NCBI GenBank assembly: GCA_006738865.1
Contig: AP019701.1
Coordinates: 487,001 to 551,000 of the forward strand
Length of the DNA stretch: 64,000 nucleotides
Direction: 5' to 3'
Source: Allostella sp. ATCC 35155
Lineage (GTDB): Bacteria > Pseudomonadota > Alphaproteobacteria > ATCC43930 > Allostellaceae
Position numbers and translations under genes: made by a program. Positions 1 to 64,000 of the stretch are shown here, piece by piece (positions within the stretch are counted from its first letter, which is position 1; each line of letters starts with the position of its first letter). Under the pieces are notes generated by a model. That model was not told the DNA's origin. It saw nothing but the letters and a program-made list of their open reading frames with translations, and did no database searches.

Positions 1-341
1 GGCCCGACGCCGCAGCCGATCGCCAGCGCGCTGACGATCACGGCGAACGGGTGACCGATCGCGAAGAGGATCAGTCCGAGCGACGCCATCAGGAGCGCCA
101 CCTGCTGGATGCGCAAGCCCCCGTAGCGTGCCAGCAGACCGCCGGAGATCGGGCTGGTGACGGTCGCGGCGGCATAGACCAGCGCCGTGTAGGCCCCGAT
201 GTTGCCGGGGTCGATGCCGATCGTCTCCGCGGCGCGCGGCGCCAGGACGGGCACGCTGAGGCCGCTCATGGTGACCAGCGACTGGCCGGCGACCGTCGCC
301 AGCACCGGCACGCCGACCGCCACCGAGAAGAGTGCGCGCAT
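1..341 (-). CDS. MFS transporter, N-terminal part (runs off window)
   Basis: About 113 N-terminal residues are visible and the frame stays open to base 1. They begin with a hydrophobic helix (MRALFSVAVGVPVLATVAG) and continue with helix-loop-helix segments and the YTALVYAAATVTSPISGGLLARYGG region typical of MFS helices 2-3. The ATG at 341 follows the CoA-transferase stop by 64 bp on the same strand, so it is probably the last visible gene of that catabolic operon and may import or export its acid. The layout closely resembles the MFS protein at 62421-63653, which suggests CynX/NimT-like paralogues. The substrate is not determinable. Only the truncation by the window edge is certain. Confidence 0.8.
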   Translation of the reverse strand, partial: MRALFSVAVGVPVLATVAGQSLVTMSGLSVPVLAPRAAETIGIDPGNIGAYTALVYAAATVTSPISGGLLARYGGLRIQQVALLMASLGLILFAIGHPFAVIVSALAIGCGVG

Positions 342-405
342 CCGGTTCAGGTCCTCGGGAAATGGCGGGGCGGGGGGCCCCCGCCTGGTCGACACCCCAT
401 GGCGG

Positions 406-1614
406 TCAGACGATGCCCTGGCGGCGGAGTTCGGCGACCTCTGCCCCGGCATAGCCGAGCTCGGCGAGGACGGCATCCGTGTCCGCCCCGAGCGCGGGGG
501 CGGCGGCCAGCGGCGGGCGGGCGCCGTCGACCTTGACCGGGCCGGCGATCGCCCGGAATGCGGCGTCCCCGGCGGCGACGTCCTGCAGGCGGTCGGTTGC
601 GGCCACGAAGGGATTGTCCAGCGCCTGGGCGATGTCGTGAACGGGGGCGGCCGGCACGCGGCCGGCGAAGGCGGCCATCCATTCCGCGGTCGTCCGGGCG
701 GACAGCGCCGCGTCGAGCAGTTCCTCGATGATGGCGCGATGGCGCAGCCGGTCGGGAAAGCGGCGGAAGCGGGGATCCTCGACCCATTCGGGGCGGCCGA
801 TCGCGCGGCACAGCGCGCCCCAGAACTTCTCCTTGTTGCACATCAGGTAGATCCAGCCGTCGCCGGTGCGATAGAGTTGGCAGGGCACCAGGGCGGCATG
901 GGCCGACCGCCGTTCGCGCCCCTGGACATGGCCATGGGTCAGGCGCCACTGGCCGATATAGCTGAGGTGGAAGAGGGCGGTGTCGAAGAGGCTGACGTCG
1001 ATCTCCGCCCCCTGGCCGGAGGCGCGCGCCGCCATCACCGCCGAGACGAGGCCGAGCGCGGCCGACAGTCCGGCGGCATAGTCGATCATCGGCAGGCCGA
1101 AGCGGGACGGGGCGCCGTCCGGCTCGCCGGTCAGGGCGAAGTGCCCGGCCTCGGCCTGCATCAGGAAATCGTAGCCGGGCCAGGCCGCGCGCTCGGGCTC
1201 GCGCCCGTAGCCGGTCAGATGGACGACGACGAGGCGGGGATTGGCGGCCGCGAGGCGCGCGCGGGTCAGGCCGAGCTTGCCCGGCACGTCGCCACGCAGG
1301 TTGTGGATCAGCGCGTCGGCCTCGGCCGCCAGCCGCTCCAGCACGGCCAGCCCCTCCGGCCGGGCGAGGTCGAGGGTCAGGCTGCGCTTGTTGAGGTTGA
1401 GCGCCTGGAAGAGGCCGCTCGCCGCCGTCGGGTCGAGGCCGGCGATGAAGTGCGGCCCGACGGAGCGGCTGACGTCGCCGCCCTCCTTCGGGTTCTCGAT
1501 CTTGATCACCTCGGCGCCGAGATGGGCGAGGTGGAGCGTGCCGAAGGGCGCGGCCCCGTACTGCTCGACCGCGATGACCTTGAGACCGGCGAGCGGTCGC
1601 GGAGGCGCGCCCAT
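406..1614 (-). CDS. CaiB/BaiF family III CoA-transferase
   Basis: 402 aa, the usual length for formyl-CoA transferase-like enzymes, which move CoA from one acyl-CoA to a carboxylic acid through an aspartyl-CoA intermediate. The N-terminus PLAGLKVIAVEQYGAAPFG and the LAHLGAEVIKIENP segment are the family signature. The motif NLNKRSLTLDLARPEG follows, and the likely catalytic Asp lies in GLPMIDYAAGL. It starts 11 bp after the PrpD-like gene, so it is co-transcribed. Together with the second CoA-transferase at 4856 it implies that two acids, or both steps of one pathway, are handled as CoA thioesters. Donor and acceptor cannot be read from sequence. Confidence 0.93.
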   Translation of the reverse strand: MGAPPRPLAGLKVIAVEQYGAAPFGTLHLAHLGAEVIKIENPKEGGDVSRSVGPHFIAGLDPTAASGLFQALNLNKRSLTLDLARPEGLAVLERLAAEADALIHNLRGDVPGKLGLTRARLAAANPRLVVVHLTGYGREPERAAWPGYDFLMQAEAGHFALTGEPDGAPSRFGLPMIDYAAGLSAALGLVSAVMAARASGQGAEIDVSLFDTALFHLSYIGQWRLTHGHVQGRERRSAHAALVPCQLYRTGDGWIYLMCNKEKFWGALCRAIGRPEWVEDPRFRRFPDRLRHRAIIEELLDAALSARTTAEWMAAFAGRVPAAPVHDIAQALDNPFVAATDRLQDVAAGDAAFRAIAGPVKVDGARPPLAAAPALGADTDAVLAELGYAGAEVAELRRQGIV

Positions 1615-1625
1615 CGCCCGGGCGC

Positions 1626-3044
1626 TCAGGCCGACTTCCGCGTCGGGTCGGGGACGTTCGGTGCGGCGGCGTCGAAGATGGCCGCGACGCTGCCGCGATC
1701 CATGCCCATGATCGCCTGGAAGAGGCGCGCCTCCTGGGCGGCCCCGATCACCGGCAGGACGAGGGCGGCATACTTGGCGCGCAGTTCCTCGGCGGTCTGG
1801 AAGTTCTCGGGCTCGCCCTTGGGGATCGGCACGAAGACGCGGTCGCGAACGCCGTCCGTCGTCTCGATCTCGACCGCCGCGGAGAACTGGCGGGGGTACT
1901 CGGCCTCCGCGGCCGCATCGTGGCCGACCTCGACCTTGGCGAGGATCGCCGACGTGCGCGGGTCGCCGATATGCGTCGCATAGTCGTCCCAGCCGAAGCG
2001 GCCCTCGCGCAGCGCCACGCCGACGCCGAAATGGCAGGAAAACTGGCCGTCGACGACGTTCTGCGGCACGCGCTTCTGCTCCTGCGGCAGGCCGACGAGG
2101 CGCAGCGCCGTGTCCGCCAGGCCGATGCGGATGGCCCGCACCCGCTCCTCGACGAGGTTGTGGCGCGCGCGGAGCTGGATCACGCCGTCGACCGCGGCAT
2201 GCATGGCGCGGCAGGCCGGGTACGGCTTGACCGCGATGCCCGCCGTCTCCCAGGCCTGCCCCAACCCCTCGACGGCGCGCTCGGGCACGGCGTTGCGGGC
2301 ATAGGCGTGGAAGAAGCCGTAGCGGCCCTCGAAGGCGGGCGCGGCGCCGCGATAGCCCTTGCTCGCGAAGACCGCCGCCATCAGCCCCGCCATGGCGGAA
2401 TGGCCGACCTGGAAGCGCTTGGTCCAGGCGCCGTTGGCGAGGAACTGCAGCGATCCCGCCGCCTCCGAGAGCGCGATGCCGAAGGCGTCGGCGGTCTGCG
2501 CCGCATCGAGGCCGAGGACGCGGGAAGCGGCGGCAGCCGCCGCGAAGGCGCCGCAGGTGGCGGTCGGATGGAAGCCGAGATCGTAGTGCTCGGACGGGAT
2601 CAGCGCGCGGCTGATGCGGCAGATGACCTCGTAGCCGGCAACGACGCCGACCAGCGCATCGGCGCCCGACTTGCCGGCCATTTCGGCCGCGGCCAGGGCG
2701 GCCGGCACCACCGGCGCGCTCGGATGCAGCGAGGCCGGTGCGTGGGTGTCGTCGAAGTCGAGGCTGTGGGCGAGTGCCCCGTTCAGCAGCGCCGCGCCGG
2801 CCGGCGACCAGCCGTCGCGCTCGCCGAAGACCCGGGCCGTGCCGTGGTCGAGCCCGAGCGCCCGCGCCGCCTCCAGCATGGGCGGCGTCGAATCGGTGTC
2901 GTGGCGGGCGCGGACGGCGATGCCGACCGTGTCGAGGATCAGGAGCTTGGCCCGCTCCCGCACCTCGGCCGGAATGGCGTCGAGGCGCAGGTCGGCGGCG
3001 AAGCGGGCGAGCGGCATCGTCACGTCGGTCGCGGCGGGGGTCAT
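1626..3044 (-). CDS. MmgE/PrpD family protein (2-methylcitrate dehydratase-like)
   Basis: 472 aa from the chosen ATG. MmgE/PrpD proteins include 2-methylcitrate dehydratase, cis-aconitate decarboxylase and iminodisuccinate epimerase, all acting on tricarboxylate-like substrates. Family landmarks visible are LILDTVGIAVRAR, GALAHSLDFDDTHAPASLHPSAPVVPAALA, a FHPTATCGAFAAAAAASR segment and a HSAMAGLMA helix. I chose the ATG at 3044 because an AGGGAG ribosome-binding site precedes it by about 8 bases. A longer frame starting at 3131 would add a Pro-rich tail and overlap the HMG-CoA lyase gene. The neighbours suggest a role in acid isomerisation or dehydration beside the lyase. The substrate is unknown. 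Confidence 0.9.
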   Translation of the reverse strand: MTPAATDVTMPLARFAADLRLDAIPAEVRERAKLLILDTVGIAVRARHDTDSTPPMLEAARALGLDHGTARVFGERDGWSPAGAALLNGALAHSLDFDDTHAPASLHPSAPVVPAALAAAEMAGKSGADALVGVVAGYEVICRISRALIPSEHYDLGFHPTATCGAFAAAAAASRVLGLDAAQTADAFGIALSEAAGSLQFLANGAWTKRFQVGHSAMAGLMAAVFASKGYRGAAPAFEGRYGFFHAYARNAVPERAVEGLGQAWETAGIAVKPYPACRAMHAAVDGVIQLRARHNLVEERVRAIRIGLADTALRLVGLPQEQKRVPQNVVDGQFSCHFGVGVALREGRFGWDDYATHIGDPRTSAILAKVEVGHDAAAEAEYPRQFSAAVEIETTDGVRDRVFVPIPKGEPENFQTAEELRAKYAALVLPVIGAAQEARLFQAIMGMDRGSVAAIFDAAAPNVPDPTRKSA

Positions 3045-3114
3045 GGGCGCTGGCTCCCTCTGGTTGCCGGGCGCCCGTCCTTGGCCGCGGGCGCTTTCGG
3101 GTAAGGCTGGCAGG

Positions 3115-4038
3115 TCAGGCGGCTCTGGCAAATCCCTTGGGCGGTCCGGCTTTGGCGATCTGGCCGTAGAGCGTCTCGTCGGGCAGGTGCTGGGCGACGA
3201 TGCGGCGCACCTCGACGAGGCGGCCGAGGTCGATGCCGGTCGAAAGACCCATGGATTCGAGCAGGAACACCAGATCCTCGGTCACGATGTTGCCGCTGGC
3301 GCCGGGCGCATAGGGGCAGCCGCCGAGGCCGGCGAGCGAGGCGTCGAACAGGCGCACGCCGGCCTCGACCGCGGCATAGACGTTGGCGAGGCCGAGGCCG
3401 CGGGTATCGTGGAAATGGGCGGCGACCGGGATGCGGCCGGCGACGGCACGCCCGACTTCCTCGAAGAGGCGCCGCGTCTGGGCGGGGTTGGCATAGCCGA
3501 CGGTGTCGGCGACCGACAGTTCGTCGGCACCGGCCTCGACGAGGATATGGGCCAGTTCGACGACCCGGCCCGGATCGACCGGACCGGCGATGGTGCAGCC
3601 GAGCGCGGTCGCCAGGGCCCCGCTGACCCGCACCGGGAAGGACTGGGCGCGGGCCAGTTCCACCACGGCGCGGAACTCGTCGACCGACTGCTGCACCGTG
3701 CGCTGGACGTTGCGGAGGTTGTGCTCTTCGGAGACCGACAGCACGAAATGCAGCTCCGGCATTCCGGTCGCGACGGCGCGCTGGGCGCCCTTCAGGTTGG
3801 GCACCAGCGCCGACGGCCGCAGGCCCGGCATGGCGACGGACGCCTCGGCCACAGCGACCGCGTCGGCAAACTGCGGGATGTTCTTCGGCGGCACGAAGGA
3901 ACAGACTTCGATGTCCTTCACCCCGGCCTCGAGCTCGGCCCGGATCCAGGCGAGCTTGGCGTCGGTCGGAAAGAAGGTGGAGATCATCTGGAGCCCGTCG
4001 CGCAGCCCCACCTCGCGCACGGTCGCGGTCTCGCTCAT
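3115..4038 (-). CDS. Hydroxymethylglutaryl-CoA lyase family protein
   Basis: 307 aa, full length. HMG-CoA lyase splits 3-hydroxy-3-methylglutaryl-CoA to acetyl-CoA and acetoacetate in a divalent-metal TIM barrel. Seen directly are EVGLRDGLQ with the Arg-Asp pair at residues 13-14, the metal-ligand segment AAHFHDTRGLGLANVYAA, the D of SVADTVGYANP, and the catalytic-cysteine loop GLGGCPYAPGASGNIVTEDLVF. It lies between the hydratase and the PrpD-like gene, all in one direction. The acetoacetate product would suit the acetoacetyl-CoA synthetase at 18931. Family members also cleave related 3-hydroxy-acyl-CoAs such as citramalyl-CoA, so the exact substrate stays open. Confidence 0.92.
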   Translation of the reverse strand: MSETATVREVGLRDGLQMISTFFPTDAKLAWIRAELEAGVKDIEVCSFVPPKNIPQFADAVAVAEASVAMPGLRPSALVPNLKGAQRAVATGMPELHFVLSVSEEHNLRNVQRTVQQSVDEFRAVVELARAQSFPVRVSGALATALGCTIAGPVDPGRVVELAHILVEAGADELSVADTVGYANPAQTRRLFEEVGRAVAGRIPVAAHFHDTRGLGLANVYAAVEAGVRLFDASLAGLGGCPYAPGASGNIVTEDLVFLLESMGLSTGIDLGRLVEVRRIVAQHLPDETLYGQIAKAGPPKGFARAA

Positions 4039-4057
4039 CGCATTCTCCTGCGGGTCG

Positions 4058-4852
4058 TCAGCGCCCGGTATATTGGGGCCGGCGCTTCTCGTTGAAGGCG
4101 CGGATGCCTTCCTGGCGGTCGGCGGTGGGGACCATGCGGTTGTAGGCCTCGATCTCGAAGGCGAGGCCGTTCTTGAGGTCGACCTGGGTCGCGACGTCCA
4201 TCGCGCGCTTGGCCTGGCGGACCGATACGGGGGCGTTGCGCGCGATGCGCCGCGCCGTCTCCATCGTCTCCTCGATCAGGGTCCCGTCGTCGCAGACCTT
4301 GTTGAGGATGCCCCAGGCGAGCGCCTCCTCGGCGCCGAAGGCGGCACCGGTCAGGATGATCTCCTTGGCGCGGCGCACGCCGACCGCGCGCGGCAGGTTC
4401 TGGGTGCCGCCGGCGCCCGGCATGATGCCGAGCGTCACCTCGGTCAAGGCGAAGCGGGCCGAGCGCGCGCCATAGGCGAAGTCGCAGGCGAGCGTGAACT
4501 CGCAGCCGCCGCCATAGGCGGCGCCGTTGATGGCGCCGATGACCGGGACCGGACAGTCCATCATGCGGTAGACGGCCTGCTCGAAGATGGCGTGCTGCTT
4601 CTGCCACGCCTCGTCGGTCATGCCGTTGCGTTCCTTGAGGTCGCCGCCGGCGCAGAACGCCTTGCTGCCCGCGCCCGTCAGCACGACGCAGCGCAGGTCG
4701 CGATGGTCGAGGACGAGCGACAGCCAGAGGTCGAGCAGGTCGCGGCCCATCTGGGTGTTGAGCGCGTTGGCGGCCTGCGGCCGGTTCAGCGTCACCTTCA
4801 GGATATGCGGCTCGACGGTCTCGACGAGCAGGGTCTCGTACTGGTCGGCCAT
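4058..4852 (-). CDS. Enoyl-CoA hydratase/isomerase (crotonase)
   Basis: 264 aa crotonase-fold enzyme acting on acyl-CoA thioesters in the cytoplasm. The CoA-binding/oxyanion segment reads AFCAGGDLKE. Both catalytic glutamates of classical hydratases are present, in GGGCEFTLACD (about E118) and in LTEVTLGIMPGAGGTQ (about E138), so true hydration of a 2,3-enoyl-CoA is plausible. The C-terminal RAFNEKRRPQYTGR is the normal end of the family. The gene is 3 bp downstream of the CoA-transferase and 19 bp upstream of the lyase, which fits an activation-hydration-cleavage order. Substrate chain length is not predictable. Confidence 0.93.
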   Translation of the reverse strand: MADQYETLLVETVEPHILKVTLNRPQAANALNTQMGRDLLDLWLSLVLDHRDLRCVVLTGAGSKAFCAGGDLKERNGMTDEAWQKQHAIFEQAVYRMMDCPVPVIGAINGAAYGGGCEFTLACDFAYGARSARFALTEVTLGIMPGAGGTQNLPRAVGVRRAKEIILTGAAFGAEEALAWGILNKVCDDGTLIEETMETARRIARNAPVSVRQAKRAMDVATQVDLKNGLAFEIEAYNRMVPTADRQEGIRAFNEKRRPQYTGR

Positions 4853-4855
4853 GGC

Positions 4856-6016
4856 TCAGCCCTTCGTCGCCGGCAGCACGGCGTCGGTGTCGGCGCCGAG
4901 TTCCGGCGCGGCGTTGCGCAGCGGCGGGCGGTGCCCGTCGAACGACATCGGCAGGCCGAATATGTCCATGCGGCCGTCGGGGGTCTTCTGCAGCATGCCG
5001 AGGGCCGCCGTCTGCGGATGCACCACCACCTCGTCGATGGTCTGGGTCGGGGTCGCCGGGATGCCGGCGGCCTCCAGCGCCGCCTGCCACTCGGCGCGCG
5101 GCCTCGCGGCCATGATGGCGTCGATCATCGTGTTCAGCGCGGGCAGGTTGGCGACGCGGCTCGGATTGTCGACGAAGCGCGGGTCGCTGGCCCATTCGGG
5201 ATGGCCCAGCGCCGCCGACAGCTTGCGGAAGAGGCCGTCGTTGGGCGCCGCCACCATCAGATAGCCGTCCGAGCAGCGATAGGCTTGGTAGGGCGCGATG
5301 CCGCGCGTCGCCGAGCCGTTGCGCTTGCCGGGGACGCCGGTCGAGATGAAGTCGGCCGCGTGGTAGGTCATCCAGGCGAGCGCGGTCTCGTAGAGCGAGG
5401 TGTCGATGCGGGCGCCATGGCCGTCCTTCCGGCGGCCGAGCAGGGCCGCGACGATGCCGAGCGCGCACCACATGCCCGTGCCCATGTCGATCAGCGAGGT
5501 GCCGACCCGCACCGGCGGGCGACCCTCCTCGCCCGTCATCATCATGAGGCCGCCGAAGGCCTGCATCAGCGGGTCGTAGCCGGGCTTGGACTTGAGGGGG
5601 CCGGTCGCCCCGAAGGCGCCGATGTTGCAGTAGACGAGGGACGGCTTGGCCGCCTGCAGGGTCGCCGCGTCGAGCCCGTACTTCTCGACCTGGCCCGGCC
5701 GCATGTTCTGCAGCACCGCGTCGCCGGTCTCGACGATCAGCGTCTTCAGCCGGGCGAGCGCGTCGGGATCCTTGAGGTCGACCACGACCGAGCGCTTGTT
5801 AACGTTGAAGACCTGGAAGATCGAGGAGGCGCCGTGCCAGAAGGGCGGGCCCCAGTGGCGCGCGTCGTCGCCTTCCGGACGCTCGACCTTGACCAGTTCG
5901 GCGCCGAGCGAGGCGAGGATCAGGCCTGCGTAGGGCGCGGCGACGCTGGTCCCGATCTCGAAGACGCGGATGCCGGCGAGCGGCAACGAGGGCGATGCAG
6001 CCTGATCCTGCGGCAC
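4856..6016 (-). CDS. CaiB/BaiF family III CoA-transferase
   Basis: 386 aa from the proposed GTG at 6016. That start follows an AGAGGA element about 12 bases upstream and gives the normal family N-terminus (PLAGIRVFEIGTSVAAPYAG). A longer frame reaching 6196 adds an unconserved Arg/Pro-rich stretch. Signatures are LILASLGAELVKVERPEGDDARHW, NVNKRSVVVDLKDPD and RVGTSLIDMGTGMW containing the likely catalytic Asp. It is the first gene of the minus-strand operon and diverges from the TRAP transporter, so it is the best candidate for the enzyme that activates the imported acid. It is a paralogue of the gene at 406 but not a close copy. Confidence 0.9.
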   Translation of the reverse strand: MPQDQAASPSLPLAGIRVFEIGTSVAAPYAGLILASLGAELVKVERPEGDDARHWGPPFWHGASSIFQVFNVNKRSVVVDLKDPDALARLKTLIVETGDAVLQNMRPGQVEKYGLDAATLQAAKPSLVYCNIGAFGATGPLKSKPGYDPLMQAFGGLMMMTGEEGRPPVRVGTSLIDMGTGMWCALGIVAALLGRRKDGHGARIDTSLYETALAWMTYHAADFISTGVPGKRNGSATRGIAPYQAYRCSDGYLMVAAPNDGLFRKLSAALGHPEWASDPRFVDNPSRVANLPALNTMIDAIMAARPRAEWQAALEAAGIPATPTQTIDEVVVHPQTAALGMLQKTPDGRMDIFGLPMSFDGHRPPLRNAAPELGADTDAVLPATKG

Positions 6017-6142
6017 GGGCGGGGCGCTTCCTCTGAATGTTGGTTCATCGAACGGTAGGCGGCCGCCGCCGGGACCGTCAATCACCATCGGCCGCCGGTC
6101 ATCGACCATGCGGCGAGGGTGCTGACGCCCGGCCGCGCGCGG

Positions 6143-6170
6143 TTGACAAGCGATCGTCGCTGCGATCTTC
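6143..6170 (+). promoter_or_regulatory. Possible promoter for the TRAP operon
   Basis: A perfect -35 hexamer TTGACA lies at 6143-6148 in the 209-bp divergent region between the CoA-transferase and dctP. The -10 is weak (around TCTTCT at 6166), so this is only a candidate. A small inverted repeat CGAA-TCG-TTCG follows near 6197-6207, ahead of the strong ribosome-binding site GGGAGGAG at 6211. No regulator gene is adjacent. Confidence 0.35.
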
Positions 6171-6225
6171 TGGCCGCCATAAGGAAAGAACGACACGAAT
6201 CGTTCGAACAGGGAGGAGTATCACG

Positions 6226-7236
6226 ATGAACTGCGCCATTCGCATGGCGGCGGTGGTCGCCGGTATTGCGTTCGCCGGCTCCGCCATTGCCGCCGACAAG
6301 TTCCGCATCTCGATCGAGACGGCGCCCAACCATTTCCGCAACATGACGGTCGATCGTTTTGTGGCGGATCTGGGCAAGCGGGTGCCGGACCTCAAGGTCG
6401 AGGTCTACCATTCCGCGCAGCTCCACCCGGATCGCGACGTGCCCAAGGCGCTGCGCCAGGGGACGATCGAGATGGGCATGCCGGGCACCTGGCAGATCGA
6501 CAAGGTCGAGCCCAACGCGGCCCTGATCGACCTCCCGGCCTTCTTCGGGCTGGCCGAGGACATGGCCTACGACGTCATCGACGGTCCCGCCGGGCAGAAG
6601 CTCAACGCCATGTTCGAGCGCAAGCTGCGGGTCAAGATCCTGGGGCCCTGGCTGCCGCTCGGCTTCGGCAATACCTACACCACGGACAAGCCGCTGCGTG
6701 CGCTGGCCGACCTCAAGGGCATGAAGGTCCGCATCCCGGGCGGGGCGATCAACGCCGAGCGCTACAAGTTCCTCGGCGCCAACCCCGTCCTGGTGCCCTG
6801 GCCGGACGTGCCGCTGGCGCTGTCCCAGGGCACCGTCGAGGGCGTCTATACGACCTTCGAGTCGGTCCGCAGCGCCCAGCTCTGGGATTCCGGGTTGAAG
6901 CACGCCTATGTCGAGCGGGCCGCACTCCTGCCCTACGTCCCGATGGTCAACCTCACCTTCTGGGACAAGCAGAAGCCGGAGGTGCAGAAGCATCTGGTCG
7001 CGGCCTGGAAGGATGCCGTCACCTGGGGCAGGGCCGAGGGCCGCAAGCGCCAGGTCGACGCCATGAAGCTGGCCCAGACCAAGGGCATCAACGTGGTCCA
7101 GGCCGAGCAGTCGGAACTCGACCGCGTCCGGCGGGAGATGCTGTCGATCCAGGCCGGCCTCGTGAAGAAGATGGGCATGGACGCCGGACTCGTCGACGAG
7201 GTGATGGCGGAGCTGAAGAAGGCGGGCGCCGTCTGA
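6226..7236 (+). CDS. dctP: TRAP transporter substrate-binding protein, DctP family
   Basis: 336 aa periplasmic receptor. The first about 23 residues (MNCAIRMAAVVAGIAFAGSAIAA) are a Sec signal peptide ending in an AXA-type site. The mature protein has the DctP landmarks KVEVYHSAQLHPDRDV, LRQGTIEMGMPG and the ADLKGMKVRIPGG segment, whose Arg normally salt-bridges the ligand carboxylate. The ATG at 6226 is fixed by GGGAGGAG eight bases upstream and by the signal peptide. dctQ and dctM follow directly, giving a complete tripartite importer driven by an ion gradient. Divergence from the CoA-transferase operon suggests it delivers that pathway's organic acid. Confidence 0.95.
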   Translation: MNCAIRMAAVVAGIAFAGSAIAADKFRISIETAPNHFRNMTVDRFVADLGKRVPDLKVEVYHSAQLHPDRDVPKALRQGTIEMGMPGTWQIDKVEPNAALIDLPAFFGLAEDMAYDVIDGPAGQKLNAMFERKLRVKILGPWLPLGFGNTYTTDKPLRALADLKGMKVRIPGGAINAERYKFLGANPVLVPWPDVPLALSQGTVEGVYTTFESVRSAQLWDSGLKHAYVERAALLPYVPMVNLTFWDKQKPEVQKHLVAAWKDAVTWGRAEGRKRQVDAMKLAQTKGINVVQAEQSELDRVRREMLSIQAGLVKKMGMDAGLVDEVMAELKKAGAV

Positions 7237-7270
7237 GCAGCCGCTGGCGTTCCGCGGGGGGACGGGGCGG

Positions 7271-7774
7271 ATGCTGCATCTGTGGGGTACCGTCGAGCGA
7301 TGGCTCGTCAGCCTGTGCGGGCTGGCGGGCCTCCTCCTCGCCGTCTACCAGATGGGGACGCGCTACCTGCATCCCGCCTGGTTCGTCGACTGGGCGGAGG
7401 AGACGGTCGTCTATCTCGTCATCTGGTCGATCTGGCTCGCCTCCAGCGGCCTCGTGGCGGAGAATCGGCACGTTCGCGCGGACCTCGTGATCCGGCTGCT
7501 GCCGGGCCGTGTGCAGTTCGCGCTCGAGATCGTCAACACCCTGGTCGGGCTCGGCTTCTGCGGCCTCGTCGCCTGGATCGGGATCGACATCGTGACGCTC
7601 GCGATGGAGCTCGACGAGCGCAGCACGAGCTCGCTGCGGATGCCGATGTGGATCTATTTCGCCTGCGTGCCCGTCGGGACCGGCCTGATGGCGCTGCGCT
7701 ATCTCGTCCGTCTCGTCGCGCTCCTCCGCGGTCGCGAGGGCGTGGATTTCGGCGGCGCCAGCCATGCCCATTGA
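7271..7774 (+). CDS. dctQ: TRAP transporter small permease, DctQ family
   Basis: 167 aa with four predicted membrane segments: residues about 10-30, 45-65, 85-110 and 130-150. The family motif around VVYLVIWSIWLASSGLVAENRHVRADLV (an E/N-H-R-x-D pattern) is visible. DctQ pairs with DctM and contacts the DctP receptor. It lies 34 bp after dctP and 52 bp before dctM on the same strand. Length and order match ordinary DctPQM systems. Confidence 0.93.
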   Translation: MLHLWGTVERWLVSLCGLAGLLLAVYQMGTRYLHPAWFVDWAEETVVYLVIWSIWLASSGLVAENRHVRADLVIRLLPGRVQFALEIVNTLVGLGFCGLVAWIGIDIVTLAMELDERSTSSLRMPMWIYFACVPVGTGLMALRYLVRLVALLRGREGVDFGGASHAH

Positions 7775-7826
7775 GCCGGCCGGGCCGACCCGTGCCGGGC
7801 CGACCGTGACGGAGGCCTGATCCGCC

Positions 7827-9104
7827 GTGCCGCCGATCCTCGCGCTCGGGCTCTTCTTCGCGTTTCTCGCGATGGGGATGCCGATCTATCTGGTGCTCGG
7901 CTTCCTCGCGACCCTGCTCTATGTCGTCGACGGCAAGCTGCTGGTCGGCATCCCGCAGCTGATGGCCGATCACCTCAACTCCGCGACGCTGATCTCGATC
8001 CCGTTCTTCGTCATGGCGGCGACCTTCATGCAGCGCGGCGGCATCGCGCGCGCCTTGGTCGATTTCGCCTTCGCCTTCGTCGGGCGGGTGCGCGGCGGGC
8101 TGGCGGTGGTCTGCGTGCTGGCGACCACCGTCTTCGCCGCGATCAGCGGCTCCTCGGTCGCCACGGCGCTGGCCATGGGCACGCTGCTGGTGCCGGCGAT
8201 GGTCGAGAAGCACTATCGCCGCGACTTCGCGCTGGGGGTGGTGGGGGCGTCCGGCACGCTCGGCATCCTGATTCCGCCCAGCCTCGCCATGATCGTCTAC
8301 GCGATCGTGGCCGAGGAGTCGGTGCCCAAGCTGTTCCTCGCCGGGGTCGTGCCGGGCCTGCTCCAGGCGGCGCTCTTCGTCGGCTGGATCGTCTACTACT
8401 GCCGGCGCGAGAACTATCCGCGCGAGGCCGGCCTCTCCGGGCGCGAGGCGGTGGCCGTCACGCTGCGCGCGCTGCCGGCCCTGGCGGTGCCGGTGATCGT
8501 GCTGGGCGGCATCTATGGCGGGCTGGTGACGGTGGCGGAGGCGGCCGCCCTGTCGGCCTTCGTCGCGATCCTGGTCTCGGTGCTGGCCTATCGCGGCTGC
8601 GGCTGGTCCGACGTGCCGGGCATCATCGCCGAAGCGCTGAAGCAGGCGGCGGTCCTCATCGTCATCATCAGCTCGGCCCTCGTGCTCGGGCACTGGCTGA
8701 CGGCCTCGGGGCATACCCGTGCGGTCGTGCAATGGGTCCAGTCGATGGGGCTGGAGCCGTGGCAGTTCCTCATCGTCGTCAATATCATCCTCTTCATCCT
8801 CGGCATGTTCCTCGAGGTCATCTCGGTCATGCTGATCACGCTGCCGCTGCTGCTGCCGATCGTCGAGCAGCTCGGCATCGACAAGGTCCATTTCGCGATC
8901 ATCGTCACCGTCAACATGGAGATCGCGCTGCTGACCCCGCCGGTCGGCATGAACCTCTACGTCCTCGCCAGCATCTCACGCGCGCCGTTCGGCGAGATCG
9001 TGCGCGGCATAACGCCCTTCGTCTGGCTCATGCTGGGTCTGCTGGTCGTCGTGACGTATGTTCCGGTGCTGTCCCTCTGGCTGCCGCGGATGGTCTTCGG
9101 CTGA
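7827..9104 (+). CDS. dctM: TRAP transporter large permease, DctM family
   Basis: 425 aa polytopic protein, the typical DctM length. The GTG at 7827 has GGAGG about 10 bases upstream. Landmarks include LALGLFFAFLAMGMPIYLVLG, the FFVMAATFMQRGGIARALVDFA segment, AISGSSVATALAMGTLLVPAMVEKHY (first re-entrant loop) and the C-terminal ALLTPPVGMNLYVLASIS (second loop). It forms the translocation path of the importer with DctQ. Nothing is truncated. It completes the operon with the hydratase at 9140. Confidence 0.95.
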   Translation: MPPILALGLFFAFLAMGMPIYLVLGFLATLLYVVDGKLLVGIPQLMADHLNSATLISIPFFVMAATFMQRGGIARALVDFAFAFVGRVRGGLAVVCVLATTVFAAISGSSVATALAMGTLLVPAMVEKHYRRDFALGVVGASGTLGILIPPSLAMIVYAIVAEESVPKLFLAGVVPGLLQAALFVGWIVYYCRRENYPREAGLSGREAVAVTLRALPALAVPVIVLGGIYGGLVTVAEAAALSAFVAILVSVLAYRGCGWSDVPGIIAEALKQAAVLIVIISSALVLGHWLTASGHTRAVVQWVQSMGLEPWQFLIVVNIILFILGMFLEVISVMLITLPLLLPIVEQLGIDKVHFAIIVTVNMEIALLTPPVGMNLYVLASISRAPFGEIVRGITPFVWLMLGLLVVVTYVPVLSLWLPRMVFG

Positions 9105-9139
9105 CCCTCGAGGGGCCGCCGAACGGAGCCTCCCCCCGC

Positions 9140-9925
9140 ATGTCCGTCGTCCTCTCCGCCGTCGACGATCGCGGCGTCGCGACCGTCACGCTCAATCGTC
9201 CGCAGGTCCACAACGCCTATGACGGGGCCGTCATCGACGGCCTGCTGGACGCGATGGAGCGGCTCGCCGCCGATCCGCGGGTGCGGCTGGTGCTGCTGCG
9301 CGGCAACGGCCGGCATTTCCAGGCCGGCGCCGACCTCGCCTGGCTGCGCCAGGTCGCCGGCATGACGCCGGAGGGCAATCGCGACTTCTCGGTGCGCACG
9401 ACGCGGGCGATGCGGGGGCTGCAACTCTTCCCGCATCCCACGATCGCGCTGGTCCATGGCGCCTGCTTCGGGGGCGGCGTCGGACTGGCGGCGTCCTGCG
9501 ACGTGGTGATCGCCAGCGAGGAGGCGCGCTTCGCCCTGACCGAGGTCAAGTTCGGGGTGGTGGCCGCCCCGATCATCCCGCAGCTGGTCAAGTCCATGGG
9601 CCTACCCCAGTTGCGCCGCTGGGGCCTGACCGGCGAGGTGTTCGGCGCGCGTCGCGCGGAAGCGATGGGGCTGGTCCACGAAGTCTGCCCGACGGGCGGG
9701 CTCGATGCGGCCGCGGCGCCGATCGTCGACGCCATCCTGCGCGCCGGCCCGGAGGCGGTCGCGGCGACCAAGCGCCTGACGTTGGAGATGGCCGGGCAAA
9801 TGATCCCGGACGATCAGGTCGAGCAGCTGGTCGATGTCGCAGCCCGCCACCGCGCCTCGGCCGAGGCGGCCGAGGGCCTTGCCAGCTTCCTCGAGAAGCG
9901 CAACCCCGCCTGGTACGGCGGCTGA
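9140..9925 (+). CDS. Enoyl-CoA hydratase-related protein, methylglutaconyl-CoA hydratase (LiuC)-like
   Basis: 261 aa crotonase. It starts at the ATG at 9140, 35 bp after dctM; a longer frame runs back into dctM and is not real. The active-site region reads HGACFGGGVGLAASCD, with Gly where classical hydratases carry the first Glu, and then ALTEVKFGVVAAPI keeps the second Glu. This combination is typical of LiuC/AtuE-type 3-methylglutaconyl-CoA hydratases, which make HMG-CoA. That would feed the HMG-CoA lyase of the divergent operon. The product assignment is an inference from motif and context; the fold assignment is firm. Confidence 0.85.
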   Translation: MSVVLSAVDDRGVATVTLNRPQVHNAYDGAVIDGLLDAMERLAADPRVRLVLLRGNGRHFQAGADLAWLRQVAGMTPEGNRDFSVRTTRAMRGLQLFPHPTIALVHGACFGGGVGLAASCDVVIASEEARFALTEVKFGVVAAPIIPQLVKSMGLPQLRRWGLTGEVFGARRAEAMGLVHEVCPTGGLDAAAAPIVDAILRAGPEAVAATKRLTLEMAGQMIPDDQVEQLVDVAARHRASAEAAEGLASFLEKRNPAWYGG

Positions 9926-9929
9926 AGCC

Positions 9930-10697
9930 TCAGCCGCGCGCGCGGCGCGCCAGAAACGCTGCCATCGCCCGCTGCGGGTCGCCGGCGGCATAGGCCTCGT
10001 GCTGGGCGGCGACGCCGGCGCGATAGGCGGCGTCGAAGCCGGGCTGGGTCATCTCGCGGAAGCGGCGCTTGGTCAGGCGGTAGGCCGTCGTCGGCAGGGC
10101 GGCCAGCCGTGCCGCTTCCGCCAGCGCCGTCGCCCGCACGTCGGCCTGCGGCACGAGGCGGGTCAGGAGGCCGAGGGCGAAGGCGCGTTCGCCTGAAATG
10201 AGGTCGCCCGAGAGCGACATCTCGGCATTGACGCCGGCACCGACATACTGGGCGAGAAACCAGGAGCCGACGATGCTGGCGAGGCCGGCCCGCACCTCGG
10301 GCTGCCCGAACCGCATCTCCGGATAGCCGACGCGCAGGTCCGCGGCGAGGCCGATCTGCATGCCGGCACCGGCCGCCAGTCCGTTGAAGGCGACGACGGT
10401 CGGCTTCTCGACGTCGCGCACCGACTGGTAGAGGTCGCGCATCTCGGTCAGCCAGCAGGCGACCGCCCGCGGCGTCGCCAGCCCCGCCGCCTCGTCGATG
10501 TCCTGGCCGGCGCAGAAGGCGCGTTCGCCCGTTCCGGTGACGACCAGCGCCTCGACGCGGCGATCGTGCTGCGCGCTGTCCATGGCGGCGACGAAGGCCC
10601 GCCGCAGATGGGCATTGACGGCGTTCAGCGCGCCCGGCCGGTTGAGCCGTATCAGGCGGATCGGCCCGCGATCCTCGACGACGACCGGGTTGTCCAT
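9930..10697 (-). CDS. Enoyl-CoA hydratase/isomerase family protein
   Basis: 255 aa crotonase-fold protein. ERAFCAGQDIDEAAG is the CoA-binding loop. In the active site, AAGAGMQIGLAADLRVG has Gln in place of the first catalytic Glu while FGQPEVRAGL keeps the second. It may therefore act as an isomerase or on an atypical substrate. Its stop is 4 bp from the stop of the convergent LiuC-like gene. It lies 90 bp downstream of the MaoC-like gene on the same strand and could be the last gene of the ArsR-headed group. Confidence 0.9.
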   Translation of the reverse strand: MDNPVVVEDRGPIRLIRLNRPGALNAVNAHLRRAFVAAMDSAQHDRRVEALVVTGTGERAFCAGQDIDEAAGLATPRAVACWLTEMRDLYQSVRDVEKPTVVAFNGLAAGAGMQIGLAADLRVGYPEMRFGQPEVRAGLASIVGSWFLAQYVGAGVNAEMSLSGDLISGERAFALGLLTRLVPQADVRATALAEAARLAALPTTAYRLTKRRFREMTQPGFDAAYRAGVAAQHEAYAAGDPQRAMAAFLARRARG

Positions 10698-10787
10698 CGT
10701 GCCTCCCCCGCAGGCCAGCCTTGTCCTTCGGACGGGCGAAGCTAGCCGCCGAGCCCGCCCGCCGCAATCACCCTGGGGCCGCGGCCG

Positions 10788-11273
10788 TCAGCCGAGGCCG
10801 AAGGGATCGTCTGGGTCGGCCGGCCGGCCCTTCACCATGCGCAGCGGCGTGTAGACGATGACGGCCTCGCCGCGCTGGTTGCGGATCTCGTTGCGCGTGC
10901 GCACGAGGCCGCGGGATCCGCGCGAGGCCGGGCGGGCCTCGGTCACCTCGCATTCGACATGGATGGTGTCGCCGGCGAAGGTCGGCGCCTTGACGTCGAA
11001 CTCCATGTGGAGAAAGGCCATGCCGGTGCCCTGCACGACCGACTGCATCAACAGCCCCTCCGCGAGCGAATAGACCAGCGCGCCCGGCGCCAGCCGGCCG
11101 GGGATGGCCGAGACGCGGGTGGCGTATTCGAGGTTGGTGAACAGCACCTCGGTCATGCCGGTGCAGTTCACGAAGTTGACGATGTCGGTCTCGGTGATCG
11201 TCCGCCCGATGGTGCGGAAGCGGTCGCCGACGGCGTAGTCCTCGAACCACAGGCCAAGTCCGACGGTGCGCAT
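10788..11273 (-). CDS. MaoC-like hot-dog dehydratase family protein
   Basis: 161 aa single hot-dog domain. The pattern WFEDYAVGDRFRTIGRTITETDIVNFVNCTG is the standard start of MaoC-type (R)-specific enoyl-CoA hydratases, and APGALVYSLAEGLL and FAGDTIHVECEV give the central helix and following strands. It probably binds an acyl-CoA and adds or removes water. The classic catalytic Asp/His pair is not obvious (the region reads TGMTEVLFTNLEYA), so activity is uncertain. It sits 12 bp after the NTF2-like gene and is likely in the same transcript. Confidence 0.85.
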   Translation of the reverse strand: MRTVGLGLWFEDYAVGDRFRTIGRTITETDIVNFVNCTGMTEVLFTNLEYATRVSAIPGRLAPGALVYSLAEGLLMQSVVQGTGMAFLHMEFDVKAPTFAGDTIHVECEVTEARPASRGSRGLVRTRNEIRNQRGEAVIVYTPLRMVKGRPADPDDPFGLG

Positions 11274-11285
11274 GGCGAAGCCTCC

Positions 11286-11651
11286 TCAGGCCTGGGGTTC
11301 GAACTGCTTGGCGGTGATCTGCCAGCGTTCGTCGATCAGGGCATAGGTCAGGTAGTCGACGAAGACCGCCGCGCCCATCCGGACCCGGACCTTGGCCAGC
11401 GCCGAGCGGTCGGATGCGAAATCGATCGCCAGGATAGCCTCCTCGCGCGGCGCGCCCGACGCCTTGGCCGAGGCGCGGCCGGCCGTGATCTCGCGATAGC
11501 GGGCGATCGGCCAGCAGACCGGCTCGCCGTCGCGCCAGCCATGAAGCTGCGCCGTCGGGTGGAACACCCGGTCGAAGCGGTCGAGATCGCCGTCGTACAT
11601 GGTGTCGAGATAGGCCTGGATGGCCGCTTCGAGGGTCGTCAGTCGGGACAT
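11286..11651 (-). CDS. NTF2/SnoaL-like (putative lumazine-binding family) protein
   Basis: 121 aa. The pattern [37 protein letters not shown], followed by a beta-rich end [22 protein letters not shown], is a cone-shaped NTF2-like fold. Such proteins serve as small dehydratases, isomerases or ligand-binding partners; the role here is unknown. The ATG at 11651 overlaps the end of the ArsR regulator by 13 bp, indicating translational coupling. I chose it because it gives the usual length; the open frame extends further upstream inside the regulator gene. Confidence 0.85.
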
Positions 11652-12355
11652 GGCTGCTCCGGATCGGCGGGTGGCGGGCTGGCGAAGGTCTGCAGGAAGC
11701 GGGTGCGGCCCGCCGGTGTGAAGCGGACGACCCGGGTCTCGGGGACGCGGCGCGCCCAGCCGAGATCGAACACCCGCTGCAGCATGGCGGCGCCGAGCGC
11801 TCCGGCGAGATGGCTGCGGCGCACGCTCCAGTCGAGGCAGCTGCGGCAGAGGGGCCGCCGCCCGCCCGACGCGGCGGCGAGGTCGATGCCGAAGCCGGCG
11901 AGGAAGGCAGCCCCCGCCGGGGTCAGGCTCAGCTGTTCGTCGCGGCGCAGGATGGCCCCCCGCGCGACGAGGCCGTCGAGCAGCGCGACGCCGAGATCGC
12001 CGGCGAGATGGTCGTAGCAGACCCGCGCCTCGCGCAGCGCCGGCTCGGCCGGGCCCGGGCGGGTGCGCCGGTGGCCGGTGCGCTGGGCCAGCCCCATCAG
12101 GCCCTCCAGGACGCGGGCGACGTCGTCGCCCGACAGCGCATAATAGGCGTGCCGGCCCTGGCGGCGCACGGTCACGAGCCCGCCGCCCGTCAGCCGCCCG
12201 AGATGCGAGCTGGCGGTCTGGGCCGTCACGCCGGCCTCGCGCGCCAGCTCGCCCGCGGTCAGCGCGGTGCCGCCGATCAGGGCCGTCAGCATGTTGGCGC
12301 GCGCCGGATCGCCGAGCAGCGCGGCGACCATGGCGATGTCCGGTCCTGCCTTCAT
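11639..12355 (-). CDS. ArsR-family winged-helix transcriptional regulator
   Basis: 238 aa. The N-terminal domain (residues about 5-90) is a winged helix: [19 protein letters not shown], the recognition-helix region [23 protein letters not shown] and the wing [14 protein letters not shown]. The C-terminal half contains Cys-rich [11 protein letters not shown] and is longer than in minimal ArsR proteins, so it may sense a ligand. It heads a group with the NTF2-like, MaoC and crotonase genes and diverges from the NIPSNAP/ABM pair across 81 bp holding an inverted repeat. Autorepression and control of both sides are inferred. Confidence 0.9.
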
Positions 12356-12357
12356 GG

Positions 12358-12373
12358 TTCGACCCTAATCGAA
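12358..12373. promoter_or_regulatory. Inverted repeat, candidate ArsR operator
   Basis: TTCGA-N6-TCGAA, located just upstream of the regulator's start codon (12355) and inside the 81-bp divergent space to the NIPSNAP gene. CATGG and CCATG arms lie outside it, slightly out of register. Position and symmetry fit autoregulation; binding is unproven. Confidence 0.4.
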
Positions 12374-12436
12374 GCATCCATGCCGCGCCAGGGGCCATCA
12401 TCCGCCGTGTCGACCCACCGGAACGGGAGCCCTGCC

Positions 12437-12751
12437 ATGGCCGTCACCTGCTGCATCCGCTACGTCATCGATCCTTTCCAGCGCGACGCCTTCGCCGAAT
12501 ATGCGCGCAACTGGCTGCGCATCATCCCGGCCTGCGGCGGCGACCTGCTCGGGTACTTCCTGCCGCACGAGGGCACCAACAACGTCGCGCTGGCGCTGAT
12601 CGGCTTCGCCAGCCTCGCCGAGTACGAGGCCTATCGAGGGCGTCTCAAGGCGCACCCCGAGGGCGCCGCCAACTTCGCCATGGCGCAGCGCCTGCGCTTC
12701 ATCCTCTCCGAGGAGCGCAGCTTCCTCGAGCCGGTGGAGGCGCGGCCGTGA
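12437..12751 (+). CDS. NIPSNAP family protein
   Basis: 104 aa ferredoxin-like alpha/beta protein. The start [35 protein letters not shown] and the later [18 protein letters not shown] and [14 protein letters not shown] match bacterial NIPSNAP proteins, a dimeric alpha-beta barrel family of unknown function. The ATG at 12437 follows a GGGAG element. The stop overlaps the next gene's GTG in GTGA, so the two are translated together. It is probably regulated by the divergent ArsR protein. Confidence 0.85.
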
Positions 12752-13101
12752 TCGCCGTCATGTTCGAGTTCGTGCCGCGGCCCGGCCGCCGCGAGGATTA
12801 TCTCGCCATCGCGGCCGAGCTGAAGCCGGTGCTGGAGGAGATCGACGGGTTTATCTCCGTCGAGCGCTTCCAGAGCCTGAGCGATCCCGACAAGGTCCTG
12901 TCGCTGTCCTTCTTCCGCGACGAGGCGGCGGTCGCGCGCTGGCGGACGACGGCGTCGCACCGCCAGGCCCAGGCGGCCGGGCGCGACCATGTCTTCGCCC
13001 GCTACCGACTGCGGGTGGCGGCCGTCCTGCGCGACTACGGGATGGAGGAGCGCGCCGGCACGCCGGCCGACTCCCGCATCGCGCATGGCGACGGTCAGTA
13101 G
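12748..13101 (+). CDS. Antibiotic biosynthesis monooxygenase (ABM) family protein
   Basis: 117 aa. The pattern [37 protein letters not shown]...[27 protein letters not shown] is a classic ABM domain: a dimeric alpha-beta barrel used by quinol monooxygenases and heme-degrading enzymes. The GTG start overlaps the NIPSNAP stop by 4 bp. Two dimeric alpha-beta barrel proteins encoded as a coupled pair may form a heterodimer, which is inference. Its end overlaps the convergent acyl-CoA dehydrogenase by 7 bp. Confidence 0.88.
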
Positions 13102-14261
13102 CTCTTGGGCAGCCCCAGCACCCGCTCGGCGACGTAGCACTTGATGAGTTCGGGGCTGACCGGCGCGATGCGGCAGATCATCACCTCGCGCAGGAACCGC
13201 TCGACATGGAACTCGGCGGCATAGCCGTAGCCGCCATGGGTCATGACGGCGCGGGTGCAGGAGCGGAACCCCGCTTCGGCGCCGAGATACTTCCCGGCGT
13301 TCGCCTCGGCGCCGCAGGGCAGGCCGGCATCGTAGAGGGCGGCGGCGCGGAAGATCATCAGGTTGGCGGCCTCCAGCTCCATCCAGCTTTCGGCCAGCGG
13401 GTGCTGGATCGCCTGGTTCTGGCCGATCGGCCGGCCGAAGACGACGCGGTCCTTGGCGTACTGGACGGCCCGGGCGAGCGCCGCCCGGCCGATGCCGACG
13501 GCCTCGGCGCCGACCATGATCCGCTCGGGGTTGAGGCCGTGCAGCAGATAGCGGAAGCCCTGGCCCTCCTCGCCGATCCGATCCTCGACGGGGATCTCCA
13601 GCCCGTCGATGAAGAGCGCGTTCGAATCGACCGCATGGCGGCCCATCTTGGCGATCTCGCGCACCTCGACCCGGCGACGGTCGAGGTCGGTGTAGAAGAG
13701 CGACAGCCCGTCCATCGCCCGTGCCGTCTCCTCGATCGGCGTCGTGCGGGCGAGGAGCAGAATCTTGGCGGCGCTCTGGGCGGTCGAGGTCCAGATCTTG
13801 CGGCCGTCGACGACGTAGCGGTCGCCGCGGCGCACGGCCCGGGTGCGGATATGGCTCGTGTCGAGCCCGGCGTCGGGCTCCGTCACGCCGAAGCAGGCGC
13901 GCTCCCGCCCCTCGATGAGGGGCGGCAGGAACCGCTGCTTCTGCTCCGGGGTGCCGAAGACGGCGATCGGGTTGGGGCCGAAGATGTTCATGTGGACGGC
14001 CGACACGCCGGCCATCGCCGCGCCGGATTCCGCGATGGTCTGCAGCATCAACGCCGCCTCGGTGATGCCGAGGCCGGCGCCGCCATAGTCGGGCGGCATG
14101 GCGATGCCGAGCCAGCCGCCCTCGGCGATGGCGGCGACGAATTCGTCGGGAAAGCGCCCGTCGGTATCGCGGGCGAGCCAGTAGTCGGGTCCGAAGCGCG
14201 CACAGATGCGTTCGACCTGGGCGCGGATCGCCTCCTGCTCGGGGGTGAAGGACAGATCCAT
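13095..14261 (-). CDS. Acyl-CoA dehydrogenase
   Basis: 388 aa flavoprotein. The N-terminal helical domain starts MDLSFTPEQEAIRAQVERIC. The FAD/substrate region CFGVTEPDAGLDTSHIRTRA and KIWTSTAQSAAKILLLAR marks the middle beta domain. GRPIGQNQAIQHPLAESWMELEAA and MTHGGYGYAAEFHVERFLREVMICRI close the C-terminal helices, and the Glu of SPELI is at the catalytic-base position. It oxidises an acyl-CoA to the enoyl-CoA and passes electrons to ETF. Chain specificity is unknown. The ATG at 14261 is chosen because the upstream frame is unconserved. Confidence 0.93.
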   Translation of the reverse strand: MDLSFTPEQEAIRAQVERICARFGPDYWLARDTDGRFPDEFVAAIAEGGWLGIAMPPDYGGAGLGITEAALMLQTIAESGAAMAGVSAVHMNIFGPNPIAVFGTPEQKQRFLPPLIEGRERACFGVTEPDAGLDTSHIRTRAVRRGDRYVVDGRKIWTSTAQSAAKILLLARTTPIEETARAMDGLSLFYTDLDRRRVEVREIAKMGRHAVDSNALFIDGLEIPVEDRIGEEGQGFRYLLHGLNPERIMVGAEAVGIGRAALARAVQYAKDRVVFGRPIGQNQAIQHPLAESWMELEAANLMIFRAAALYDAGLPCGAEANAGKYLGAEAGFRSCTRAVMTHGGYGYAAEFHVERFLREVMICRIAPVSPELIKCYVAERVLGLPKSY

Positions 14262-14524
14262 GGGGCTGCGCGAACCGGGTGGTGTGGCGGGCCGACCACG
14301 ATCCGGGCGCAGGTCGCGCCTGTCAACGCCGCTGGCCGCGCATCGATGATAGCGCTTGCGGGAAACCAGTGGAATCCGACGGCGATTCGCGCGATGGTGT
14401 CTCGTTTTCGACCTGCATGACGGAAGGCGCGCGGATCGCCGCACGATCCGGCGGACAACTTCGGTCTTATGATCCATCCCTGCCGGCATTGCGCCCGCCG
14501 CCACACCAAAGGCGCTCGACGTCG

Positions 14525-15667
14525 ATGAACGACGTCGCCCCCGATCTTAAGCTCGGCACCGCCACCCGCGTTCCCGATCCAAGGCGCCGTCGCAAGCGCC
14601 TTCTGATCGGAGCGGTCGTGGTCGCCGCCGCGGGGCTCGTCGCCTTCGCGGCGAACTGGGTCCATGACCGCACGATCCATGTCTACGAGACGGACGCCCG
14701 GGTCGTGGCGGACATGACGACGATATCGAGCCGGGTCGCCGGCATCCTCGAGGAGCTTACCGTCGACGAGGGCATGCGCCTCGTCCGCGGCCAGGTGCTG
14801 GCCCGTCTCGACAGCCGCAATGCCGAGCTGCAGGTGGAGCGGCTCACGGCCGAGGCGGCCGGCGTGGCGGCCGAGCGCGCCCGCGCCGAGGCCGAGGTCC
14901 GGCTGATCGAGGCGCGCACCAGCTCGCGGATCGACAGCGAGCGGGCCCAGGTGCAGGCGCTGCAGTCCGTCCTGGCGGCGCGAGCCTCGGAACTGGCCCT
15001 GGCGCGCGAGGAGTACCAGCGCAGCGAGAAGCTGATCGCCGCCCGCGTCGCCGCCCAGCGCGACCTCGACCGGGCGCGCACGGCGTTCCTCCAGGCCCAG
15101 CACGGCCATGCCCGCGCCCAGGCCGACATCGTCGCCGCGCGCGCCAAGCTAGCCGAGGTCGAAACCGAGCGGCTGGAGATCGGCATGCTGCGGCAGGAGA
15201 TCGTTCGCCTCGACCACCGCCATGCCGAGGTCGAGGCGCGCCTCGCCCAGGCCCGCAAGGATGTCGAGGACCGGATCGTGCGCAGCCCGATCGACGGCGT
15301 CGTCGACCGGCGCTTCGTGCGCCTCGGCGAGTTCGTGGATGCCGGGCAGCGGATCCTGCTGATCCACGATCCCGCCGACGTGCGGATCGAGGCCAACATC
15401 CGCGAGACCCAGATCGGCCGGGTACAGCCCGGGCAGGCGGTGGAGATCAAGGTCGATGCCTATCCGGGCCAGACCGTCACCGGCCGGGTCACGCGCATCG
15501 GCACCACGGCCACCAGCAACTTCGCCCTGCTGCCGACGCCCAATCCGAGCGGCAACTTCACCAAGGTCACCCAGCGGCTGCCGGTCCGCATCGACCTCGA
15601 GGAGACGGACCTCGTCCTCTCGCCGGGGATGATGGTCGAGGTGGTCGTCGATGTCGGCAGTCGCTGA
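14525..15667 (+). CDS. HlyD/EmrA family membrane-fusion protein
   Basis: 380 aa periplasmic adaptor. One N-terminal membrane helix (about residues 25-45, LLIGAVVVAAAGLVAFAANW) is followed by a lipoyl half (ADMTTISSRVAGILEELTVDEGMRLVRGQVLARLDSR), a long Ala/Glu/Arg-rich coiled coil (about 80-230) and the second lipoyl half and barrel (VRSPIDGVVDRRFVRLGEFV). The C-terminal barrel includes the NFTKVTQRLPVRIDLEE signature. It bridges the DHA2 pump to an outer-membrane channel. The ATG at 14525 has only a weak AAAGGCG site. Its stop overlaps the pump gene by 17 bp. Confidence 0.92.
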   Translation: MNDVAPDLKLGTATRVPDPRRRRKRLLIGAVVVAAAGLVAFAANWVHDRTIHVYETDARVVADMTTISSRVAGILEELTVDEGMRLVRGQVLARLDSRNAELQVERLTAEAAGVAAERARAEAEVRLIEARTSSRIDSERAQVQALQSVLAARASELALAREEYQRSEKLIAARVAAQRDLDRARTAFLQAQHGHARAQADIVAARAKLAEVETERLEIGMLRQEIVRLDHRHAEVEARLAQARKDVEDRIVRSPIDGVVDRRFVRLGEFVDAGQRILLIHDPADVRIEANIRETQIGRVQPGQAVEIKVDAYPGQTVTGRVTRIGTTATSNFALLPTPNPSGNFTKVTQRLPVRIDLEETDLVLSPGMMVEVVVDVGSR

Positions 15668-17228
15668 CGCCGGACGCGCGGAGCTCGGGCCGGCCTACAA
15701 GTGGCTGGCGACGGCGACGGTGCTGTGCGGGATGCTGGCCAGCATCCTGTCCTCGACCATGACCAACGTCGCGATCCCCGAGGTCATGGGCGCCTTCGGC
15801 GTCGGGCAGGACAAGGCCCACTGGCTCTCGACCGGGTTCCTCGCCGCCAGCACGGCGGCGATGCCGACCGTCGCCTGGCTGCGCGACCGGTTCGGCGCGC
15901 GCGCGATCTTCGTCGCGGCCATGGGGATCTTCTCGGCGGCGGCGCTCGTCGGCGAGTCCGCGGACTCGATCGAGATGGTCATCCTCGCCCGCGTCGTGCA
16001 GGGCGCCTGCGCCGGGGTCTCGCAGCCGCTGGCGCTGATGACGATCTTCCAGCTCTTTCCGCCGAACGACCGCGGGCTGGCCAGCGGCATCTTCGGGATG
16101 GGCGTCATCCTGGGGCCGGCGCTGGGGCCGACCTTCGGCGGCCTCATCGTCGATGCCTTCGGCTGGCGCTACGTCTTCCTCGGCAGCCTGCCGATGTGCG
16201 CGCTCGGCATCATGATGGCATTCGTCTTCCTGCCGGGCCGGGATGCGAGCGCGCCGCGCTCCCGGTTCGACTGGGTCGGGCTCGCCCTCATCGCCCTCTC
16301 CGTCACCTGCCTGCTCAATGCGCTGTCCAACGGCCAGCGCTGGGGCTGGTCCTCGGTCGATCTCGTCATCCTGGTGACGGTCGCCGTCGTGGCCGCGGTC
16401 GCGCTCATCCTGTGGGAGCTGTCCATCCCCAACCCGATGCTGAACATGGCGCTCTACCGGGTGCCGCGCTTTGCCTGCGCCTCGATCGTGGCGCTGGTCT
16501 TCGGCGCGGGCATGTTCGGGTCGATGTACCTCATCCCGCTCTTCGCCCAGCAGATCCTCCAGCTCACCCCGACCGGCGCCGGCCTGATGCTGATGCCGGC
16601 CGGCATCGTGCTGGTGTTCCTCTTTCCGATCGCCGGCCGCCTGTCCGACTATGTGCGGCCGCACGGGCCGATCCTGTTCGGCCTCGGCACCTTCGCCATC
16701 GCGGGCTTCTTCCTCGCCGAATGCGACGTCAACACCGGCTGGTGGATGATGGTCTTCCTCGTCACCTTCGGCCGGGCGGGCCTTGCCTTCGTCGTCTCCA
16801 ACGTCAATTCGAGCGCGCTCCGTGCCCTGCCGCCCGCCCTGATCGGCCAGGGGTCGGGGGCGATCAATTTCATCCGCATGATGGGCGCGGCCTTCGGGGT
16901 CAACGGCCTCGCCTTCATCATCGAGTACCGCACGGCCTTCCATGCGGAAGTCCTGACGGCCACCCAGACGGCCGGCAATCCCGACACGCTCGCCTACATC
17001 GAGGTCCTGAAGCGGATGATCGGCGAGGCCGGGCTGCAGGGCGTCGAGCGCACCGGCATGGCCTACAACTTCCTCGGGCGCGTGCTCTATGCCCAGGCCA
17101 ACACCATGGCCTTCCAGGATGCCTTCCTGGCCGTGTCGGTCATCTTCGTGGCGGCGATGATCCCGGCCTGGTTCCTCGGCCGCGGCGTGGTGCCGCCGCG
17201 GGCCCAGGTGAAGAAGAAGGCGGCCTGA
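15651..17228 (+). CDS. DHA2-family MFS drug:H+ antiporter (EmrB-like)
   Basis: 525 aa with about 14 hydrophobic segments, the DHA2 layout. LSSTMTNVAIPEVMGAFGVGQDKAHWLSTGFLAASTAAMPTVAWLRDRFGARAIF contains motif D1 and the motif A loop between helices 2 and 3. ARVVQGACAGVSQPLALMTIF holds the family's motif B-like arginine, and GPALGPTFGGLIVDAFGWRYVF is motif C of drug exporters. The start overlaps the adaptor gene, so the two form a tripartite efflux unit. No dedicated regulator is visible next to them; the upstream gene diverges. Confidence 0.93.
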   Translation: MSAVADAGRAELGPAYKWLATATVLCGMLASILSSTMTNVAIPEVMGAFGVGQDKAHWLSTGFLAASTAAMPTVAWLRDRFGARAIFVAAMGIFSAAALVGESADSIEMVILARVVQGACAGVSQPLALMTIFQLFPPNDRGLASGIFGMGVILGPALGPTFGGLIVDAFGWRYVFLGSLPMCALGIMMAFVFLPGRDASAPRSRFDWVGLALIALSVTCLLNALSNGQRWGWSSVDLVILVTVAVVAAVALILWELSIPNPMLNMALYRVPRFACASIVALVFGAGMFGSMYLIPLFAQQILQLTPTGAGLMLMPAGIVLVFLFPIAGRLSDYVRPHGPILFGLGTFAIAGFFLAECDVNTGWWMMVFLVTFGRAGLAFVVSNVNSSALRALPPALIGQGSGAINFIRMMGAAFGVNGLAFIIEYRTAFHAEVLTATQTAGNPDTLAYIEVLKRMIGEAGLQGVERTGMAYNFLGRVLYAQANTMAFQDAFLAVSVIFVAAMIPAWFLGRGVVPPRAQVKKKAA

Positions 17229-17232
17229 AGTC

Positions 17233-17259
17233 GGGGCGCCGCGCCGGACGCGACGCCCC
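17233..17259. terminator. Bidirectional hairpin between convergent genes
   Basis: GGGGCG (17233-17238) pairs with CGCCCC (17254-17259), and an inner CGCG/CGCG stem adds further pairs with single-base bulges. It lies in the 37-bp gap between the efflux pump and the convergent periplasmic-protein gene. There is no U-tract on the plus strand, so it may work by stalling or with Rho. Confidence 0.45.
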
Positions 17260-17265
17260 TTGGCG

Positions 17266-18828
17266 TCAGCGTGCCTTGTCGAGCAGCTCGATCACCTTCA
17301 TGGCGTCGATGCCGTTGGCGAAGACCTTGCCGTCCTCGCCGACCTGGATCTGGATGACGTAGATCGGCTTGCCGCCGGGCCCGGGGGTCGGCTTGCCGAG
17401 CCCGCGCAGGAAGGTGAGGGCGACGACCGCGGTCGCCTCCTCGTCGGACTTCGGGGCCCGCCCCAGCTTCTCGATCAGGTCGTCGAGCCCGGCCAGCTTC
17501 ACGTCGAAGCTGCCGCTCGCCATCTGCGGCGATTCGGGCGCGAAGCGGATGGTGCCGACGCCGTCGATGCGGGCGTCGGGGAAGGCCAGCGAGACGCTGC
17601 GGGCATGCAGCTGCGGCCGGGCCTTGGCAAAGTTCTCCATCGCCACCGGCAGGCTCATGCCGAAGGCGGCGCCGGCGGCGGCCTCGAGGGCCTCCTCGGG
17701 CGTCGGCGCCCGTTGGCCGGGGCGTGGCTGGGCCGGCCGGGCGAGCTGCTGGCGCAGCGTGCCGAAGAAAGCGTCCCAGACGACGCCGGTCGGCAGCTGG
17801 TCGATCTCGATGCGGAGGTCGAACGAGTGCGGAATGGCCGCCGGCGGAACCTCGATCGGCAGCTCGCTCGGCCCGACCATGCGCTTCAGGTCCAGCCCGA
17901 TGGACAAGGAGGCGCCGCCCTGGCCGTCATTGGCGACGCCGAATCCGAACGCCAGGTTCTCCGCCCGGAAGGCCGGCTGCGGGCCCATCATCGGATGGGT
18001 CACGCTGAGATCCTGCATGCCGTAGAGCAGCGACATGCCGCCGATCAGGCCGGGCAGCTGCGCCAGCATCTCCACGACCTGCTGCCATTGCTGCTGCGTC
18101 ACCTGGCCGCCCGCGAGCAGCAGGCGCGGATTGGCGAACGAGACGCCGGCGGCGTCGGTCAGCCGCGCGACCTCGACCAGGCGGGCGTCCTTCAGGGTGT
18201 ACTCGTAGAAGGTGCTGCCGAGCGCGACGGCCGTGCCGTCCGGCCCGGTCGCGCGGGTGCCGTCGGCCGCCAGCCGGATCGCACCGTTCCAGATGCCGGG
18301 CGCCGTCTCCTTGAGACCGCCGGTGATCGAGACCTTCTGGATCTCGATCATCGGCTTCTGCGCCGGATCCTGCACCGAGACCTGTTCCAGCACCATCTGC
18401 AGGGAATCGAAGTTCTGGATCGACTTGCGCCAGATGCCGGTCAGGTTCTGCTTGCCGATGACCAGCGCGAGCATCGGCTTGCCGCCGGGGCCGGTCGCCT
18501 CGATGCGTTCGGGCAGCTGGATCTCGATCTGCTGCTGGTCGGCGTCGATGTCCTTCACCCGGAGCGTGATCGGCCGCAGCGTCATGCCGCCTTCGGGGCT
18601 CTTGGTGGTGATGGCCGGCAGGGTCGCGACCACCGTCCCGTTCTCCTCGACGACCCGTGGCTGGCCGTCGACCTGCAGGCCGGGCCCGGCCGCGCGGCGC
18701 ACGGCGGTGACGATCTGCTCGAGATCCTTGCGGATCGCCGCCGGATCGGCTGCGCCGGCCGGCGCCGTGAAGGCAAGCAGCGCCGCCGCGGCCGCACCCG
18801 CGGAGCGTTTCCCGATCGCCAAGGCCAT
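17266..18828 (-). CDS. Secreted protein of unknown function
   Basis: 520 aa. I do not recognise the family with confidence; the beta-rich repeats of the type TLRPITLRVKDID and QKPMIEIQKVSITGGLKE recall the DUF945/DUF2125 kind of envelope protein. The first about 27 residues (MALAIGKRSAGAAAAALLAFTAPAGAADP) are a Sec signal peptide, so it is probably periplasmic. The ATG at 18828 is preceded by AGGGAG; an ATG 33 bp upstream lacks support. It lies 102 bp downstream of the acetoacetyl-CoA synthetase on the same strand, which may be coincidental. Confidence 0.8.
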   Translation of the reverse strand: MALAIGKRSAGAAAAALLAFTAPAGAADPAAIRKDLEQIVTAVRRAAGPGLQVDGQPRVVEENGTVVATLPAITTKSPEGGMTLRPITLRVKDIDADQQQIEIQLPERIEATGPGGKPMLALVIGKQNLTGIWRKSIQNFDSLQMVLEQVSVQDPAQKPMIEIQKVSITGGLKETAPGIWNGAIRLAADGTRATGPDGTAVALGSTFYEYTLKDARLVEVARLTDAAGVSFANPRLLLAGGQVTQQQWQQVVEMLAQLPGLIGGMSLLYGMQDLSVTHPMMGPQPAFRAENLAFGFGVANDGQGGASLSIGLDLKRMVGPSELPIEVPPAAIPHSFDLRIEIDQLPTGVVWDAFFGTLRQQLARPAQPRPGQRAPTPEEALEAAAGAAFGMSLPVAMENFAKARPQLHARSVSLAFPDARIDGVGTIRFAPESPQMASGSFDVKLAGLDDLIEKLGRAPKSDEEATAVVALTFLRGLGKPTPGPGGKPIYVIQIQVGEDGKVFANGIDAMKVIELLDKAR

Positions 18829-18930
18829 GCCCAACTCCCTCGTCTTGCGTCGCTTGCGCACCCCGAAAAGACAATCGCCCGCCGGGTGCCGGGTTGCACA
18901 GTGGATTTTTCGAGAAATCTCCGGGCGGGC

Positions 18931-20892
<1,962 letters not shown>

Positions 20893-21118
20893 GGCCGTTC
20901 CTCCGGGAAATCGGGTACGCCGTCCGGTATAGACGCGGGGCCTCTGCCCGTGCAACGGATCGGCGGAGCCGGACGGGCCGTGACGCGCCTTCACTTGGCC
21001 TTGATCCGGCCCACGGCCCGCCCCGGTCCGGCGGTGTCTTCCCGATGCCCGTCCCAGCCCCTGCCGATCTCGCCCGCCGATTCCCTCCCGCCGTTCCTGC
21101 CCCGCCGGTTCCTGGTCC

Positions 21119-22084
21119 ATGCCGCTGAAGCACCGTTTCGATCGCTGGATGAGCGATCTCGCGCCGCCGATCCAGGGGGCGATCTGGATGCTCGCTGCCG
21201 CGGTCACCTTCTCCGCGCTCAACACGCTGATCCGCTGGCTGACGGCGGAGGCGGGGATGCACGCGTTCCAGGCCGCCTTCTTCCGCATCTTCTTCGGGCT
21301 GCTCTTCATGGTGCCCCTGATGGTGCGGGCGGGTCGGGCGGGGCTCGGCCGGCACAATCCGCTCTATCTGCGCCGCGCCGTCATCGGCGTCATCGGCATG
21401 CTGGCCTCCTTCTACGGTATCGCCCACCTGCCGCTCGCGACCTCGACGGCGCTCAGCTTCACCGCGCCGATGTTCACGACGGTGCTGGCGGTCTTCATGC
21501 TGGGCGAACAGGTGCGGCTGCGCCGCTGGTCGGCGATCGTCGTCGGCTTCCTCGGCGCGGTCGTGATCCTGCGCCCCGGCTGGACGCCGCTCGACGCCGG
21601 GATGATCGCCGCCATGATCGCGGCCGCGACCAGCGCCATCAACACCATCGTCGTGAAGCAGCTCTCGCGCACCGAGCCCGCCAACGCCATCGTCACCTGG
21701 ATGGCGCTCTACTACACGCCGCTGCTGCTGGTCCCGGCGATCTTCGTCTGGGAGTGGCCGGCCTGGCACCTCTGGCCGTGGATCGTGATGATGGGCGTGC
21801 TCGGATCGCTCGGCCACATGGCGATGACGCGCAGCTTCCGCGCCGCCGACGCGACCGTGGTCATGACCTTCGACTACACCCGCCTGCCGATCTCGGCGCT
21901 GCTCGGGCTGATCTTCTTCGCGGAATGGCCGGACGAGTACACGGCCCTGGGCGCGGTCATCATCGGCTGCTCCGGCCTCTACATCGCCCATCGCGAGGCG
22001 AAGGTGAGCCGCATCCGCGCGGCCACCACGGCGACCGCGACGGCTGCGGATCAGGCCGCGCCCGACCCGCGCGGCCGCGTCTGA
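21119..22084 (+). CDS. EamA/DMT-family transporter
   Basis: 321 aa with ten predicted membrane helices in two EamA repeats (about residues 18-150 and 155-295). Landmarks are [62 protein letters not shown] and, in repeat two, [40 protein letters not shown]. These are inner-membrane metabolite exporters or importers; the substrate is unknown. It overlaps no neighbour, and its stop is 3 bp from that of the convergent DUF3429 gene. Confidence 0.9.
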
Positions 22085-22087
22085 AGA

Positions 22088-22555
22088 TCAGGCGCCCGGC
22101 GGATAGACGAAGCGCAAGGTCGAGGCTGCCAGCGCCAGCGTCACCACGATCGTCAGCGGGATGCGCAGGGCCGGGTACCAGGCGGGCGCCAGCCCGCGCC
22201 GGACCAGCCAGACGTCGACCGCCAGGGTCACCGGGAAGGCGAGCGTCAGCGCCATGCCCATCTGCACCGGCTCGAACTCGAGCGCGGTGAGCAGCCAGCC
22301 GGCCAGCGCCGGCACCACGCCCCATGCCCAGCGCCCCCAGCCCGGGCGACCGTCGGCCATGGCGAGGCCCCAATGGACGGCGCCGAGGAAGGAGAGCACC
22401 GCCGCGGCATAGAAGAACTGCAGCGGAATCGCCATGCCGGCCTGCTCGGCCTCCAAGGTCCAGGCGCCGATGGCGCCGGCGACGAACGGGACGAGGCCGG
22501 CAAAGCCCAGCACCGCGGCCGGGCGCGGGACGTCGGATAGTGTCGGACGGGTCAT
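22088..22555 (-). CDS. DUF3429 membrane protein
   Basis: 155 aa. The order PRPAAVLGFAGLVPFVAGAIGAW, IPLQFFYAAAVLSFLGAVHWGLAM, WGVVPALAGWLLTAL and a Trp/Arg-containing LAFPVTLAVDVWLVRRGLAPAWYPALRIPLT is the DUF3429 pattern of about five membrane helices. Function is unknown. The ATG at 22555 is the first that starts the conserved region. It is a lone gene between the transporter and the dehydrogenase. Confidence 0.85.
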   Translation of the reverse strand: MTRPTLSDVPRPAAVLGFAGLVPFVAGAIGAWTLEAEQAGMAIPLQFFYAAAVLSFLGAVHWGLAMADGRPGWGRWAWGVVPALAGWLLTALEFEPVQMGMALTLAFPVTLAVDVWLVRRGLAPAWYPALRIPLTIVVTLALAASTLRFVYPPGA

Positions 22556-22721
22556 CGGCCAGCTTCTATGCCAGCACCCGGCGGGCGGCAACCGGCAAGG
22601 CGGCGGCCCTGGCCCGTCGGCTATGCCCCGTCGGCCCTGGCCCGTCAGCCATGTCCCGAGCCGCCGGACTTTGCTAAGACCCCGTCGGCAATTCATCCGC
22701 TGGGAAGGCGAGGGGGAAATC

Positions 22722-23483
22722 ATGCAGATTTCAGGCGTGGCGGCGATCGTGACCGGCGGCGGGTCGGGGCTGGGGGCGGGTACCGCGCGGATGCTGGCGG
22801 CGGCGGGCGCCCGGGTGACGGTGGTCGACCTCCGCAAGGACGCGGCGGAGGCGGTCGCGGCGGAGGTCGGCGGGCTCGGCATCGGTGCCGACGTCACCAG
22901 TGCCGAGCAGGGGGCGGCCGCGGTCGCGGCCGGGCGCGAGCGTCATGGCGCCGCCCGCATCCTCGTCAACTGTGCCGGCATCGCACCGGCCCAGCGCATC
23001 GTCGGGCGCGACGGCCCGCTGGAGCTCGACGCCTTCCGCCGGGTGATCGAGGTCAACCTGATCGGCACCTTCAACATGATGCGGCTGGCGGCCGCCGACA
23101 TGCAGGGGCTGGACCCGCTGGCCGACGGCGAGCGCGGGATCATCGTGTCGACCGCCTCGGTCGCGGCCTTCGAGGGCCAGATCGGCCAGGCCGCCTATTC
23201 CGCCTCCAAGGGCGGCGTCGTCGCCCTCACCATGCCGGCGGCGCGCGAGTTCGCCCGCTCGGGCATCCGCGTCAACGCCATCGCGCCGGGGCTGTTCGGC
23301 ACGCCGATGCTGCTCGGCATGCCCCAGCCGGTGCAGGACAGCCTTGCGGCCAGCGTGCCCTTCCCCAGCCGCTTCGGCACGCCGGAGGAGTACGCCTCGC
23401 TCGTCCGCCACATCGTCGAGAACGTGATGATCAACGGCGAGTGCATCCGCCTCGACGGCGCCATCCGGATGCAGCCGCGCTGA
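22722..23483 (+). CDS. Short-chain dehydrogenase, type II 3-hydroxyacyl-CoA dehydrogenase (17beta-HSD10)-like
   Basis: 253 aa Rossmann-fold oxidoreductase. The NAD-binding motif is TGGGSGLG (residues 11-18), followed by an acidic residue in VTVVDLRKD that favours NAD. The catalytic set is Ser146, Tyr159 and Lys163 in STASVAAFEGQIGQAAYSASKGG. The run AAFEGQIGQAAYSASKGG and the end of the substrate loop IAPGLFGTPML are nearly diagnostic of HSD17B10-type enzymes, which oxidise 3-hydroxyacyl-CoAs including branched ones. The start at 22722 has GGCGAGGGGG upstream. It fits the acyl-CoA theme of the region. Confidence 0.9.
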   Translation: MQISGVAAIVTGGGSGLGAGTARMLAAAGARVTVVDLRKDAAEAVAAEVGGLGIGADVTSAEQGAAAVAAGRERHGAARILVNCAGIAPAQRIVGRDGPLELDAFRRVIEVNLIGTFNMMRLAAADMQGLDPLADGERGIIVSTASVAAFEGQIGQAAYSASKGGVVALTMPAAREFARSGIRVNAIAPGLFGTPMLLGMPQPVQDSLAASVPFPSRFGTPEEYASLVRHIVENVMINGECIRLDGAIRMQPR

Positions 23484-23577
23484 CCGGAGCCTGCCGGAAT
23501 TTCGCCATCTCGCCCGCGTTGAATCGGCAGGATCGGTTGCGCGGGCGGCCGGCGAGCGGGGGAAGGCGGTAGCGACG

Positions 23578-25584
23578 GTGGCGCAGCAGGGACAGGGTGA
23601 GGGCCGGGCGAAGCCGGTGCGAAAGCGGCGGTCGTGGTTCGGCTTCTTCGTCCGCTGGACGCTGGTGCTCGGCATCTGGGCCGGGGTGGCGGTGCTGGGG
23701 CTCGTCGGCTGGTATGCCTACGACCTGCCGGACACGCGCAACCTCGGCCAGGCGGAGCGGCAGCCCGGCGTCACCATGGTCGCCGTCGACGGCAGCGTCC
23801 TTGCCACCTTCGGCGACATGCATGGCGAGGCGGTGCAGCTGCGCGACCTGCCGGGCTATGTGCCGGCCGCGCTGCTCTCGACCGAGGACCGGCGCTTCTA
23901 CCAGCATTTCGGTGTCGACCTCCTCGGCGTCGCCCGCGCGATCTACCAGAACCTGCGCGCCGGCCGGGTGGTGGAGGGCGGCAGCACGATCACCCAGCAG
24001 CTCGCCAAGAATCTCTTCCTGACGCCTGAGCGCACGACCCGGCGCAAGGTCCAGGAGGCGCTGCTCGCCCTCTGGCTCGAGCACCGCTTCAGCAAGGACG
24101 AGATCCTCGCGATCTACCTGAACCGCGTCTATTTCGGGGCCGGGACCTACGGCATCGACGCCGCGGCCCGCCGCTACTTCGCCAAGCCGGCGGCGAAGGT
24201 CAGCCTCTACGAGGCGGCGGTCCTGGCCGGGCTGCCGAAGGCGCCCTCGCGCCTCAATCCGCTGCGCGATCCCGATCTCGCGGGCGACCGCGCGGCCGAG
24301 GTGCTCGACAACATGGTCGAGGCCGGCTTCCTCACCCGCAACGAGGCCGAGGCGGCCAAGACCAACCGCAGCCAGCTCGCCCGGGTGTCGGGCCCCTCCC
24401 AGGGCAACCGCTACTTCGCCGACTGGGCGCTGGAGCAGGTGTCGGGCTTCGTCGGGCAGGCGGCGTCGGACCTCGTCGTCGTCACCACCTTCGAGCCGCG
24501 CCTGCAGGCGTTGGCGGAGACCGCGTTGGGCGAAGCGCTTGCCGCCCAGGGCGCGAAGCTCGCGGTGGGCCAGGGGGCGCTCGTCGCGATGGCGCCCGAC
24601 GGCGCCGTGCGCGCCATGGTCGGCGGGCGGGACTATGTCGAGAGCCAGTTCAATCGGGCCAGCCAGGCGATGCGCCAGCCGGGCTCGGCCTTCAAGCCGT
24701 TCGTCTGGGTCGCGGCGCTGGAGTCGGGGCTCCGGCCGGAATCTCCCATCGTCGATCGGCCGGTGCGCATCAAGAACTGGTCGCCGAAGAACTTCAACGG
24801 CCGCTATCTCGGCGAGATCACCCTGGCCGAGGCGCTGGCACAGTCGGTCAACACGGTGTCGGTGCAGCTCGTCCAGCGCGTCGGCGTCGAGAAGGTGATC
24901 CGGGCGGCGCATCGCATGGGCATCACCAGCGAACTCGGCGCCGACGCCAGCCTGGCGCTCGGCACCAGCGAGGTCAGCCCGGTCGAGCTGGCGGGCGCGC
25001 TGGCGCCGCTCGCCAACGAGGGCAACGGCGCCATTCCCTACGCCATCCGCGAGATCCGCGACCGTTCCGGCCGCATCCTCTACCGCCGCTCCGGCTCCGG
25101 CCCGGGCCGCGTCGTCGCCGCCGAGATCGCAGGCGAGATGAACCGCATGCTGTCCGGGACGGTCGAGACCGGGACGGCGCGGGCGGCCAATATCGGCCGG
25201 CCGGCCGCCGGCAAGACCGGCACGACCCAGGACCACCGCGACGCCTGGTTCGCCGGCTGGACGCCGGAGCTGGTCGCCGTCGTCTGGGTCGGCAACGACG
25301 ACGGGCGGCCGATGAAGGGCGTGACCGGCGGCTCGCTGCCGGCCGGCATCTGGCGCAGCTTCATGCAGGAGGCGGTCAAGGGCACGCCGCCCCGGCCGTT
25401 CCCCTCCTATACGCCGCTGCCGCCGGTGGCCGCGGCACCGCCGCCGGCGGCGCTCGCCCAGGAGGGCCGCGGCGGCTGGTTCGGCGAACTCTTCTCCTCC
25501 CGGCCGGCGCCCCTGGCGCCGCCGTCCGCCGGCCGCCAGGGTGGCGGGCCCTCCTATTTCCGCCGGGACGAGGGCGGCAACTGA
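23578..25584 (+). CDS. mrcA: Penicillin-binding protein 1A (class A, bifunctional)
   Basis: 668 aa from a GTG. A Lys/Arg-rich cytoplasmic tail and one membrane helix (about 22-48) anchor it. The GT51 glycosyltransferase domain has its catalytic Glu103 in STEDRRFYQHFGVD and the GGSTITQQLAKNLFL motif. The transpeptidase domain carries Ser370 in QPGSAFKPF, an SVN motif and AGKTGTTQD. It polymerises and crosslinks peptidoglycan. The Pro/Ala-rich C-terminal tail (after about residue 595) is low complexity. It lies 94 bp after the dehydrogenase and is probably transcribed separately. Confidence 0.95.
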   Translation: MAQQGQGEGRAKPVRKRRSWFGFFVRWTLVLGIWAGVAVLGLVGWYAYDLPDTRNLGQAERQPGVTMVAVDGSVLATFGDMHGEAVQLRDLPGYVPAALLSTEDRRFYQHFGVDLLGVARAIYQNLRAGRVVEGGSTITQQLAKNLFLTPERTTRRKVQEALLALWLEHRFSKDEILAIYLNRVYFGAGTYGIDAAARRYFAKPAAKVSLYEAAVLAGLPKAPSRLNPLRDPDLAGDRAAEVLDNMVEAGFLTRNEAEAAKTNRSQLARVSGPSQGNRYFADWALEQVSGFVGQAASDLVVVTTFEPRLQALAETALGEALAAQGAKLAVGQGALVAMAPDGAVRAMVGGRDYVESQFNRASQAMRQPGSAFKPFVWVAALESGLRPESPIVDRPVRIKNWSPKNFNGRYLGEITLAEALAQSVNTVSVQLVQRVGVEKVIRAAHRMGITSELGADASLALGTSEVSPVELAGALAPLANEGNGAIPYAIREIRDRSGRILYRRSGSGPGRVVAAEIAGEMNRMLSGTVETGTARAANIGRPAAGKTGTTQDHRDAWFAGWTPELVAVVWVGNDDGRPMKGVTGGSLPAGIWRSFMQEAVKGTPPRPFPSYTPLPPVAAAPPPAALAQEGRGGWFGELFSSRPAPLAPPSAGRQGGGPSYFRRDEGGN

Positions 25585-25601
25585 CTCTCGAAGGACCATC
25601 G

Positions 25602-26261
25602 ATGGAAGATCCGATCCGCCGCCACCCGACCCGCGCCGAGCAGCTCGACATCCTCGCCGCCGTGTCGTCCGATCTCTGCGGCCCCGGCGATGCCGTGCTC
25701 GATCTCGGCTGCGGCACCGGCTATTTCGGCCATCTGCTACATGGCCGCCGGCCGGACCTGCGCTATGTCGGCTTCGACCGCAAGGGCGAAAGCCTCGGCG
25801 CGGCGGCTGCGAACCTCGCCGCGTGGGGGGCGAACGTGCGGCTGGTCGAAGGCGACCTCGCGAACATCGGCGCCGTTGCCGGGCTCGATGGCCCGTGGCG
25901 CGCCATCGTCTCGGTGCTGACCTTCCACGACCTCGACGACCCGGCCAAGGCGGCCGTCATCGCCTGGGCGGCGCGCCGCCTCGCGCCCGGCGGCGCCTTC
26001 CTCCTGCTCGACCGCATCCGCCTGACCGAGCCGTCGCTGTTCGGGCTCCAGCGCAGCCTCTGGGCGCGGCTCGAGCGCATCCACGGCGAGGGCATGCGCA
26101 CCGCCGACGACTTCGCGGCCTACGAGCAGGACCTCGGCAGCGACAACCGCCCGGCGACGCTCGCCGACTATGCCCGCTGGTTCGCCGACGCCGGTCTCGC
26201 CTTCCAGCCCCTCCACCTCCACGGCAACATCGCCATCCTGGCGGGGGCGCGCCGCGGGTAG
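25602..26261 (+). CDS. Class I SAM-dependent methyltransferase
   Basis: 219 aa. Motif I is AVLDLGCGTGYFGHLL, followed by the acidic loop YVGFDRKGESL, motif II in VRLVEGDLANIG and motif IV/post-IV VSVLTFHDLDDPAKAAVIAWAARRLAPGGAFLLLDRI. It is a Methyltransf_11/25-type enzyme with no accessory domain; the substrate is unknown. It begins 17 bp after the PBP1A stop on the same strand, so it may be co-transcribed. The stop is 4 bp from the convergent FAD oxidoreductase. Confidence 0.88.
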   Translation: MEDPIRRHPTRAEQLDILAAVSSDLCGPGDAVLDLGCGTGYFGHLLHGRRPDLRYVGFDRKGESLGAAAANLAAWGANVRLVEGDLANIGAVAGLDGPWRAIVSVLTFHDLDDPAKAAVIAWAARRLAPGGAFLLLDRIRLTEPSLFGLQRSLWARLERIHGEGMRTADDFAAYEQDLGSDNRPATLADYARWFADAGLAFQPLHLHGNIAILAGARRG

Positions 26262-26265
26262 GTCG

Positions 26266-27552
26266 TCACCCCCGCCGGTCGCGCCAGCGGTAGAGCAGCA
26301 GGGCGCTGCGGGCGATGCGGCGGGCGAAGCCGTGGGCGGGGATCGGGCGCAGCGGCGCGAGGGGCAGCGGCAGGTCGGTGGCCGAGCGGGTGTCGACCCA
26401 GCGCGCGAACTCCCGCCCGAGGATGGTGGCGAGGGCGACGCCGCGGCCCTGGCAGCCGACCCAGGCGACGACGCCCGGCGCCAGCTCGTGCAGGTGCGGC
26501 ATGCGGTCGGCGGTGATGCCGACATAGCCGTGCCAGAGATGGTCGAACTCGACCGCGCCGACCTGGGGAAAGACGCGGGCGAGACGGGCGCCGATGCGGC
26601 GGCGCAGGCGGGTCTCGTGGCCGGTGTGGAAGACCAGCGCGCCGCCGGTGACGAGCCGGCCCGAGCGCGCGAAGCGGAAGAAATGCAGGTCGCCCTGGGT
26701 GTCGGAGAGGGCGACGTCGCCGACGAGGATGCTGCGGCGCACATTCTCGCCCAGCGGCACGGTCGACATCTGGTAGGAGCGCACCGGCACCACGGTCTGC
26801 CGGAAGCCCGGCCAGAGATCGTCGGAATAGGCGTTGGTCGCCAGCACCACCTGGTCGGCGGTGACGCTGCCGCCCGGCGTCGACAGGCGCCAGCGCGCGC
26901 CGTCCCGCTCCAGCGCCGTCGCCGGGCTGCGCTCGTGCAGCCGCACCCCGGCCGCGATCGCGGCGTGGGCGAGGCCGCGGGCATAGGCGAGGGGATTGAT
27001 GTGGCCGCCGTCGCGGTTCGTCCAGCCGCCATGCCAGAAGTCCGAGCCGGTGACGGCCGCCGTCCGCTGCCGGTCGAGCAGCTCGACGGGCGCCCCCAGC
27101 TTCGCCCACTGCTCCACCCGCCGGGCGCTGAGGGCGAGGCGGCCGGGCCGGTGCGCCGGCTGGATCCAGCCGTTCTGCACCGCCTCGCAGTCGATGCCGA
27201 GCCGATGGATCAGCGCGAAGGTGAAGGCGGCCGAGTCGCGCACCAGCCGGGCATAGGCCTCGCCCTTCTCCGGCCCCAGCAGCTGGCGGAAATGGTCGGG
27301 GTCGAAGCGCGGATGGGTCGGGATCACCTGGCCGTTGTTGCGGCCGGACGCGCCCCAGCCCGCCTCCGCCGCCTCCAGCAGCACGACCGAGGCGCCGCGC
27401 TCGGCGAGGTGGAGGGCCGTCGAGAGGCCGGTATAGCCGGCGCCGACCACGGCGACGTCGGCGGTCGCGGTGCCGGCGAGCGGGGTGGTCTGCGGACCGG
27501 GCGGCGCGGTCGCGGCCCAGAGGGATGGGGGAAGCGCGGACGATTCGGGCAT
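26266..27552 (-). CDS. FAD-dependent oxidoreductase (DAO/PuuB-like)
   Basis: 428 aa D-amino-acid-oxidase-fold enzyme. The dinucleotide-binding motif is VAVVGAGYTGLSTALHLAERGASVVLLEA, followed by the GWGASGRNNGQVIP loop typical of gamma-glutamylputrescine oxidase-like proteins. A C-terminal FAD motif lies near WHGYVGITADRMPHLHEL and GCQGRGVALATILG. It probably oxidises an amine or N-methyl amino acid to the imine with release of H2O2. The ATG at 27552 is chosen; the open frame runs further upstream through the divergent gene. A paralogue is encoded at 39115. Confidence 0.9.
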   Translation of the reverse strand: MPESSALPPSLWAATAPPGPQTTPLAGTATADVAVVGAGYTGLSTALHLAERGASVVLLEAAEAGWGASGRNNGQVIPTHPRFDPDHFRQLLGPEKGEAYARLVRDSAAFTFALIHRLGIDCEAVQNGWIQPAHRPGRLALSARRVEQWAKLGAPVELLDRQRTAAVTGSDFWHGGWTNRDGGHINPLAYARGLAHAAIAAGVRLHERSPATALERDGARWRLSTPGGSVTADQVVLATNAYSDDLWPGFRQTVVPVRSYQMSTVPLGENVRRSILVGDVALSDTQGDLHFFRFARSGRLVTGGALVFHTGHETRLRRRIGARLARVFPQVGAVEFDHLWHGYVGITADRMPHLHELAPGVVAWVGCQGRGVALATILGREFARWVDTRSATDLPLPLAPLRPIPAHGFARRIARSALLLYRWRDRRG

Positions 27553-27659
27553 GGCGCCGATGGCTCCGTCGAGCAGGACCGGTGGCGATCCTGGACGACC
27601 CGCCGCGCCCGCGGCAACCGCCGTTGCTGCCCCGGCCCGCTTCTGGGAGATTCCGTCGC

Positions 27660-28400
27660 ATGACGGACGACCTCGAACCCTATGCCCGCGACGCCCGGCG
27701 GCTGATGCGGGCGATCGACCGGGCGGCGCTGGCGACGGTCCAGCGCGATGCCGCGGGCTGGCCCCTGGCCTCCCTGGTGCTGGTGGCGTCCGATGCGGCG
27801 GGCCGGCCGCTGCTGCTGCTGTCGGACCTTGCCGACCACAGCCGCAACATCGCGGCCGACGGCCGGGTCTCGCTGCTCTTCGATGGCACGGTCGGGCTCG
27901 ACCGGCCGCTGGCCGGTCAGCGCCTGTCGCTGCTCGGCCGGGCGGCGATCGTCGAGGACGGCGCGGCGCGGGCGCGCTATCTCGCCCGCCATCCGGATGC
28001 CGCCGCCTATGCGGGCTTCGGCGACTTCCGCCTCTACCGGGTCGAGCCGGAGCGGGCGCACCTCGTCGCCGGCTTCGGCCGCATCCGCTGGATCGGCGCC
28101 GACCGGCTCGGCCCGCCGGCCGACCCCGTCGCGCTTGCCGAAGCCGAGGCCGGGATCGTCGCCCACATGAACGCGGACCATTGCGACGCGGTCCAGCTCT
28201 ATGCCCGCGTCGCGGGCAGCCGCGAGCCCGGCTGGCGCATGACGGGGGTCGATGTCGAGGGCTGCGACCTGCGGTTCGGCGCGGCCGTGCTGCGGGTCGA
28301 TTTCGCGGAGCCCTGCGCGGACGCCGGGGCGGTCCGCAAGGAATTGGTGCGGCAGGTGCGGGCGGCGCGCGCGGCCTTGACTCAGCCGGCGGCCGTGTAG
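27660..28400 (+). CDS. HugZ-like heme-utilisation protein (PNPOx split barrel plus DUF2470)
   Basis: 246 aa. Residues about 10-150 form a flavin-reductase-like split barrel (ALATVQRDAAGWPLASLVLVASD, LLLSDLADHSRNIAADGRVSLLF). The C-terminal 80 residues contain IVAHMNADHCDAVQLYA, the DUF2470 hallmark whose His is near the heme in HugZ. Family members degrade or bind heme, or act as FMN-free heme-binding proteins. No heme transporter is nearby. Its 3' end overlaps the convergent LysE gene by 19 bp. Confidence 0.88.
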   Translation: MTDDLEPYARDARRLMRAIDRAALATVQRDAAGWPLASLVLVASDAAGRPLLLLSDLADHSRNIAADGRVSLLFDGTVGLDRPLAGQRLSLLGRAAIVEDGAARARYLARHPDAAAYAGFGDFRLYRVEPERAHLVAGFGRIRWIGADRLGPPADPVALAEAEAGIVAHMNADHCDAVQLYARVAGSREPGWRMTGVDVEGCDLRFGAAVLRVDFAEPCADAGAVRKELVRQVRAARAALTQPAAV

Positions 28401-28999
28401 AGCGCGGCCAGCCCGAAGAGGATGAGGGCGCCGCCGCCCAGCCGGTTGATCCAGGCAATGGCGGCCGGGCCGATGCGGGTGCGCAGGCGGGAGACCGTCA
28501 GCGACAGGCCGAGCCACCACGCGCCCGAGCCGAGGAAGACGCCGAGGACGAGCACCAGCGCCGCCGTGCCGTCGCCCGCCCATTCGCCGAGCCCGAGGGC
28601 GGCGAAGGCCGCGGCGAAGGAGAGGATGGTCGCGGGGTTGGCCAACGTCAGCAGCGTCGTCGTGCCCCAGGCGAGGAGGAGGGAGCGGGCGCCGCCGGCG
28701 TCCGCTGCGCGCATCGCCGGGGCTGCGGTCGCCGTGCGCCAGCCGAGCCAGAGGAGGGCGAGGCCGCCCGCCCCGGCCAGCCAGCCCTGCCCGGCGATCA
28801 TGGCGTCGGCGACCACGGCGAGGCCGAACCCGGCGACGGCGCCATAGGCGGCATCGGCCGTTGCCGCCCCCAGCCCGGTCGCCAAGCCCATGGCCGGCCC
28901 GTCGACCAGGGTGCGGCGGATGCAGAGCAGGCCGATCGGGCCGACCGGCGCGGCGATGGCGAGGCCGAGCGCGAAGCCCTTGGCGAAGAGCGTCAGCAC
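28382..28999 (-). CDS. LysE-family amino acid exporter
   Basis: 205 aa with six predicted helices. LFAKGFALGLAIAAPVGPIGLLCIRRTL is the LysE/RhtB signature (GxxxxxxPGP variant with APVGP), and LLAWGTTTLLTLANPATILSFAAAFAALG is the conserved central region. I place the start at the GTG at 28999, whose GTGCTGA overlaps the lrp stop. An in-frame ATG at 29020 is the alternative. Overlap with the Lrp-type regulator gene strongly suggests it exports the amino acid sensed by that regulator, as in the LysG/LysE logic. Confidence 0.87.
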   Translation of the reverse strand: MLTLFAKGFALGLAIAAPVGPIGLLCIRRTLVDGPAMGLATGLGAATADAAYGAVAGFGLAVVADAMIAGQGWLAGAGGLALLWLGWRTATAAPAMRAADAGGARSLLLAWGTTTLLTLANPATILSFAAAFAALGLGEWAGDGTAALVLVLGVFLGSGAWWLGLSLTVSRLRTRIGPAAIAWINRLGGGALILFGLAALYTAAG

Positions 29000-29460
29000 G
29001 GCTCGCCGCCCCGGACACATGGCAGCGCCGACGTTTCCTTGGGGGAGGAGAGGGCGAGTGTCGTGCGCGTGCGCACGACGCCGGGCCAGCTCTTGATCCG
29101 GCGGCCGATCAGCCGTTCGAGATCGCCCGTGTTCCGCGCCCGCACCTTGAGGAGATAGGACCAGTCGCCGGTGACGTGGTGGCACTCCTGCACCTGCGGC
29201 TCGCCGAGGCAGCCGGCGATGAAGCCGGCATCGTCGCCGGGCGCAGCCAGCAGCACCTCGACGAAGGCGCAGACGTCGAAGCCGGCGCGCCGGGCGTCGA
29301 CATGCCCGTGGGTGCCGGCGAGCACGCCCTCGGCCGCCAGCCGGCGCAGCCGCTCGTTGACGGCGGAGGTGGAAAGGCCGACCTCGGCCGCCAGTGCGCT
29401 CAGGGCGCGCCGGCCATCGGCCTGCACGGCGTCGAGAAGAATTCGGTCTATCGAGTCCAT
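28993..29460 (-). CDS. Lrp/AsnC-family transcriptional regulator
   Basis: 155 aa. The N-terminal HTH (about 1-55) reads MDSIDRILLDAVQADGRRALSALAAEVGLSTSAVNERLRRL. The C-terminal RAM ligand-binding domain (about 65-145) has VCAFVEVLL, VTGDWSYLLKVRARNTGDLERLIGRRIKSWPGVVRTRTTLAL. Such proteins respond to amino acids and commonly autoregulate. The ATG at 29460 is chosen over one 21 bp upstream because it starts the HTH; the upstream ATG lies just beyond the palindrome. It precedes and overlaps the LysE exporter. Confidence 0.92.
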   Translation of the reverse strand: MDSIDRILLDAVQADGRRALSALAAEVGLSTSAVNERLRRLAAEGVLAGTHGHVDARRAGFDVCAFVEVLLAAPGDDAGFIAGCLGEPQVQECHHVTGDWSYLLKVRARNTGDLERLIGRRIKSWPGVVRTRTTLALSSPKETSALPCVRGGEPC

Positions 29461-29480
29461 GGCCGGACTATATCCGGCCA
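29460..29480. promoter_or_regulatory. Palindrome at the lrp start, candidate autoregulatory operator
   Basis: TGGCCGGA-CTATA-TCCGGCCA, a perfect 8-bp inverted repeat with a 5-bp AT-rich centre, directly abutting the lrp start codon. Lrp/AsnC sites are typically pseudo-palindromes with AT-rich centres. Binding here would block the promoter or initiation region of the lrp-lysE pair. Confidence 0.55.
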
Positions 29481-29508
29481 ATGGTCCTCTAGAAGGGAAA
29501 TTCTGCGC

Positions 29509-29910
29509 TCAGCTCCGGGGGTCGCGAGACTTTCCGGCGGCGTTGATGGCGGCCAGGTAGTTGGCCCACAGCCGCTCGCGGTCGCGGCCGATCTCGTAGA
29601 GATAGGCCCAGGAATAGATGCCGGTGTCGTGCAGGTCGTCGAAGCGGATGCGCACGGCATAATTGCCGACCGGTTCGAGGTCGAGGATGCCGACGTCGCG
29701 GCGACCGGCCACGAGAACCTTCTGCCCGGGCCCGTGCCCCTGCACCTCGGCCGAAGGGCTCTCGACGCGCAGGAATTCGGCCGGATAGACGAAACGGCTG
29801 CCGTCGTCGAAATCGACCTCCAGGCGGCGTTCGGCCTTCTCCAGCCGGATCTCGACCGGCCAGTGGGCCGTGCCGAAGCCCGAGCCGGCCGCGCTATTCC
29901 GGACGGGCAT
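29509..29910 (-). CDS. DUF971 (GBBH-like N-terminal domain) protein
   Basis: 133 aa. The segments [47 protein letters not shown] and [44 protein letters not shown] match the zinc-binding-like N-terminal domain of gamma-butyrobetaine hydroxylase, found alone in many bacteria. Stand-alone versions are linked to iron-sulfur or tRNA-related contexts but have no firm role. The ATG at 29910 is taken, overlapping the Trm112-like gene by 17 bp; an ATG at 29943 is possible. Confidence 0.85.
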
Positions 29911-30124
29911 CGCCGCCTGCCGCCGCGCCCGAAGGTTCGCCATCGAGCTGGCGCGCCTCCTCGACCAGCATGATCGGGATGCCGTCCCGGATCGGGTAGG
30001 CGAGCCCGGCGTGGCGGCTGATCAGTTCCTGCCGCGCCGCATCGTACTCCAGCGCGTTCTTGGTCAGCGGGCAGACCAGGATTTCCAGGAGCTTGGGGTC
30101 GATGGTGGGACGCGGCTCGGTCAT
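29894..30124 (-). CDS. Trm112 family protein
   Basis: 76 aa. [51 protein letters not shown] is the compact Trm112/YcaR fold. Of the zinc cysteines of eukaryotic Trm112 only one is kept (ILVCPL), as usual in proteobacteria. Trm112 proteins stabilise or activate methyltransferases in eukaryotes; the bacterial partner is unclear. It lies between the LON-domain gene and the DUF971 gene, an arrangement recurrent in Alphaproteobacteria. Confidence 0.9.
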
Positions 30125-30143
30125 GGCGGCTCCGCCTTCGGGG

Positions 30144-30818
30144 TCAGTGGCGCTGGGTGCTGGGGTCTTCGGCCGACGGCGGCGTCACGGCTGCCATCTC
30201 CATGAGGGCGATCAAGGTCTCGCCGCGCCGGGTGGCGTCGCTCGCCTCCAGCAGCGCCTGCTTCTCGCTGGGGCCGAACGGGCAGACCATCGAAAGCGCG
30301 ACCACGAGGCGGTCGTCCGGCGTGTTCTTGATCGTGTCCCAGTCGGCCGACAGGCCCTCGGCCTTGAAGTAGGCCTCGATGGCCTGGAGCAGCCGGCTGC
30401 GGTCGAGGGTCGGCGGCGGGCCGTCCGCCATGTCGTCGGCGAAGGGCGCCCAGTCGGCGATGACACGGCGATAGCCGCGTGTCGTCGGCATCTCGTCGCC
30501 GACGGCGAACCGGCAGAGGCCGGCCAGCGTGATGAGGTAGCGCCCGTCGTCGGTCTCGCTGAAGGCGGTGATGCGGCCGGCGCAGCCGGTGCGCCACAGG
30601 GCCGGCGGCGGCCCGTCGGGCCGCTCCTCGCCCTGCGGCTGGATCATGCCGATGATCCGGTCGCCGGCCAGCGCGTCCTGGACCATGTTGAGATAGCGCG
30701 GCTCGAAGACGTTGAGCGGCAGCCGCCCGTCCGGCAGCAGCAGCACGCCCGGCAGCGGAAAGACGGGGATGGTCCGCGGCAGGGCCGCGAAGGCCGGATC
30801 GAACGGACGCCGGCTCAT
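30144..30818 (-). CDS. LON substrate-binding (N-terminal) domain protein
   Basis: 224 aa, a stand-alone LON N-domain: [35 protein letters not shown], then IGMIQPQG, the GCAGRITAF strand and [13 protein letters not shown]. There is no ATPase or Ser-Lys protease domain, so it is not a protease itself. It is 13 bp downstream of the CnoX gene, and their co-occurrence is common in this bacterial class. It may act as an adaptor for misfolded proteins, which is inference. Confidence 0.9.
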
Positions 30819-30831
30819 CCCCGCCTCCGGC

Positions 30832-31743
30832 TCAGGAGAAGAGGATCGAGGACAGGCGCTTGCGGCCCTCCGCCGCCAGCGGATCGGTGAAGCCGAGCGC
30901 CTCGAACAGCTTCAGGAGCTGCTTGCGCGCGGCCTCCTCGTTCCACTTGCGGTCGCGCCGGATGCTCTCCAGCAGCTGGTCCATGGCGGCCTCGCGCTCG
31001 CCGGCGGCATAGAGCGCCGTCGACAGGTCGAGGCGGGCCTGATGGTCGTTCGGGTCGGCGGCGAGCTTGGCCTCGAACTCGGCGAAGGCGCCGCGGGCGC
31101 GCTCGCCCTCCTCGGCCAGATCGACCGCGGCGCGCACGGCGACGATGTCGGCATGGTTCGCCTGGTCGGGCGGCACCTGGGCCAGCGCCTCGCGCGCGCC
31201 CTCGATGTCCTTGGCCTCGAGCTGGACGCGGACGATGCCGGCGATGGCCGCGACGTTGCCGGGCTCGGCCTCCAGGATCTGGGCATAGATGTTGCCGGCG
31301 GTGCCGATGTCGCCCTCGGCCATGGCCTCCTTGGCCATCGCCAGCGCGTCCTCGATCGGCGACTGGCGCGGGCCCGCCAGCTTGGCCATCTTCTGCACGA
31401 ACTGCTTCAGCTGGCTCTCCGGCAGGGCGCCGACGAAGCCGTCGACGGGGCGCCCGTCCTTGAAGGCATAGACGGCCGGGATCGACTGGATCCGCATCTG
31501 GCCCGCCAGATCCTGGTTCTCGTCGATATTGACCTTGACCATGCGCACGGCGCCGCGCGCCTCCTTCACCGCCTTCTCGAGCGCGGGCCCGAGCTGGCGG
31601 CAGGGGCCGCACCAGGGCGCCCAGAAGTCGACGATGACCGGCTGGTCGAACGAGGCGTCCACCACGTCGGCCATGAAGGTGGCCGTGCTGGTGTTCTTGA
31701 CGAGATCGGCCGCCGCGGGGGCGGCGGCGAGGATGGGCTCCAT
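30832..31743 (-). CDS. cnoX: Thioredoxin-TPR chaperedoxin (CnoX/YbbN-like)
   Basis: 303 aa. The N-terminal thioredoxin domain has an intact WCGPC active site (Cys45 and Cys48) and the cis-Pro in IQSIPAVYAF. The C-terminal half (about 120-300) is TPR-like helices rich in Ala and Glu. Unlike E. coli CnoX, which lacks the redox pair, alphaproteobacterial versions keep CXXC and can reduce disulfides while holding clients for GroEL. It precedes the LON-domain gene in the operon. Confidence 0.92.
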   Translation of the reverse strand: MEPILAAAPAAADLVKNTSTATFMADVVDASFDQPVIVDFWAPWCGPCRQLGPALEKAVKEARGAVRMVKVNIDENQDLAGQMRIQSIPAVYAFKDGRPVDGFVGALPESQLKQFVQKMAKLAGPRQSPIEDALAMAKEAMAEGDIGTAGNIYAQILEAEPGNVAAIAGIVRVQLEAKDIEGAREALAQVPPDQANHADIVAVRAAVDLAEEGERARGAFAEFEAKLAADPNDHQARLDLSTALYAAGEREAAMDQLLESIRRDRKWNEEAARKQLLKLFEALGFTDPLAAEGRKRLSSILFS

Positions 31744-31843
31744 CGGCGGGTCTCTCGGGCGTGGACGGTGAATGCGGAAATCCGCCTTCTAGATGGCGGG
31801 TCGGGCGGCGCGAGGCAAGGGTGCAAGCGGGCGGCGGCCCGGC

Positions 31844-33439
<1,596 letters not shown>

Positions 33440-33450
33440 GGGCGTCCTTG

Positions 33451-33990
33451 TCAGGCGAGGTCGGCGATGGCGGGCGTATGGCCGCAGGCGGCGATGAACC
33501 GCAGGAGGTCGCCCGGCGCGATCGCCGTCGTCGCCCGGTTGGTCAGCGGGTGATAGTTGAGCGGGTCGAAGGTCATCATCTCGCGGTCGAGCACGACCGA
33601 GACGCGCCGCTCGACGTCGTTGATCAGCGCGAAGGGCGTCACCGCGCCCGGCGTGATGCCCAGCGTCTCGACCAGCAGCTCGGGCCGGCCGAAGGACAGC
33701 CGGGCCGAGCCGATGCGGTCGGACAGCGTCTTCATGTCGATCGCCCGGTCCTCCAGCGTCACGACCAGCCACAGCCGGTCCTTGCGGTCCTTGAGGAACA
33801 GGTTCTTGCAGTGCCCGCCCGGCAGGTCGCCGCGCAGGCGGCGGCTCTCCTCGACCGTGAAGAGCGGCGGATGCTCGACGGTACGGGTGGCGATGCCGAG
33901 CTCGGCGAGGCGGGCCAGCAGGCGCTCGGGCGTGGCGTGGTGCGGCGCCGGGGCCAGCGCCGGGGCGGCGGTTTCGATCGTCGATGTCAT
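33451..33990 (-). CDS. Prolyl-tRNA editing protein ProX (YbaK/EbsC fold)
   Basis: 179 aa. LLARLAELGIATRTVEHPPLFTVEESRRLRGDLPGGHCKNLFLKDRKDRLWLVV carries the editing-domain hallmark HCKNLFLKD, whose Lys is catalytic in Ala-tRNA-Pro deacylases (ProXp-ala/PrdX). GSARLSFGRPELLVETLGITPGAVTPFALIND completes the domain. It clears mischarged tRNA-Pro in trans. It is immediately upstream of prfC on the same strand. Confidence 0.93.
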   Translation of the reverse strand: MTSTIETAAPALAPAPHHATPERLLARLAELGIATRTVEHPPLFTVEESRRLRGDLPGGHCKNLFLKDRKDRLWLVVTLEDRAIDMKTLSDRIGSARLSFGRPELLVETLGITPGAVTPFALINDVERRVSVVLDREMMTFDPLNYHPLTNRATTAIAPGDLLRFIAACGHTPAIADLA

Positions 33991-34043
33991 GGTCCGGCCC
34001 GTATATACGGGGCCGCCGGGGCCGCGGCAACGTGGGATGCGGA

Positions 34044-34062
34044 AACCCCCAACAAGGGGGTT
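34044..34062. other. GC hairpin overlapping the tRNA promoter
   Basis: AACCCCC (34044-34050), loop AACAA, GGGGGTT (34056-34062): a perfect 7-bp stem. It abuts and slightly overlaps the -35 element of the tRNA-Gly promoter. Whether it acts as a structural or regulatory element is unknown. Confidence 0.4.
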
Positions 34063-34088
34063 GCATTCGAATCGGCCCTGGATATTAT
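34061..34088 (+). promoter_or_regulatory. Promoter of tRNA-Gly
   Basis: -35 TTGCAT (34061-34066) and -10 TATTAT (34083-34088) are separated by 16 bp, about 45 bp before the 5' end of the tRNA. This implies a leader of roughly 35-40 nt that RNase P would remove. It is one of the few AT-rich stretches in the window. Confidence 0.6.
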
Positions 34089-34132
34089 CCGCGCCCTGTC
34101 CGCCGCCGATGGCGACGCGGACGAACCGGGAT

Positions 34133-34207
34133 GCGGGCGTAGCTCAGGGGTAGAGCACAACCTTGCCAAGGTTGGGGTCGGGCGTTCGAATCGCCTCGCC
34201 CGCTCCA
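34133..34207 (+). tRNA. tRNA-Gly (anticodon GCC)
   Basis: A complete cloverleaf can be folded. The acceptor stem is GCGGGCG/CGCCCGC and the D arm GCTC-AGGGGTA-GAGC. The anticodon stem CAACC/GGTTG encloses the loop TTGCCAA with anticodon GCC. The T arm GGGCG-TTCGAAT-CGCCT carries one G-U pair. The discriminator is T and the CCA end is encoded. It reads GGC and GGU codons, which dominate this GC-rich genome. Confidence 0.97.
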
Positions 34208-34230
34208 GGTTCGATCAAGGACGGTAGAAC

Positions 34231-34260
34231 AAGGCTCGCTGCGGCGGGCCTTTTGTCGTT
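34231..34260 (+). terminator. Rho-independent terminator after tRNA-Gly
   Basis: A 9-bp stem AAGGCTCGC / GCGGGCCTT with tetraloop TGCG (34240-34243) is followed by TTTTGTCGTT. It ends the monocistronic tRNA transcript 24 bp after the gene and separates it from the downstream channel gene. Confidence 0.8.
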
Positions 34261-34288
34261 TCAGGCGTCCGTGCGAGGGTGCCCTCCC

Positions 34289-34930
34289 ATGTTCGACACC
34301 TTCGCCGCCGTGCTCGACTGGTTCGGGATCGTGATCTTCGCGATCAGCGGCGCGCTCGTCGCCTCGCGCAAGCAGATGGACATCTTCGGCTTCGTGCTGC
34401 TCGGCACGGTGACCGGGATCGGCGGCGGCACGGTGCGCGACGTGCTGCTGGGGGCGCTGCCGGTATTCTGGGTGACGGGGCCGGGCCATCTCGTCACCTG
34501 CGTGCTGGTGTCGGCCGCCACCTTCTTCCTCGCCCACATCCCGCAGTCGCGCTACCGGCTGCTCTTGTGGTTCGACGCGGTCGGCATGGCGCTGTTCGCG
34601 GTGACGGGGGCGGAAAAGGCCCTGCTGCTCGGCAGCGGGCCGATTGTGGCGGTCGCCATGGGCGTCGTCGGCGCAACCTTCGGCGGCATCATCCGCGACG
34701 TCCTGGGCGGCGAGAGCCCGGTCATCCTGCGGCGGGAGATCTATGTCTCGGCGGCGCTCGCCGGTGCCGCCCTGTTCGTCGGCGCCTCCGAACTCGATGT
34801 GCCGCGGGAATGGGCGCTGGCCGCGGGCTTCGTCGTGGCGGCCGGCATCCGCCTGGCGGCCCTGCGCTGGGACTGGTCGCTGCCGCGCTATCGGCCGCGG
34901 CCGGGACGGGATCCGGGGGCATTGCCGTGA
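34289..34930 (+). CDS. TRIC-family (UPF0126/YadS-like) cation channel protein
   Basis: 213 aa with seven predicted helices in a 3+3+1 layout. The paired motifs GIGGGTVRDVLLG and GATFGGIIRDVLGGESPVILRREIY are the two glycine-rich kinked helices of prokaryotic trimeric intracellular cation channels. Bacterial members conduct monovalent cations; some have been proposed to transport glycine. The direct tRNA-Gly neighbour is probably coincidental. The ATG at 34289 starts the first helix. The stop is 7 bp from the convergent methyltransferase. Confidence 0.9.
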   Translation: MFDTFAAVLDWFGIVIFAISGALVASRKQMDIFGFVLLGTVTGIGGGTVRDVLLGALPVFWVTGPGHLVTCVLVSAATFFLAHIPQSRYRLLLWFDAVGMALFAVTGAEKALLLGSGPIVAVAMGVVGATFGGIIRDVLGGESPVILRREIYVSAALAGAALFVGASELDVPREWALAAGFVVAAGIRLAALRWDWSLPRYRPRPGRDPGALP

Positions 34931-34937
34931 CCCGTGA

Positions 34938-36299
34938 TCAGCCGCGGCGCAGCACGAACAGGTCCTGGTGCCCCCACCAGTATCCCGGCTCGTACTGCAG
35001 GCACTCCGCCGCCGGCAGGGTTGCGATCTGGGCGTCGACGAATTCCCGGCTGGTGACGGTCTGGCCGTAGTCGCCGCCGTCGAGATCGTGCTGCTCGCTG
35101 CCGGGCGCGAACCAGAAGCCGTCCGCCTCGAGCGGCTTTTCCCCCATCTGCGCCATGCTGGCCAGACCGTGGGTGGTGAAGAGGAGCAGCCCGCCCGGTC
35201 GCAGGCCCCGGTACAGCCGTTGCAGCCAGCGCGTCCAGGTCGAGCGCGGCATGTGCGAGAAGAACGACAGCACGAAGATGACATCGAACGCCTGCGGCAG
35301 TTCCAGTTCCTCCGGGACGGTCGCGGACTGGATCGTCGGCACGGAGAAGGTCCGGGCGTTGAAGGCGTTGGCCGCCGGATGGATGTCGCAGGCGGCGAGC
35401 CGGTGCGGCGCGAGCGCGGCCCGGGCGTGCCGGGTCACCGCGCCGTAGCCCGACGCGAATTCGAGGATCTCGAGGGGCGGCGTGCCCGGCATCCAGCGGT
35501 CGACGATCGCGCGCACCTGCGCGGCGGACCGCGCCCCGTCGGTGAAATAGTAGCGGACGGCCTCCGCCTTCGAGGCGAAGCTCCGATGCTCCCAGATGAA
35601 GCGGAAGATGGCGTCGCCGGCATGCACGTCGGCGGACACGCCCACGGCCTGCGCGGCCGCCTCGCAGAGCTGCCGGACGGCCGGCGGCCCCGCGGCGGAT
35701 GGCACCGCGGGCGGGCTCGCCTTGCGGGTCGGAGAGGGCCAGCTGCGGGCAACGTAGACGTCCGTGAATTCCCCGACGATGCCGTGCGTGGGATCGTGAA
35801 AGCGCGTCACCTCCACGTCCAGGCCGGACCAGGCATGAATCCGTTCCGCCCGCCCGAGTGCCTCGTGGCCGACCGGCAGCGTGAACAGGATGGCACCGCC
35901 GGGCCGCAGCGTGCGCGCGGCCTCCGACAGGGCGCGGTCGGGCCGTTCGCACTGCTGCAGCACGTCGAGTGCCACGACGAGTTCGAAGGATTGGTCGGGG
36001 AAGGTCCGGGCCTCCGGATCCTCGGATCGGGCGGTGTAGGCGGCACATTCGCGCTGCAGCTTGCGCGACAGCGCGCCCCCGCCCGGCGCCAGCTCGTGAA
36101 GCCGCTGCCCGCGCCAGCCGGGGCGGCGGCGGGCGAGGATCATGGCCAGGGCCCGCTCATGCGGCAGCGACCCGCAGTCCCCACACCGCAGATGCGCGCG
36201 ATAGAAGTCATCGGAGGATCGGAACCGGGTCGGCCGCTCGCACACGGGGCAGAATCCCGGTCGGTCGTAGCCGCCGGCGAGGTGGTCGTTGTCGCTCAT
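34938..36299 (-). CDS. Zinc-ribbon protein with two methyltransferase-like domains
   Basis: 453 aa of unusual architecture. A treble Cys cluster (Cys17, Cys20, Cys39, Cys42) opens the protein. Residues about 65-185 form a Methyltransf_11-like domain with a degenerate SAM loop HELAPGGGALSRKL but intact DQSFELVVALDVLQQCERPDRAL and LRPGGAILFTLP. After a Pro/Ala linker, residues about 205-450 are a second class I domain with motif I ILEFASGYGAVTRHARAAL, acidic loop ACDIHPAAN and FDVIFVLSFFSHMPR. Its ATG overlaps the DUF763 stop in ATGA, so the two are translationally coupled. The substrate is unknown. Confidence 0.88.
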   Translation of the reverse strand: MSDNDHLAGGYDRPGFCPVCERPTRFRSSDDFYRAHLRCGDCGSLPHERALAMILARRRPGWRGQRLHELAPGGGALSRKLQRECAAYTARSEDPEARTFPDQSFELVVALDVLQQCERPDRALSEAARTLRPGGAILFTLPVGHEALGRAERIHAWSGLDVEVTRFHDPTHGIVGEFTDVYVARSWPSPTRKASPPAVPSAAGPPAVRQLCEAAAQAVGVSADVHAGDAIFRFIWEHRSFASKAEAVRYYFTDGARSAAQVRAIVDRWMPGTPPLEILEFASGYGAVTRHARAALAPHRLAACDIHPAANAFNARTFSVPTIQSATVPEELELPQAFDVIFVLSFFSHMPRSTWTRWLQRLYRGLRPGGLLLFTTHGLASMAQMGEKPLEADGFWFAPGSEQHDLDGGDYGQTVTSREFVDAQIATLPAAECLQYEPGYWWGHQDLFVLRRG

Positions 36300-37600
36300 C
36301 GTGCCGAGTCTCGCCGGTGGGTGACGGGCTGTCCAGCGCTGGTCGGCCGGGCTTCGGTCGTAGTGTTCTCCGCCGCCGGCCGCTCCCAGCCGAAGACGCT
36401 GCGCCCGCCGAGGTCGGCCGAGCGGCGGCGCTCGCCGGCCACGAACTCCGGCAGCGACGGCCCGGTGGCGTCGCGCTCGAGCCGCCGGGCCTCGCGGTCG
36501 AGGCGGCGGATCGCCGCCAGCTGCTCGTCGCGGCCCAGCTTCGCGCGGTCGACGGCGGTCTTCATGACCGCGATCGTCCGGTCCAGGACCAGGGTCGGCA
36601 CCGGATAGGGATGGCGGTCCTTGCCGCCATGGGCGAGCGAGAAGCGGGCGGGGTCGGCGAAGCGGCAGGGGGTGCCGTGGACCACCTCCGCCACCTGGGC
36701 CAGCGCCAGCACCGTCCGCGGCCCTACCCCCGGAACCAGCAGCAGCTCGGAGAAGTCGCGCGGGCCGCGATCGGCGGCAGCGGCCAGCGCCCCATGCAGC
36801 CGGCGCAGGACGACGTCCTCCGGCCGCACGTCGTGGCGGGCCGGCAGCACGAGGTGGGGCAGGGTCGGCGCCTCCGGCGGAGCCGGCGGCCGTCCGTGGA
36901 GCGTCGCCAGCTCGTGCACGATGCCGTTGGGGCCGGCTTCCGTCAGGAGGTCGAGTTGCGCTGCCCGCGCACCGGCCGCACGGCGGTCGGTCAGGTTGAC
37001 GATGGTGCCGCGATCCGGCCCGTCGATCGCCGCATGCGGCGCTTCGACGAAGCTGGCGAGCCCCTCGGACAGCCAGTGATAGCGCCGGGCGAGGCGCGCA
37101 TCGCCGTCCATGCCCTGCTGCACGACGACCCACAGGCCGTCGTCGGCGACGACGAAGCCGTGCAGGTAGAGGTCGAAGCCGTCCTGCACCGCCGCGCCGT
37201 CGACCTTGGCGACGAGGCGGCTGGTGCGGGCGAGCGCCGCGCCGTCGAGGCCCGTCCGCTCGCCCACGGCCGTAAGCTCGTCGGGCGTCCGCCGCGAGTG
37301 CCGGCCGCGCCCGCCGCAGACATGCAGACCAAGCTCGGCCGAGCGCGGCGCCAGCCCGCGCTTCAGCGCCCCCAGGACGCTGGTGGTGATGCCGGAGGAA
37401 TGCCAGTCCATGCCCATCACGGCGCCGAAGCACTGGAACCAGAAGGGATGGGCGAGCCGGCGCAGGAACTCCGCCCGGCCGTACTCCAGGATGATCGCCT
37501 CGGCGATCACCACGCCGAGCTTGGCCATGCGCTGGGCGAGCCACGGCGGCACGCGCCCGCCATGGAGCGGAAGATCGGCGCTGCCGGTCCGTCGGGTCAT
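36296..37600 (-). CDS. DUF763 protein with helix-hairpin-helix motif
   Basis: 434 aa, full-length DUF763. The conserved N-terminal core reads RTGSADLPLHGGRVPPWLAQRM and WFQCFGAVMGMDWHSSGITTSV. Residues about 284-310 (ELLLVPGVGPRTVLALAQVAEVVHG) form a helix-hairpin-helix like those in DNA-repair proteins, and a basic Arg/Lys-rich C-terminal helix follows. No biochemical function is established to my knowledge. The ATG at 37600 begins the conserved region. Directly upstream are a sigma70-type promoter and a LexA box, suggesting DNA-damage induction. It is coupled to the double methyltransferase gene. Confidence 0.9.
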   Translation of the reverse strand: MTRRTGSADLPLHGGRVPPWLAQRMAKLGVVIAEAIILEYGRAEFLRRLAHPFWFQCFGAVMGMDWHSSGITTSVLGALKRGLAPRSAELGLHVCGGRGRHSRRTPDELTAVGERTGLDGAALARTSRLVAKVDGAAVQDGFDLYLHGFVVADDGLWVVVQQGMDGDARLARRYHWLSEGLASFVEAPHAAIDGPDRGTIVNLTDRRAAGARAAQLDLLTEAGPNGIVHELATLHGRPPAPPEAPTLPHLVLPARHDVRPEDVVLRRLHGALAAAADRGPRDFSELLLVPGVGPRTVLALAQVAEVVHGTPCRFADPARFSLAHGGKDRHPYPVPTLVLDRTIAVMKTAVDRAKLGRDEQLAAIRRLDREARRLERDATGPSLPEFVAGERRRSADLGGRSVFGWERPAAENTTTEARPTSAGQPVTHRRDSAR

Positions 37601-37621
37601 CGGATCCCGCGATTGCCTAAA

Positions 37622-37636
37622 GAACAAACATGGAAC
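37622..37636 (-). promoter_or_regulatory. LexA (SOS) box, alphaproteobacterial type
   Basis: On the minus strand it reads GTTC-CATGTTT-GTTC, an exact match to the GTTC-N7-GTTC consensus of Alphaproteobacteria. It lies 22-36 bp upstream of the DUF763 ATG and overlaps the -10 hexamer, the expected position for repression. Confidence 0.72.
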
Positions 37637-37662
37637 ATACTGACGGCCGCGGCCGCTGTCAC
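37634..37662 (-). promoter_or_regulatory. Promoter of the DUF763-methyltransferase operon
   Basis: Minus strand -35 GTGACA (37657-37662), a 17-bp spacer and -10 TATGTT (37634-37639). Transcription would start near 37627, giving a leader of about 27 nt. The LexA box covers the -10 and start point. No strong ribosome-binding site precedes the ATG. Confidence 0.55.
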
Positions 37663-37696
37663 CCATCGATCATGTGTGCATAACTCAACCGATCAG

Positions 37697-37728
37697 TTGA
37701 CAGTTATTCCCACAGCAGACACTATACC
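37697..37728 (+). promoter_or_regulatory. Possible promoter for the VOC gene
   Basis: A perfect TTGACA (37697-37702) is followed by TATACC at 37723; the 20-bp spacing is longer than ideal. The region 37601-37800 is visibly more AT-rich than its surroundings and is otherwise non-coding. Confidence 0.35.
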
Positions 37729-37800
37729 TCCGAGTTGACTTCTCCGGGGCAGGGCGTCTTCCCGATGTGCCGCCCCGGCCGATCCGGGAAAGGTCCAGTC

Positions 37801-38211
37801 ATGAACGTGCAGCCCTATCTGATGTTCGACGGCCGCTGCGAAGAGGCGATCGCGTTCTACCGCACCGCGCTCGGCGCCGAGGTCCAGGAACTGATGCGCA
37901 ACCGGGAGAATCCGGAAGCGGGCATGGTCCGAGCCGGCACCGAGGACAAGATCATGCATGCGAGCCTGCGCTTCGGCGGGACGACGGTCATGATGTCGGA
38001 CGGGCACTGCGCCGGCCAGCCCAGCTTCCAGGGCTTCTCCCTCACCATCATGCCGCCCGACGATGCCGCCGGCGCTGCCGTATTCGCCGCCCTGGCCGAG
38101 GGCGGGAACGTATTGATGCCGATGTCGCCGACCTTCTTCGCGTCCAGCTTCGGCATGGTCGCCGACCGCTTCGGCGTGTCCTGGATGGTCTATGTGCAGC
38201 CGGCAGCGTAG
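37801..38211 (+). CDS. VOC family protein, PhnB-like
   Basis: 136 aa. MNVQPYLMFDGRCEEAIAFYRTALGAEVQELMR and MHASLRFGGTTVMMSDG with a C-terminal FADRFGVSW-like segment (ADRFGVSWMVYV) are the PhnB/3-demethylubiquinone-9 methyltransferase-like VOC pattern. Such proteins form metal-dependent or metal-free dimers; members annotated PhnB have no clear activity. It stands alone between the DUF763 operon and the convergent oxygenase. Confidence 0.9.
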   Translation: MNVQPYLMFDGRCEEAIAFYRTALGAEVQELMRNRENPEAGMVRAGTEDKIMHASLRFGGTTVMMSDGHCAGQPSFQGFSLTIMPPDDAAGAAVFAALAEGGNVLMPMSPTFFASSFGMVADRFGVSWMVYVQPAA

Positions 38212-38232
38212 CCACGCTCCCGGCCCTGCGCG

Positions 38233-38976
38233 TCACATCATGTCATCCCGTTCGGCGCCGCCCTTGGTGAGGCGGTGCTGGATGGAGACGAACAGCATCG
38301 GGCGGGAGACGTTCGCACCCGTGACCGGCGGCCTGCCATGGAAGGAGTTATCCGTCTTCAGGAAGGCGAAGCAGCTGTTCGGGATGTATGGGAAGGTGGC
38401 CGACACGGCGAATCGCTCGAACGGGTACTGGCTGGCCTTTTCCGAGCGGAAGGTCGGATCCTTGGGGACGTAGATGCTGGTGCCGAGGTCGGCGCGCGAA
38501 TCGTCGGCCGGCAGGTAGAACAGCATGGTGATGACCTTGGCCGGACTGTCCGTGTGCGGCGGGATCGCGTAGTTCTCGCGGTCGATGTTGACCTCGATGC
38601 GATTCGTCAGGTTGAGCGTTTGGTCGCCGTAGCGGGCGCGAAGGCCGGCGGCGAAGCGATCGGTCACCGCACGGGTGAACGCTTCGCCGCCGAGCCACTG
38701 CCGGGTTTCCTCCCAGAATGGCTGTGCGGCGTCCGGCAGCGCCGCGATCTCGGCGGGGTCGACCGCGAACTTGCGCCGATTGACCGCATAGGGGTTGCCA
38801 CTGCGCCGCCGGTCGGTCGATGCCAGCAGAGTGTCGGGTGGCAGGTTTGCTCGCAGCGCTCGGAAGAACGGCTCGGGAAATATGTCGGGAATGAAGACGT
38901 GTGGAAACGGCTTGTCCTTTACTTCGACCGACGCCAGCCGTTCCTCGGTCTGCCGCCGTATCTCTTCCCAGTCCAT
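38233..38976 (-). CDS. 2-oxoglutarate/Fe(II)-dependent oxygenase
   Basis: 247 aa. The iron triad is visible: His141 and Asp143 in IPPHTDSPAKVITMLFYLP and His213 in DNSFHGRPPV, with Arg225 available to bind 2-oxoglutarate. The N-terminus (FPHVFIPDIFPEPFFRALRANLPP) resembles the P4H-like family found near sugar and phytanoyl-type hydroxylases. The substrate is unknown; similar proteins occur in glycan or O-antigen contexts. It is a single gene, convergent with the VOC gene and divergent from the oxidoreductase. Confidence 0.88.
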   Translation of the reverse strand: MDWEEIRRQTEERLASVEVKDKPFPHVFIPDIFPEPFFRALRANLPPDTLLASTDRRRSGNPYAVNRRKFAVDPAEIAALPDAAQPFWEETRQWLGGEAFTRAVTDRFAAGLRARYGDQTLNLTNRIEVNIDRENYAIPPHTDSPAKVITMLFYLPADDSRADLGTSIYVPKDPTFRSEKASQYPFERFAVSATFPYIPNSCFAFLKTDNSFHGRPPVTGANVSRPMLFVSIQHRLTKGGAERDDMM

Positions 38977-39114
38977 CTACTGCCGCCCAACGCCGTTGCG
39001 CGCGAAAGCGATAGGCGAAACTCGCGCAATTCGTCAATCGGGCATCGATGCCGCTGCGAGCGCCGGGCATGCGCGCACTTGCGCCGGTCCGGTCGGCGCG
39101 CCAGGAATGGCGCC

Positions 39115-40425
39115 ATGACGGACACCGCCTATGTCGACAGCTTCTATGCCCGGACCCGGGCGGACGACCGGCGCTGGCCGGCGCTCTCGGGGGTCGTCCG
39201 CGCCGATACCTGCATCGTTGGCGGCGGCCTGGCCGGGCTCAACCTCGCGCTGGAACTCGCCGAGCGCGGCCGCAGCGTCGTGCTGCTCGAGGCGCGGCGC
39301 GTCGGCTGGGGCGCGTCCGGCCGCAACGGCGGCTTCGTCGGCGCCGGCTATTCGCTGGGTACCCGCCGCCTGCTGGAGCGCGTCGGCCCCGACGACGCGC
39401 GGCGGCTCTACGGCTTCACGGTCGAGGCCGTGCGCACCATCCATCGCCGGATCGCCGAGCACGGCATCGCCTGCGGCCCGGTCGTGCCCGGCATCCTCAA
39501 GGCGGGGCTGGCGGAGGAGGGGACGGGCCTGGAGCGCGACGTCGCCTTCATGGCCGATACGTTCGGCGTCGACACGCTGGAATACTGGCCGGCCGAGCGC
39601 GTGCGTTCGGCCCTCGCCACCGACCGCTACAGCGACGCCGTCCTGCTGAAGAGCTCGGTCCATCTCCATTCGCTGAACTACGCGCGCGGGATCGCCGCCG
39701 CGGCGAGCCGGGCGGGCGCGGTCATCCACGAGGAATCGGCCGTCATCGGCCATGCGCTCGACCGGCCGGAGAAGGAGGTGCGGACCGCGGGCGGCGCCGT
39801 CCTGGCGCGCGAGGTCGTCTTTGCCTGCGGCGGCTATGTCGGGCTGCTGCACCGGCGCCTGTCGATGGCGAGCGTGCCGGTCGCCACCTACGTCATGCTG
39901 ACCGAGCCCCTGGGCGACCGGCTGGCCTCCGTCATCGGCGTGCCGCACGGCGTGTCCGACACCCGCTTCTGCAACGACTATTACCGGCCGCTGGCCGACA
40001 CCCGTATCCTCTGGGGCGGCCGGGTCAGCACCTTCCACCCGCCCGCGCAGCGCATCGCCGCGGCCCTGCGGCGCGACATGCTGGCGGTCTATCCGCAGCT
40101 CGCCGATGTCCGGGTCGAGGTCGCCTGGGGCGGCACCATGGGCTATCCGCGGCACAAGATGCCGCTGATCGGCCGCCTGTCGCAGGGCGTCTGGTACTGC
40201 ATGGGCTTCGGCGGGCACGGCATGTCGGCGACCACCGCCGGGGCCGCCGTCGTCGCGGCGGCGATCGCCGATGGCGACGACCGTTTCCGCCTGTTCCAGC
40301 CGTTCGGTCTCGATTTCGCGGCCGGCCCCTTCGCCCGCCCGGTTGCTCAGACGATCTATTGGGGCCACAAGCTCCGCGACGCCTGGCGCGCCCGCTCGCG
40401 TCCGCGCCGCGCCATTGCCGCTTGA
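39115..40425 (+). CDS. FAD-dependent oxidoreductase (gamma-glutamylputrescine oxidase-like)
   Basis: 436 aa DAO-fold flavoenzyme. The FAD motif TCIVGGGLAGLNLALELAERGRSVVLLEA is followed by RRVGWGASGRNGGFVGAGYSLG, the hallmark of PuuB-like oxidases. The C-terminal region WGGTMGYPRHKMPLIGRL and MGFGGHGMSATTAGAAV completes the flavin site. A substrate such as a gamma-glutamylated polyamine or a secondary amine is likely. No puu genes accompany it. It is homologous to the protein at 26266 but clearly divergent. Confidence 0.9.
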   Translation: MTDTAYVDSFYARTRADDRRWPALSGVVRADTCIVGGGLAGLNLALELAERGRSVVLLEARRVGWGASGRNGGFVGAGYSLGTRRLLERVGPDDARRLYGFTVEAVRTIHRRIAEHGIACGPVVPGILKAGLAEEGTGLERDVAFMADTFGVDTLEYWPAERVRSALATDRYSDAVLLKSSVHLHSLNYARGIAAAASRAGAVIHEESAVIGHALDRPEKEVRTAGGAVLAREVVFACGGYVGLLHRRLSMASVPVATYVMLTEPLGDRLASVIGVPHGVSDTRFCNDYYRPLADTRILWGGRVSTFHPPAQRIAAALRRDMLAVYPQLADVRVEVAWGGTMGYPRHKMPLIGRLSQGVWYCMGFGGHGMSATTAGAAVVAAAIADGDDRFRLFQPFGLDFAAGPFARPVAQTIYWGHKLRDAWRARSRPRRAIAA

Positions 40426-40429
40426 GGCC

Positions 40430-40462
40430 GGCGCCGCCTTCCCTTTGGAGGAAGGCGGCGCC
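40430..40462. terminator. Long bidirectional terminator hairpin
   Basis: A perfect 13-bp stem GGCGCCGCCTTCC / GGAAGGCGGCGCC with a 7-nt loop (CTTTGGA) lies 4 bp after the oxidoreductase stop. It ends 13 bp before the L,D-transpeptidase stop on the other strand and serves both convergent genes. Confidence 0.75.
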
Positions 40463-40475
40463 TCTCACCGGCAGT

Positions 40476-42245
40476 TCAGTTGCGGGCGGCGTCGTCCTTG
40501 GTCGAGGCGGTGCGCAGCCGCTCGGCCGTCGGCGGCGGCGCGAGGGGCTTGCGGGTGCGCACACCCTGCACCACCCCCTCGTCGTGGCTGTAGACGTCGT
40601 CATAGAAGGTGACCTTGCCGTCATCGCCGACCCAGGCGGTGAGGTAGGCGATATGCACCGGCAGGCTGTCGCGCAGCGGCACGGCACGGGTGCCGCGGCG
40701 GGCGAATGCGGCGTCGATCTGCTCCTGCGACCAGCCCGCGCCTTCCGTCAGCAGCAGATTGGCGAACAGGTCGGGCCGCTCCAGACGGATGCAGCCGGAG
40801 CTGTAGGCGCGCGCGGTGCGCTGGAAGAGGCTGCGCTTGGGCGTGTCGTGGAGATAGATCGCCTCGTCGTTCGGCAGCATCATCTTGACCTTGCCGAGCG
40901 AGTTCCCGGCGCCCGGATCCTGGCGGAAGCGGAACGGCAGGCGGCCGCCGCCGAACGCGCTCCAGTCGATCTCGGCCGGGTCGACCTGATACATCCGGCC
41001 GTTCATCGGGGCGAGCACGCGGATGTTGTGCTCCTCCAGGTAGTTCGGGTTGCGGCGGATCGCCGGCAGGATGTCCTCGGACGCCAGCCGCGCCGGCACC
41101 GACCAGGTCGGGTTGATCTCGACCGTCGCAAGCCGGCTGGAGAAGGTCGGCGTCTTGCGGGCGCGCGTGCCGACGACGACCTTCATCTGCATCGTCGGGC
41201 GCTCGTTCTCCATCACGGAGAGCGTATAGGCCGGGACGTTGACCAGCACATGCCGGGCGCCCAGTTCGCGCGGCATGCGCCGCCAGCGCTCCAGCGTGGC
41301 GTCGATCTGCACCAGGCGGTCGGCCGGGCCGGCGTTCAGGGCGGCCAGGGTCGCGCGGCCGACGCTGCCGTCCGGCTGGAGGCGCCGCGAAGTCTGGAAC
41401 GCGATCACCGCCTGGCGCAGCTTCGGGTCGTAGCGCCCGGGCTCGTCGCCGGCCCCGGGGTCGAAGCCCAGAGTCGCGAGGCGCGCGCGGACGGCCGGAA
41501 CCCGGGCGTCGCGGTAGCCGGCCCGGATCGTCCGGCCGTCGGGGATCTTCGGCGCCGCCGCATCGCGCACGGCATCTTCCTTGAACTGGCGACGGGCGGC
41601 GAGCAGGCGCTGGTACTGGCCATGGGCCGGCGCCAAGGCGGTGAGGAGGCGGGTCGCGTCGCCGCTCTCGATCAGCCGTGCGAGCTCGCGCGGATCGAGC
41701 TGGTCGGGCTCCAGGACGAACACGGTGTGACGCACGGCGCCGTCCTCCCGGTCGGCGCCCAGCAGCCAGCCCGCGAGGCGCAGCATGGCCGCGGTCATCG
41801 CCAGCTCGAGCTGCGGCCGTTGGGCCGGGTCGGCCGTCCGGGCCATCACCTGCAGCGCCGGGACGCCCAGTGCCTCCAGCGACAGGCCATGGGCCTCGGC
41901 CCCCAGCAGGGTCGCCATCAAGGTCTCGCCGCGCGCGCTCAGTTCGCCCGACTCGCGGGTCCAGCGGGGCTGGAAGTCGGCAGCGGCATAGAATGCGCGC
42001 AACTGCCCGACCTGGCGGTCGGGCCAGTTCGACAGGGCCGTGGACTGGGCGTCGACATAGTCGGCGATCCAGGTCGGCGCGGCCGGTTTCTCGACGGCCG
42101 AGGGCGGCGGCGCGCCCGGCTGGGAGGCCGCCGCCGGCATCGCCACGCCGGACAGAAGGGCCAGTACGCCGGCGAACGCGAGCGGGCGAACGCCGGGTCG
42201 GAAGGAGGGGGCGGGTCCCGCATCGCGGCAGGTACGACGGCTCAT
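40476..42245 (-). CDS. L,D-transpeptidase, YcbB/LdtD-type
   Basis: 589 aa. A signal peptide/anchor (about residues 17-40, PLAFAGVLALLSGVAMPAAAS) directs it to the periplasm. A helical scaffold domain and a peptidoglycan-binding repeat (VRARLATLGFDPGA...LRQAVIAFQTSRRLQPDGSVGRATLAALN) precede the YkuD domain with HDTPKRSLFQ and the catalytic Cys485 in AYSSGCIRLE. It makes 3-3 crosslinks in peptidoglycan or attaches proteins. The ATG at 42245 gives the signal peptide; the frame is open further upstream. It diverges from the alpha-2-macroglobulin/PBP1C pair. Confidence 0.93.
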   Translation of the reverse strand: MSRRTCRDAGPAPSFRPGVRPLAFAGVLALLSGVAMPAAASQPGAPPPSAVEKPAAPTWIADYVDAQSTALSNWPDRQVGQLRAFYAAADFQPRWTRESGELSARGETLMATLLGAEAHGLSLEALGVPALQVMARTADPAQRPQLELAMTAAMLRLAGWLLGADREDGAVRHTVFVLEPDQLDPRELARLIESGDATRLLTALAPAHGQYQRLLAARRQFKEDAVRDAAAPKIPDGRTIRAGYRDARVPAVRARLATLGFDPGAGDEPGRYDPKLRQAVIAFQTSRRLQPDGSVGRATLAALNAGPADRLVQIDATLERWRRMPRELGARHVLVNVPAYTLSVMENERPTMQMKVVVGTRARKTPTFSSRLATVEINPTWSVPARLASEDILPAIRRNPNYLEEHNIRVLAPMNGRMYQVDPAEIDWSAFGGGRLPFRFRQDPGAGNSLGKVKMMLPNDEAIYLHDTPKRSLFQRTARAYSSGCIRLERPDLFANLLLTEGAGWSQEQIDAAFARRGTRAVPLRDSLPVHIAYLTAWVGDDGKVTFYDDVYSHDEGVVQGVRTRKPLAPPPTAERLRTASTKDDAARN

Positions 42246-42503
42246 GTCCGGACTCGCTTTCGGGGGGGTGTCGATCAATGACCTAACACGGTGGGCCACC
42301 AGCGGTAAGGCTGCGACAGCCATTCGACCGCGAAATCTAGTCGAGTGTGGCACGTTCGTGGTTCATCGCCCTGTGGAGATCGGGGATGTCGGGGACAACT
42401 CTCCGGCCGGCGGCCGCAAATCGCCACCGTCGAGACACGATCGGGGATTATAGTTCAGTCCTTACGCCGACTTTCTGCTGCCCGGATCGTGGGAGTTCGC
42501 GCA
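42246..42503. other. Divergent intergenic region ldt / alpha-2-macroglobulin
   Basis: 258 bp without a gene. A possible -10 TATAGT (42449-42454) faces the macroglobulin gene, but no convincing -35 is seen at the right spacing. GGGAG at 42491-42495 is the ribosome-binding site for that gene. Nothing else recognisable. Confidence 0.5.
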
Positions 42504-45500
42504 ATGGTCGCTCTCGGTCGCCTCTTCGCCATCCTCGGTCTCGTTCTGTCGGCTGCAGTCCATCCGGCCCTGTCCCAGACCCCGCCTCAGCCCCCGCCAC
42601 AGCCGGGTACCGAGTTGCCCGGAGTCGCCGACTCGGAGGCGTTGAACCAGGCGGCCGACCGCTATGTGAAGGTTCTGCAGGCCCGCACCGGCGCCGGCCG
42701 GCCGGACGCCGCCGCAGCCCAGGCCGCCCGCCAGCGCGGTGACGACCACGCGAAGGCGCGGCGCTGGTCCCAGGCCGTGACCGAGTACGAGACGGCGATC
42801 GTGCGCGGCCTCGACGACCATCGCACCTGGCTCGACCTCGCCCGCGCGCTCGAGATGGTCCGCAACGACCGCGCCTCGGCGGCGGCGCGGGTCGCGTTCG
42901 GCAAGGCGCGCAGCCCGGTCGAACGCGCCAACGCGCTCTATGTCGTGGCCCGCCAGCTCGACCGTTCCGGCCGGCAGCGCGAGGCGCTGGCGGTCTACGA
43001 TGCCGCCATTGCGCAGGCGCCGACCGAGGCGGCGGTCAAGCGGCGGGACGAACTCCGTCGCATCGTCGCCTTCCGCGTCCTCGGCGTCACCGTCATGGCC
43101 GAGTCCGAGCAGCCGCAGATCTGCGTTCGCTTCAACTACGAACTGACCCGCGCCAAGGGCTTCGAATTCCAGGACTATGTCCGCAGTGAGCCGGAATTCC
43201 GCGGCCAGGTCTCCGGCCGCGGCAGCAATCTCTGCGTCGACGGCGTCGCGCACGGCCAAGTCTATGTCCTGACCGTGCGTCAGGGGTTGCCGGCCGAGAA
43301 TGGCGACCGCCTGGAGCAGAGCCAGCAGGTGCGCGCGATCGTGCGCGACCGCCAGCCCGCCGTCGCCTTCCGCGGCCCGGCCTATGTGCTGCCCCAGGAG
43401 GGCAGCCGCGGCGTGCCGCTGACGGCGGTCAATTCCGAGCGGGCGAAGCTGCAGCTCCTGCGGATCAACGACCGGGCGCTCGTCGAGCAGGTCGCGCGCG
43501 ACGGGTTCTCGGCCGGGCTCAGCCAGACCGAGGTCGACGAGATCGCCGAGCAGACCGGCAGCCGGGTCTGGAGCGGCGAGATCGACCTGCCGGCGGGCGA
43601 ACGCAACCGGCCGCGCAGCGCGCTGGTGCCGATCGCCGAGATGGTGCGCGAGCGCAAGCCGGGTCTCTACCTCATGGTCGCCACGCCGGTGGAGCAGCAG
43701 CGCAGCGAATATGCCGAGATGGCGACGCAGTGGGTGCTCGTCTCCGACCTCGGCATCACCAGCCTGACGGGCGAGGACGGGTTGACGGTGATCGTCCGCC
43801 GGCTCGGCACGGCGATGCCGGCCGCCGACATCGAGGTCCGGCTCTTCGCCCGCAACAATTCCGAACTCGGCCGGCGCACGACCGACGCCCAGGGCCTGGC
43901 GCATTTCCCGGCGCCGACGCTGCGCGGCGGCGGCGGCGATCGCCCTGCCGTGGCGATGCTGTACGGCCCGGAGGGCGACTTCAACTTCCTCAGCCTCGTC
44001 CGGCCGGCCTTCGACCTGTCGGACCGCGGCGTCGCCGGCCGTGCAGTTCCGGGTCCGCTCGATGCCTTCCTCTATTCCGACCGCGGCGTCTATCGGCCGG
44101 GCGAGACGGCGCATCTGGTGGCGCTGCTGCGCAACGATCGCGGCCGCGCGGAAACCGGCCTGCCGCTGACCCTGCGGGTGGCGCGGCCCGACGGCGTGGA
44201 AGTGCTGAAGACGACGCTGCAATCGGCGGCGGGGGGCGGCTATCACCTGCCGATTCCGATTGCCGACCGGGCGCGGACCGGCAAGTGGTCGGTGCAGGCC
44301 TTCGTCGACCCCAAGGGCAAGCCGGTCGGCCGGACGGAGTTCTCGGTCGAGGACATCGCGCCGCCGACGATCGAGGTCGCAATCGAGGCCGCCGGCGACC
44401 AGGCGAAGCCGGGCGTCCCCCTGCCGGTGACGATGACGGGGCGCTTCTTCTACGGCGCGCCCGCGGCCGGCGCCGGGGCCGAGGCCGAGGTGATCGTCGC
44501 CGCGGCGGCGGACCCCTATCCGATGCACAAGGGCTTCCGCTTCGGCCCGGTCGAAGGCGAGGTCGAGCCGCAGCGGACCGAGGTCGCGCTGGAGTCGGCC
44601 GACGCCGAGGGCAATGCCCGCTTCGAGGTGACCCTCGCCGACCTGCCGGAGACGAGCCGGCCGCTCGACGTCACCATCCGCGGCGCCATGTTCGAGCCGG
44701 GCGGCCGGCCGGTGACGCGCAGCCTGACGCTGCCGGTCGCGGCGCGGCCGTTCGATATCGGCATCCGCGCGCGCTTCGGCGAAACCGCCGTGGGCGAGGG
44801 CCAGCCGGCCGGGTTCGACATCATCGCCGTCGACCGGCAGGGTCGCCCGGTCGCCGCCCCCGATCTCCGCTTCGAACTCGTCAGCGAGCGCTGGAACTGG
44901 CAGTGGTACAACCAGTACGGCGAGTGGAAGTACCGCGCCATCGTCCAGGATCGGCGGCAGGAGGCGGGCACGCTCGCAGTCGCCGCCACCACGCCGGCGA
45001 CGGTCGAGCGTACGCTGGCGGCCGGACGCTGGCGGCTCGACGTCTTCGACCGCAGGACCGGGGCCTCGACCAGTCTCCGCTTCCGCGTCGGCTGGTGGGT
45101 CGGCGCCGAGGCGCCCGAGGTGCCGGACCGGCTCGAGGTCGCCCTGGACAAGCCGCGCTACCGGCCGGGCGAGACCGCCCGCATCTTCCTCAAGGGGCCG
45201 TTCGCCGGCGAGGCGGTGGTCGCCGTCGTCTCGGACCGGGTGCATCTCGTCCGGTCCGTCAACCTGCCCGGGGTCGGCAATACCGTCGAGCTGCCGGTCG
45301 ACGGCGACTGGGGGGCCGGTGCCTATGTCCTCGCAACGGGATTGCGCCCGGCCGGTGCCGGCGACGCGATGGGGCCCGGTCGCGCGGTCGGGGTGGCATG
45401 GCTGCCGATCGAGCGCGCCGAGAGCGCGCTCGCGGTGCGGATCGAGGCGCCCGAGGTGGTGCGCCCGCGCCGCACGACGACCGTCACCGTGCGTGTGTCG

Positions 45501-47759
45501 GGCGGTCCGGGGGCCGGCGGTCCCGGTGCCACCCACCTCACGCTCGCGGCCGTCGACGAGGGCGTCCTGCGCCTCACCGACTTCCGGACCCCGGCCCCGG
45601 GAGAGTATTTCTTCGGCCGGCGGCGGCTCGGTGTCGACATGCGCGACCTCTATGGCCGCCTGCTCGACGGCCGAACGGGGGAGGTCGGGCGGCTGCGTTC
45701 CGGCGGCGACGACACGGCCGAGCGCAACCTCGGCGGCCTGCCGCGCAAGAACATCCGCATTGCCGCCCTGTTCTCGGGGATCGTCGAGCCCGACGCCGAA
45801 GGCAATGCCACCGTCCCGTTGGACGTTCCCGACTTCCAGGGCCGCCTGCGCCTGATGGCCGTCGCCTGGAGCGCGACCGCCGTCGGTGCGGGCGAGGGGC
45901 AGATGACGGTGCGCGACCCCGTCGCCAGCCTCGTCGCGACGCCGCGGTTCCTCGCGCCGGGCGATGCGGCCCAGGCCACCGTCTCCCTCGACAATGTCGA
46001 TGGGGTGGCCGGCGACTATGTGCTGCGGCTGCGGGGCGAGGGGGCCGTCCGCATCGAGGCGCCGCCCGAGGTCCGGGTCGCGCTCGCGCCCGGCAAGCGG
46101 TTCGAGCAGGCCTACCCGCTGTCCGGCACCCGCATCGGCGAGGGCCGCGTGCGGATGTCGCTCTCCGGCCCGCAGGGCTTCGCCATCGACCGCGAGTGGG
46201 ATCTGTCGGTGCGGCCGACGCAGCCCTATGAGGCGCGCCGGATCGTCGGCCGGATCGAGCCGGGGCAGAGCCTGTCGCTCGGCCCCGACCTCGTCGCCGA
46301 CCTGCTGCCCGGCACGGCCGAGGTCTTCCTCAATCTCAGCCCGCGGCCGAGCTGGGACGTGGCGGGTCTCATTCGCGACCTTGACCGCTATCCCTATGGC
46401 TGCGTCGAGCAGACGACCTCGGTCGCGATGCCGCTCCTGTACCTCGCCGACGTCGCCCGCGGCTGGCAGCTGCCGGGCGATCGGGTCGACGCCAAGGCGC
46501 GGATCGACACGGCCCTGCAGCGCCTGGCCGACATGCAGCAGGCCGACGGCGCCTTCGGCCTGTGGGGGGCCTTCGACGCATCCGACCCCTGGCTCACGGC
46601 CTATGTCGTCGACTTCTTCGCCCGGGCGCGCGACCAGGGGCACCTCGTGTCCGACCCGGCGCTGAAGAACGCCGTCGGATACCTTGCGGCCTATGTCCGG
46701 CGCAGCCCCTCGGGCTCCGCCGATCTCGCCGCCCACGCCTATGCCTACTATGCGCTCGCCCGTGCCGGCGCGGGCGACCTCGGCGGCGTCCGCTACTTCA
46801 GCGACGTCCATCTCAGCCGCCTGCCGACCGCGCTCGCCCAGGCGCAGGTCGGGGCCGCGCTCGCCCTCTATGGCGACGGGCCGCGGGCGGCGGCGGCCTT
46901 CGCCGCGGCGACGGGCGCGCCCTCGCCGGTCGCGCTCGTCAGCAGCCAGAACTACGGCAGCGAACTGCGCGACCGGGCGGGCGTGCTGGCCCTCGCCGCG
47001 GAGGCGGGCGTGCCGATCCAGCGCGCGGCGACGCTGGCCGAGGATATTTCCCGGCGCTTCCAGCAGCGGCGCTACACCTCGACCCAGGAAAAGGCGTGGC
47101 TGCTGCTGGCCGCCCACGCGCTCGCCCGCTCGGGTGGGTCGATGACGGTGGCGATCGATGCCGAGCCGGCGCGGATCAGCAACCGCGCGATGAGCCTGCG
47201 GCCGCGGCTCGAGGGCGGCCAGGAGCGGACGACGGTGGCCAACCGCGGCGAGGATCCGATCTGGCGCTCGATCTCGGTCAGCGGCGTGCCGCGCGAGACG
47301 CGCCCGGCGGAGAATCACGGCTTCGTGCTGGAGCGCCGGTTCCACCTGCCCGACGGCCGGCCGGCCGATCTCGCCAAGGTGCGGCAGAACGATCTCGTCG
47401 TCGTCGTGATCTCCGGCGAATGGGCGGAGACGGAGGCCGAGGGCGCGCACGCGCTCCTGGTCGACCTCATCCCTGCCGGCTTCGAGCTCGAGAATGCCCG
47501 CCTCGCGGGCGGGCGCGGCCCGAAGGATTTCGCCTGGCTGCCGGACCTGACCGAGGCGGCGCACACCGAGCTGCGCGACGACCGCTTCGTCGCCGGGCTC
47601 ACCCTCGGCAAGGGCGACGCCGCCTTCACCCAGGCCTATCTCCTGCGGGCGGTCACGCCCGGCCGTTATGTCGTCCCCGGCAGCTATATCGAGGACATGT
47701 ACCGGCCGGAGCGGTTCGCCCGCACGGCGCCGGCCACGGCGACCATCGGCCGCCGCTGA
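42504..47759 (+). CDS. Bacterial alpha-2-macroglobulin with thioester (YfhM-like)
   Basis: 1751 aa periplasmic protease trap. A Sec signal peptide (MVALGRLFAILGLVLSAAVHPALSQ) lacks a lipobox Cys, unlike the lipoprotein of E. coli. Helical TPR-like repeats follow (about 60-170). A series of MG beta domains includes DAFLYSDRGVYRPGETAHLVALLRND and LDKPRYRPGETARIFLKGPF. The thioester motif CVEQ (Cys1300 to Gln1303) lies in YPYGCVEQTTSVAMPLL within the toroid domain. It inactivates attacking proteases after bait cleavage. It is followed 8 bp later by PBP1C, the classic operon partner. Confidence 0.95.
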   Translation: MVALGRLFAILGLVLSAAVHPALSQTPPQPPPQPGTELPGVADSEALNQAADRYVKVLQARTGAGRPDAAAAQAARQRGDDHAKARRWSQAVTEYETAIVRGLDDHRTWLDLARALEMVRNDRASAAARVAFGKARSPVERANALYVVARQLDRSGRQREALAVYDAAIAQAPTEAAVKRRDELRRIVAFRVLGVTVMAESEQPQICVRFNYELTRAKGFEFQDYVRSEPEFRGQVSGRGSNLCVDGVAHGQVYVLTVRQGLPAENGDRLEQSQQVRAIVRDRQPAVAFRGPAYVLPQEGSRGVPLTAVNSERAKLQLLRINDRALVEQVARDGFSAGLSQTEVDEIAEQTGSRVWSGEIDLPAGERNRPRSALVPIAEMVRERKPGLYLMVATPVEQQRSEYAEMATQWVLVSDLGITSLTGEDGLTVIVRRLGTAMPAADIEVRLFARNNSELGRRTTDAQGLAHFPAPTLRGGGGDRPAVAMLYGPEGDFNFLSLVRPAFDLSDRGVAGRAVPGPLDAFLYSDRGVYRPGETAHLVALLRNDRGRAETGLPLTLRVARPDGVEVLKTTLQSAAGGGYHLPIPIADRARTGKWSVQAFVDPKGKPVGRTEFSVEDIAPPTIEVAIEAAGDQAKPGVPLPVTMTGRFFYGAPAAGAGAEAEVIVAAAADPYPMHKGFRFGPVEGEVEPQRTEVALESADAEGNARFEVTLADLPETSRPLDVTIRGAMFEPGGRPVTRSLTLPVAARPFDIGIRARFGETAVGEGQPAGFDIIAVDRQGRPVAAPDLRFELVSERWNWQWYNQYGEWKYRAIVQDRRQEAGTLAVAATTPATVERTLAAGRWRLDVFDRRTGASTSLRFRVGWWVGAEAPEVPDRLEVALDKPRYRPGETARIFLKGPFAGEAVVAVVSDRVHLVRSVNLPGVGNTVELPVDGDWGAGAYVLATGLRPAGAGDAMGPGRAVGVAWLPIERAESALAVRIEAPEVVRPRRTTTVTVRVSGGPGAGGPGATHLTLAAVDEGVLRLTDFRTPAPGEYFFGRRRLGVDMRDLYGRLLDGRTGEVGRLRSGGDDTAERNLGGLPRKNIRIAALFSGIVEPDAEGNATVPLDVPDFQGRLRLMAVAWSATAVGAGEGQMTVRDPVASLVATPRFLAPGDAAQATVSLDNVDGVAGDYVLRLRGEGAVRIEAPPEVRVALAPGKRFEQAYPLSGTRIGEGRVRMSLSGPQGFAIDREWDLSVRPTQPYEARRIVGRIEPGQSLSLGPDLVADLLPGTAEVFLNLSPRPSWDVAGLIRDLDRYPYGCVEQTTSVAMPLLYLADVARGWQLPGDRVDAKARIDTALQRLADMQQADGAFGLWGAFDASDPWLTAYVVDFFARARDQGHLVSDPALKNAVGYLAAYVRRSPSGSADLAAHAYAYYALARAGAGDLGGVRYFSDVHLSRLPTALAQAQVGAALALYGDGPRAAAAFAAATGAPSPVALVSSQNYGSELRDRAGVLALAAEAGVPIQRAATLAEDISRRFQQRRYTSTQEKAWLLLAAHALARSGGSMTVAIDAEPARISNRAMSLRPRLEGGQERTTVANRGEDPIWRSISVSGVPRETRPAENHGFVLERRFHLPDGRPADLAKVRQNDLVVVVISGEWAETEAEGAHALLVDLIPAGFELENARLAGGRGPKDFAWLPDLTEAAHTELRDDRFVAGLTLGKGDAAFTQAYLLRAVTPGRYVVPGSYIEDMYRPERFARTAPATATIGRR

Positions 47760-47767
47760 CGGGTGCC

Positions 47768-49807
47768 ATGACGCGCCGGCGCCGGCTGCTGGCGGGCGCC
47801 GCCGCCGTCCTGGCGGCGGCGCTCGGGCTCGTCGCGCTCGATCGGCTGCGACCGCCGCCGCTCGCCCGGGCCGCCGTCGTGTCGCCGGTCGTGCTGGCCC
47901 GCGACGGCGCGATGCTGCGCGCCTTCACGACGGCCGAGGGGAACTGGCGGCTGGCGGCCGGACCGGCCGACGTCGATCCGCTCTTCCTCGCGATGCTGCT
48001 GGCCTACGAGGATCGCCGCTTCCGCTCCCACCCGGGGGTCGATCCGCTGGCCGTGGTGCGGGCGGCGGGCCAGTGGCTGGCCGCCGGCCGGGTCGTGTCG
48101 GGGGCATCGACCCTGACCATGCAGGCGGCACGGCTGCTCGAGCCGCGGTCGCGCACGCTCTGGGCCAAGCTGGTCGAGGCCGCGCGCGCCGTCCAGATCG
48201 AGCGGCGCCTGGACAAGGACGCGATCCTCGGCCTCTACCTCACCCTGGCGCCCTATGGCGGCAACATCGAGGGCGTGCGGGCCGCGGCGCGCATCTATTT
48301 CGGCAAGGAGCCGGCGGCGTTGCGCCCGGCCGAGGCGGCGCTGCTGGTGGCCCTGCCGCAGTCGCCCTCGCGCCTGCGGCCCGACCGTCATCCGGAAGCC
48401 GCGCGCACCGCCCGGGACAAGGTGCTGGCACGGATGGTCGATGCCGGCGTGATCGACGCCGCAACCGCCGCCGAGGCGGTGGCGGAGCCGGTGCCGGAGC
48501 GCCGCTTCGCCATGCCCTTCCACGCCCCGCACCTCGCCGTCGGCCTGGTCGCGGAGAACCCCGGGGCGGCCCGTATCGCCACCACCATCGATCTGCGCCT
48601 GCAGCGTCAGGTCGAGGCCCTGGCCGCGCGCGAGGCGGCGACGCTCGATCCCGAAGCATCGCTGGCCGCGATCGTCGTCGACAACCGGACCCGCGCCATC
48701 GTCGCGCATGTCGGCTCGCCCGATCTCTTCGCCGCCGCGCGCGACGGGGCGGTCGACATGACGCAGGCGGTGCGATCGCCCGGCTCGGCCCTGAAGCCGT
48801 TCATCTACGCGATGGCCTTCGACGCGGTGAAGCTGGCGCCGGGGACGCTGATCGACGACCGGCCGACGCGCTTCGGCGGCTACGCGCCGAGCAATTTCGA
48901 CCATGGCTTCCGCGGCCGGGTCACGGCCAGCGAGGCCTTGCAGCTGTCGCTCAACGTGCCGGCGGTCGCCGTCCTCGACCGGCTGGGCCCGCAGCGCTTC
49001 GCCAGCCATCTGGCGGACCTGGGCGTGCGCCTGCGCAGCCGCGACCCGCACGCCGCGCCCAGCCTGCCGCTGGCGCTCGGCGGTGTCGGCGTCACCCTGA
49101 CCGAACTCTGCGGCCTCTATGCCGCGCTCGCGGCGGACGGCTCCTACGCGGCGCCGCATGTCCGCCCCGGCGAGGATCGGCCGACCGCGATGCTGGTCGG
49201 GCCGGCGGCGGCGCACGCCGTCACGCGGATTCTCCAGGACGCCCCGGCGCCGCCCGGCCTGCCGCCGGCGGCGATCGGCCAGGGCCGGCTCCTCGCCATG
49301 AAGACGGGCACGTCCTACGGCTATCGCGACGCCTGGGCGTTCGGCTGGGATCGCGCCTTCACCGTCGGGGTCTGGACCGGCCGGCCGGACGGCACGCCGG
49401 TGCCGGGGCGCTGGGGGATCGTCACCGCCGCGCCGATCCTGGCGAAGCTGTTCGACCTGCTGCCGCCGCCTCCGATGGCGCCGCCGGCGGCCACCGCGAC
49501 GGCGCCGGGCGATTTCGTTCCCCGGGCGGCGGCGCTGCGGCGGCTCGGCCCCCGGGGTCCGGCCGCGCCGGTCATCTCCTTCCCGCCGGACGGCGCGACC
49601 GTGCGCTGGCGCGGCGATGCGGTGCCGCTCATCGTCGAGGGCGGCCGGCCGCCGCTGCGCTGGCTGGTCGACGGGCGCCCCCTCGACTCGGGCGACGTCG
49701 GCCCGCGCCGGCCGCCGGCATGGCTGCCCGGCGGCCGCGGCTTCGCGCAGCTGACGGTGGTCGACGCCGACGGGCGCGGCGACACGGCCACGGTGCGGAT
49801 CGACTGA
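47768..49807 (+). CDS. pbpC: Penicillin-binding protein 1C
   Basis: 679 aa class A PBP. A membrane anchor (about 5-28) precedes the GT51 domain with catalytic Glu in LAYEDRRFRSHPGVDP and the SGASTLTMQAARLLEP motif. The transpeptidase domain has RSPGSALKPFIYA and the KTG motif MKTGTSYGYRDAWAFG. The C-terminal about 90 residues (ISFPPDGATVRWRG...LVDGRPL) are the BiPBP_C domain specific to PBP1C. Pairing with alpha-2-macroglobulin suggests repair of the wall at breach sites. The stop of the macroglobulin gene is 8 bp upstream. Confidence 0.95.
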   Translation: MTRRRRLLAGAAAVLAAALGLVALDRLRPPPLARAAVVSPVVLARDGAMLRAFTTAEGNWRLAAGPADVDPLFLAMLLAYEDRRFRSHPGVDPLAVVRAAGQWLAAGRVVSGASTLTMQAARLLEPRSRTLWAKLVEAARAVQIERRLDKDAILGLYLTLAPYGGNIEGVRAAARIYFGKEPAALRPAEAALLVALPQSPSRLRPDRHPEAARTARDKVLARMVDAGVIDAATAAEAVAEPVPERRFAMPFHAPHLAVGLVAENPGAARIATTIDLRLQRQVEALAAREAATLDPEASLAAIVVDNRTRAIVAHVGSPDLFAAARDGAVDMTQAVRSPGSALKPFIYAMAFDAVKLAPGTLIDDRPTRFGGYAPSNFDHGFRGRVTASEALQLSLNVPAVAVLDRLGPQRFASHLADLGVRLRSRDPHAAPSLPLALGGVGVTLTELCGLYAALAADGSYAAPHVRPGEDRPTAMLVGPAAAHAVTRILQDAPAPPGLPPAAIGQGRLLAMKTGTSYGYRDAWAFGWDRAFTVGVWTGRPDGTPVPGRWGIVTAAPILAKLFDLLPPPPMAPPAATATAPGDFVPRAAALRRLGPRGPAAPVISFPPDGATVRWRGDAVPLIVEGGRPPLRWLVDGRPLDSGDVGPRRPPAWLPGGRGFAQLTVVDADGRGDTATVRID

Positions 49808-49826
49808 CGGATTCGGAAGACTTGCC

Positions 49827-49880
49827 GGGGGTGCGACCCCCTCGTGACTCACCTGTTCTCGGACTTGCCCGGCACGGGCA
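49827..49880. terminator. Two small hairpins after pbpC
   Basis: GGGGGT-GCG-ACCCCC (49827-49841) and TGCCCG-GCA-CGGGCA (49866-49880) lie in the 140-bp gap between pbpC and the convergent VOC gene. Neither has a U-run, so they may assist Rho-dependent or bidirectional termination. Confidence 0.4.
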
Positions 49881-49947
49881 CAAGAAAGCCGGAGAGGGTC
49901 GCAGCCGGAACCCTATGCCGATGCCGGCACGCGCGCAGTGACGGCCG

Positions 49948-50346
49948 TCACACTGCCGCGGCAGCGGATGACCTGGGCCAGGCAGGCGAGCGGAACTGCT
50001 GCACCTCGAGCACATAGCCGTTCGGGTCGCGGACGAAGAAGGCATAGACCTGGAACTCGGCGCTGAGGCTGGGCGGCGCCTCGATCGCCGCGCCGCGCTC
50101 GGCGAGCCGCCGGTGCCAGCCGTCGACATCGTCGGTGACCAGCGTCAGGACGACGCCCCGCGGCTCGACCACCCGGTTCGGCCGGCTGCACACGCCGATG
50201 AAGGATCGCTCGGTGACCCGGAAGATGCGGCAGGCACCCTGGTCGAGCACCATCGGAAGGCCGAGGGTCTCGGCATACCAGCGCGCCGTCCCGTCGAGGT
50301 CGCGGGTGTAGACGAAGACGACCTGCTGGTCGAAGGGTGCGGTCAT
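49948..50346 (-). CDS. VOC family (glyoxalase-like) protein
   Basis: 132 aa. VVFVYTRDLDGTARWYAETLGLPMVLDQGACRIFRV and the second repeat GVVLTLVTDDVDGWHRRLAERGAAI...AFFVRDPNGYVLEVQQF form paired beta-alpha-beta modules with the metal-ligand Glu in LEVQQF. It could be a dioxygenase, lyase or resistance protein; nothing narrows it. The ATG at 50346 has a strong GGGGGAGGA site. It diverges from the redoxin-oxygenase gene by 91 bp. Confidence 0.9.
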   Translation of the reverse strand: MTAPFDQQVVFVYTRDLDGTARWYAETLGLPMVLDQGACRIFRVTERSFIGVCSRPNRVVEPRGVVLTLVTDDVDGWHRRLAERGAAIEAPPSLSAEFQVYAFFVRDPNGYVLEVQQFRSPAWPRSSAAAAV

Positions 50347-50437
50347 GGTTCCTCCCCCGAGGCGTGCCGTGATCGGCAAGGCGCCCGAACGCGGACCGTC
50401 GTTGCGGCCCGCCGGTCCGGCGGTGTAAGCCAAGCGC

Positions 50438-51571
50438 GTGACCGAAGGCAACTCCGCGCCCGCAACGCCGCTTCCACGGCCGCTCGAGCCGGGCGATCCG
50501 CTGCCCTGGTTCCGGGCGGCGACCGCCTCCAATCCCGACTACATGATCGACACGGTCGGCGGACGCCATGTCGTGCTGTCGATCGCGGGGGCCCTCTCGC
50601 AGCCGCCCGGGCGGGCGCTGCTCGACTTCCTGCGCGGACCGGACGGGGCCCGCTTCGACGATGCCAACCTGGCCTTCTTCGGCATCGTGACCGACCCGGC
50701 CGACCGTGCCGACGGGCGGGCGGTCGACCGCGTGCCGGGCATCCGCTGGCTGCATGATCCCGATGGGAATCTCGCCCGCCAACTCGGCTGGGACGGTACG
50801 CCCGACCGTTTCCATACGCTGGTTCTCGATCCGACCCTGCGGGTGGTCGCCCGCTTCGGGATGACCGATCCCGCCGCCCACGCGGTGGCGCTGCGCGCGA
50901 TGCTGGACGGGCTCGCCCCGATCGCCAGCGACGACTGGTCGAGCGGCGTCGCGCCGGTGCTGGTCGTGCCGCGCATCTTCGAGCCGGACACCTGCCGCCG
51001 CCTGATCGCGCTCTACCAGCGCGAGGGCGGGACGGAATCGGGCTTCATGACCTCGCGCGATGGCCGCTCGGTCGGCAGCTTCGATCATTCGCGCAAGCGC
51101 CGGTCCGACTGCACCGTCGAGGACCCGGAGTTCTGCCGCGCCCTGGCGCAGCGCATCGCGCACCGGCTGGTGCCGATGATCGAGCGTGCCACGAGCTTTC
51201 GGGCGACGCGCATCGAGCGCTATGTCGTCGCCTGCTACGACGCCGCGGAGGGCGGCTTCTTCGGCCCCCATCGCGACAACACGACGCCCGCGACCCGGCA
51301 CCGCCGCTTCGCCGTCACCATCAATCTGAACGCGGAAGAATACGAGGGCGGCGACCTGCGCTTCCCCGAGTTCGGGCGCCGGACCTATCGCGCGCCGACC
51401 GGCGGCGCCGTCGTCTTCTCCTGCTCGCTGCTGCACGAGGCGCTGCCGGTGACGCGGGGCAGGCGATACGCCTTCCTGCCGTTCCTCTACGACGACGCGG
51501 CGGCGCGGGTCCGCGAGGCGACGCGCGCGCTCGTGGTCTCGCCCGGCGAGGAGCCGCCGCCGGCGGGCTGA
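50438..51571 (+). CDS. Redoxin-like domain fused to a prolyl-4-hydroxylase-type 2OG-Fe(II) oxygenase
   Basis: 377 aa from a GTG. Residues about 10-160 follow the AhpC/TSA order (LEPGDPLPWF...GGRHVVLSIAGAL...LAFFGIVTDP...GIRWLHDPDGNLARQLG...FHTLVLDPTLRVVARF) but contain no cysteine at all; the first Cys is at 186. Residues about 175-350 are an oxygenase with His278 and Asp280 in GPHRDN, His333 in SLLHEALPV and Arg343 for 2-oxoglutarate. The N-domain cannot be a peroxidase and may bind a partner. The hydroxylation target is unknown. Confidence 0.88.
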   Translation: MTEGNSAPATPLPRPLEPGDPLPWFRAATASNPDYMIDTVGGRHVVLSIAGALSQPPGRALLDFLRGPDGARFDDANLAFFGIVTDPADRADGRAVDRVPGIRWLHDPDGNLARQLGWDGTPDRFHTLVLDPTLRVVARFGMTDPAAHAVALRAMLDGLAPIASDDWSSGVAPVLVVPRIFEPDTCRRLIALYQREGGTESGFMTSRDGRSVGSFDHSRKRRSDCTVEDPEFCRALAQRIAHRLVPMIERATSFRATRIERYVVACYDAAEGGFFGPHRDNTTPATRHRRFAVTINLNAEEYEGGDLRFPEFGRRTYRAPTGGAVVFSCSLLHEALPVTRGRRYAFLPFLYDDAAARVREATRALVVSPGEEPPPAG

Positions 51572-51690
51572 CCCGGGGGCGCTGACCGGGGCGCAGAGCA
51601 GGCCGTCGACAAGGCTGGCACGCCCGTCGCATCATCCTCCGGCGCCTCGGGCGGATGCCGTTCCGCCCCGGGCCGCTGGAGGGTGTTCCG

Positions 51691-52695
51691 ATGGCTCGAC
51701 CTGCCGCGCTGCGCTCCGTCCTCGCCCTGCTCGTCCTGCTGGCCGGGCTTGTCGCGCCGCCGCCGGCCGCGGCCCAGCCGGCGCCCGAGGTGGCGGCGGC
51801 GATCCGGCAGTCCGTGGTCAAGGTCCGCGCCTTCGTCGCCGGCGAGGCGCGCACCGCCCGCACGCTCGGCACCGAGCGCGAGGGCACCGGCATCGTCATC
51901 GACTCCGACGGGCTCATCGTCACCATCGGCTATGTCATCCTGGAGGCGATGGGGGCGGAGATCACCGACCATCGCGGCCGCGCCATGCGGGCGGAGATCG
52001 TCGGCTACGACGCCGACACCGGCTTCGGCCTGCTGCGCGCGACCGAGCCGCTCGACGTCCGACCGGCTCCGATCGGCCGCGCCGCGCGGCTGGCGGAGGG
52101 CGAGCGGGTCAGCGTCGTCGCCGCCGGGGAGGACGGTGCGCAGCCCGCGATCGTCGTGCAGCGGCGCGAGTTCGCCGGCTATTGGGAGTATCTCCTGGAA
52201 GAAGCGGTGTTCGTGTCGCCGCCGCATCCGCGCTGGGCCGGCGCCGGGCTCTTCACCGCCGACGGGCGGCTGGCGGCCATCGGCTCGCTGCTCGTCGGCC
52301 AGGTCGCGCCCGGCGTGCCGGTGCCCGGCAACATGATGATCCCGATCGACCTGCTGCGGCCGATCCTGGGGGATCTCCTGGCGCTCGGCCGGATCGCCCG
52401 GCCGCCGCGGCCGTGGCTCGGCGTCAACGTGCAGGAGGCGCCGACCGGGGTCGTCATCTCGCGCGTCCAGTCGGAGACGCCTGCCGAGCGGGCCGGCCTG
52501 GCGGTCGGCGACGTGGTCGTCGGCGTCGGCGGCGAGCCGGTGCGCAACGTCGCCGACTTCTATCGGAAGATCTGGTCGAAGGGCGATGCCGGCGTGGAGG
52601 TCGGCCTCGATCTCGTGGCCCCGGCGGGGCGGCGCAGCGTCAGCGTCACCACCGGCGACCGCCGCCGCTACATGCGTGGCGGGCGATCCTACTGA
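51691..52695 (+). CDS. HtrA-like S1C pseudoprotease with PDZ domain
   Basis: 334 aa with a signal peptide (about 1-29, ending AAAQP). The chymotrypsin-like fold is recognisable (EGTGIVIDSDGLIVTIGYVILEA, AEIVGYDADTGFGLLRA, AGAGLFTADGRLAAIG). By alignment to DegP, the catalytic His, Asp and Ser positions are Tyr81, Gly111 and Ala183. The C-terminal PDZ domain (about 250-320) has PWLGVNVQEAPTGVVISRVQSETPAERAGLAVGDVVVGVGGEPV. It is therefore probably a non-catalytic periplasmic binder. The ATG at 51691 begins the signal peptide. Confidence 0.88.
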   Translation: MARPAALRSVLALLVLLAGLVAPPPAAAQPAPEVAAAIRQSVVKVRAFVAGEARTARTLGTEREGTGIVIDSDGLIVTIGYVILEAMGAEITDHRGRAMRAEIVGYDADTGFGLLRATEPLDVRPAPIGRAARLAEGERVSVVAAGEDGAQPAIVVQRREFAGYWEYLLEEAVFVSPPHPRWAGAGLFTADGRLAAIGSLLVGQVAPGVPVPGNMMIPIDLLRPILGDLLALGRIARPPRPWLGVNVQEAPTGVVISRVQSETPAERAGLAVGDVVVGVGGEPVRNVADFYRKIWSKGDAGVEVGLDLVAPAGRRSVSVTTGDRRRYMRGGRSY

Positions 52696-52720
52696 CGCGA
52701 CGGTGCCGGGCGCGGCGCCT

Positions 52721-53788
52721 TCAGCTCCGCCAGCGCAGCAGGCGCGGCTTGACCGGGTTCTCGAACGGCCGGCCGCCGGCGACGGCGCGAGCATACTCGT
52801 TCTTGAGGCGGTAGTACCACTTGGCCGGGCGGTCGGCGTCGTCGATCAGCAACAGGGTCGGATTGTGGGCGAGGCCGATCTGCTGCTTGGCCATGATGTC
52901 GCGGTCCTGGCCGAGGAAGGTGCGCACGAACGGCCGCAGGACCGGCCGCAGCGCCGTCAGCCAGGGCATCGTCCAGTAGATCATGTGGTGCAGTTCGGTC
53001 TCGCGGGGGCCCAGCGGCGTCACCGCGGTCAGGCCGCAGAGGACGTGCCGCCCGGCGCGGACATGCTCGATGCGGATCGAGGGCAGGCGGAAGACGATCT
53101 CGGTCTCGGGCACGCCGCCCAGCAGGCGGTAGGCGCGCGAGTTCGACGAGGCGCGGTGCCGGACCATCGTGAAGCCGAAGGGCGAGGGCGCGAACTGCTT
53201 GGCCTTGGCGTGGATCGAGGCCTTCGAGCGCCACCACCAGGCGCGATGGACGAAGGGGCCGTGGGCCGGGTCCATCAGGCCGACCACCGCATGGTCCAGC
53301 GGGCCATGGAAGATCATCGACTCGGCGATGCCGAGATGCCGGGCATCGACATCGGCGACTTCGGGAATGGCCGGCGCCGCTTCGGGGTCGCGCCCGAAGA
53401 AGACCCAGACGTTGCCCTGGACCTCGCGGCAGGGATAGCGCTGGACCCGGACGCGGGCGAGATCGAACGCCTGATCCTCGACCAGCGACGGGATGGCGGT
53501 GCAGCGGCCCTCGGCATCGAAGCGCCAGCCGTGATAGGCGCACTCGATCTCACCCCGCTCCATGCGGCCGCAGGAGAGCGGGATGCCGCGATGCGGGCAG
53601 ATGTCGCGCAACGCGAAGGGGGCGCCGTCCGCGGCGCGGCCCAGGACCAGCGGCTCGCCCAGCACCGTCTTGGCGACGAGGCGGCCGGCGCGGAGCTTCG
53701 ACCCCGGCAGGACGAGATACCAGAGCTCGCGCAGATAGCCCGGATCGGGCGCGGCTGCGGGCGGGGAATCGGGGAGGGGCGGTTTCAT
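52721..53788 (-). CDS. Rieske non-heme iron oxygenase, alpha-subunit type
   Basis: 355 aa. The Rieske [2Fe-2S] ligands are Cys64/His66 in DICPHRGIPL and Cys83/His86 in ECAYHGWRF. The mononuclear iron site appears as Asp173, His176 and His181 in VGLMDPAHGPFVH; the Asn usually found before the Asp (ENVMDPSH pattern) is Gly here. Such enzymes hydroxylate or demethylate aromatic, sterol or pigment substrates and need a reductase, which is not encoded nearby. It lies 20 bp downstream of the TVP38 gene. Confidence 0.9.
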   Translation of the reverse strand: MKPPLPDSPPAAAPDPGYLRELWYLVLPGSKLRAGRLVAKTVLGEPLVLGRAADGAPFALRDICPHRGIPLSCGRMERGEIECAYHGWRFDAEGRCTAIPSLVEDQAFDLARVRVQRYPCREVQGNVWVFFGRDPEAAPAIPEVADVDARHLGIAESMIFHGPLDHAVVGLMDPAHGPFVHRAWWWRSKASIHAKAKQFAPSPFGFTMVRHRASSNSRAYRLLGGVPETEIVFRLPSIRIEHVRAGRHVLCGLTAVTPLGPRETELHHMIYWTMPWLTALRPVLRPFVRTFLGQDRDIMAKQQIGLAHNPTLLLIDDADRPAKWYYRLKNEYARAVAGGRPFENPVKPRLLRWRS

Positions 53789-53808
53789 GCCGGCGTGGCG
53801 GCATCCTA

Positions 53809-54573
53809 TCAGGGTCGCCGGAGGCGGCGGAAGGCGACCGGCAGCAGCGCGAGTGCGGCAAGTCCGCCCAGCGCGAGAAGAATCGTGGGGTTCAGCATCG
53901 CGGTCGCCTGCAGCCCGTCCGGATGGTCCAGCATGCTGTCGAGCCCGGCCCCGACGGCGGCGAAGACGAAGGTCGCCGGGAGGATGCCGATCATGGTCGC
54001 CAGGACATAGGTGCCGGTCCCGACGCCGAGCAGCGCCGGCACGAGGTTGACGACGCAGAACGGGCAGACCGGCATCAGCCGCAACGCCAGCAGGTAGGAG
54101 AAGGCGTTGCGCCGGAAGCCCGTCTCCATCCGACGCAGGAACGGCCCGGCCCGCTCCGACATGGCGCTGCCGAGCGTTCCGCGCGCCAGCAGGAAGACAG
54201 CGGTGGCGCCGACCGTGGCGCCCGCCAGGGCGATCAGGCCGCCGGCCAGCGCGCCGAACAGGAAGCCGGCCCCGATCGTCAGGATCACGGCCCCGGGGAT
54301 CGAGAGGGCGACGACCGTGGCATAGAGGGCGAACGCCGCCGCCGCCGCCCACAGGCCGTGATCGGCGGCAAACGCCTGCAGATGGGTGCGATGCTCGCGC
54401 AGTGCCTGGAAGCTGAGGTGGCGGTCGAGGTCGAGCAGCCAGACCGCGACCATCGCCGCCGCCAGCAGACCGACCGGCCACAGCCGCCGCCACAGCGGCC
54501 GGCGCGGACAGGCGATCGAGTCGGTGTCGGTCGGATCGGTCACAGGCGGATCGGTCACAGGCGGCTCGGTCAT
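53809..54573 (-). CDS. TVP38/TMEM64 (SNARE-associated, DedA-like) membrane protein
   Basis: 254 aa with about six hydrophobic segments. LSIPGAVILTIGAGFLFGALAGGLIALAGATVGATAVFLLARGTLG and FSYLLALRLMPVCPFCVVNLVPALLGVGTGTYVLATMIGILPATFVFAAVG are the VTT-domain signature with its re-entrant loop and the conserved Arg-x-x-Pro. The family includes lipid scramblases and transporters. The N-terminus (MTEPPVTDPPVTDPTDTD) is encoded by a 15-bp tandem repeat. The ATG at 54573 is chosen; one at 54582 is equally possible. Confidence 0.9.
   Translation of the reverse strand: MTEPPVTDPPVTDPTDTDSIACPRRPLWRRLWPVGLLAAAMVAVWLLDLDRHLSFQALREHRTHLQAFAADHGLWAAAAAFALYATVVALSIPGAVILTIGAGFLFGALAGGLIALAGATVGATAVFLLARGTLGSAMSERAGPFLRRMETGFRRNAFSYLLALRLMPVCPFCVVNLVPALLGVGTGTYVLATMIGILPATFVFAAVGAGLDSMLDHPDGLQATAMLNPTILLALGGLAALALLPVAFRRLRRP
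54532..54572. repeat. 15-bp tandem repeat in the 5' end of the TVP38-type gene
   Basis: CGGATCGGTCACAGG occurs twice in tandem (54532-54546, 54547-54561), followed by a partial copy (CGGCTCGGTCA, 54562-54572). In frame, it encodes repeats of the type PPVTD in the cytoplasmic N-terminal tail. Confidence 0.8.
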
Positions 54574-54634
54574 CGGCGGCATCCCATGGGACACAATTGG
54601 CGGCTGCCGGTGCCGAGGGCAAATCACGCCGCGG

Positions 54635-54982
54635 TCACGATCGCACGATCCCGTGCCGCCGCAGTTCCGGCTCCAGCCGGCCGGCGAGCCACAGCCCGTA
54701 CATGCGGAAGTCGCTGGCGAGCGACCAGAGCGGATGGCCGAAGGTGGCCGGGCGATTGCCTTCGATCAGGAAATGCGAGCCCCAGGCCGGCAGATAGCCG
54801 ATGACGGGCGCCGCCACGGCGAGCCGCCAGTCCCCCAGGACCACCGCGGCCGCCAGGCAGGCGATGCCGGCGCTGGTGCCGGCGAAATGCCAGGCACGGG
54901 TGGCCGGCTTGCCGTGTGCGGCGAGGTAGATGGGCCAGAAGGCGGCGTAGTCGGTCGGCGTGTTCTGCCCTCGGAACGTCAT
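54635..54982 (-). CDS. Mpo1-like (DUF962) membrane protein
   Basis: 115 aa. [39 protein letters not shown] followed by a second hydrophobic segment and [36 protein letters not shown] is the DUF962 pattern with its conserved His and Glu-Asn. Yeast Mpo1 is a 2-hydroxy-fatty-acid dioxygenase using Fe(II). A similar role is possible but unproven here. It diverges from asd across 81 bp. Confidence 0.9.
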
Positions 54983-55063
54983 CGCCCGGTCCCCTTGCGC
55001 TTGCAATCGGGTGTCGCCGATCGTAAGTGAACTCGCTTTCCCCATCCAGATTGGTCGGTCCCC

Positions 55064-56119
<1,056 letters not shown>

Positions 56120-56141
56120 CGGGACCGGGCGGCCGGAGGCG

Positions 56142-57563
56142 GTGAGCACGGAGCAGGCAGAGGCCGCAGGCAGCCGGACGTCGCCCGCGATCGACGGGCG
56201 CATCCAGGCGCAGATCCTGCTGGCCGCCGGGATCGACCTGCAGCGCGCAGGCCGCGGGGCGGAGGCCATCGAGGCCTACGGGAGGGCGCTGGCGGCCCAG
56301 CCGGACCTCGTCGAGGCCTATCACAATCTCGGTGTCGCGCTGCGTGCGGCCGGCCGCATGCCGGCGTCCGTCGCGTGCTTCCGCCGCGCCCTGCGCCTGC
56401 GGCCGGGCCATGCGGCGACCCTCTCCAATCTGGGCAACGCACTGCGTGCCCTGGGTGAAACCGGCGAAGCGGTCGAGACGCTCCGTCAGGCGGTGTCCGG
56501 CGACCCCGATTCGCCGGAGATCGCCTGCAATCTCGGCCTCGCGCTGCGCGACGCGGGCCAGCTCGACGAGGCGATCCGCCAGTTCGACCGGTCGCTGCAG
56601 CTCCGGCCGGACCGGAACTCGGTGCGCATCGAGCGCGGGCTGGCCCATCTCCTGGGTGGCAATTTCCCGGCCGGTCTCGCCGACGTCGCGCTGCGCCATC
56701 CCGCCGCCGTGGTGCCGGTGCGCGGCAAGTCCTGGCCGCGCTGGGACGGTGGTGCCCTCGACGGGCGCCATCTCCTGATCCGTGCCGGCGACGATCTCGG
56801 CGAGACGGCCATGCTCGCCCGCTTCGTGCCGCTGGCCGCGCAGCGCGGGGTGCCGGTGATCCTCGAGGGGCCGGACGATGCGATCGCCCTCCTGGAGACG
56901 ATCGAGGGGACGCAGCGCGTCGTCCGCCGCGGCGGACGGTTCGCCAACGTCGCCGCGGAGACGCCGCTGGCCGACCTGCCGCGCATCCTCGGTGCGACGC
57001 TGGAGACGATGCCGGCCGTCACGCCCTATCTGAAGGTGCCCCGCGCGCCGCGGCGCGAGCCGCCGCCGCCCGTCGCCGGCAGGGTGCGGGTCGGCATCCA
57101 GTGGTCGACCGGGAATGTCGAGCCCGACGCGCGCTCGCCGAACTGCGGGCTGATCCCCTTCCTGCGACTGGCCGAGCGGCCCGACGTCGATCTCTTCGCG
57201 TTGCAGCCGGGTGCCCAGGCCGAAATTGCCGAGGCCGGTGCCGGCGCCCTGGTGCAGGAGATCGACGGCATCGAGGATCCGGCCGTTCTGGCGGCCGCGA
57301 TCGCCGGCACCGATCTGGTGATCGCCGTCGAGGGGCCGGCCGCCCACCTCGCCGGTGCCCTCGGCCATCCGGTGTGGGTGGTTCTGCCCTTCGCGCCGGA
57401 ATGGTGGTGGTTCCTCGGCCGCGAGGACAGTCCCTGGTATCCGACGGCCTGGCTCTTCCGCCAGCGCCGGGCCGGCGACTGGGATCCCGTCCTGCGCCGC
57501 GTCCGCAGCGCGCTCGACGCCGCGCTCGACGCCCCACGGGAGGAGCCGCCCGCGGCGGGCTAG
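56142..57563 (+). CDS. TPR protein with glycosyltransferase-like C-terminal domain
   Basis: 473 aa from a GTG. Residues about 25-170 form four to five TPR units (e.g. [32 protein letters not shown]). The remainder is a GT-B-like domain as in bacterial TPR/OGT-related proteins: [75 protein letters not shown]. The usual D-T/A before HLAGALG is replaced by EGPAA, so catalysis is uncertain. It may act on surface glycans or flagellin-type proteins. A relative is at 60754. Confidence 0.85.
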
Positions 57564-57565
57564 GT

Positions 57566-58348
57566 TCAGCCGCCGCTCGCCAGCTCCTCGATCGCAAGGC
57601 GGTCGGTGAGCGCGACCATGCCGCCCGGCAGCAGGGTGATCACGCGCCGGGTCTTGAGCTGGGTGAAGGTGCGGCTGACCGTTTCGGTGGTCAGCCCGAG
57701 ATAGTCCGCGATGTCGGTCCGGCTCATGGGCAGCGCCAGGGGATCGGCGGACTGGCCGCGGCGCTCGGCGCGCGCGGCCAGATTGATCAGGAAGCTCGCG
57801 ATCTTCTCCCGCGCGGTCTTGCGGCCGAGCAGGATCATCTGGTCCTGGGCCGCCGCCAGCTCGTTGGAGGCGTTGCCGAGCAGGCGCTTCTCCAGCTTGG
57901 GCAGGTCGTCGAGCAGCCGCTCCAGCCGGCGGCGCGGAAAGCGGCACAGCGTGACCTCGCCCACCGCCTCGGCGCTGTAGGCATAGCGATCCTCCAGCGC
58001 CAGTCCGAGGAAGTCCCCCGCGAAGAGGAAGCCGGTGATCTGCCGCCGGCCGTCGGCCAGCAGCTTGTAGAGTTTCACGCAGCCGCCGGTGACGTTGTAG
58101 AGGTGATCGGCCGGATCGCCCTCGTGCAGCACCGTCCGGTGCGCCGGCAGCGTCACCGTCGAGACGATCTCGGCCAGCCGCTTGAGCTCCGGGGCGTCGA
58201 GCACGTTGCAGACGCTGAGCTGGCGGACATCGCAGGCGCTGCAGGGGTGGATGTCGGCGATCGTCGCATCGGCGGGCTTCCGCCGCTCGCCATCGGCGGG
58301 CATCCGCCGCTCGCCATCGACGGGGCGTCCGCTGCCGCTCGCGCTCAT
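57566..58348 (-). CDS. fnrL: Crp/Fnr-family oxygen-responsive regulator (FnrL type)
   Basis: 260 aa. Three N-terminal cysteines (Cys36, Cys39, Cys47, C-X2-C-X7-C) plus Cys135 in VTLCRFPRRRLE are the [4Fe-4S] ligands of FnrL/FnrN proteins. The cNMP-like domain spans about 55-165, and the HTH (MSRTDIADYLGLTTETVSRTFTQLKTRRVI) has the FNR recognition pattern E222-x2-S225-R226. It should activate anaerobic or microaerobic genes. The ATG at 58348 leaves an FNR box about 64-77 bp upstream, consistent with autoregulation. The N-terminal tail contains an 8-residue tandem repeat. Confidence 0.93.
   Translation of the reverse strand: MSASGSGRPVDGERRMPADGERRKPADATIADIHPCSACDVRQLSVCNVLDAPELKRLAEIVSTVTLPAHRTVLHEGDPADHLYNVTGGCVKLYKLLADGRRQITGFLFAGDFLGLALEDRYAYSAEAVGEVTLCRFPRRRLERLLDDLPKLEKRLLGNASNELAAAQDQMILLGRKTAREKIASFLINLAARAERRGQSADPLALPMSRTDIADYLGLTTETVSRTFTQLKTRRVITLLPGGMVALTDRLAIEELASGG
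58268..58325. repeat. 24-bp tandem repeat in the fnrL 5' region
   Basis: Two copies (58268-58291 and 58292-58315) differ at one base, followed by a partial third copy to 58325. In frame they encode DGERRMPA and DGERRKPA in the disordered tail before the cluster cysteines. Copy number could vary between strains. Confidence 0.85.
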
Positions 58349-58411
58349 GTTCCCGATCCGGTCATGTCGCCCCATTCTGCCGCAATCCCGCGATCGCGGA
58401 CAGGAGAGGAT

Positions 58412-58425
58412 TTGACCCACGTCAA
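58412..58425. promoter_or_regulatory. FNR/FixK box
   Basis: TTGAC-CCAC-GTCAA, a perfect palindrome of the FNR/FixK class. It lies between fnrL (start 58348, minus) and the divergent GNAT gene (start 58494, plus). Centred at -41.5 it would place the fnrL transcript start near 58377. Confidence 0.8.
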
Positions 58426-58493
58426 TGCCGGCTGCAAGTGCGCGGCACCAAGCTGCGACGCGGAACCACGGGGGCGGCGCGGGGAGGGATCGG

Positions 58494-58961
58494 TTGCAGG
58501 ACAGCTATCGCGTCGTTCCGCTGACCCGGGCGCATGTGCTTCCGGCCTATCCGCTGGTCCATGCCTACCGTCCCGAGCTGTCGCTGGCGGCGTGGCGCGT
58601 GGAATCGAACCGGCACGTCGCCGGCTCCGCCCGGTCCCGCCGCGGCGCGTTCGTCGCCGAGTCGGACCAGGGCTACCTGACCGGCGTCGCGCTCCATCGC
58701 GTGGGCAGCGATTCGCTCGAGGTCGAGTGCTTCGCGGTGCTGGCGCTGATCGACGCGTTCGGTATCGCCGGCGCCCTGCTCGCCAGGCTGGAGGAGGTGG
58801 CGCGCGCCGCCGGGTGCGGCGCCGTCCGGGTGCTGCTGCCCTGCCGACTGCGCGAGCAGGCCGAGCGGCCGCGGAGTCAGGAGTCCCGGTCCGCAGCGGC
58901 CGCCTTCACCTTCGCCGGCTATGGTGCCACCGGCACGATCCTGCGCAAGACGCTCGACTGA
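58494..58961 (+). CDS. GNAT-like N-acetyltransferase
   Basis: 155 aa from a TTG at 58494 that follows GGGGAGGG by about six bases; no ATG or GTG gives a sensible start. YRVVPLTRAHVLPAYPLVHAYRPELSLAAWRVE and VECFAVLALIDAFGIAGALLARLEEVARAAGCGAVRVLLP resemble GNAT beta4-alpha3, but the acetyl-CoA loop R/QxxGxG/A is degenerate (DAFGIAG). An assignment as GNAT is therefore tentative. It diverges from fnrL over the FNR box, so oxygen control is possible. ggt follows 80 bp later with a small hairpin between. Confidence 0.7.
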   Translation: MQDSYRVVPLTRAHVLPAYPLVHAYRPELSLAAWRVESNRHVAGSARSRRGAFVAESDQGYLTGVALHRVGSDSLEVECFAVLALIDAFGIAGALLARLEEVARAAGCGAVRVLLPCRLREQAERPRSQESRSAAAAFTFAGYGATGTILRKTLD

Positions 58962-58972
58962 CCGGAGATCGG

Positions 58973-58988
58973 CCGGCCTTGCGGCCGG
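58973..58988 (+). terminator. Small hairpin between the GNAT gene and ggt
   Basis: CCGGCC-TTGC-GGCCGG, a 6-bp GC stem 11 bp after the GNAT stop, with no U-tract. Possibly a weak attenuator or transcript-stabilising element. Confidence 0.35.
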
Positions 58989-59041
58989 ATCGGGCCCGGA
59001 CCATTCTCGCCGGCGATCAGCCCCGAGGGGAGAGCATTTCC

Positions 59042-60757
59042 GTGACCCTGCTGCCGCGCGTCCTGGCCCCGCTGCTGGCCCTTGCCGTCGCGGGACCGGC
59101 CATGGCCGATCCCGCCCGCCTCGCGCCGGAACGGATGGCAGTCTATGCCCGCCGCCAGATGGTGGCGGCGGCGCACCCCGCGGCCGCGACGGCGGGGCTC
59201 GAGATCCTGCGCGCGGGCGGAAGCGCCCTCGATGCGGCCATTGCCGTGCAGATGGTGCTGGGGCTGGTCGAGCCGCAATCCTCGGGCATCGGCGGCGGCG
59301 CCTTCCTCATCCACTGGTCGGCTGCCGAGCGGCGGCTCGTCACCTGGGACGGGCGGGAGACGGCGCCGGCCGCGACGAAGCCCGACCAGTTCCTCGGTCC
59401 CGACGGACGGCCGTTGCGCTTCATGGAGGCGGTCGTGGGCGGCCTGTCGGTCGGCGTGCCGGGCGCGGTGCGGATGCTGGAGGCGGCGCACCGAAGCGAC
59501 GGGCGCCTGCCATGGGCCCAGCTGCTGCAGCCGGCCATCCGGCTGGCCGAAGAGGGCTTCCCGATGTCGCCCCGGCTCGTCGCCAGCCTGCAGGGAGACC
59601 GGGCGCTGGCCGCCGATCCGGCGGCGGGCGCGCTCTATTATCAGGCCGACGGGCAGCCGAAGCCGGTCGGGACCGTCCTGGTCAACCCGGCCTATGCCGA
59701 GACGCTGCGGGCGATCGCCGAGACCGGCGCCGATGCCCTCCACACCGGGCCGATCGCGGCCGACATCGTCGCCGCGGTGACCGGCGCGGCGCGTCCGGGC
59801 GCGATGACGGAGGCCGACCTCGCCGCCTATCGCCCGGCCGAGCGCCCGCCGGTCTGCGCCGCCTACCGCGTCTGGCGGGTCTGCGGCATGGGGCCGCCGG
59901 GGTCGGGCGGCCTCGCCATCGCCCAGGTGCTGGGCATGGTCGAGCGGCATGACCTCGCCGCTGCCGGGCCGTCGTCGCCCGATGCATGGCATTGGCTCCT
60001 GGAGGCGAGCCGTCTCGCCTTCGCCGACCGTGATCGCTACGTCGCCGATCCCGATTTCGAGCCCCCTCCGGCCGGCCTCCTCGACCGTTCGTACCTCGCG
60101 GGGCGGGCTGCCCTGATGCGGCCGGACACGACGCTGGGCCGCGCGCCGGCCGGCACGCCGCCCGGCCGCCGGGCCGAGCGCGCGCCCGACGCCAGCCTGG
60201 AGATTCCGGCGACCTCCCACCTCGTCGTCGTCGACCGCGACGGCAACGCGGTCTCCATGACGACGACGATCGAGGGGCCGTTCGGGTCCAAGCGGATGGT
60301 CCGGGGCTTCCTGCTCAACAACGAACTCACCGACTTCTCCTTCGTGCCGGAAGTCGACGGCCGACCCGTCGCCAACCGCGCCGGGCCGGGCAAGCGGCCG
60401 CGCAGCTCGATGTCGCCGACCATGGTCTTCGACCGCGACGGCCGGCTGGTGCTCGCCGTCGGCTCCCCGGGCGGATCGCGCATTCCGGGCTACACGCTGA
60501 AGGCGCTGATCGCCATGCTCGACTGGGATCTCGACCCGCAGCGCGCCGTCTCGCTGCCGAACCTGCTGAACCGCAACGGCCCGACCGAACTGGAGGCGCT
60601 GCCCGGCACGGAGGCGCTGGCCGAGGGATTGCGGCGGCGCGGCCACGAGGTGCGGCCCCTGACCGCCCCCAGCGGCCTGCATGCGATCCGCGTCCTGTCG
60701 GACGGCCTCGTCGGCGGGGCCGACCCGCGGCGCGAGGGGGTGGCGGTCGGCGACTAG
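59042..60757 (+). CDS. ggt: Gamma-glutamyltransferase
   Basis: 571 aa periplasmic Ntn-hydrolase that transfers or hydrolyses the gamma-glutamyl group of glutathione and related amides. The GTG at 59042, preceded by GAGGGGAG, gives a signal peptide (about 1-22, ending AMAD). The large subunit includes PQSSGIGGGAFLIHW with the substrate-binding DGRETAP. Autocleavage is expected before Thr391 in PATSHLVVVDRDGNAVSMTTTIEGPFGS, and SSMSPTMVF and GSPGGSRIPGYTLKAL line the site. It ends with a 4-bp overlap with the convergent TPR gene. Confidence 0.95.
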   Translation: MTLLPRVLAPLLALAVAGPAMADPARLAPERMAVYARRQMVAAAHPAAATAGLEILRAGGSALDAAIAVQMVLGLVEPQSSGIGGGAFLIHWSAAERRLVTWDGRETAPAATKPDQFLGPDGRPLRFMEAVVGGLSVGVPGAVRMLEAAHRSDGRLPWAQLLQPAIRLAEEGFPMSPRLVASLQGDRALAADPAAGALYYQADGQPKPVGTVLVNPAYAETLRAIAETGADALHTGPIAADIVAAVTGAARPGAMTEADLAAYRPAERPPVCAAYRVWRVCGMGPPGSGGLAIAQVLGMVERHDLAAAGPSSPDAWHWLLEASRLAFADRDRYVADPDFEPPPAGLLDRSYLAGRAALMRPDTTLGRAPAGTPPGRRAERAPDASLEIPATSHLVVVDRDGNAVSMTTTIEGPFGSKRMVRGFLLNNELTDFSFVPEVDGRPVANRAGPGKRPRSSMSPTMVFDRDGRLVLAVGSPGGSRIPGYTLKALIAMLDWDLDPQRAVSLPNLLNRNGPTELEALPGTEALAEGLRRRGHEVRPLTAPSGLHAIRVLSDGLVGGADPRREGVAVGD

Positions 60758-62235
60758 GCCGGCCGGTCGGCGACCGCCCGCGCCATCTCCCGCAGGACGT
60801 CGTCCCACTGTTCCTCGTCCGACTGCCGGACGAGCCTCAGTCCCGGCAGCCAGGGGCTTTCCGCGACATCGGGCGGGTAGCGCCAGTCCGGCTGGAAGCG
60901 GCGAACGGCGACGACGGCCGGCGTGCCGACCGCCAGCGCCGTCGCCACCGTGGCGTTGACCACCGTCGCGACCACGTCCATCGCCGCCACCTGGGCGGCA
61001 AAGGTGTCGAGGTCGCCCAGCGCATCGACCGCGGCGTCGCGATGGGGAGCGGCTCCGAACCAGTGCTGCACCATGTCGCGCTCGCGCCGGGTGTCGCCGT
61101 ACTGGAGATCGACGACGAAGAGGTCGCGATCGCGCAGGAGGCCGTCCCAGCGGGTCAGCGGCACCTCCAGCACCTGACCGTCGGGCTTGCGGCTGCGCCA
61201 GGAGATCCCGACGATGCGCCGGCCCCGCGCCAGTTCGCGGTAGCGCGCCTGCATCTGCTGCACCAGGCCGGCGTCGGGCTTCAGCCGGACCTCCGGCAGA
61301 CGCGCCGTGCCCTCCGTCCACCAGGCGATCGCCGCCAGCCGCGACAGCGGCGTCTGGGCGACGATGTCGGCCGCCTTCAGGCGCGGGTCCGGGTCGCGCA
61401 TGGCGGGAACGACCTCGAGGTCGGGGAAGCTTCGGCGGAAGAGCGTGGCGAGGCGGGGAACGCACTCCAGCACGAGGCGATGCCCCGCGCGCAGCAGTCC
61501 GGGCAGGAACGCCGCCGCCCAGATCTGGTCGCCGACGCCCTGGTCGCCCCAGACGACGATGCGGCCGTCGACCGGCCTGCCGTCCCACCAGGGCTGCGGC
61601 AGCGCCCGCGGCGGCGTGTGCGGCTGCCGCCAGTACCATTCGTTCTCCGTCCAGCCCTCCTCGAACCGCCCGAGCGCGAGCAGCGCGAGGGCGCGGTTGA
61701 CATGGGCCTCGGCAAGGTCGGGCGCTTGCCGGAGGGCCTCTTCGGCCGCCGCCAGCGCGCCCGCATTGTCGCCCTGGAGGCGGCGCGCCGTGCCGAGATT
61801 GACCCAGCCCGACACCAGCTTCGGATCGCGCCGCGTCGCCCGCTCGGCGGCGGCCACGGCCTCGGCGCAGCGGTCGGAACGGACCAGGGCCACCGCCAGC
61901 GTCGCCTGCAGGGCGGCATCGTCGGGCGCCGCGGCGGCGGCGGGCGACAGCACCGCCAGCGCCTGGTCGACGGCATTCAGCCGCAGCAGCGACGCGCCCA
62001 GAAGATGCGCCGTGGGCCCGTGGCCGGGGCGCAGGCGCAGCGCCGTCGCATAGGCGTTCGCGGCCCCCGCATGGTCGCCGAGCGCGGCACGGACCGAGCC
62101 CAGCAGGGCATGGCCGTCGGGATTGCCCGGCTCGGCCGCGACCAGCGGCTCGAGTTCGGCCCGTGCCGCGGCGAAGTCCTGCCGGCCGAGTGCCGCGCGC
62201 GCCCGTTGCCGCCGCTCCGTCGCCGTCTGGTCCAT
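60754..62235 (-). CDS. TPR protein with glycosyltransferase-like C-terminal domain (paralogue)
   Basis: 493 aa. Residues about 5-190 are Ala-rich TPRs (AAARAELEPLVAAEPGNPDGHALLGSVRAALGD, RDPKLVSGWVNLGTARRLQGD). The C-terminal GT-B-like part has RIVVWGDQGVGDQIWAAAFLPGL, VGISWRSRK, DVVATVVNATVATALAVGTPAVV and ends near ESPWLPGLRLVRQ. It shares domain order with the protein at 56142 but little close identity. In place of the usual D[11 protein letters not shown] it reads NATVATALAVG, so the glycosyltransferase site looks altered. No other gene of its pathway is adjacent. Confidence 0.85.
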   Translation of the reverse strand: MDQTATERRQRARAALGRQDFAAARAELEPLVAAEPGNPDGHALLGSVRAALGDHAGAANAYATALRLRPGHGPTAHLLGASLLRLNAVDQALAVLSPAAAAAPDDAALQATLAVALVRSDRCAEAVAAAERATRRDPKLVSGWVNLGTARRLQGDNAGALAAAEEALRQAPDLAEAHVNRALALLALGRFEEGWTENEWYWRQPHTPPRALPQPWWDGRPVDGRIVVWGDQGVGDQIWAAAFLPGLLRAGHRLVLECVPRLATLFRRSFPDLEVVPAMRDPDPRLKAADIVAQTPLSRLAAIAWWTEGTARLPEVRLKPDAGLVQQMQARYRELARGRRIVGISWRSRKPDGQVLEVPLTRWDGLLRDRDLFVVDLQYGDTRRERDMVQHWFGAAPHRDAAVDALGDLDTFAAQVAAMDVVATVVNATVATALAVGTPAVVAVRRFQPDWRYPPDVAESPWLPGLRLVRQSDEEQWDDVLREMARAVADRPA

Positions 62236-62420
62236 CCCGTGCCTCCCGTTCGCGCCTCTGCCGGCGCGGGCAAATTGGCAAGGCGCAGGCCGCCGCGCAA
62301 GGCGGCCGCGGGTCCGGGTCCATTGCGGAGATTGCCGCTGCCGACGCGGCGGTCCAGGATGAACAGACCTCCTGACGCATTCGCCCCCCGCGTCCCCCTC
62401 GAACCCGGCAGTGCACGAAC

Positions 62421-63653
62421 GTGACCGAATCCGCTCGCGACGGGCTGGCCACCAATCCCTGGATCGTCGTCGCGGCGACGACCGCGGTGCAGGCGCTCGC
62501 TTCCGCGACGACGTTGGCCGTGCCGACGATCGCGCCGCGCCTGGCGGAGATGCTCGGCATCTCGCCGGCGCTCATCGGCTACCAGACGACGCTGATCTAT
62601 GCCGGCGCGATGGCGACCTCGGTCGTGGGCGGTGCCGTCGTGCGACGCCTCGGTGCCGGGCGTGCCAGCCAGATCGCCCTCGTGCTGGCGATCCTCGCCG
62701 TTCTCCTGGTGATGGGCGGGTCGCTGTGGACGATCGCGCTGGGCTCGATCGTCATGGGGCTCGGCTACGGCCTGACCAACCCGGCCGCCTCGCACCTCCT
62801 GATGCGCTTCGCGCGCGGGCCGCGGCTCAACCTCATCTTCTCGATCAAGCAGACGGGGGTGCCCTGGGGCGGGATGCTGGCCGGCCTGATGCTGCCGCCG
62901 GTCGCGCTGACGCTCGGATGGCGCTGGGCGGTCGGCCTCGTCGCGGTGCTCTCCCTCGGCCTCCTGCTGGCGCTGGCCCTCGGCCGGCGGCGGTGGGACG
63001 ACGATCGCGATCCCACCCATCGCCTGCGGCAGAGCCCGTTCGCCGCGGTCGCGCTGGTCTGGCGGACGCGGCCCCTGCGCTACCTCTCCTTCGCCTCGAT
63101 GGCGCTGTCGCTGACCCAGATGTGCGTCCTGGCCTTCATGACGACGCTGCTGGTGACGGAGGCCGGGTTCGGGCTGGTCGAGGCCGGCTTCGTCGTCGCC
63201 ATCCTGCAGGTCGCGGGCGTCCTCGGCCGCGTCGGCTGGGGGCTCGTCGCCGACCGTATCGGCGACGGTTTCCTCGCGCTGCTCGCCGTCACGGGCCTTG
63301 CCATCCTCGCCTGCCTGCTCGCGTCCACGCTGTCGGCCGACTGGCCGGTCTGGGCCGTCTACGGGCTGGGCGCCCTCTTCGGCAGCACGGCCGTCGGCTG
63401 GAACGGCGTCTTCATGGCCGAGGTCGCCCGCCAGGCGCCGCCCGACCGCATCGGGGTGGCGACCGGCGGCTGCATGATGATGACCTTCTCCAGCATCATC
63501 TTCGGTCCGGCCGCGTTCGGCGCGGCCAGCGTCGCCATCGGCAGCTTCGCCCGGACCTACCTCGCGGTGGCGGTGATCGCCGGCTTCGGCGCCGTCAGCC
63601 TCGTCGCCGCGCGGCGGGTCGCCCGGGGGCGGGAAAGGACCGCCGAGCGATGA
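62421..63653 (+). CDS. MFS transporter, CynX/NimT-like
   Basis: 410 aa from a GTG, about twelve membrane helices. NPWIVVAATTAVQALASATTLAVPTIAPRLAEMLGISPALIGYQTTLIYAGAM opens the first bundle. NPAASHLLMRFARGPRLNLIFSIKQTGVPWGGMLAGL covers helices 4-5, and RVGWGLVADRIGDGF is the motif A-like loop of the second half. It is related to the truncated MFS gene at the left edge of the window. The substrate is unknown; related families carry small organic anions. It diverges from the TPR gene. Confidence 0.9.
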   Translation: MTESARDGLATNPWIVVAATTAVQALASATTLAVPTIAPRLAEMLGISPALIGYQTTLIYAGAMATSVVGGAVVRRLGAGRASQIALVLAILAVLLVMGGSLWTIALGSIVMGLGYGLTNPAASHLLMRFARGPRLNLIFSIKQTGVPWGGMLAGLMLPPVALTLGWRWAVGLVAVLSLGLLLALALGRRRWDDDRDPTHRLRQSPFAAVALVWRTRPLRYLSFASMALSLTQMCVLAFMTTLLVTEAGFGLVEAGFVVAILQVAGVLGRVGWGLVADRIGDGFLALLAVTGLAILACLLASTLSADWPVWAVYGLGALFGSTAVGWNGVFMAEVARQAPPDRIGVATGGCMMMTFSSIIFGPAAFGAASVAIGSFARTYLAVAVIAGFGAVSLVAARRVARGRERTAER

Positions 63654-63671
63654 TCAATTTCTCGCCATGAA

Positions 63672-63688
63672 TGCCCAAGTATTGGGCA
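63672..63688. terminator. Hairpin after the MFS gene / before the ATP-grasp gene
   Basis: TGCCCAA-GTA-TTGGGCA, a perfect 7-bp stem with a 3-nt loop, 18 bp after the MFS stop and followed by GTCTTTCTCTT. It may terminate the MFS transcript or regulate the next gene, for which a TTGACG -35-like hexamer lies at 63699-63704. Confidence 0.5.
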
Positions 63689-63746
63689 AGTCTTTCTCTT
63701 GACGCGCAATTTCGCACTCGGTCATCGTGACCGTGGAGGGAGACCG

Positions 63747-64000
63747 ATGGCGGCAGCATTCGACGAGATGGGCAGCGGCGGGGTGGTGCGTGCCCCCTAC
63801 CGGACGATCGCCGAGTGGCTGGCCGCGACGCCGCCCGACGTGTTCACGCACAAGCGCCGCGAGGCGGAGATCCTGTTCCGGCGCATCGGCATCACCTTCG
63901 CCGTCTATGGTGAGGGCGGCGACCCCGAGCGGCTGATCCCCTTCGACATCGTGCCCCGCGCGCTCGGTGCGGCGGAGTGGAACTTCCTCGCCCGCGGGCT
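63747..64000 (+). CDS. Circularly permuted ATP-grasp protein, N-terminal part (runs off window)
   Basis: 84 residues are visible. The order AFDEMGSGGVVRAPYRTIAEWL, then HKRREAEILFRRIGITFAVYGEGGDPERLIPFDIVPRAL and AAEWNFLARGL, is the characteristic N-terminus of type 2 circularly permuted ATP-grasp enzymes (CP_ATPgrasp). These are thought to be peptide or amide ligases and are usually encoded with an alpha-E (DUF403) protein, a transglutaminase-like protein and often the Anbu proteasome-like peptidase. A GGAGGGAGA site lies 6 bp before the ATG. The rest is outside the window. Confidence 0.92.
   Translation, partial: MAAAFDEMGSGGVVRAPYRTIAEWLAATPPDVFTHKRREAEILFRRIGITFAVYGEGGDPERLIPFDIVPRALGAAEWNFLARG

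Follow-up and report, generated by a model that had tools for sequence, protein, structure and literature searches.

The gene for a DUF763 protein in Allostella sp. ATCC 35155 raises two linked questions: is this gene, which belongs to a family without assigned function, under the control of the SOS repressor LexA, and does its product act on damaged DNA? The locus was analysed in a stretch of 64,000 nucleotides (contig AP019701.1, positions 487,001 to 551,000), called the window below, and all the features described are located on its minus strand. The DUF763 gene (36296..37600, 434 amino acids) displays a full-length match with PF05559, the profile of this family of bacteria and archaea (model positions 1-319 of 319, 397.5 bits for a cut-off of 35.5, E 5.6e-119). 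It is preceded by a -35 hexamer GTGACA (37657..37662) and, after a spacer of 17 nucleotides, by a -10 hexamer TATGTT (37634..37639), which together form the only sigma-70-like match detected by a promoter scan of positions 37560-37820 (mean of 0.1 in shuffled sequences). The sequence GTTCCATGTTTGTTC (37622..37636), an exact GTTC-N7-GTTC motif of the form GTTC-CATGTTT-GTTC, starts inside the -10 hexamer, with which it has three bases in common. An earlier sequence-only reading of this DNA had described the same gene identity, the same promoter and the same overlapping LexA box, and all three are confirmed; the short spacing between box and start codon also holds, but 21 bp separate the box from the ATG (37600), not 22 bp as given there. 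The stop codon of the DUF763 gene (36296-36298) overlaps the ATG (36299) of the downstream gene (34938..36299), which matches methyltransferase domains in both halves. With this four-base overlap of the two genes, a two-gene operon is likely in this genome, and the earlier use of that word was reasonable.

We propose that DUF763 belongs to the LexA/RecA SOS regulon of this genome and is most likely a DNA-binding repair enzyme, an explanation to which we give, as a whole, a probability of about 0.78. LexA control of the gene is, from the comparisons given below, very likely; the repair role of the protein is, a little less firmly, likely. LexA bound to the box would cover part of the -10 hexamer and repress the promoter. 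Upon DNA damage, LexA would be cleaved, and DUF763 would be made together with the product of the overlapping methyltransferase gene. DUF763 would then bind DNA through a putative helix-hairpin-helix (HhH) and catalyse the processing of damaged DNA or of DNA ends, sharing its pathways with AlkB (alkylation repair) and in certain hosts also with the end joining of Ku and LigD.

GTTC-N7-GTTC is the LexA box of alphaproteobacteria. This identity was backed by a test on recA loci (57 of the 60 returned; L148-L150 were left out as partial or distant matches), where an exact site was found within up to 330 bp in 32 of 57, two of the misses having 42 and 240 bp of sequence. In the window genome, one exact box shortly precedes lexA (site at 2548123, match to the gene from 2548222), another is located upstream of recA (site at 2282988, match to the gene from 2283139) and the motif is also present by the divergent genes ssb and uvrA; we take GTTC-N7-GTTC as the LexA box type of this genome. 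The DUF763 gene shares with recA, lexA and uvrA the same operator, in the same genome and with overlap of a promoter. It differs from these members of the regulon in that it encodes a domain of unknown function, in that its box is patchy across orthologues and in that its control is predicted from sequence.

A single box in 64 kb is near what chance provides and by itself does not carry the claim of LexA control. Indeed, GTTCCATGTTTGTTC is the sole exact GTTC-N7-GTTC of the window for 0.62 expected from shuffles, and the genome contains 105 exact matches (21 for the motif read backwards), many of which are probably not operators. These numbers speak for a chance match, with DUF763 not regulated by LexA in this genome. 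We consider this very improbable, in view of the position of the box in the promoter, of its high matrix score and of its recurrence before other DUF763 genes. The scoring matrix was derived from the recA boxes found in other genomes (25 distinct ones) and applied to 100 listed sites of the 105 exact matches; the DUF763 site ranks 3rd among these 100, the recA site 8th and the lexA site 19th. In addition, the orthologue of another member of the genus (G387) has an exact box, GTTCGCATTTCGTTC, 18 bp before the DUF763 start, which is nearly the same place.

It is the recurrence of the box before orthologues, rather than the single site, that makes a chance match unlikely. The upstream scan that the sequence-only reading had suggested, with absence of the box from orthologues as the result that would count against it, was carried out on a pooled set of 152 loci, reduced to 144 after removal of eight copies and to 143 after removal of a later one (L229, a copy of L033). 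An exact box is located at most 150 bp upstream of the gene in 43 of the 143 distinct DUF763 loci, window included (44 of 144 before the last copy was removed). The same 144 loci gave 0, 1, 0 and 0 matches with control spacings of 5, 6, 8 and 9, and 0 to 5 matches with eight other, scrambled half-sites. The first set of orthologues, composed of the best 80 of 590 confirmed DUF763 relatives, already gave this picture: 17 of the 80 have an exact box within 300 bp (split 3 to 14 between the two orientations), for 0-1 with each respaced or scrambled control motif in one orientation. When the distance was restricted to 150 bp, 16 of the 80 were recovered, for 0.28 expected from the density of the flanks, and other gene starts have an exact box at this distance in only 7 of 813 cases. 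When one mismatch was allowed, 14 and 23 of the 80 loci were recovered in the two orientations, for 6-17 with the controls; such sites are not clearly above the controls and mean little. With the matrix, a score of at least 12 bits was observed in 24 of 97 loci (the 80 and 17 from the class and order samples, the window's own included), versus 0.56% of 2668 background windows. Finally, the phylum sample gave an exact box in 3 of 18 further loci.

Families f14 and f64 were followed up because one member had the box. Fourteen of their 15 new loci have it, 12-84 bp before the start, with 7 of 8 in f14 (a further match, L225, was dropped as the start of its protein is missing) and 7 of 7 in f64; two of those from f64 duplicate L033 and L066, which gives a distinct count of 12 of 13. 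The first f14 member groups with Sphingomonas loci in the tree, and f64 includes loci of Caulobacteraceae bacteria. In six of the seven f64 loci the box leads into TGCTAGAAC, which resembles a -10 element by eye. Family f174, assigned to the Rhizobiaceae by likeness to named loci, was represented by loci from 30 of 48 matching genomes (8 of these 30 had been read before) and has the box in 12 of 22 new loci, or 11 of 20 distinct ones once the copies of earlier loci L236 (with box) and L244 (without) are removed. Family f35 brought no new locus; the one-mismatch sequence GTTT-CCCTTTC-GTTC is found in its three members and the exact box in none of the three.

The label of presence or absence of the box changes 17 times in a 142-row FastTree phylogeny and 12 times in a quick IQ-TREE tree of 106 loci. 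These counts alone fit gain or loss. The position and the orientation of the box vary between lineages, which suggests repeated gain before DUF763; L243, for instance, has the same 15 bases as the window box in the opposite orientation, directly before the ATG. In L054, L056, L065, L086, L100 and similar Rhizobiaceae, the box was seen by eye to overlap the last codons of an upstream aminotransferase-like gene. The sequence before the box differs in L055, L058 and L067, where the box is kept; L055 and L058 (Sinorhizobium terangae) are two contigs of one genome with identical DUF763 proteins and boxes.

The boxes before DUF763 are widespread but patchy and not universal, and several large clades gave no exact box. 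In the genus of the window, the exact box is present in two of four members (the window genome and G387), one member (G385) has a one-mismatch site and one (G386) has no site. The 13 distinct DUF763 loci of Bradyrhizobium, the nine of Mesorhizobium and the R. leguminosarum-type and xanthomonad-type loci examined gave no exact match. The absence from Bradyrhizobium is telling, since recA does carry the box in the two Bradyrhizobium genomes and the one Tardiphaga sampled. It tells less in Mesorhizobium and in the R. leguminosarum type, since recA is also without a box in the one genome sampled of each. The Xanthomonas-type LexA motif is TTAG-N6-TACTA, and it was not found before the four xanthomonad-type loci, two of which are copies of one. 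LexA control as predicted is strongly supported by comparison in this and several other lineages, the box being present in 12 of 13 distinct new loci of two families, without being a feature of the whole DUF763 family.

The box might also serve mainly the downstream methyltransferase gene of the window, with DUF763 as a passenger of an operon whose two genes overlap by four bases. This is the least probable of the alternatives and we give it hardly any weight: the other DUF763 loci searched (a set of 124, copies included) contained no relative of the methyltransferase gene, whereas the box comes back before DUF763 with varying genes downstream. The methyltransferase-type gene matches the family mads_2 of PADLOC (E 1.9e-12), a collection that has no family for DUF763.

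If LexA control of DUF763 is accepted, the question becomes that of the activity of the protein. The HhH on which the sequence-only reading had based a DNA-processing role was placed there at residues ~284-310. A candidate motif is located nearby, at residues ~280-302 (36695..36763), and its matches with PF00633 (16.0 bits for a cut-off of 24, E 0.011) and PF14520 are both below threshold. Twenty of 49 DUF763 proteins match PF00633, in each case weakly. A resemblance to HhH-GPD glycosylases, noticed by eye, was not supported, none of the 49 proteins giving such a match. A sequence search of the PDB returned three matches (best E 0.5) and no convincing relative. The full-length AlphaFold model is too poor (pLDDT 54.5) and the N-terminal model is better (76.0); with Foldseek and VIA-align, the predicted models gave matches at background level and no convincing known fold, the best ones (Z 4.8, rmsd 4.2, 92 aligned residues; Z 4.2, rmsd 4.2, 93 aligned residues) being no better than background. 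An alignment of ten proteins, which extends from the window protein to a haloarchaeal one, reveals invariant residues such as D65, H67, D134, Q139, D140, Q161, K327 and D328; such conserved Asp, His, Gln and Lys residues would be expected of an enzyme. In this alignment, the DUF763 protein of a Haladaptatus plasmid is 41% identical. Two aberrant copies were observed: L031 (G060:C26:826-948) contains a piece of 40 residues (model positions 56-95) inside a different short open frame and is a gene remnant or a chimera, and in L075 (Mesorhizobium comanense) an in-frame stop interrupts DUF763 after codon 53.

The genes adjacent to DUF763 are better evidence for DNA processing than the weak HhH match. 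In 10 of the 80 loci, DUF763 has a gene for an AlkB-type 2OG-Fe(II) dioxygenase as its same-strand neighbour, within 63 bp in nine of them, and the six such genes that were scanned all match PF13532. The AlkB-type gene follows DUF763 in Sphingomonas (L034, L038) and precedes it in Bradyrhizobium/Tardiphaga and in the Mesorhizobium locus L069, at 722 bp. In the 993 kb covered by the 80 loci, all the AlkB matches obtained with tblastn are these neighbours of DUF763. The association had come to light through a downstream open reading frame, followed by tblastn: a clustering of the genes around the 80 named loci had listed none as kept beside DUF763 across the family, and the clusters it displayed did not include AlkB. 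Further AlkB-type genes were detected ~350-430 bp after DUF763 in L192 and L195 and within 1.5 kb in two of the 15 follow-up loci of f14 and f64 (L218, L223); the 1.5-kb flanks of the 22 f174 loci contain none. In the eight loci where AlkB precedes DUF763, no exact box was found upstream of the AlkB gene (best score 11.9). The window locus differs from these operons, as its DUF763 gene is not adjacent to AlkB and DUF763 is not itself an AlkB: tblastn with an AlkB query found no match in the window, where the downstream neighbour is the methyltransferase-type gene.

Components of bacterial non-homologous end joining are also encoded near DUF763 in a few loci. In G385, from the genus of the window, a Ku-LigD-Ku-DUF2934 cluster ends 1.3 kb before DUF763; Ku and LigD are 2-3 kb from DUF763 in L069, LigD is at least 3.3 kb away in L041, and in L233 the DUF763 stop is followed, 76 bp further on, by the start of a LigD-like frame. 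In total, Ku and/or LigD were found near DUF763 in 3 of 124 loci (copies included) and in 1 of the 22 f174 loci. In the window genome the two are unlinked, with Ku at 1.79 Mb and DUF763 at 0.52 Mb. Archaea also have DUF763, which need not act together with Ku there. Co-occurrence of Ku and DUF763 within the order was rejected as a link, being non-discriminating (Ku in 9 of 11 genomes with DUF763 and in 21 of 32 without). Most of the remaining neighbours of DUF763 vary; in L050 and L104, genes for UvrD-type helicases are located upstream on the opposite strand.

From this context we propose that DUF763 is a damage-induced DNA-processing enzyme, for which a nuclease, a glycosylase or another activity are indistinguishable; the DNA-processing role claimed earlier is thus still inferred, with genomic context (AlkB in 10 of 80 loci, Ku/LigD in four) as a better basis than the HhH. 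SOS control could also be real without DUF763 being a repair enzyme, if the protein acted on RNA or nucleotides, or were a damage-induced checkpoint or toxic factor that easily gains LexA control. The lack of a fold match and the weak HhH leave room for this alternative, as does an Eco57I/N6-methylase-like gene of the window genome (L006:1309-3126, minus strand), which is not a classical repair gene and has a promoter-proximal exact box 23 bp before its start (L006:3150-3164, genome 3737649); it is possibly a damage-induced restriction-modification gene. The repeated adjacency of AlkB-type genes and the proximity of Ku/LigD in four loci argue against it. Searches of viral contigs, of phage records and of PHROGs gave no relative; a phage or viral origin of DUF763 was rejected on this ground, and the same result speaks against the non-repair alternative. 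We regard a non-repair DUF763 as unlikely, though clearly less so than a chance box. A wider version of the repair reading, in which DUF763 would be an archaeal-bacterial family of DNA-repair enzymes with a fold unmatched in the PDB, would have come repeatedly under LexA in alphaproteobacteria and would handle alkylated or broken DNA together with AlkB, joined in certain hosts by Ku/LigD, is tentative, at rather less than even odds.

The recurrence of LexA boxes, together with the AlkB-type and Ku/LigD genes near it in other genomes, gives DUF763 a concrete and testable role in the repair of DNA damage; if true, the SOS regulon, and perhaps the repair systems of archaea, would gain a conserved enzyme. 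In the open-access literature, the one paper found to name DUF763 is a 2005 domain survey, which lists it among the domains common to plant-associated proteobacteria and archaea (PMC554113); searches for COG1415 and PF05559 added nothing of use. No report of LexA control of DUF763 was found in this literature, subscription papers and supplements being outside the search. The Caulobacter vibrioides genome that served as a control gave no DUF763, and we infer that this absence may be why the SOS work on Caulobacter missed it.

Two other observations were made on the exact boxes of the window genome. An identical 15-base box, GTTCCTGATATGTTC, is present at positions 3166121 (L004) and 4013742 (L007), with neighbours that have no clear link to DNA damage. 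The site that ranks first among those listed (L009:1045-1059, genome 4830044) has as neighbours genes encoding HhH and DUF4130 domains, which are perhaps another SOS-linked repair pair.
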